From NCBI GenBank assembly GCA_027600665.1, contig JADGJL010000200.1:1-32464 (forward strand): 32,464 bases of DNA. Reading direction: 5' to 3'. Below are positions 1 to 32,464 of this stretch, piece after piece (within the stretch, counting starts at the first letter, position 1; every line of letters starts with the position of its first letter). Source of the stretch: Irineochytrium annulatum. Taxonomy: Eukaryota > Chytridiomycota > Chytridiomycetes > Chytridiales > Chytridiaceae. The translations under genes were made by a program, and so were the position numbers. A model generated the notes under the pieces. It saw only the letters and a program-made list of their open reading frames with translations. It did not search any database and was not told where the DNA came from.

Positions 1-326
1 ACCCCAGGGAGCCCCCCCACGCGACGCGAAACCACGTTATCTCTAAAGCCATCGCTGGGAATCGCCCAGTTGAGGTACAGCTGCTTTCGGAGGGACGTCA
101 TCCAGACGTCATATCGGGGGAGGCGCCCCCCCACTGCCCCAAGCAAACCCACCGTTGCAACTGGTTCCGGTCCTGCCCGCTCAGGAGCACACGACCGGAT
201 CACAAAGACGGACATCAATCTCTTGCGGAGACTGCGGGCTCTCTGGCTCTCGCTCTCGCCCCTGGGCTTACTCGATAACCCGCGGACGCTTGACGCTGGA
301 CGGTGGAGCTTTAGACGGCACTGGGC
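1..326. other. 5' flank of the bZIP gene
   Basis: I see no supportable coding region here. Open frames in this stretch are short, mutually overlapping on both strands and without recognisable protein content. The only structured element I noticed is a pair of CRE-like sites at 94-112, listed separately. The stretch is probably promoter and 5' leader of the bZIP gene to its right. Confidence 0.5.
94..112. promoter_or_regulatory. Twin CRE/ATF-like sites (GACGTCAT x2)
   Basis: The octamer GACGTCAT occurs at 94-101 and again at 105-112. Each copy matches seven of eight bases of the ATF/CREB palindrome TGACGTCA, and the starts are 11 bp apart, about one helical turn. They lie upstream of a gene that itself encodes an ATF/CREB-type bZIP protein, so autoregulation or cross-regulation by that family is a reasonable inference. 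Binding itself cannot be seen from sequence. Confidence 0.45.
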
Positions 327-589
327 ATGCTGGCCATGCAGCGGATGCAACATCATGTGAAGGACATCGAGGCGATTGGGAACGGGACTGGTCAGGGCAG
401 GGGAGATGGTTTGTGTTCGATTGAGAGAACATAGGGCTCGATGTAGAGAGCCGAGGGCTCGTCGCCTTGAATGGGCGCGACACGGCTTCGCCTTCGGAGG
501 CTTTGGTTATCGCGCTCTTACCCCCCCAATTTCGAATCTTCTAATACACTAACCCTTCATCTCGCTCCACAGCCCTCCAAGCCGTCGAC

Positions 590-2609
590 ATGGCCGCGGC
601 AGCAGCCGTCAACACCATAAACTCGTCGTCCGCCGTGGCGTGGCCTGGGGCGGTGCCTCAACATGTCACAGGACAGTCAAGGATGAGGTTGCTGGCCGGT
701 AACGCTGTGGGTATGATGGGGAACGGGCGTGGGAACATGGCGACGGGAGTGAATGCTGAGGGTAATGGGAGCATCAACAACGGCGCCGTGACGACTGGGA
801 GCAGTGGAAGAGGTGGTGGCTTCTTTTACGGGAATGGAAGCGCGACGACGGGGAGCAGTGGAAGGGGAGGTGGCATGACGCCCTCGGGTATGAGTCTGCT
901 GGACTTTCCGACCGGTGTGTCGCCTTCACCGCTGCCGACCATTGAGCAGACGCCCAACAGGTTTATGTCGAAGCTGGATATGTAAGTAACTTTATCGTAC
1001 AAAGGCTTGTTTTTAACGCGAAATCAGGGAGCCAAACCCCTTCGAGCAAAGCTTCCTCTCCTCCTCCGCCGGCCTTCCCATCCCCGATCCCCACTCCGGC
1101 ACCGGGTACTCCGCGAGCCCCAAACCCATCCTCCCTCCCCTCTCCATGCCGCCATCGGGCATTATCGGCCCACACTCCGGCAATGGCAACGTCAGCAGCC
1201 CGCGACTCTCCCCTTGGATCCTTAGCGCCATCTCTGGCCGACCAGCAATGTCATCGGCCGGCGCGCCCGTCGGCACATCCCTGATGGGCGCCCTCGACGC
1301 TCCTCCCCCCACCTACCCTACTTCTGGACTCCGCATGTCTTATACCAATGCTATGCCACCCAATCCATCACCCAACACCCTTAATAACATCAACCCACAC
1401 ATCGGACTCCATTTACGACCACCCGCCCCTCTGCTCACACCAAATAGCGCGGCCATCCTCGCCGTCCTGAACTCCGGTACGCTCGACGATCTCGCAACTA
1501 GCGCCGCCCTTATGCCCACCATGCCACCACCGCCACCACCATCGCAGCAGCATCCCACACATCCACGCCCTCCACCGCCCTCCGAAACCTCCTCAGCTTC
1601 CAACAACTCATCCCTCCTTTCGCACTCACACCGTACATCCTCCACATGCTCCGCACTCTCCGACGGCCTCCCAAACACTCACGCACCCTTCCATCCACCC
1701 ACAAACCCGCTCCCCACTATCCCGAATCGAACATGGCTCCCCTCCCACCACACCAGCAACCCGTATGACGACAACACGCCACCGCCGTCCGCGACGTCCA
1801 CCAACTCCTCCGCGAGACCGTCACCGCTGCTTATCAACACGAGCGTCGTGGCACAGCAGGGGCAGCAGGGGCATCACGTGTTCCAGTATCAGCAGCCCGT
1901 CGTGCAGCCGCCGGCGTGCGGACAACTCCCGCCGCAGATGCACGGCGCGAGGCCGCCGCCGCTTGCGGGCATGCCTGGCACTGGTGCGACGGATGAACGG
2001 GGGAGCTCGCCGAGGAAACGCGGTAGGGAGGATGAGGCGCCGGCGTCGAAGAAGCGCACCCGCGCGGCGGCGTCCGTGAACGATGAGGTGGCGTCACCGG
2101 CCGCGACGGTCGACTCACCTGCATCCGCGACAACGGCGCCGAAGCGGAAGAGGAAAGGGAAGAAGGCCGTCTCGGAGAGGGAGCACTCGGCTGCGGCTTC
2201 GACGGGGTATGGTTCTTCGAACGGCAACGGATCCGAGAATGAGGAAGATAAGCGCAGGTCTTTCCTCGAGCGGAATCGGCAAGGTAGCGTACCACCCCTT
2301 CCCTTCCTTTCTTTTTTCAGTTGTGGGAAGGAGCTGATAGATGTTTACAGCCGCCTTGAAATGCCGTCAGAAGAAGAAGGAGCAGACTGCGCTCCTGCAA
2401 AAGCAGGTCAACGAGCTGACGGAGCAGAACGGGAGGCTGGTGAGGGAGGCGGAGGAGCTGAGGGAGCATGTGGTCTATATCAAGGGTTTGCTGATGCAAC
2501 ATCAGGATTGTGAGTTGGATTTGGCGATGAGGGTAGTAAGCGTTTCCTGATCATGTTTCTTGTAGGTCCGGTTGCAATCGCGAATGGGTTGAATTTGGCG
2601 AACGATTAA
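590..2609 (+). CDS. atf1: Atf1-type ATF/CREB bZIP transcription factor
   Basis: Nuclear transcription factor of the fungal Atf1/ATF-CREB family, known for stress-MAPK output. Exons: 590-981, 1028-2283, 2351-2509, 2566-2609 (616 aa); introns of 46, 67 and 56 nt. The join into exon 2 restores EPNPFEQSF, a hallmark of the Atf1 family. The middle is low complexity, rich in Pro, Ser and Asn. A Lys/Arg-rich stretch precedes the bZIP at about residues 535-600: FLERNRQAALKCRQKKKE has the N-x7-R signature, followed by a leucine zipper (LLQKQVNELTEQNGRL). The protein ends QDCPVAIANGLNLAND, again Atf1-like after QDC. The exon 2/3 intron interrupts the basic region. Residues near 70-95 hold a twice-repeated TTGSSGRGGG motif. 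The start at 590 is the first Met of exon 1, but a splice acceptor at 571-572 with a CTAAC branch at 549-553 suggests an upstream exon. An in-frame ATG at 327 could extend the protein. Confidence 0.88.
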
Positions 2610-3258
2610 GTCGGATACGCTTAACGCGATTCCTGCGGAAATTGTGTTATGTGCAGGCAGTTTCCGTGCTTACATCCCCCTCCTTTATCATTTCCCCTTT
2701 TTGTCGGAAAGTGCTGTTAGAAGTTCCTGATACTTACTTTTCACCAAATCTCTACCTCCTATACTAATTACCCCCCCAGTATGTTGTTGCCGGGATATTT
2801 CACATACGGTTGTCTACTTTATTTCTTATTGGGCCTGTCTCTTCTATGGATCTCACTAAACTGGCTTCCGCGAGCTCTGTTGTGTTGATTTGGATTACGT
2901 CTCCGGCTGTTGTAGTTTAAATTCAACTCGTTAATCAGTCTTTTGGAGTTTCAAGTGCATTTATGTGTATCTAGCGGTTGGAAAAAGTGAAGAAGTGGGG
3001 ACAATAACATCAGTGATTTACACATCCTTATACAGTTTGGTTGTTGCATGGGCTACGGAGTAAACGTTTCTCTACAGTTTTATAACCTCTAGGTCCGCAA
3101 CGCCATGAGGGTCGAGCGTTGCGCATTCGCGACATTGAGCGGCGCGGTGTCCGGATTGCTGATAGAGCGGCCTCAGGCGCATCTGAATTGACGACCTGCA
3201 ACGAGTCTCCAGCTACGCGAGCCATCTTGATACTTCCGTGAAGTTGAGGGCATCGATA
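2610..3258. other. Intergenic, convergent 3' ends
   Basis: Lies between the 3' end of the bZIP gene and the 3' end of KXD1. It is AT-rich with many T tracts, as expected for untranslated 3' ends. One short minus-strand frame (3028-3225) has no recognisable content and I do not support it as a gene. Confidence 0.5.
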
Positions 3259-3739
3259 TTAATCGTCATCCTCCTCCGGCTCATCCTTCGTGACCTCGTG
3301 GTAGAGGTCGGAATGTGTTGCGGCCACCTTGACCTTCAGAGCTCTGTTCAAAACCAGCAGTGATCAGCTGTCCACCAGGAGATAAGAACTCAAAGAAAGA
3401 AATGACTGCATCATAGTCAGTTCGATCTAATACACACCTCACCCTCCTGAAGACGCTCTCCAAATCCGCCTTCATCTCCTTCAGCATGGCCGTATAGCTC
3501 TCCACGTTCGCGGCGCACTGCTCGTACCGCCCCGCCGAAAAGTTGTTGAATGCCTCGAGGTTGCGGTTGCTTTGCCGGAGCTTCGTAAGACTTCAATCTA
3601 ATGTTATTTAAGGTATACCATTAAAGGCCTACATATCCTCCTGCTTCTCCAACACGTTCGTCATGTTCTCCCTACCAACGATGGTCGACATCCTCTCGAG
3701 GATGAGGGACGCCGGCGACACCGTCTGTGTGTCGCCCAT
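3259..3739 (-). CDS. KXD1: KxDL motif-containing protein (KXD1)
   Basis: Small coiled-coil protein of the KxDL family; members are subunits of BORC/BLOC-1-type complexes acting on lysosome/endosome positioning. Exons on the minus strand: 3739-3633, 3590-3438, 3343-3259 (114 aa); introns of 42 and 94 nt. Family features seen: an N-terminal helix (LERMSTIVGRENMTNVLEKQ), then LRQSNRNLEAFNNFSAGRY, and the signature MLKEMKADLESVFRRVR, where KADL stands at the KxDL position. The tail is acidic (DEPEEDDD). The start is the Met of MGDTQ; a longer in-frame extension upstream would run through the 5' end of the opposite-strand ribosomal protein gene and is unlikely. Only 56 bp separate its start codon from that of uS11m. 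Confidence 0.85.
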
Positions 3740-3795
3740 CCCAAGCTGAGGCTTGTCCACTTTTTGACGCGAAGTTGATAGTGTGTGAGAGAAAA
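3740..3795. promoter_or_regulatory. Compact divergent promoter KXD1 / uS11m
   Basis: Only 56 bp lie between the two divergent start codons, so both transcripts must start here or inside the opposite gene. No TATA box is visible. Shared bidirectional control is an inference from the spacing. Confidence 0.4.
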
Positions 3796-4623
3796 ATGAT
3801 CGCGAGAACAGCAGGCCTTCTCCGGCGAGCGCGGCCATCCCCATCCCTGTCCCGGTCGTTCGCCGATGACGCATCCCCACCGCGTCGGTTTCCTCCTCCC
3901 GCGGCGCCTTCATCACCCCCCTCCCAATCCGCGACTTCCGCGACCCCGTCCCCGCCGTCGGGGCAGCCGCGGTCCAACAACCCGCCCCGCCGCGCGCCGT
4001 CACCCGCGGGGGAGATGTCGACGGCCGACCTCGTGGACCGGCTTATCAACAACCCGCAGCAGCCAGCCAACTCAGGCGCATCGTTCTTCGGCTCTTTCAC
4101 GAGCATCATCGGCTCCAAGGCCGAGACCGGCTCGGCCTCATCGCTCTTTTACAACCCTAACGCAGCGAAGGACGGCACGGGAGGAACGGATGGCGGCGCG
4201 GGCGGGAGCGCATCGATGTCGACGTCCCAGTTCTGGGGCTCCGCGCTCGAGCGCTCGGTTCGCCTTCACCGGGCTAACCACCACGTCATCCATATCGCGG
4301 CCAACCCCAACAATACCGTCGTCAGCCTGCACAAGCACAGCGGCGAGAAGATCTGCTGGGCTTCTGGCGGGACATGCGGCCTTAAGAAAAGTCAGAGAGG
4401 TGTGAGCGACGTGGGGTATCAGGCGATATTGCAGCTGGCGGAGAAGGCCGAGAAGAAGAATGTTAAGGTGGTGGATGTGGAGGTGAAGATGAAGGGATTT
4501 GGGAAGGGGAGGGAGATGGCTTTCAGGGCTGTCAGGGCTCTGGGTTGGAATTTGAGGAGGATCACGGATGTGACGCCGATCAGGCATGGGGGTTGTAGGC
4601 CGAAGAAGGCGAGGCGGGTTTAG
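3796..4623 (+). CDS. MRPS11: Mitochondrial ribosomal protein uS11m
   Basis: Small-subunit mitochondrial ribosomal protein of the S11 family (yeast Mrps18 equivalent). Single exon, 275 aa. The start is the ATG giving MIARTAGLLRRARPSPSLS, an Arg/Ser-rich, acid-free leader typical of a mitochondrial presequence. Residues about 30-155 are low complexity (Pro, Ser, Ala, Gly). The S11 fold follows from about residue 155: HVIHIAANPNNTVVSLHKH, ICWASGGTCGLKKSQRG, then VKMKGFGKGREMAFRAVRAL and ITDVTPIRHGGCRPKKARRV, all close to bacterial S11 positions. Bacterial S11 is roughly 130 aa, so about half of this protein is extension. It is one of the few intronless genes in the window. Confidence 0.92.
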   Translation: MIARTAGLLRRARPSPSLSRSFADDASPPRRFPPPAAPSSPPSQSATSATPSPPSGQPRSNNPPRRAPSPAGEMSTADLVDRLINNPQQPANSGASFFGSFTSIIGSKAETGSASSLFYNPNAAKDGTGGTDGGAGGSASMSTSQFWGSALERSVRLHRANHHVIHIAANPNNTVVSLHKHSGEKICWASGGTCGLKKSQRGVSDVGYQAILQLAEKAEKKNVKVVDVEVKMKGFGKGREMAFRAVRALGWNLRRITDVTPIRHGGCRPKKARRV

Positions 4624-4714
4624 AGCAATAGCACAACTGAATACAGATGAAGCTCGCTTTTGTTTTGAAAGATCGGTTGGTGTGAAGTCGAAGACGAGTT
4701 TACCTCCGCTCACC

Positions 4715-6110
4715 ATGTTTGCGAACGTCACCTCCTTCGCCAGCTCCCTGGCCTCCAAGGTCCAGCGGACTGTCGCGGACGCCGCGCGGGACTTTGAGAA
4801 CCAGCGCCGCGAGTTCGTGGACGCGAAGGACACGGCCGACGCAGAGGAGAAGCCGCCCGTCCCCGTCCTCCCTACCATCAACCCCGCCGCCGTACAGAGC
4901 GTCCTCACGTCGGGACTGGCGCTGCTCGCCGGAACTGGAGCAAAGGCCGCCGAACCCCCCGCTGATCATGCCGCGGCCGCCGCCGGTGCTGCGTCGGGGG
5001 CCACCAGGGCGGGGTCGGAGGCCACGAGCCCCCGAGCGGAGGCCTCCAGCCCGATCAAGGAGGTCGGGGCGTACCTGGAGAGGGTGATGAAGGAGCCCTC
5101 TAGCCCGATCAAGGAGGTCGGAGGTTTCCTGGAGCGGGTGCTGTTGAGGAGAGAGTCGTCGGGCGGGGTTTCGGCGACGTCGGCCACGAGCGTGGGACCG
5201 CCGACGGTGGACCCGGATTGTTTGCCGTGGAAGGGGGCAGCGGATGAGGATTTGTTGAGGAAGCAGATCTTTGCGTTGTCGACGGTAAGGACAGGGATGG
5301 GTTTGGTCCAGGGTGTCGGTTGCTGATTCGGTTGCGACATAGGATAAGAGGACTTTTTTGGCGGATCCGCCGGAGGGTACGGACTTTGTGTATGATATGA
5401 ACTCATCGTTTCCCATCGCCACCGTAAGTGTTGTGTTCTCTTTGAAGTATGTTACATGAAGATGTAATTTTTGTCACGGCCCTTTAGGCGCTGTTAAAGG
5501 TCGACCCACAACTTCAACGAATGCGATTCCAGCTCGTTCCTAAACAGTACGTTTTGTTGGTCTTGCCCCGAAGCACTGCTGCGTGGATAAACTCCATGTT
5601 TTTGTTGGTTCACAGAATCAAGGAACCCAAATTCTGGCGCAACTACTTCTACCGCGTTTCCCTCGTGAAGTTCGCGACGATGCACGAGGGTGGCCAAAGC
5701 GCGCCCGTCGCCGCCATTGCCCTGTCATCGTCCGCCAAGTCTTCGCCGGCACCCAAGGCGTCCGCTCTAAAGCCGGACACCACCGCGACGCCCACATCGA
5801 CCCCGATTCCGGCGCCCGGGTCGCCGGTTAAGGCGGCTGGCGTAATAAGGGAAGGGACGCCGGCGCCTGCGTCGCCGGTGAAAGTAACGCCTGGGACGGA
5901 GACAGCGGAGGAGAAGGCGGATGGGCTGCTGGCGGCGGAGTTGGAGGCAAATGGGCACAGTAGGGGGGCGACATCTGATGTAAGTTGACGAGATGATTTT
6001 CTATTCCGTTGCTGTTTCTTTGCTGAGCGAGAGAATCTTAGGCCGGCGACGAGTTCGTGTCGGACAACTGGGAGGAGGAGCTTGAGAATGAGATTAAGGA
6101 CGCCAAGTGA
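4715..6110 (+). CDS. BSD-domain protein (SYAP1-like)
   Basis: BSD-domain protein resembling SYAP1/synapse-associated and related BSD proteins, tied in animals and plants to membrane or signalling roles; the exact function here is unknown. Exons: 4715-5284, 5343-5423, 5488-5546, 5616-5979, 6042-6110 (380 aa). The BSD domain spans about residues 170-257: LPWKGAADEDLLRKQIFALST, DKRTFLADPPEGTDF, FPIATALLKVDPQLQRMRF, VPKQIKEPKFWRNYFYRVSL, including the FW..YFYR core. N-terminal to it lies an Ala/Pro-rich region with two copies of SSPIKEVG.xLERV, 18 aa apart. The C-terminal part is a Pro/Ala/Thr-rich linker ending in an acidic DNWEEELENEIKDAK segment; a terminal DNWE-type motif is common in this family. 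Confidence 0.85.
5045..5142 (+). repeat. Tandem 54-nt coding repeat (SSPIKEVG...LERV)
   Basis: Two copies of a segment encoding SSPIKEVG.xLERV follow each other with a period of 54 nt (18 codons) inside exon 1 of the BSD-domain gene. The second copy differs at a few positions (GAYLERVM versus GGFLERVL). The pattern suggests an in-frame internal duplication of an amphipathic helix. Confidence 0.7.
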
Positions 6111-6737
6111 GGTCGTGTTTTTTGGTCACGATATTTCTTCCTTCCTTCACACATATTTTTTTTCGTCCTCGCTGAACGTTTAGTTGGCGAGGAGCAGTGT
6201 AATATTATCGTATCATATTCGCTCTAGATAAATGCTCGGTGTTTCTCTCGTGAGCGTAATCATGCTATTTTGCTAGTTATGACTATGGGGGCTTGCAGCT
6301 TGAGAGGTATCTTGGACGTAGAATCAAATTGTATATAAAATCGAAAAGGCATTTGAGGTTATGAACGGTACAGAGCTTCTGGGACAAGTATAAATTCAGT
6401 CAACGTGTCGGCAGCGGTGAGGTGCGGGATTCATGAGACCAGATGCCACGGTTCTCTCGGGAGGCGATTGCAATTAAAGAACGGAGATTCGTCGAGCACG
6501 GAAACCCGAGAGTGGCCACGTCTGCGCGGATGTCGGCAGCTCTATAAACACCATGATTGAAGGAGTTGTTTTCACCTGACACGTCAGCAACTTTCACCAA
6601 ATGATGCCACGACGTCCGTAATGAACGCGGCCTCCGTGACCGTTCGTGCTCGATAAAGTCGCGCGCCCGCCCGGCCCTGTAGTCTCATCATCAGCTGTAT
6701 CTAAGCAACGAAGTTCGCACTCTCCAGCACAACCAAC
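6111..6737. other. Intergenic; promoter region of HSP20
   Basis: No gene is seen. AT-rich at the left (3' end of the BSD gene) and mixed at the right. TATAAA lies at 6542-6547 and an ACGTCA half-site at 6581-6586 (TGACACGTCA context). I found no clear inverted GAA/TTC array typical of a heat-shock element; a lone GAAGTTC near 6710 has the wrong spacing. The last 60 bp before the HSP20 ATG are pyrimidine- and CA-rich, as in a 5' leader. Confidence 0.4.
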
Positions 6738-7390
6738 ATGCTAGGCTTCATCCTAAAGATTGGCGTTATCGCCTACACGATTGACTGGTAAGCATCTTCA
6801 TTTCATCGACTTAATCCTCTTGCTTTATATGTTAAAAATGCCATTCCTCCTCCTCCAGGCTCCACTCCCGCTTCCACGACCGCCGCGAACACCCCTCGCA
6901 GCAACGCACGCTCACCATGGGCGAGACCATCGACGAGGGACTCACGCGCACCAAGGAGCACATCGACGACTGGACGCCTCGCCTCCGTTCGTGGTTCAAC
7001 GAGACCTCGTCCGGCTGGGGCCACCAGTACCAGGACGGTGAGAAGGAGGACCCCTGCCGCCGCTGGCGCCGCCGCCACCACCAGCAACGCGCCGACACGA
7101 CCGTCACGACACTCCCCGACGGGCGCGTGGGCGTCGAGATCGACGTTCCCGGCGTGAAGAAGGACGAGCTGGTCGTGTCGGTTGTTGAGGGTCCGAGGGG
7201 TTATGTGGTGGTGAAGGGAGAGAGTAAGGGCGATGAGAACAGGGGCAGGAGGGGACGGAGCGTGGAGAGACGGGTGGAGATGCCGAGGATGAGCGATCTG
7301 GGGGACGTGAAGGCGACGTGTGAGGATGGGGTTTTAAGGGTGGAGGTTGGGAAGAAGGACTTCGAGGGCAGGAGGATCCCAGTGGCGTAG
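6738..7390 (+). CDS. HSP20/alpha-crystallin small heat shock protein
   Basis: ATP-independent holdase chaperone family. Exons 6738-6787 and 6859-7390 with a 71-nt intron; 193 aa. The alpha-crystallin domain covers about residues 95-185: TTLPDGRVGVEIDVPGVKKD, YVVVKGESKG, VKATCEDGVLRVEVGKK, the last being the conserved (A/G)-x-x-x-(D/N)-G-V-L element. Preceding it is an Arg/His-rich stretch (RRWRRRHHQQR). The N terminus, MLGFILKIGVIAYTIDWL, is unusually hydrophobic for a cytosolic small HSP and could be a signal anchor or organelle-targeting segment (inference). The right part of exon 2 lies inside a tandem duplication, and a decayed copy of it is at 10,078-10,468. Confidence 0.88.
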
Positions 7391-7823
7391 TGTGTTAATG
7401 GTTTTGCAGAACGTGATGAGCACGTAGGTCTTAGTTTTCGTCGCCTTGCTATCTTGTCCTTGCTCCCTTCAGTGTTCAAAATTGTCCTCGTAGCATTCAA
7501 ATGTGATTTGTTAAAGTTCCCTTCGGCTGAAAACAGAGCCTCTTTACTTCAAATGCTTTTTTCGACTGTTGAAGAGCCTCCTTGGTGTTTTTTCGCTTAC
7601 ACTTGCGCCGCGATAGCGCGACCTCAGGTAAGAAGGGAGCACATTTGGAATATCAATCAATTTTTTCGGTCCAGCTTGTCCGGAAAAGAACTTGGGATCG
7701 GCTGGTGGACGAAAGAGACTTGCGACACAAAATAACTCTCCTATTTATCCATCCAAGAAACAAACTCTTACAGATAGAAATCCAGGCGACGCGAACGTAA
7801 CTTTCCCAAACAAGAATAAGGCC
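7391..7823. other. 3' flank of HSP20, duplicated
   Basis: No gene supported. It is the shared 3' region of the convergent HSP20 and membrane-protein genes. It aligns with 10,470-10,942, with indels and substitutions, as part of the tandem duplication. Short frames here are not conserved between the two copies. Confidence 0.5.
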
Positions 7824-8685
7824 TCAAACGTCTTCATACCGCCGAGATGCCGCAACAGAATTGGAGGCCACCAGCCCCGTCTGCTCCCCGGACCTCTCCG
7901 ACCCCTTATCCGACCCTTTGCCCTGCTTCCCGCCAGCCGTCAGCGCGGCCCTGTCGACGTTGACAGCGTCCAGCAGAACCCTGTACATGCACATGTAGCT
8001 GAAGACGGCCGCGACGTCCACCGTCGCCCAGAGCTGCAGCCCGGAGACCGGGTCGACAAGGTAGTTCCACGACTCGCAGAAGGCCAGCGCGCCAACGTAG
8101 AGGACGAGCGCGCAAGCCTGCTTGGAGGCCACCTTCCACTTGTTCGTCTCTGCGCCCGTAAGGATGTGGCGGATGACGAGAAGGTCGCAGAGCATGTCGA
8201 ACGCGCACGTCAGGATGCTGGCGGCCGTCAGGACGTCACGGCTCTCCTGCAAGAGGACCATGGGGTCGCCGACGGCTGTCGAGTAGATAGGCATGAGCAT
8301 CGAGGTGAGGCATACCAGGACCGCGAAGGCGCGGACGAGGTAGCGGGCGACGTTGGTGCGGAGGACGAAGCGCTCGAGGCGGTCGAGCTCGAGGTAGACG
8401 AGGATGCAGGCCTGGACGCTCCATAGGAAGTTACTGGCGGCCACGGCGGGCGGGAAGCCGGTGCTGTCGCCGTAGTCGGTGGCTACGTAGCAGGCGATCA
8501 AGACCGTAACTTGGATCAGAGATAGCACGCTCGTTTGGGTGATCGTGCCAGCGAACGTGAGAGCCCATAGGAACAGGCCGCCAACGGAGATACAGGTCCC
8601 GAAAGGTATATCTGCGTTGGACGAGGAGAGGGGAGGCGAAGAGCGTCAGTTAAGTGACAACCGCAGGTAGAGTCGCTTTCACCAT
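7824..8685 (-). CDS. Multi-pass membrane protein, left duplicate (probably 5'-frameshifted)
   Basis: I do not recognise the family. The main exon (about 8611-7824) encodes 234 or more residues with about five to six hydrophobic spans (for example SNFLWSVQACILVYLEL, VRAFAVLVCLTSMLMPIYST, WATVDVAAVFSYMCMYRVLL) and a polar Ser/Gly tail. It is about 85% identical in protein to the right duplicate, and most changes are conservative. A short first exon with ATG at 8685 (MVKATLPA) would join at acceptor 8613/8612, as in the right copy. However, the start of exon 2 is one base shorter here (GGTATATC versus GGGTACATC on the plus strand). The joined frame therefore shifts and hits a stop, and no in-frame Met exists until well inside the protein. 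Either this copy recently lost its start or it uses an unseen first exon. Confidence 0.5.
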
Positions 8686-9509
8686 GATGCCGTCGTTGGA
8701 TGTTCTTCAGCGACGTGCGGTCGCGATGGGGTTTAATACTTCCGCCGCGAGTGGTTGGATGATATAAGCTGGCAGAAATGGGACAATGTGATTTACGCGG
8801 CTTTGCAGATGGGCGCGCCCTCCGTTCCTCATTGTTATCATCACCTCCGCTTCTCTTCACTCATCTTGAACGTGCCTACCTAGGGATGATGCCAAACGTT
8901 TTGGCGTGGTCGAAGGTACCAGACGTCCGTCAGACGTTGATTTCGCCATTCAAAAGTAACTTACCTCGTGTCGTTGTTCGACAGAGAGAAGCGCTGGCTG
9001 TTGACAGGTAACGTATTGGTATTGCCGCTCAAAAGATATAATATCACACCATCCAATGTAAACATTTGTGTCTGCTCATAATTCTACAAAACACTGTGCA
9101 TACGTGGACAACTCTTGACGTATTTTCAATATCGTTTTAGTTTTGTTGTCATAACTAATCGCTTCCGGACTCTCAACCGCGGGTTAAAAAGGACCCATGC
9201 TCCAAAAACCAGCACCGTGGGCGTGCCCGCGTATCCTGCTTCTCATCATGCAAGCCGCTCTGTGATAGACGCGATGTGTCGGGTTCGCGGGTTGTGCACG
9301 CGATGTGTGTAAATAGGGATTAAGCTTTTTATCTGAAAACAAAGCGGCACCTGCGCGATCACCACCGGCCCCAGCGACGCCATCTAACACTATATAGGAT
9401 TTGTGCAATGCTGAGCCTCCACACTGGAAGCGCTTCCCACTCTCCCTTAACTACACAGGTACGCTTTCACCAGCAACACCCGGCACGCATCAACAAATGC
9501 GCCGCGTTC
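8686..9509. other. Promoter side of left membrane-protein copy and spacer to CIA1 fragment
   Basis: No gene supported. The part near 8731-8740 corresponds to the TATA box of the right copy but reads AGTATTAAAC on the minus strand instead of TATAAATA. Much of the spacer aligns with 11,806-12,450. A segment of about 140 bp at 9256-9396 has no counterpart there and contains ACGCGATGTGT twice (near 9269 and 9298). Confidence 0.5.
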
Positions 9510-10077
9510 GCACTTAATGGAGTCCGCTCGATTATCCATACTTTGATGGACCCATCGTCACCCGCCGACGCCAGCAAGTCCCCATGCCCCTCCAGCGGAC
9601 ACCACGACACGCAGTTGATGTCGCACTTCCCGTGCGGCTCGATGATCTGCGTCACGTCCTCAATGTCGCCGTTACCTTAATACAAAAATGAAAGACACAC
9701 CCGGTGAGAGTCACTTAATTTGTTGCAGTGCCGAAGGAAGACTCACATTGACGAAGACTAGCCGAATGGTGTTGTCACCGCCGAGGTCGCGATAAGGCCA
9801 TGGGACTTGGACCAGAACACATCGTAAGTCGCGCGCCCGTGCAGGCTGGCCTGTGTAGATGTGTTGGTGTATTTGGTGTCCCGCAGCGATGTGCCGGAAC
9901 GCGTCCATATCCGCAGTGACCGATCTTTGCTCACAGACGCTGTCAGAGTTTTAGCACGACGGTTGCTTGAGAGCAACGAAGCTGGTAGCAACCTAACCGC
10001 TTTCCCGTCGCGTCGAAGTCCGCCGACCACACTGTCAACGTGGGTCCTCGAAGCGTGTCCATGCAAATCCAGTCGAA
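9510..10077 (-). pseudogene. CIA1 pseudogene, C-terminal fragment
   Basis: Truncated duplicate of the right-hand CIA1 gene, matching its C-terminal WD40 repeats and their introns. Lesions seen: the 5' half is missing at the duplication seam near 10,077; one G is lost where the intact gene reads [10 protein letters not shown], so the frame goes to TSAVTTPFG and stops; and the original TGA stop is changed to TTA, so the last exon reads on for about 17 codons to 9467. Recognisable pieces include [20 protein letters not shown] and [20 protein letters not shown]. It also lacks its own promoter, so it is best treated as a relic. Confidence 0.85.
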
Positions 10078-10468
10078 CTCGCCTCCGGTCGTGGTCAACG
10101 AGACCTCGTCCGGCTGGGCCACCAGTACCACCCTGCCGTCGCTGGCGCCGCCGCCACCACCAGCAACGCGCCGACACAACCGTCACGACACTCCCCGACG
10201 GGCGCTTGGGCATCAACATTGACGTTCCCGGCGTGAAGAAGGACGAGCTGGTCGCGTCGGTTGTTGAGGGTCCGAGTGGTTATGTGGTGGTGAAGGGAGA
10301 GAGTAAGGGCGATGAGATCACGGGCAGGAGGGGCGGAGCGTGGAGAGACGGGTGGAGATGCCGAGGATGAGCGATCTGGGTGCCGCGAAGGCGACGAGTG
10401 AGGATGAGGTTTTAAGGTGGAGATAGGGAAGAAGGACTTCGAGGGCAGATGGATCCCGGTTGCGAGTT
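10078..10468 (+). pseudogene. HSP20 pseudogene, 3' fragment
   Basis: Truncated duplicate of HSP20 exon 2, starting at the seam. It has lost the N-terminal part. It also lacks about 17 bases in the segment corresponding to DGEKEDPC, and it carries a one-base deletion in the Arg/Gly loop (GGGGCGGAG versus GGGGACGGAG) that shifts the frame to a stop by about 10,370. The alpha-crystallin core TTLPDGRLGINIDVPGVKKD is still legible. The original stop codon is gone. It sits head-to-head with the CIA1 pseudogene, both missing their 5' ends. Confidence 0.85.
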
Positions 10469-10942
10469 TGTTGATAGTTTTGCAGAATGATGAGCGCGTA
10501 GGTCTTAGTTTTCGTCGCCTTGCTATCTTGTCCTTGCTCCTTCAGTGTTCAAAACATGTCCTCGTAGCACTCAAATGTGAGTGTCAAATTCCCTTCTGCT
10601 GAAAACAGAGCTTTTTCATCTTAAATGCTTTTTTCATCCGCCGAAAAGCCTCCGTGCTGTTTTTGTTGCTTACAGCTGGGCCTTGATAGCACGACATCAG
10701 CTTCGAAGGGAGCGAACAGGAACGTAGCGAACAACCTTCGTGCGCTCTAATGTGTCCAGAAGGAATAGACGAGGTTCGTTGTTTCCTGTATTTTCCAATA
10801 TACTTCTACGTTCTGCTGGTGTACTACAGGAACTTGCGGCACAAAATACTTCTCCTTTTTACCATCTAAGAAAGAAATTCTAGGGAGAGAAACAAAATTA
10901 GACGATGCGAACGTAACTTTCCTCAAACAACAAACAAAGCCT
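10469..10942. other. Duplicated HSP20 3' flank
   Basis: No gene supported. This is the right-copy equivalent of 7391-7823, diverged by substitutions and indels. It lies between the HSP20 relic and the 3' end of the right membrane-protein gene. Confidence 0.5.
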
Positions 10943-11805
10943 TCAAGCGTCTTCATATCGCCGGGATGACGCAACAGACTTGGAGGCCACAAGCCTCGTC
11001 TGCTCCCCGGACGCATCTGACGCCTTATTCGACCCTCCGCCCTGCTTCCCGTTAGCCGTCACCGCGGTCCTGTCGACGCTGACGATGTCAAGCAGAACCC
11101 GGTACATGCACATGTAGCTGAAGACGGCCGCGACGTCCACCGTCGCCCAGAGCTGCAGCCCCGAGACCGCGTCGACAAGGTAGTTCCACGACTGGCAGAA
11201 GGCCAGCGCCGCCACGTACAGGAGGAGCGCGCAAGTCTGCTTGGAGGCCACCTTCCACTTGTTCGACTCTGCGCAAGTGAGGATGTGGCGGATGACGAGG
11301 ATGTCGCAGAGGATGTCGAACGCGACCGTCAGGATGCTCGCGACCGTCAGGATGTCGCGGCTCTCCTGCAAGAGGACCATGGGGTCCCCGACGGCTGTCG
11401 TGTAGACGGGCACGAGCATCGCCATGAGGCATACCAGAGCCGCGAAGGCGCGGACGAGGTAGCGGGCGACGTCGGTGCGGAGGACGAAGCGCTCGAGGCG
11501 GTCGAGCTCGAGGTAGACGAGGATGCAGGCCTGGACGCTCCATAGGAAGTTACTGGCGGTCACGGCGGGCGGGAAGCCAGTGCTTTGGCCGTAGTCGGTG
11601 GCTACGTAGCAGGCGATCAAGACCGTGACTTGGATCAGGGATAGCACGCTCGTTTGGGTGATCGTGCCAGCGAACGTGAGAGCCCACAGGAAAAGGCCGC
11701 CGACGCAAATACAGGTTCCGTAAGGGTACATCTGCGTTGGACGAGGAGAGGGGAAGCGGGGTGCGTTAGTTGGGTTACAACCGCGGGCATAATTGCTTTC
11801 ACCAT
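10943..11805 (-). CDS. Multi-pass membrane protein, right duplicate (unknown family)
   Basis: Function not recognised. Exon 1 is 11,805-11,782 (MVKAIMPA) and exon 2 is 11,731-10,943; the 50-nt intron has an AACTAACG branch, and a donor three bases further in (11,778) would also keep frame. 270 aa. Six to seven hydrophobic spans are visible, among them GGLFLWALTFAGTITQTSVL, SNFLWSVQACILVYLEL, VRAFAALVCLMAMLVPVY, ILTVASILTVAFDILCDILV, CALLLYVAALAFCQSWNYLV and WATVDVAAVFSYMCMYRVLL. The tail is hydrophilic and Ser/Gly-rich. A TATAAATA box lies about 48 bp upstream of the ATG. About 85% identical in protein to the left copy. A seven-helix-like layout is possible but no receptor motif is seen. Confidence 0.75.
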
Positions 11806-12518
11806 GATGCCGTCGTCGGATCTTGTTCAGCGACGTGCGGCATTGCGGGGGGTATTTATACTTCCGGTGCGAGCGATTTCATGATTGAACCCGGGTAGAA
11901 AGGGGATAATAACAATGTGATTTACGCCGATCTGCAGATGGCCAGGCCTATTTCCTCATTGTTGTCGTCAACTCCGTGATTTTGACCTCTGTCTTGCACA
12001 TGCCAACCAACGGCCGATGCCAAAAGGCTTGGGCGTGGTTGAGCGTAGAAGAGAAGTTGCTTTCGCCATACAAAAGTAAGTTTTAATTTGTGTCGTTGTT
12101 TGAATGCAGAGAAGCGCTGGCTGTTGACAGGTAACGTGTTGGTATTGCTGCACAAATATGTTATTTCACACCATCCAGTGTAAAACTTTGCGTCTGCTCA
12201 TAATCCTGCAAAACACAGTGCATATATGTAGACAACGACCTTTATTTTCAATATCTTTTTTTGCTGTCACAACTGATCGCTTCCGGACTCTCTCCACCGA
12301 GTTCAAAGAACCCCATGCTCCAAAAACCAGCATCGTGGGCGCGCCCGCGTATCCTGCTAATCATCATGCAAGCCGCTAAATGCGATTTGTGCAAAGCTGC
12401 ACCTTGTTAGTTGAGACGCCGTCCCACTCTCCAACAACACCTCCGCGGGACGGGCCACAGGTATGCTTTTCACCTGCAAAAACCCGGCACGCATGAACAA
12501 AGCCGACGCTTTCGCACT
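11806..12518. other. Promoter of right membrane-protein copy and spacer to CIA1
   Basis: No gene supported. It contains the TATA box at 11,853-11,860 and then spacer aligning with 8686-9509. The right end is 3' sequence of CIA1. Open frames here are short and not conserved in the left copy. Confidence 0.5.
11853..11860 (-). promoter_or_regulatory. TATA box of right membrane-protein gene
   Basis: The minus strand reads TATAAATA about 48 bp upstream of the ATG at 11,805. The homologous position in the left copy (8731-8740) reads AGTATTAAAC, a degraded version. Confidence 0.55.
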
Positions 12519-13841
12519 TCATGGAGTCCGCTCGATTCTCCATATTCTGATAGACCCATCGTCACCCGCCGACGCCAGCAAATCCCCATGTCCCTCCAGC
12601 GGACACCACGACACGCAGTTGATGTCGCACTTCCCGTGCGGCTCAATGATCTGCGCCACGTCCTCAATGTCGCCGTTATCCTTAATACACAAATAGAAGA
12701 GATACACCCAGTGAGATTGACCAAGTTTGTCGCGATGCGCAAAGGAAGACTCACATTGACAGAGACTAGCCGAATGGTGTTGTCACCCGCCGAGGTCGCG
12801 ATAAGGCCATGGGACTTGGACCAGGACACATCGTAGATCGCGCGCCGGTGCAGGTTGGCCCGCGTCGAGGTGTTGGCATATTTGGTGTCCCGCAACGATG
12901 TGCCGGAACGCGTCCATATCCGGAGTGACCGATCGTCGCTCACAGAAGCTGCCGGAGTTAGCACGACGGTTGTTTGAAAGCAACGAAGCTGCTACCAACC
13001 TAACCGCTTCCCCGTCGCGTCGAAGTCCACCGACCACACTGTTGACGTGTGTCCTCGAAGCGTGTCCATGCAAATCCAGTCGTCCTCGTCGTCCCGCCAT
13101 ATTTTAATCGTGTCGTCGTAGCTCGCCGACGCCAAAATCTAATGCGACGATGCGAATCAGCCGGACGCGCAACTAAACCCGAAAGAGGTACACACCTCTT
13201 CCGTAGGATGCCATTTGACCATTTTTACATCTTGCGTATGATCTTGAAGCACACTTAGGCATTCAAAGTCGTTATCGCCGATCGCTGCATAATCGTTAGT
13301 TCACGATCACACATCCCAAATCTATACTGTCCAACGCACCCTCCCAAATCCACACGCTCTTATCCCTGCTGCAAGTCGCCAGCAGCGTCCCGCTCACGCT
13401 CCACGCGACGCTCTTGACCTCGTTCTCGTGCCCCTCCAGCGTCGCCACGCACTCAAAGCTCCCCTCGCCGTCCTTCTCCCACACGGCCGTCGTCGCGTCG
13501 AAGCTCGCGCTGGCCAGGAGTTTGCCCGAGGGGTTGAACTCGACAGAACGGATCGTGCGCTTGTGTGCGTCGTCGAGAACGCTGACGCATGTCCATGGAG
13601 CAGATGTGGCGGGTTTAAGCGGGGAGGCATTGGAGGTGGTGATGGAGGATGCTGGGGGCCGCCAAATCCGGATGGAGCGGTCGCCGCCGCAGGAGGCCAG
13701 GGCCAGGTGCGTCGGGTGCCAAGAGACGTGCCAGACCTTCTCCCCGTGACCTGACCGAACGTCCTTAGGAATCTATTCGACTTCTTAATCGTGGATAAGG
13801 GCTCCCGTACCTGTGAGCTCGGCGAGCAGGTGCGATGACAT
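12519..13841 (-). CDS. CIA1: Cytosolic Fe-S assembly WD40 protein CIA1/CIAO1
   Basis: Seven-bladed WD40 scaffold of the cytosolic iron-sulfur protein assembly (CIA) targeting complex, which hands Fe-S clusters to cytosolic and nuclear apoproteins. Six exons on the minus strand: 13,841-13,811, 13,750-13,340, 13,284-13,196, 13,138-13,000, 12,948-12,755, 12,680-12,519 (341 aa). All five introns are 51-74 nt and every join keeps frame. Family landmarks: [102 protein letters not shown], then [20 protein letters not shown] and the last blade [20 protein letters not shown]. The right end of the tandem duplication falls inside exon 4. Its start codon is 74 bp from the divergent metaxin gene. Confidence 0.93.
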
Positions 13842-13915
13842 GATCGAGATCTGCAAAGTGATATCGTCAATTCTGCCCTCCTCCCATTCTTCAGAGGACG
13901 TCAAGGTCACTCGAC
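13842..13915. promoter_or_regulatory. Compact divergent promoter CIA1 / metaxin
   Basis: 74 bp separate the two divergent ATGs. No TATA box is visible. Both genes serve mitochondria-linked processes, so co-expression is plausible but is only an inference. Confidence 0.4.
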
Positions 13916-15033
13916 ATGCAGTATTGGAGGCAGTTCCGGGACGCTTTCCCGCTGAAGACTTTCCCTCCGCCGTGGACGCCGCCGCCGAAACCGAGCGAGA
14001 ACGTGTTGTTCGTATTTCCGCGAAGGAAGCAGCCGACGTCGCAGGAGGTCGAGAGCATTCAAATGCAGGTCAGTGGCCTGCTGCGGATCAGTCACACTAT
14101 TTTTCTTTGCGCTAATAATCGCTTAACGCGAAAAGCAGGCGTTCTTGGTGGTAGCTGGATATCCGCATAAGGTCGAGGAGTGCTACCAGAGCGACGTGTC
14201 GCCGTCAGGTGCCTTTTCTTCCTACAAATGGAATCTGACTAGTGATCAACAGGCAGGCTACCGTTCTTGTTGACGACAGGTGGGAAGGTGCTGGCTGGGC
14301 GTGAAATTATCGACGAAGTGACAGCAGAGGTACAACAAAAAAGGATCTAAGTGGCCTGCGTCTGACGTTCGCTTTGTATTTTAGGCTGGGGATCCTTCGG
14401 CTGCACTAGGGGAGCCCGATAAGTCGGATGTTTTGGCCTTCAGCGCGCTAGTGGAATGCAAAGTCCACCAAGCTGTGGTAAGTCTTTCTCCAAACAGTTC
14501 CGTGATAGGTTCTCGTTTTAATAAAACGCCAGATTTACGCGCTTTGGTGTGAGGAGAAGAACTGTTTGAGCATTTCCTACCCATTGTACGAGGACAACTA
14601 CGTCTGGCCTCTCAATATTGCTTTGTCGCGGCTGACGAAGACGGCTGCATTTGCGTGGTTGCTCACGAGGAAGGCGACGTTAGACAAGGACGAGATATAT
14701 GAGGACGCAAAGAACGCCTTCGCGGCATTATCGGCAAAGCTTGGGGACAAGCTGTATCTTTTCGGCGCGAAGTACGAAATTATCTTTTCTTGCAGCAACT
14801 GATATATGTACGTCAGGCCAACCTTCGCTGACGCGACCGCCTTCGCATACTGCCATTTCTGCCTTTCTATATTCAGCGGGGTCGGGTCTGACGGCCGGCT
14901 ACGGGACATCATCTCTAAGCACGATAATCTTGTACAGGTATATATAAATGCAGCAGGCAGGGACTCGACTAACAAGTGCTGATAGTTTACTCGACGGTGT
15001 TGGAGTTCGTGGTTCGCCGTTAACGCAAGATAA
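13916..15033 (+). CDS. Metaxin-like SAM complex protein
   Basis: Metaxin/GST-like protein of the mitochondrial outer membrane; relatives (metaxins, Sam35/Sam37) assist beta-barrel insertion by the SAM complex. Seven exons: 13,916-14,068, 14,139-14,208, 14,253-14,329, 14,385-14,477, 14,533-14,771, 14,817-14,937, 14,986-15,033 (266 aa). The thioredoxin-like half shows SPSGRLPFLLTTGGKVLAGR. The C-terminal GST-like half shows KSDVLAFSALVECKVHQAVI, YPLYEDNYVWPLNIALSRL, AFAALSAKLGDKLYLFGAK and PTFADATAFAYCHFCLSIF, the last two forming the strongly conserved metaxin block. Introns are 44-70 nt. The final exon is short, and its acceptor choice (14,985) is the least certain join. No clear C-terminal membrane anchor is visible, which is metaxin-2-like. 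Confidence 0.85.
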
Positions 15034-15073
15034 GGGCCACAAAGAAGGGTCAAAGCATTGTGGCGCAGTTTAG

Positions 15074-16987
15074 CTATCGCTGCCTTAGCATACGAACTAG
15101 TTGGAGTGCCTCCCGAACGAGTTGGCGTTCACAAGCATACCTACGTAAATAAGCACAGCATTTAGCATGAAAACGATTGCAACCGAAGCATGAAAGAAAA
15201 CAACTTACGTGAGGCCGACGGCAAACATCCCGCACACAACTCCAACGCCCAAATGCATCAACTTGGCCCTGTTGGACGCCCACCCTTCTGATGGGTCGAC
15301 GAAAACAGACTCCGAGTATCGCGTCACCCCCCAAATAGCGATAAACCCTGCCCACATCAGAACACTCCGCGGGAACAGCGACGACATCGTCAACCGCCTA
15401 TTAATGTCCCTCAAAAGCTCAATATGCCCCTCGGTATCCCTCCTCCCACACTCCGGCACGCAATAGTTTAACAAATGATCCCTTATGAACCTCCACGCGA
15501 ACGCAATTCTCATGGTCAAATTCACGCAATTGCTCACCACGAGCCCCACAGCGCCCAAAGCCAACAGCTTGATCGTGACGTACCCCATGGATACGAACAC
15601 GACCCAGCAGACGCCCATCCAATACGACTGATTCGTGAGCACCTGTTTCGAGCCGAGCGCGAGCAGATAGGCTTCCGTGATGCCGTTGACGCCCATGAGG
15701 GGCACGTAGCAGCAGTAGAAGGCGAGGACAAGGGGTGCGGTACCAACGGAGAAGTCATGGCCGGCGAGGACGTGGACAAGGAGGCCGGTGTAGTTAGTGC
15801 CGAGGAAAATAAAGTAGAAGCCGAGGAGGATGTGCAAGCGGATTTGCATAGTTAGGACATTAGTGGCAGTGATGATGTTGTTTTTGAACTGATCTGAAGT
15901 AACAAAAGTTATCACTGTGCTGCTTTAAAGACTTTGTACCATCGACAGTCCCAACGGCTTTTGCGAAATATAGGCGGCCACTCTCTTCTAAAGGTTGAAA
16001 GAGAATTCTTGCAATCAAAGAACCTAGAAACGTGCAATAAACATCTCCGCCAAGAACGAAGACTAACCGTATCTCTCTGCTAACGCGTAATCTCCTTTGA
16101 TCTCCGCCGTGATCATTGACACGGATAGAATTTTGTCGCCCTCGGTCAAAACGTACTTGACGGAGCTTTGGAAGGTAAACGTCCAAGCCAAACTGCTTTG
16201 AACCGGGTCGAACCACTGCCTACCGATGCTTTAGACTGCCGTGCAGGACATAAACGCAATACCCGCGAACTGCTTTCGGGAGAAGTATGGAGACAACAGA
16301 TCCTCTATTCCAGGATGGACGGTACCCCGTCGAGAAGTAGTACAAGTAGCCGCCCACGAGCGTGATAGAAAATGCTAACTGCGACAGCGCGTACGACATC
16401 GCGCCGCCGAACTCTGTGACTTGCGTGTTCCACGTCTGCATCAAGCTGAGGAAAGCGACGACGCTGAAGCACTTGACAAGTACCGCCACGCCCTCGATCC
16501 GAACCCTCCAATTAAACATCATGTTGACCGATGCCAGGACGTAGAATGGTTCCGTGCAGAGCTCAATGAATGCCGCGACGCAATAAACCGCCGCCACCTC
16601 CTTGAAGCTTCCATGATTCAGCACGGCATAGTACACCCCAATAACGGCCGATATCCCCGCCCCAATGACGATCGAGAGATAGCTCAGATTCACGAGCCTC
16701 TGATGCCTCTCCCTCGCGTTCGCATCCGCATTCCCCCTTTTCCCCTGAACCACCGTTGCGACATCATCTCCCGTGCTCCGCAGCAGCGCCATGCGAATGC
16801 TCTCGCGTGACAGAAACGTGATGAGGCTCAGGAGGAACTCCATGTCGATGGACACGACGCCTAGCACGTTGCGCGTGATGTACCGGAGCGCGACCTGGTT
16901 CAGGATGACGGTCGCCATGCGCGTCCAGAGCTGCAGGACGATGAGCTGCAGCGTGCCGCGAATTGATATCGCGAGTGGGTCCGACAT
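15074..16987 (-). CDS. RFT1: RFT1-family ER lipid-oligosaccharide flippase protein
   Basis: Multi-spanning ER membrane protein of the Rft1 family, required for N-glycosylation at the Man5GlcNAc2-PP-dolichol stage. Exons on the minus strand: 16,987-16,271, 16,215-16,068, 16,023-15,940, 15,893-15,209, 15,140-15,074 (566 aa). Hallmarks: FLSRESIRMALLR near the N terminus, FQSSVKYVLTEGDKILSVSM, GSLIARILFQPLEESGRLYF, YVPLMGVNGITEAYLLA and a basic C terminus. About a dozen hydrophobic spans. The 55-nt intron at 16,216-16,270 has a weak GTTCGC donor but is needed to join LLPKA to WFDPVQSSLAWTF; the unspliced frame hits a stop. The gene is convergent with the metaxin gene, 40 bp apart. Length agrees with family members of about 540-570 aa. 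Confidence 0.92.
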
Positions 16988-17038
16988 TGCTGAGTGGAGT
17001 GATCGCGGACACGATTGACAGAAAGCAAATTCGAGGAA

Positions 17039-17865
17039 ATGGCGACGGCTCCAGTCAAGGTCGATGTTCCCGACTTCAGGGTCCCGATCCTGCAGGCGTC
17101 GTGCATGTCGGAGGCGACGATGGCGTTGTTCAAGGGCAGCGTGGCGGGCGCGGTCGTTGGTGGCGCATTTGGCTACTGGATCGACAGGCCTTTGCGGGCA
17201 ACTGTTGCCGATATGGGACGGAAGGGCGCTTTATTCGGTATGCTCCCTTCGTTGTTTCTTTATGATTATTCAGAAGGTCCTTTGCGTTGGATGCCTGCGA
17301 TCTTTGGTTTTTCCTTTTTTTTTTCTTTTTTTTTTTTCTTTCTTATTCTGTTTTTTTGGAGTGCCTTTTCGTTTCCTTCATGCAATTCTTTCCATCACAT
17401 TACTGCCGATATGCTTTGAGTTGGCCTTCGTGTTTGGTATTAACCTTTATTTGGCTCATTTTAGGTGGGATTTGCGGTGTTTACGTGGGGGCTCAATGCG
17501 CAGTCGCTCAAATGCGGCACAAAGACGATATATACAATGCAGGTGCTGCGGGTGCACTCGCCGGACTCATACTCGGAATTCGCGGTGGGTTTTTATATCG
17601 AAGGAGACGTGGCCAGCTGAGGTCTGATTGCTGTTCATCTTGATTAGCGGGGACCATCCAACAAATGGCTGCCCACACGGTCTTCCTCGGTGCACTCTCG
17701 GCGTTTGGTGATGGCATCGGTCGGAACCTGGACCGCCGGCACAAGCCGACGTCAGAGGAGGTGAATGAGAAGAGGTCGGAGACGTTCTTCGAGTGGCCGA
17801 GGAGGGACCCGTATGCAGCTAGGTGGGAGGAGATCAAGAAGCGAGAAGCGGCGAAGGAGGAGTGA
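17039..17865 (+). CDS. NDUFA11: Complex I NDUFA11-like subunit (Tim17/22/23 family)
   Basis: Inner-membrane protein of the Tim17/Tim22/Tim23 superfamily, best matching the NDUFA11 (B14.7/Neurospora 21.3 kDa) accessory subunit of respiratory complex I. Exons 17,039-17,237, 17,465-17,584, 17,648-17,865 (178 aa). Glycine-rich helices: GSVAGAVVGGAFGYWIDR, GICGVYVGAQCAVAQMRHKD, AGAAGALAGLILGIR, VFLGALSAFGDGIGRNLD. The loop RHKDD..NAGAAG resembles the R-x-K-x-D-x-x-N loop of NDUFA11. The C-terminal tail is soluble (FEWPRRDPYAARWEEIKKRE). A relative such as TIM22 is less likely. The first intron is the longest in the window (227 nt) and holds a near-pure T tract at about 17,310-17,357. Confidence 0.82.
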
Positions 17866-17881
17866 ATACCATTTCGTGAAT

Positions 17882-17887
17882 AATAAA
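17882..17887 (+). terminator. Polyadenylation signal AATAAA
   Basis: AATAAA lies 17 bases after the TGA stop of the NDUFA11-like gene. Close for a eukaryotic polyadenylation signal but plausible in this compact genome. Confidence 0.4.
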
Positions 17888-18126
17888 ATTGTTATATATC
17901 GGCGGAGCTGTCATTTATCCACGTCGGTCGGACAGATCAGTTCGTTTGCGTTCACGTCTCGTGGACATCGCGTGTCGCATCCCCGTCCCGTCGTCAAACG
18001 CTTGACGTTGCTTGTCCAGGAGTTCAATCAAGTTGGTGAGCTCCACCGCGACTTGGAGAGTAGAATCTAACGACATTCTACAGACGACATTGACTGGAGC
18101 GTGCCCGAAGACCGATCGACGGACCG

Positions 18127-21100
18127 ATGGAACCGATGCCGCCGCGACCCCCACCAGCGGAAGGGGGGGTTGACGCGGCGACGGCAAGCGCGTCCCCGGA
18201 CTTCCTGTTGGGTCTGTCCGTCGGAGTCGCAGCCCTCATTGCCCTGCAGATTGCCGTGAAGTAAGCTGCATCGCTTCGCTTGTTTGAACTAATTCTTGAC
18301 AGATACTTGGGGCGCATCAAGTATGACTCGCTTACAAACTACATGCCATTGAATGACGAGGAGACTGGATACAAGGACGAGGAGAACCGGGAGGAAGTCG
18401 ACCCGGGCACGCCGATGCCCGAGAGAAAGGCATCTTTGAAGCCTATCGTCCCAGAGCTGCCCGCCGTCCGCCAGTGCCGGCTCGCCGTCCGCGCCATCCT
18501 CGTGCTGACGGAGAACAGCCCTGAGTCGGTTGCGTACACGTCCCTTTTCGGTGGCGACTTCTTTCACGCGGCTTCGACGACGAACACTCTGCGCCCCGGC
18601 GTGGCGGCACCAAGCGACTGCGTCCCGTCCAACGACCTACCTCCCGCTCTTGCGGCAACACCTTCTTTAGATGTCAGCTCTTCACGTCAGCAGCAGTTCT
18701 TCGACGAGACTACGCCACTTTTCGCGGACAAACCGAACTACTCGCAGCCAGCGCTGTCATCAGAATCGCCCAGCACCAGCACGGCGACGCCGTCGAAGCT
18801 CCCTAGGCGGATCGCGTCGAGGTCCGTCACGAGAGCGGCTACGCTCCCGGCTACCCTGCCTTACGAGAGACGCAGTAGCGGCGAGCCCAAACCCAAGCCG
18901 TTGCTGCACTTCGCGAAAGAAACCTTTCTCGACTCGGCGGAGCTTATGACGCCATCGGCCGCCTTCGATCGCGACCAAACGCCGGCCATCGTCCGTTCCG
19001 AGTCCCCGACAGAGGTCGTCACCCCGCTTGTGCAGCGCCGGCGATCCGGTCTGAGCGAGGTCGTCGACTTTCAGAGCTCACAAAGCGCTTCGGAGGACTC
19101 GGGCACGGATAAGTCGTCGCCTAAGCTGCAAGAATCCAATTTTTTCTCGTCGGCTAACCGTCGTAAGCGGAACTTCGGCAGCGGGACGTACCAGAACCTC
19201 GCGAACCTCGGGTCGGGCCTTTGGGGCGGCGGCTCCGGCCACCTGGAGGATGAGGCGCTGAACGCACGGCCGAGATCGACGGACTCGAACCACTTCGCGG
19301 CCCTCTTCCCGTTCTCGCAGACATTCGGGAACTCGTCGCCGACCATGGGTGTTGCGCCGGCAGTTCGACCCCTGCTGGACAAGGTTCATTTCAGCGCTGA
19401 GCATCCGTACGAGTGGGCGATACCGGGGTTCGGGCGGCTGAAGTGCGTTGACTTCGCGCCCCTGGCGTTCAAGAGCATCAGAGAGCGGTTTGGATACTCG
19501 GCGAAGGATCTTCAGGACGCGTTGACCGGTCCATGCGCCGTGGAGTTGACTGTTGGGAAGTCTGATGCAGGTTTGAGCTCGTCGAATCCTTTTTTATTTA
19601 ACAAAGGTTCAGTATTTTTCAAGACCGAGGACAATCGGTTTCTGTTTAAAACGCTTCGTGGTGCCGAGCCTGAAAACTTGCGACAATTCCTCCCCGAGGT
19701 AAGCCCTGAACGATTTGACTCTGCCACGACTATAGACGATCACTGACCTTTCAATCAGTACTTAACTTATGTCGCGAACAACCCCGATACATTTCTACCG
19801 CGATACGTTGGACTGTATTATTTCGAGATGCCGTCAAGACCGAACGGGTCGTCTGCGGACGAGTCCATTCTCAACGTCCTATCTAAGCCCTTCACCGTCG
19901 TTGTTATGGCCAACGTCTTCGACACGGACCTTGAGATCCAACAGAAGTACGACTTTAAGGGTTCGACCGTCGGACGGCAGACCCTGGCCGACGCCGCACG
20001 GGGCGACACGTCGTCGTCGGTGCCGTTGAACTTGAAGCAGATTATTATGGCGTCTCGGAGCTCCTTAGACGCGATGCCTAACCGGAGTGACGCGCACGAT
20101 ATGTCGAGCACGAAGCCGGGACGGCCGCGGCCGAGCTCAAGCGGCGGTTTTACTCCGGGGCCGATCACCGACTTTATGGCGAACGGAGGGGTAAAGGCGG
20201 AGGGGTCAAGTTCAACCTTTCAGGCTTTTGGTACCGCCGATGGTGGAGGTCCCTCGGAGGCTAACTATGATCTGACGGAGCTGACATTGAAGGAGCTGGA
20301 CTTTGAAAAGCTCTTGAAGGCCGGGCGGTCGAATCGTCTTCATCTGGGTCCGAAGAAGGAGGTTTTTATGAAGCAAATCCAGTCAGACCTCGAGCTTTTG
20401 AAGAAGTACGGCTTTATGGACTACAGGTGTGCAAATTTATTGCAGATATGGATGTTTCTGACGACTTTGATTAAAGTGTTCTCGTCGGGATTCATCGGAA
20501 GAAGAAGCCGCCGCCACCACCCACGCCTGCACCACCCGTTGTGAAGACGCCATCCTATACCCCCTTCATGAGCTTCGGAGCGCAGCGTCCCACATCTATT
20601 ATGGTCCTCTTCGGCTCCGGCCAGCAGCCGGCACAACAGTCAGCCCCGCTCCGCTCACCACCCGCCTCGGAAACGATGACGCGCTCCACGTCATCGCGCT
20701 CGTACCTTCAACGACCATCGTCGTCGGGCCCAATAAGCCCGACTGCGCACTCCTACGTCGACCCGCCGACGATGGACCGCGCAGCGGCCGCATCCAGGTC
20801 CTCCGTTCTCTCCGCCCGTGACACGATCCTTTCTATCTCATCCGCCAACGGTCGTCGCGCCGTCGTGGCGGCCCTCACAAACTCGGCCATGGCGACCCTG
20901 AGCAGGCTCGTACCGAAGCAAATCGTCAAGGTCGCAAACGGCGTTCTGTCGGGTGGGGAGGGGTATGGCGGAGATGACGAGGACTCGTCGTCGGTTTCCA
21001 TCAGGATACCGACGCCGGGCGGACACTATGTGTACGACGACGAAGAGGACGATGACTCGGCGTCGGAGCTCTCCGGGTCGCCGGATGCATTGGGGCAGCC

Positions 21101-21922
21101 GAGCACGCCGAGGTTCTCGACCGGTCCGATGACGGGCTTGCATTCGGGGCGGTTTAGCGATGAGGAGACGGATGAGGAGCGGTCGGAGTCTGACGAAGAT
21201 GTTGAGGAGGAGAAGCCGGCGGCGCGACCAAGTGATCCGTTTGACGAGAGTTTGCACCCGGACCTGCCGTTTGGGAAGCGGTATCGAGGAGGGATCAGGA
21301 GCGAGGGCTTGCTGTCGGAGGAGACAGATTTCGAAGTAAGAGTTCCGCCTAGGAAAAGGGTTGCAGCAACAACCTGACGGTATTCTTTTAGGTGTACTTT
21401 GTAGGAATCATCGATGTTCTCCAAAAGTTCAACACGTTCAAGTGGATCGAGCGTTCCATCCACAAGCAGAAGCAAATCCTCATGACGAGACCGACCTCAC
21501 CTCCCTTTGTTCCCTTCAACGGCCACGCGTCCAGCAGCAGCAGCATCTTCCACCAGTCGCTCGATAGAGGCGAGACCCTCACAATCAACATCGACGCTGC
21601 GATGTCCCCGGCGTCCCCAACGGACCCGCCGCTGTCCCTCGCGGCGTTATTTAAGGTACCGAGCTCGTCAGAAGCGGGCTCAGGGACGTCGACACCGACG
21701 TTAACGGTTCGGACAAGCTCGCCGGTGGACTCGGCGTGCATGAGGTCGCCGATGGTATCGCCGACGTCGCAGCCCACGCCTGCATCGGTGATGCACCCCA
21801 CACTGGGCGGAAGCGGGATTTTCGAGCCGCTGTCGGAGAGGAGCAGGATGGAGATTAGCGTCGAGGAGCCGGTGCGATACGCTTCGAGGTTGCTGAACTA
21901 TTTGGACAGGATCATTGTCTGA
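18127..21922 (+). CDS. Phosphatidylinositol phosphate kinase with N-terminal membrane anchor
   Basis: PIPK-family lipid kinase making PI(4,5)P2 or a related phosphoinositide. Exons: 18,127-18,260, 18,303-19,698, 19,759-20,426, 20,477-21,335, 21,392-21,922 (about 1195 aa). Removing a probable further 36-nt intron at 19,571-19,606 gives about 1183 aa. Residues 26-44 (FLLGLSVGVAALIALQIAV) form a hydrophobic span followed by basic residues, predicting one transmembrane helix with a cytosolic kinase. Residues about 55-400 are Ser/Thr/Pro-rich. Kinase landmarks: VGKSDAG and SVFFKTEDNRFLFKTLRG (G-loop and catalytic Lys), TFLPRYVGLYYFE, MANVFDTDLEIQQKYDFKGS, SNRLHLGPKKE, GFMDYSVLVGIHRKKKP, EVYFVGIIDVLQKFN, and the terminal ISVEEPVRYASRLLNYLD. 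The domain is split by low-complexity inserts of about 100, 280 and 120 residues. I cannot assign type I versus type II. The start is the first Met after an upstream stop, and a 5'-UTR intron ending at 18,082 is possible. Confidence 0.88.
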
Positions 21923-22287
21923 ATTGGAAAATTGTGGATGTTTGCACAAGCAGTTCTTTTCTTGATATATTTGTCAGTGGGAGTGGGTGGGGCGGTGGCT
22001 GCTTGTGATATTATTGCCTATATCAAGTTCTCCTATTGTCTGTATATCTCTCCAAGTGCTGTATTTTCGCGAATTCATTGTGACGGATAAGACACACATC
22101 GTTTTTGTTCTTGCTGAAATTTTGAAGCATCTCATATTTATCTAGAGTCTCTTGCGGCAAGAATATCTCATGAACATATATGGTTTGGGCGACAATTAAT
22201 TTAATAGTGCAAATCATATTTTAAGTATCATTATTTGTTTTCCGGAGTGCGTGGAAGCGAAAAAAGAAAAAAAATTGATTAGACGGA
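21923..22287. other. Convergent 3' intergenic
   Basis: AT-rich sequence between the convergent 3' ends of the PIP kinase and RBM42 genes. I see no coding region or RNA gene in it. Confidence 0.5.
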
Positions 22288-23339
22288 TCATTTCTTCAAT
22301 ACTGCACCGCCAACAACCTTGTGCAGATTCTTCGGATTCGCGTTGCGCTCATCCCAAGTGGATTTCCGGAGCTTAATTGGCCGGTTACCTACATATTTGC
22401 CTTTCAAAGAAAAGGGTAAATAAATCACGGAGAAACCACGAAAAGAGAAACAGTTTACACTAACCATTCATCTCCTTCATGGCACCGACAAAATCGTTAG
22501 GGTCCTTGAAGCTGACAAACCCGTACCCCTTGCTCTTCGCCGTCTTCTTGTCCCTGATCACACGGGCCTTCATGAGCGACGGGTATTTCGAGAAAGCGCG
22601 TTGAAGAATTTCATCCGTGACTTCGTTACCCAAATCTCCACAGAACAACCTGAAGTCATCTTTACATAATTATTAGCACCAAAGCAAACTGGCTAGAAGA
22701 CCATCAAGCAAGGGAAGACTTACTCGGATCCCAATCCAGCAGCGTTGGATCTTCCCAAACCTCCCCGCCCGCTGCCCTAATAATCTTCTTCTTCTTCTTC
22801 CTCTCCTCCATCTTGTTCGACGGCATGGAGTAATGCGGGCCAGTCACTGTCCCACCCCTCGACCCCACAACCGAGAACGGCACCGTCGTTGAATTCGAAC
22901 CCGAAGTCGCATGGTTCTTCGACTTCTTCGACCCGCCCTCCGCCTTGGGTTTCGGCACATATCCCTCCGGGTACGGCGCCTCCTTCATGTCGTGGTAAAA
23001 GTTGTTCAGGCCGCCGTTCTGCGTGGCCGATGGCTGAGGGACGTGGGACTGCGGCGCGCGGACGCCGATGCCCATGGCGTTTAATCCTGAACCACCCATG
23101 GATGCGTAGGACTGCTGCTGGGATTGATAATGCTGCTGCTGTGGCTGAAGCTGATGGTGGTGGGCCCGATCGGGGTGGGGGATGTTCAGGACGGGGCCAG
23201 CGGCGGAGACGAAGCCGTTCGACATTGAGATGTCGAGCGGATTGTAAACGGGGGCATGGGAGTAGGAGGCGTGTTGTTGTGAGGAGGAGGAGCCTTGGTT
23301 CAATGTGTTGTAGGCATCGGGATCGAACGACCAAGACAT
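22288..23339 (-). CDS. RBM42: RBM42-like RNA-binding protein
   Basis: Single-RRM RNA-binding protein of the RBM42 family, spliceosome-associated in other eukaryotes. Exons on the minus strand: 23,339-22,724, 22,659-22,465, 22,400-22,288 (307 aa). The N-terminal half is low complexity with a His/Gln-rich patch (HHHQLQPQQQHYQSQQQS) and a Lys-rich MEERKKKKKIIRAAGGEVWE leading into the RRM. The RRM shows RNP2 (LFCGDL), KARVIRDKKTAKSKGYG, RNP1 (KGYGFVSF), AMKEMNGKYVGNRPIKLRKS. The sequence from IIRAAGG through PIKLRKS is the diagnostic RBM42 block. An in-frame upstream ATG at 23,438 exists, but MSWSF at 23,339 is preferred because sequence between them has no conserved content. Confidence 0.9.
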
Positions 23340-23504
23340 CGTTGGGAGGTTAAGGTGAAGAGTCTTTTTCGCCGAGGCTTGTCGCTTTATGTGGAGTGGA
23401 AACTCGAATGCTACGTGAAAGTGATAAAGTTTATTCAAAGGTATTTATTTGTATGCGCGTTTTTTTACAGTATATCTAGAACAAAAGCGCGGACATCCCC
23501 AGTC

Positions 23505-25355
23505 CTAAGCCAACAACAGCCTCCCCTTATTGTTCCGTATCCACAAGTCCATCTCCATCCAGAAAGTGTTCACCGTCTCCGCATCCAGATGCCGCCGCTG
23601 CCGGTGAATCTGCGTGCGAAACGGTTAAACATATTAACGTGAAGTCAGACGCGTCTTCCACCTCTAAAACCTTCACAGTCCACCCCTTGACCTTATCATT
23701 CAACGGCTCGTCCTGGAACTTCAAACAAAAGCCCTTTACTGCAAATGTCATTAGCCCTTGTCTTCTCCTTCCCAACTAATACCCCCACTCACCTTTGGCG
23801 AATATATTAACGGGCGCGCCCCACCTCCATCCCTTAAATTGCCACTCCTGCCCCGTGGCAAACACGGCCACGACGCGATCCCAGTCCTCAGAGCTCTTTA
23901 GCTTGTCTATTGAGTCGATCACCTGGAACCTGCGCAGAGCGCCGGCGGGCACGTTGCCCGTGCGTTCAAGTATCAGTGTTGGGGGTTTGGCAGCGCCGCG
24001 TTTAAGGAAGTCTTCATTGGCGATATATCTGCGCGGGGTAGTGTAAGTTTTGGGAAAGACGCATGGCATTGTTGAAGACGTCGTCTCCAGCCACTCCCCA
24101 AAGGACAACGACTCGACAACTCATTTCCACCGACACGTCCTCGAACCCCGCCAGCACTCCGCGTTTCCTCTCATTCTAACCGCTCGGCTGGAAACTTGCA
24201 CTCACTTTGATTCCACCAAGAAGGTCTTCACGTTATGCATCGTTAGCGTCGCCTGCGCGGCGGCCGGCACAACAATAATCGGCAGCTTCGCTTCCGCCTG
24301 CTTATTGCCGGGCTTGTTCTGTCTAAAAGACTGGGCGTATCGTCCGGGCGGGGCTGATGATGCTGTTGATGATGGTTGCCGAGAGGTCGCGGGAGGCGCG
24401 CGGGATGAGGATGAGGGATGCACGTTGGGAGCGGAGGTGGAGGTGATATTGGGCTTAGAGGAGGTGGGTTTGGGGCGGAGAAAGTCGTTAGAATGTTTCA
24501 GGGCTGATGTGAAGCCCTGTGAGAGGTGTTAGAAAGAGATCAATGCAGGGATGGATGTACCTTGGATGATTTTAGAGAAAGAAAGTTTTGCAGCGTCGTC
24601 AGGCTGCGTTCCTTTGATCTAATCTTCCGCACGGCTTCCATGTCCTATTTCGTTAACCCAGTCAACACTAGCGAGTGCAAGCTATGCCAAACCTCATCAA
24701 TCTCCATCCTCTGCCGTTTACTCAACACGGGCTCCTGCTCCTCCGGTCTCCTCTTGCCCACGACCTGCCCATTCGCTTCCACTGCCTTCCCATTCAGCCC
24801 CGTTCCCGATGCAACCGGCGCTGCACCACCCGCCACCGCCAACGCGCCCGCCTTGGCGGCTGCGCTTGCAGCTTGCACAGCCCCCGCCCCTCCATCCACA
24901 TCCATAGCATCCCCCGCACCATCCGCGCTCCGCCCTCCATCGACCCACTGGCTCGACTTGCTCACGCCCGTCAAATACTCCAGCAGATCCCGCCGATCCA
25001 GCAGACTGACGACGGGCACGTCCATCTTCACCGGTCCCCACGTCGCAAAGCTGCGCTGCATGTATGCGGAATGCTCAAGTCCGCGGCAGGTGAGGAAGAA
25101 CAGGAGGGTTTGGAGCGTGTAATCCTTGTAGTTCGACGGGTGAGTGACAGGGTATGTTGTCCCGGACAGGATCACGGAAGCGGCGTCAGGGAGCGTAGTG
25201 GTCGGTTGCGATGAGGCGGTGAGGAGTGGGGGCAGGGCGTCGGGCGGTAGGGACATAGTGGCGGCTCGGAGGAGCTTGACGAGAGGGGGCCGGGAGGCCG
25301 CGGCCGCGTCCCCCGGTGCCGACGCCGGCGCGGTCCCGTTCATCGCGCCGTTCAT
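23505..25355 (-). CDS. CDC73: Paf1 complex subunit CDC73 (parafibromin)
   Basis: Nuclear Paf1-complex subunit acting in RNA polymerase II elongation and histone modification. Exons on the minus strand: 25,355-24,693, 24,644-24,561, 24,516-24,206, 24,028-23,793, 23,738-23,662, 23,609-23,505 (491 aa). N-terminal domain: PPLVKLLRAATMS, then HPSNYKDYTLQTLLFFLTC and VKMDVPVVSLLDRRDLLEYL. Middle: an Ala/Gly-rich linker, KRRPEEQEPVLSKRQRMEID (possible NLS), and LPIIVVPAAAQATLTMHNVK. C-terminal Ras-like domain: EDWDRVVAVFATGQEWQFKG, PVNIFAKVKGFCLKFQDEPL, WTVKVLEIHRQRRHLD, FWMEMDLWIRNN. The intron at 24,029-24,205 is long for this locus (177 nt). The first exon boundary (GTTTGG donor at 24,692) was chosen to avoid an in-frame stop. 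Confidence 0.92.
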
Positions 25356-25477
25356 TTGATTGAGATGGTTGATGGGAAACTCAAGCAATTGACGAATAGT
25401 GGACGAGTTCGACTGTGTCTGAAAAAACCTTCCAACCCAAGTCCCATTGACCTCCCTGAACGACCGGTGTCGCTGCG
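25356..25477. promoter_or_regulatory. Divergent promoter CDC73 / zinc finger gene
   Basis: 122 bp between divergent start codons. No TATA box seen. Likely shared promoter region by position only. Confidence 0.35.
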
Positions 25478-25932
25478 ATGGGTAACGTGCGTATCTCGCT
25501 GCTTGGTATGATTCATTGCTGACGAATTCGACAGGGTGCCAGAGCTCAGCAGAAGAGGGACAGGGCGAAAGACAATGCACCCAAGGAAGCCAAATCTCAG
25601 TTAAAGCAGGTGGAGAGGGGAATCCGGCCATGATAGGAATCGATGCACTGACGGTAGCTCACAGAATGAGGCGGCAAAGAACATCATCTGCACCATCTGT
25701 CGGCAGACCTTCTTGAAAACTATCCGGGAAAAGGTGCGCTTTTTGGGGAATGCCGTTCATGCTCGCTAACTTTCCGTTAAGGCATTGCAGGAGCACATCA
25801 CGAGCAAGGTATGTTTCATTCTTCAATTCTTGTTTTTACGTTGTCGGTTTTACTAATCATTTTTTTTCTTGTACACAGCATACCGGCAAAACCGTCGCGG
25901 ATTGTTTCCCGGGTGTTTCCGTTTTGCCTTGA
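25478..25932 (+). CDS. Small zinc finger protein (At2g23090/ZNF706-like)
   Basis: Short basic protein of the SERF/4F5-related small zinc finger group. Five tiny exons: 25,478-25,486, 25,535-25,609, 25,665-25,733, 25,782-25,808, 25,879-25,932 (77 aa). The first exon carries only MGN. Layout: N-terminal GARAQQKRDRAKDNAPKEAK (4F5-like), then KNIICTICRQTFLKTIRE and HITSKHTGKTVADCFPG. Putative zinc ligands form C-x2-C-x15-H-x4-H. The family's biochemical role is poorly defined. It would be missed by ORF-only gene finding because no single exon exceeds 75 nt. Confidence 0.87.
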
Positions 25933-26179
25933 TTGTTATTTTTTGGGTGTCTTTGTCCTTCATTTTCACTCAAAACCCGCTCGCTTTTTTTATATGATTC
26001 TGTCGTCTTCATTGAATTTTCCCTTTGCGAAACATATGAAGTAATATTAACTATCACCACCGTTTCACTGCATTCCGTAGAAAGTATTTGATTTGATAAC
26101 ATGGCAAACCCTTAAGCTAGACAGGCTTGGCGCGTGGCTTGAACGACCAGTTCAGGTCAAGGCCTCGCGCTAGCTTCCA

Positions 26180-28847
26180 ATGAACCCGGTCGACGATGTC
26201 GAGCTCGACATCCGCTCCCAGCTCCGCGCCGTCCTGCACGACACCATCTTCCCACCCCCGACCACCTCCCGCGGCGCCCCAGGCCGCCGGCTGAACGCCA
26301 TCACTTCCCTCCTTGACAGGCTCATGGATGGCGTCATCATTGACACAGAGCTCGTCGTTCACGAGGGAATGTCGTCGCGGTTTGCTGGCGTCATGAACGG
26401 GTGTCGGCAGCGCGTGGAGGTACGGAGGGAGGAGATGAGGATCGCGTTGAGGGAGAAGGGTGTAGCGAGCGTGGATGTGGTGGGCGTGGGCGACGTGGAT
26501 CTGTTGGTGGAGGTTGTGAAGACTTTTAAGGGCGAGGTGGAGGTTGTGAGGAGGGAGTATGAGGACCTTGTGATGGGGTAGGACCGTCCGATGCGTGAGC
26601 CTGTATTGATGCGGGTTTAGGCGGATATATATCCCAACAATCGCGGCGAAGAGCATGTTGGAGCATCTAGTGCCTCTGCTTGTCGGATTCTCAAAGAACT
26701 ATCAGTCGACGGGGCCGGATCTAGAAGAGGTTGTGCGGTTGTACGAGGAGGTAAAGTCCCTGGAGAAACTATGCATCCTGGAAGTGGATTACGTGTAAGG
26801 TGCTCCTGTTAAGTATGCAGAGCTAATAACATACAGATTAGGCGACTTCTTTAAAATCCGCGAATGGTTTCGCCCTTTCATCAAAGACTGGCTCCATCTT
26901 TCGGAAGTGAAGATAGCGGAGTGGACTCGAAGCATGATCGAGCTGGACGATGTTTGTATTACAAAAGCGCCTCTTTGGCACCAGATTTGCTGACATAGCG
27001 TCTTTACAACAAAAAATTCGCAGTTATCGCAAATCGTCGCGCTCGGGACGTCGTCCTCCGTCATTGACATGATGACGGCATTCCAGCAGCAGTTGAAGTT
27101 TTTCGTCAACTTGAATTGGCCCGACCCTGACGAGGCGGACGCTTTCATGGATCGTCTGCTTCAGGTTTGGTCTCCTCCTCCAAACCCCGCCCCCCCTTCT
27201 AACCAGCTCACAGAACTTTGGCGACGGCCTTGAACGCTACACCATCATCATGCGCGACTCCTTCAAGACCGACTCCGTTAACCCCGTCAACCCCTTACCA
27301 GTACCCGAGACCGCCTCTATCGCCTCCTCCCCAACCGCAACCTCCTCCTCCCCCTCCCTCCTCTCATCAACAAAGAAAAGAGCCTTCACATTCAAGAAGA
27401 TCAAGCTCCCTGGCGTCCGCAAGCCCACCTCCTTAAACCCGTCAGAGATTCGGATCCCGCTCCAATCGTGCGTCAGGTTAAACAACCTACATCTGCTGCC
27501 GGAGTCGTTCGAGGGCGTGCTGCAGACCGTGATGACGTACCTGGAGAAGACGGAGCGGGCGCGGAGAGAGAACGGGGAGACGATGGAGGCTGGCGCGTTT
27601 CGGCCGCGCTTGCCGCCGCGACGGGAGGAGCGACGGAGCTGCTGGATCGACATCGAGGCGTTCGGGTGGAGGGTCGTGAGGCCATTCACGAGGAAGGTGG
27701 AGGTACGTGTCCTGGCCGAGGGGAAGAGGGAGGTGATGCGGACGCGAAGATACGGGCTCGGGGAACGCATCAAGGAGACTGTGGGCGTGGTGTTGACCGG
27801 AGGGGATATGGAGAGCGTGTCGGTGTCGATTGTGCATCACGTGCCGTGCGGCGGCGGAAGCGATGAGATTGCTGTCGCGAGCGTTGGCGTCAGGGACGGG
27901 GAGGAGGTGAATGTCGCGGGCGGGCATTTGAAGGTCGGGATCGTGGAGGCCGAGACGGTGAAAGTTTTGAGGGCGAGGTGTCGGTGGATTTGTGAAAAGG
28001 GAGAGGATGCGGGCATCGAGGAGATGGCGAGTCGAATGTTTTACGATCTGAGGAACAATTTGAAGGAACTATCAAAGGGTTACAAGAAGGGGGAGATGCT
28101 GAAGACGCGGATGGTGGCGGGCCTCGCTAAAGGCGCGAAGGTGTTCAAATTCGCATCGGCATCGCTAAGCCACTCAAAGTCGAGCTCGAGTTTAAAAGAG
28201 GATGGTGTGGGCAGTGGCTTGTCGGGGGATGAGGTTCATGTGGAGATCTCGCCGCTGTTGGAGCAGTTGGATGCGAACCTGGGGATCATTAATGAGACGC
28301 TGACGGAGGATTTGACGAGGACGGTCGTAATTGCGTTGTGGAAGCGGATTGTGGATGTATGCACGTCGTTGATTGTGCCGGCGTTGATGGAGGAAAATTT
28401 CGCGACGAGCGATGCGGGTGGGGCGGCGAGGGGCATTGGCGGGAGGGCGGTGCTGGCGGAGGTTGGGTTGGTTGGGGACAAGAAGCCGGCGTGGGACGAG
28501 ATGAGGGTCGTGTTTCTTCGTTGGACGGTTGAGGTGATTTATTACCCTCTGATATTGCTACGTGAAACTAATGCGTATTTATCTAGATCTTTAAATCGAT
28601 CCTCCATTCCGATGGCGACGGTATTCCGCTAGACCTGCTGGAGGATCGTGACTACCGCTCGCTCCAGAAGATCTTTGAGCACTACGACATCGTGAAGAAG
28701 GAGATCCTGATCGCCGAGCACCAGAAGTGGCTGTACTCGCAGCGCGGCGAGGAGGATGATGAGTGGCTGCTCAGGCTCATTCGGCTCCGTGGCGGCAAGG
28801 ATTATGTGGAGCCGCTATTGCAGCAGAGGGCGCAGGCTGGAACGTGA
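26180..28847 (+). CDS. MUN-domain (Munc13-like) exocytosis protein
   Basis: Member of the Munc13/MUN homology family; characterised members tether or prime secretory vesicles at the plasma membrane. Exons: 26,180-26,577, 26,621-26,794, 26,837-26,951, 27,024-27,164, 27,214-28,533, 28,587-28,847 (802 aa). MHD1-like region: GDFFKIREWFRPFIKDWLHL followed by KIAEWTRSMIELDD. SCVRLNNLHLLPESFEGVL is the conserved segment after it. A C2-like region lies around VEVRVLAEGKREVMRTRRYG, but Ca2+-binding Asp residues are not obvious. MHD2-like region: LLEQLDANLGIINETLTEDL through IVDVCTSLIVPAL and IFKSILHSDGDGIPLDLLED. Shorter than typical fungal relatives (over 1100 aa), so an N-terminal domain is absent or lies beyond the 250 bp upstream. 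Confidence 0.83.
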
Positions 28848-29615
28848 TTAGATCAATAGTACGAATGAAGGGCGGGTGAGGGAAACAACACGGCGATTTA
28901 CGGTTTAAGTCATACCACATCATTTTAGTGTTACGTCATACCACAGCGGTTTTGGTTACGTCATACCACATCGTGTTAGGGTCACAACATTTAGGTTTAC
29001 TGAGGAAAGCATGAAGTCGCTAATACAATACCCTTATATGTTGCGCCTATCTCGAAAATTCGAAGCTGCAACCGTGAAGGATGATGGAATTAAGACTAAC
29101 ATTGCTTGATTGTCGTAAAGCACTCTGCTCGGTCTTAAATAAAATATTTTCCGAGCGCTAGATTTATATAGTAAGTAAAAATGAGTTTGTCGAGGGGCTC
29201 CCATCCTTTTAAAGACGATCGCTGGTCGTGTGGGCGCTGACGCCTGGTAGCGTTTGCTTCTGGGCGTAAAGAAACCCAAGCAAGCCTGCCGTCGCTGCAG
29301 ACCTTCCCACACCAGGGCAGCCAGCTGACGGCATTGCGCATCCTACGCATCATAATTCAAACGGCCTTGACCAGAGCTGCAAAGGACTGCTTTCCAGAAG
29401 CGCAATAATGCAGCAAAGACAGTTGAGGTCAACCATATTCGTGGTATAGCGACCTAATGTCCTCCTCGGCCTACAAATCGACATCACGCGCAGTAGACCA
29501 TGCAATAAGCGCTGTAAGTGCATTTTGTAGCTCGAATATTACAAATCCGAAGTCTTGAATCAACAATAAGAATGATATCGACAATTTCGCCACAAGCCAC
29601 CCACGTCGATCAGTT
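28848..29615. other. Intergenic with short tandem repeat
   Basis: No gene supported. It contains three spaced copies of GTCATACCACA (separate entry). Two overlapping minus-strand frames (29,034-29,312 and 29,135-29,353) have no recognisable protein features. The right end is the leader of the RNF113 gene. Confidence 0.5.
28909..28970 (+). repeat. Three-copy repeat GTCATACCACA, 25-26 bp period
   Basis: GTCATACCACA starts at 28,909, 28,935 and 28,960. Each is followed by a diverged T/G-rich spacer, giving a period of 26 then 25 bp. The second and third copies share the preceding TTAC as well. It lies about 60 bp after the stop of the MUN-domain gene. Confidence 0.8.
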
Positions 29616-30691
29616 ATGTTCAAGAAGCGCAAGGGCGCACCGGCCACGGCGCGCAAGCGCGAGCGATCCGACGACGAGGACGACCTCGCCTCCAACGTCA
29701 TTCGAAAGAAGAAGGACGACAAAGAGGGCCCTCTGAACGCCCGCACTTCTAAACCCAAAGGCAAGTCAGCCAATGACAACGCCGAAGCCGACGGCCAGCC
29801 CGCGGAGGAGGCGAGCAGCGGTCGTGGGCACTTGGCGTATGCATCCAGCGGGACGGCGGCGAGCTTGGCCATGGATATGGCGACGCGGACGCTTGATGTG
29901 GATGGCGAGGCACCGAGGGAGGATGGGGAGGAGGGGAAGATTTTAAATGGGGATGAGGCGGAAGGTGTGGATGTTTATAAGGGAATGTCGGGGTATAAGG
30001 AGTATGTGAACAAGAAGGTGGAAAAGACGACACAGGCGAATGCGAACAAGATACGGTATGTGTTGGTTTTGTGTTTCCTGCTTCATCGGTATTATCACAT
30101 TATCACTGACGTGGGGTTTTAAAAATCAGGGCGGGACCTCTCCGAGCGACGTCGAACGTCCGTATCTCGTGCCGGTTTGACTACCAGATGGACGTCTGCA
30201 AGGACTATAAGGAGACTGGATATTGCGGATACGGCGACTCGTGCGTCTTCATGCACGACCGCGGGGATTACAAGTCCGGGTGGCAGCTCGAGAAGGAGTG
30301 GGAGGATGAGATGAAGGAGAAGAAGAAGGCCGAACAAGAGGCCGCGTTTCTGGGGGAAAGTGTGGAGGAGGCCGCGGACGAGGAGGACGATTTGCCGTTT
30401 ACGTGCCCGATATGTCAGGGGGAGTTCAAGGATCCCATCGTGACGCGGTGCGGGCATAACTTCTGTGAGAGCTGCGCGATACGGCATCACGCGAAGAGTC
30501 AGAAATGCTTCGTGTGCGGAGTGTTGACAGGGGGAGTTTTCAATGCAGCGAGGGATTTAAAGGCGAAGTTGAAGGAGAAGAGGGCGCAGATGGCGGAGAG
30601 GGAGGCGGCGGTCAAGGCCAAAGTGGCGGAGATGCATGGCGCGCAGGAGGTGGAACGGGAAGAGGTGGAGGAACAGGAAGAAGAGGTGTAA
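29616..30691 (+). CDS. CWC24: Pre-mRNA splicing factor RNF113/Cwc24
   Basis: Spliceosomal protein acting around the first catalytic step; carries a CCCH zinc finger and a RING finger. Exons 29,616-30,055 and 30,130-30,691 (333 aa, close to the human homologue). The N terminus is basic and acidic low complexity (MFKKRKGAPATARKRERSDD). The conserved linker RAGPLRATSNVRISCRFDYQ spans the splice junction. CCCH finger: CKDYKETGYCGYGDSCVFMH (C-x8-C-x5-C-x3-H). RING: CPICQGEF, CGHNFCESC, CFVC (C3HC4). The C-terminal tail is a charged coiled coil rich in Glu/Lys. A Cwc24-typical HDRGDYKSGWQLEKEW follows the CCCH finger. Confidence 0.93.
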
Positions 30692-30722
30692 TGTGTTGCG
30701 TTGCACATAATTGCATATAGTA

Positions 30723-30728
30723 AATAAA
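30723..30728 (+). terminator. Polyadenylation signal AATAAA
   Basis: AATAAA lies about 30 bases after the TAA of the RNF113/Cwc24 gene, within an AT-rich run. Confidence 0.4.
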
Positions 30729-30979
30729 TTGTTTTATAACATTACTTTTTATCAAGATGGATCTTAAAGTTCGTATCCGCTCGATCTAGCCGTCATGGCC
30801 ACAACGAGATATCACGAAGGAGCATCGAACAGATGAAAGGCCCAAAGAATGAGGACTACAACAAATGCGAGCCAGAAACTTGCAACATATTTTTTATTCG
30901 TTTTCTGCAGCGCGGTAGTGGCGCTGTGGCGGCGCGGTGGAGACACCAGTGACGCCGTTCGCTGTCAAACGTGCATTGA

Positions 30980-31387
30980 ATGCATCACAAGGAGGGGGTT
31001 GACCACACCCGGGCCCCACCCCGACCACATCGACGCCGCTGCCAATTCAACGTACTCCCGACCGCCGTCACCTTGCTCCTTGCCGCCCTGGTCCCGTTTC
31101 TTGCGATCACCATCGCGACCACCCGCGCGCCGTCCACTTCAATCGCCACCACCACCGTCCGGAATTTCTGCGAGGGCATCGTAACGCCGAATCTGCCGCT
31201 AATAAGCTGGGCAGTGAGGCAGCTGCTGTTCGTCGACGAGCTTCTCGACCCGGAGTCAAGCAAGCGGAGCAGGGCAGCTGTGAAGAAGGCAGCGTCATCC
31301 GAGGATTTTGAGGACGAGAAGATGACACCTCGAGACTGGAGCACGGGTGTGGCCCTTTCGCCGTTCCGTGATTTTGGAGCTTGTTAA
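30980..31387 (+). CDS. Putative small single-pass membrane protein (orphan)
   Basis: Unrecognised ORF of 135 aa. A hydrophobic span VLPTAVTLLLAALVPFLAIT lies near residues 25-44, then a Ser/Thr-rich stretch and a moderately conserved-looking C-terminal half (LPLISWAVRQLLFVDELLDP, basic and acidic tail). It ends 6 bp before the ATG of the HIT gene. An overlapping frame from 30,849 also encodes a hydrophobic N terminus (LATYFLFVFCSAVVALW), so the real gene could be spliced from it, but no intron I tried joined the two frames convincingly. Could be spurious. Confidence 0.3.
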   Translation: MHHKEGVDHTRAPPRPHRRRCQFNVLPTAVTLLLAALVPFLAITIATTRAPSTSIATTTVRNFCEGIVTPNLPLISWAVRQLLFVDELLDPESSKRSRAAVKKAASSEDFEDEKMTPRDWSTGVALSPFRDFGAC

Positions 31388-31393
31388 TAACTA

Positions 31394-32104
31394 ATGTGTA
31401 CATCAGCCGGCCCAGTCCGTTCCAACCCAGTCACGTCCACCTCCACAACGACCCCTCTTCTTCCCACCAGCGTCGCGTCGTCGTCCCCTTGCGTCTTTTG
31501 CCGAATCGCATCCCCGGGCTCTTTTGAGCCTGCCAGCATCGTTTACGAAGACACCGAAGTCGTCGCGTTCCGGGACAGGTCGCCAGCGGGGAAGGAGCAC
31601 CTGCTCGTGGTGCCGAGAGCACATGTGGGGAGCGTGATGGACTTGACTTGGAGGGACGTCGGGCTCGTCAGGAGGCTGAGGAACGTGGCGCGGGAGGTTT
31701 TGACTAGGGATGGCTTTGAGGAGGTGAGCGATGATAAGGGGGACCTTATCGTCATTCGTAGATTGGCTCATTCATCCGCACATTTGTGGTTTGTTTTTCA
31801 GCACAATCAACGTATCGGCTTCCACGTCCCTCCGTTTACAACGGTGGCGCATCTGCACCTGCACGCGATCGGCCTCCCATTCCGCTCGAATCTCCGCGCT
31901 CTGAAATACCCCATTGACCCGGCCCGCCGTGACGCCGGCAACGGCAGCAGCGGCGACGGATCGAGAACTCAGTGGTGGATGGGCTGTCTGGGTATGGTGC
32001 GGTGGCAGCGGTGGTTCGTGGAGGTCGACGCCGTTATTGAGGATCTGGAGAGCGCGGCGGACGTCGGCTGGAAGGGCGGGTGGAGATGGGGGATGGGACG
32101 TTGA
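31394..32104 (+). CDS. HINT3: HINT3-like HIT hydrolase
   Basis: Histidine-triad nucleotide hydrolase, closest in layout to HINT3 adenosine-5'-monophosphoramidases. Exons 31,394-31,723 and 31,802-32,104 (210 aa). Motifs: CVFCRIASPG (zinc-type cysteine pair), IVYEDTEVVAFRDRSPAGKE, HLLVVPRAHVGSV, GFHVPPFTTVAHLHLHAIGL with the catalytic H-x-H-x-H. The tail WWMGCLGMVRWQRWFVEVDA continues the family's C-terminal helix. The 78-nt intron (31,724-31,801, GTGAGC...TTTCAG) is a multiple of three with no stop, so an unspliced mRNA would still give a full-length protein with 26 extra residues just before the core; splicing restores FEEHNQRIGFHVPPF, matching the family. Confidence 0.87.
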   Translation: MCTSAGPVRSNPVTSTSTTTPLLPTSVASSSPCVFCRIASPGSFEPASIVYEDTEVVAFRDRSPAGKEHLLVVPRAHVGSVMDLTWRDVGLVRRLRNVAREVLTRDGFEEVSDDKGDLIVIRRLAHSSAHLWFVFQHNQRIGFHVPPFTTVAHLHLHAIGLPFRSNLRALKYPIDPARRDAGNGSSGDGSRTQWWMGCLGMVRWQRWFVEVDAVIEDLESAADVGWKGGWRWGMGR

Positions 32105-32464
32105 TCAGGGGCCATTAATAGAGGGTTGATTATCATAGATTGGGCAGGCTTGGTAAGCCCGGAAATTTTTTGGAGGATACTGATAAATGCCGTAAGCAGC
32201 CTTCCGTTGAAGCCTTACCTCGTCTATTGCATTCGTACCTCGCTCATCCTCGCGACGTGTGTTTTCTTATTCTTGTCTGCGCCATTCTCGGTCACATTGT
32301 CTATTCCTCTTTGCGTGCAAGAAAGAGTAAATGCAACGTTTATACTACTTACAATACATGTCTATGCAATGGATGCCCTCTACATATTTCGCTTGTGGTA
32401 CCGCAAGCTCGTAAGTAAGATGATGAAGACCATTTGCTTTTACTGTTGACATGCTTCTCTATCC
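32105..32464. other. 3' flank at the window edge
   Basis: AT-rich sequence after the HIT gene. It has two overlapping plus-strand frames (32,126-32,449 and 32,140-32,418), of hydrophobic or mixed composition without recognisable content. I do not support a gene here; it may be 3' UTR or the edge of a gene beyond the window. Confidence 0.4.

Follow-up and report, generated by a model that had tools for sequence, protein, structure and literature searches.

Layout of the tandem duplication and its outer genes

The window analysed here, a stretch of 32,464 bases that makes up one whole contig of the chytrid Irineochytrium annulatum, contains a whole HSP20 gene, a whole CIA1 gene, a truncated copy of each of them and two copies of an orphan gene, arranged around two adjacent copies of a unit of about 3.1 kb. 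A self-BLASTN search of the whole window (E up to 1e-3) revealed a long direct diagonal composed of two blocks, 6978–9259 against 10078–12377 (82.7% identity, E = 0) and 9454–10081 against 12456–13088 (89.1% identity, E = 0). The global alignment indicated the same order of both units from end to end, the only poorly aligning patch being 9259–9456, with 82 aligned sites and 116 gap bases; a genome search with 9240–9470 (E up to 1) returned only this segment itself and, accordingly, no mobile element in the patch. Copy 1 of the unit occupies 6978–10077 (3100 bp) and copy 2 occupies 10078–13088, the homology fading at 13082–13088. Two adjacent copies in one orientation and one order constitute a tandem segmental duplication, and the head-to-tail duplication of 3.1 kb that had been proposed in a sequence-only reading is borne out, with coordinates accurate within a few bases; the dot-plot comparison of 6978–10077 with 10078–13082 suggested there was run and showed continuous order.

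The unit extends, as that reading had it, from inside HSP20 to inside CIA1, its ends lying in HSP20 exon 2 and CIA1 exon 4, and complete models were obtained for both outer genes, which had been described as whole. The HSP20 gene (6738–7390, plus strand; exons 6738–6787 and 6859–7390) encodes a protein of 193 aa containing an alpha-crystallin domain (Pfam HSP20, 47.7 bits against a cut-off of 20.8, E = 1.8e-12). The CIA1 gene (12519–13841, minus strand) consists of six exons, encodes 341 aa and is identical to the NCBI model HK101_004252; its product is a full-length CIA1/CIAO1 protein, a WD40 protein of cytosolic iron-sulfur assembly, with 61% identity over 98% to a Borealophlyctis protein of that name. 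The six introns of these two genes are 51–74 nt long. Among the matches listed, CIA1 has no more than 42% identity to sequences on other contigs, the relic described below being its only close copy, and HSP20 has, besides its relic, two matches elsewhere in the genome at 40–41%. HSP20 and CIA1 point inward from opposite ends of the unit, so the outer copies keep their 5′ parts and the inner copies lose them.

The only other self-match in the window at E up to 1e-3 is a pair of 34-bp direct repeats at 787–874, 88% identical, and a tRNA scan found no tRNA genes. The neighbourhood is ordinary: among 10 surrounding open frames checked, four had no match and one had a weak match, and the others include matches to ribosomal protein S11 (3706–4620, plus strand), Rft1 (16223–17230, minus strand), PIP5K (19747–20541, plus strand), the N-terminus of CDC73 (24648–25658, minus strand) and DcpS/HIT (31391–32101, plus strand).

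The seam and the two relics

Two 5′-truncated relics, CIA1 on the minus strand and HSP20 on the plus strand, lie back to back and meet at about 10,077, where the sequence-only reading had placed them. The HSP20 relic (10082–10466) is missing exon 1 together with 119 nt of exon 2, and comparison with the intact gene shows six deletions (1, 1, 19, 1, 1 and 1 bp), the final one inside the stop codon; it is thus a pseudogene with a broken frame. The CIA1 relic (9515–10075) retains part of exon 4, exons 5 and 6 and introns 4 and 5; it has no 5′ end, exons 1–3 and 56 of the 139 nt of exon 4 being absent, and its stop codon is gone. One clear coding deletion of 1 bp is located near 9777, and a second one at the start of exon 6 is possible, depending on the alignment. 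All seven clear frame-breaking indels of the two relics are deletions.

The CIA1 relic and the intact gene differ at 17 residues, of which the one at the seam was set aside. At six of the remaining 16 (residues 207, 209, 228, 261, 265 and 333), the relic has replaced an amino acid found in at least 50 of the 61 homologues compared, and at none of the 16 has the intact protein done so; at residues 248 and 258, the residue of the relic is slightly commoner among the homologues, few of which carry either. The homology search gave 4278 matches, of which 120 were listed; these 61 sequences are the ones that come next in the list behind the window's own protein. Truncation, a broken frame and the loss of conserved residues characterise the CIA1 copy as a pseudogene, although not a processed one, since its introns are still in place. 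The relic-versus-intact omega values, 0.47 for HSP20 and 0.39 for CIA1, are near the expectation for one neutral and one constrained branch. Judging from their sequences, both relics are dead. Dead-on-arrival pseudogenes are copies that lack a 5′ end and decay, and the relics resemble them in both respects, as well as in the uniform direction of their clear frame-breaking indels, but they were made by DNA duplication, unlike dead-on-arrival pseudogenes made by transposons or as retrocopies. On a small scale, they document naturally occurring neutral decay in a chytrid genome.

At the seam itself (10076–10081), the final base clearly belonging to the right-hand parent is 10075; it is followed by AA (10076–10077), which matches neither parent, and by CTCG (10078–10081), which is common to both parental ends. 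Placed in register, these ends share CCTCG. Random pairs of sites in the window share at least 5 bp in 0.5% of cases and at least 4 bp in 1.7%. The seam would fit a microhomology-mediated join, short of proof because the register was picked by eye. An open stretch of 180 codons with no ATG (9828–10370, plus strand) spans the seam, running antisense to the CIA1 relic and then partly in the frame of the HSP20 relic.

The middle gene, its lost start codon and a public fusion model

The orphan gene in the middle is the sole whole gene of the unit. Its first copy, TM1 (7824–8611, minus strand), has lost its start codon and one base near 8601, the rest of the frame being open; the second copy, TM2 (10943–11731, minus strand), has an ATG and encodes 262 aa. 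The protein is hydrophobic, and a low-confidence structural model (mean pLDDT 40, built from three rows) contains about seven helices; on account of this hydrophobicity and these helices, the gene probably encodes a multi-pass membrane protein. Pfam searches did not reveal any family in it at E up to 1; DUF6534, a candidate family, had no match here, but none in 14 control genomes either, so that its absence carries no weight. A search of a database of 5.8 billion proteins with a single query (2997 candidates scored) returned three homologues, all from I. annulatum, and a four-row profile returned the same three among the best 7997 scored. In a six-frame search of the genome, four copies were found, namely TM1, TM2 and, at 61% identity, a tandem pair on another contig (C353, 15321–17503), whose members share about 60% identity. 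The public proteins returned included just one of these two (HK101_006910), which shows that the database is incomplete even for this genome. Homology between the window and C353 is limited to the middle gene (E up to 1e-3), with no wider duplication common to both. The C353 copies have 60% identity to each other against 58–62% to TM1 and TM2; they are as distant mutually as they are from the copies in the window, and the C353 pair is therefore the older one.

At the position where TM2 and the two C353 paralogues all carry their ATG, TM1 has ATA; a few codons past it, TM1 is one base short and is then open to the common stop. The open stretch of TM1 comprises 273 codons and its first internal methionine is residue 116. 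Within 300 bases, and with GTA or GTG as donor, two candidates for an in-phase upstream exon were found; their introns would measure 268 and 249 nt. The two copies had been presented as a gene pair; since TM1 has no start codon, the pair is unequal, and only TM2 combines a start with an open frame. The plain reading is that the start was lost recently, and the apparent loss may also be a sequence error.

Apart from the one near its start, TM1 contains no indel, against about 7–7.6 expected at the rate of the relics. The chance of at most one indel is 0.004 if eight relic deletions are counted, including the alignment-dependent second one at the start of CIA1 exon 6, and about 0.01, by hand arithmetic, if seven are counted; direct comparison of the indel rates of TM1 and the relics gave p = 0.040. 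When the changes were polarised with the C353 copies, which are distant outgroups, nine replacement and 11 silent changes were assigned to TM1 and 21 and nine to TM2, with 12 and eight unassigned; p was 0.043 for the difference in replacement counts between the two copies and 0.089 for the full two-by-two table. A branch model over 230 codons estimated omega at 0.09 for TM1 and 1.2 for TM2; omega = 1 could be rejected on the TM1 branch (p = 0.011) but not on that of TM2, and the difference between the two estimates is not significant (p = 0.096). TM2 has no indel relative to the C353 frame and is therefore hardly neutral.

The public record contains a model, HK101_004250 (317 aa, with a WD40 match), which joins exon 6 of the CIA1 relic to TM1 (window 8611–9822, minus strand). 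Were TM1 expressed as such a fusion, the absence of a stop codon in the relic, a phase that fits the one-base loss in TM1 and the omega below 1 on the TM1 branch would all be accommodated; the product would be a new gene combining the last propeller blade of CIA1 with a multi-pass membrane protein, which would account for purifying selection on TM1 while TM2 changed faster, a suggestion that we regard as a long shot. The model requires, however, an intron of 902 nt, far from the 51–74 nt of the HSP20 and CIA1 introns, and apparently also an initial exon of just 4 nt at 9822, as deduced from the peptide, and the CIA1 relic to which it is anchored is promoterless and decayed. Expression of the fusion is thus very unlikely, and HK101_004250 is probably a prediction artefact. 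It illustrates how, through automatic annotation, a dead gene remnant can enter public databases as part of a fusion gene that is likely false.

Uneven divergence and the origin of the locus

The copies of the unit differ by some 6–21%, varying by region. Differing sites number 203 of 956 in spacers, 25 of 125 in CIA1 introns, 72 of 785 in the TM frame, 34 of 436 in CIA1 exons and 23 of 388 in the HSP20 relic. The TM frame contains the longest stretch of complete identity, 86 bp. Silent divergence is 0.11 for HSP20, 0.16 for CIA1 and 0.15 for TM, with overlapping intervals. Because coding DNA is richer in G+C (0.63–0.66) than the spacers (0.43–0.49), a rate difference may account for part of this unevenness. 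It does not explain the HSP20 3′ flank (7391–7500 against 10466–10574), where 6 of 106 sites differ against 84 of 323 in the adjoining spacer (p = 1.8e-6, neighbouring sites being treated as independent in these site tests), since G+C is 0.44 in both. The HSP20 relic together with its 3′ flank differs at 29 of 494 sites, compared with 197 of 850 in the other spacers. The likeliest cause is a later gene conversion that homogenised the HSP20 end, hidden constraint on the flank being the alternative. One event had been taken to explain the two pseudogenes and the gene pair; this stands for the geometry, and one event with one clock alone is insufficient, given divergence this uneven.

The locus is very probably the outcome of a single old direct segmental duplication. 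About 3.1 kb, bounded by HSP20 exon 2 and CIA1 exon 4, would have been copied head-to-tail and joined at the seam via microhomology. The outer HSP20 and CIA1 would have retained their promoters and 5′ exons, the inner copies would have arisen without them and decayed as dead-on-arrival pseudogenes, and the middle gene would have been doubled, both frames staying open and TM1 later losing its start; gene conversion after the duplication would then have homogenised the HSP20 end. On this interpretation, the locus cleanly exemplifies what a single tandem duplication can produce: the outer genes remain whole, the seam holds dead gene fragments, and the gene in the interior is doubled.

A close relative of this explanation, differing only in the number of events, is a tandem duplication in several steps, in which a later exchange replaced the HSP20 end. 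It draws on the far lower divergence of that end and its 3′ flank than of the adjoining spacer at equal G+C, but a single seam and a single pair of outer ends were found, the CIA1 introns have diverged to the same extent as the spacers, and gene conversion is enough without a second duplication, so we consider it unlikely. Still less probable is an assembly artefact, the draft having placed two divergent haplotypes of a single locus head-to-tail. The genome is indeed a draft (26.9 Mb in 1082 contigs), but misjoined haplotypes should carry working alleles, and here both copies at the seam are decayed and the outer ones are intact: the HSP20 relic has its six deletions, the CIA1 relic its one clear deletion, and conserved CIA1 residues were lost in the relic only. 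The unit, moreover, occurs nowhere else in the genome, except for the C353 paralogues of the middle gene. Retroposition can be dismissed, as the sequence-only reading had argued in favour of DNA-level copying, since CIA1 introns 4 and 5 and the spacers are present in both units in the same order along with the exons, and nothing was found in its favour.

As a tandem segmental duplication, the locus is ordinary and of an already described kind; what is particular to it is the orphan gene, its beheaded copy and the doubtful fusion model. A literature search on chytrid tandem duplications with a pseudogene made no comparable locus evident. Two Drosophila studies (PMC4503668, PMC5460883) describe tandem duplications that cut the genes at their borders and leave gene fragments, sometimes chimeric constructs, at the new junction. 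The present locus is like them in its head-to-tail copies with ends inside genes; it is unlike the cases described there in that both fragments are 5′-truncated and point away from each other. The duplications treated there segregate in population samples, whereas the copies here are 6–21% apart by region. In Drosophila melanogaster, a segmental duplication over two adjacent genes gave rise to the chimera Sdic, followed by gene conversion (PMC7475035). The two loci share a pseudogene-like fragment beside intact parents and, probably for the present locus, gene conversion afterwards; Sdic, a chimeric gene, belongs to an array of many copies, whereas the unit described here has two copies and its chimera exists as a gene model alone.
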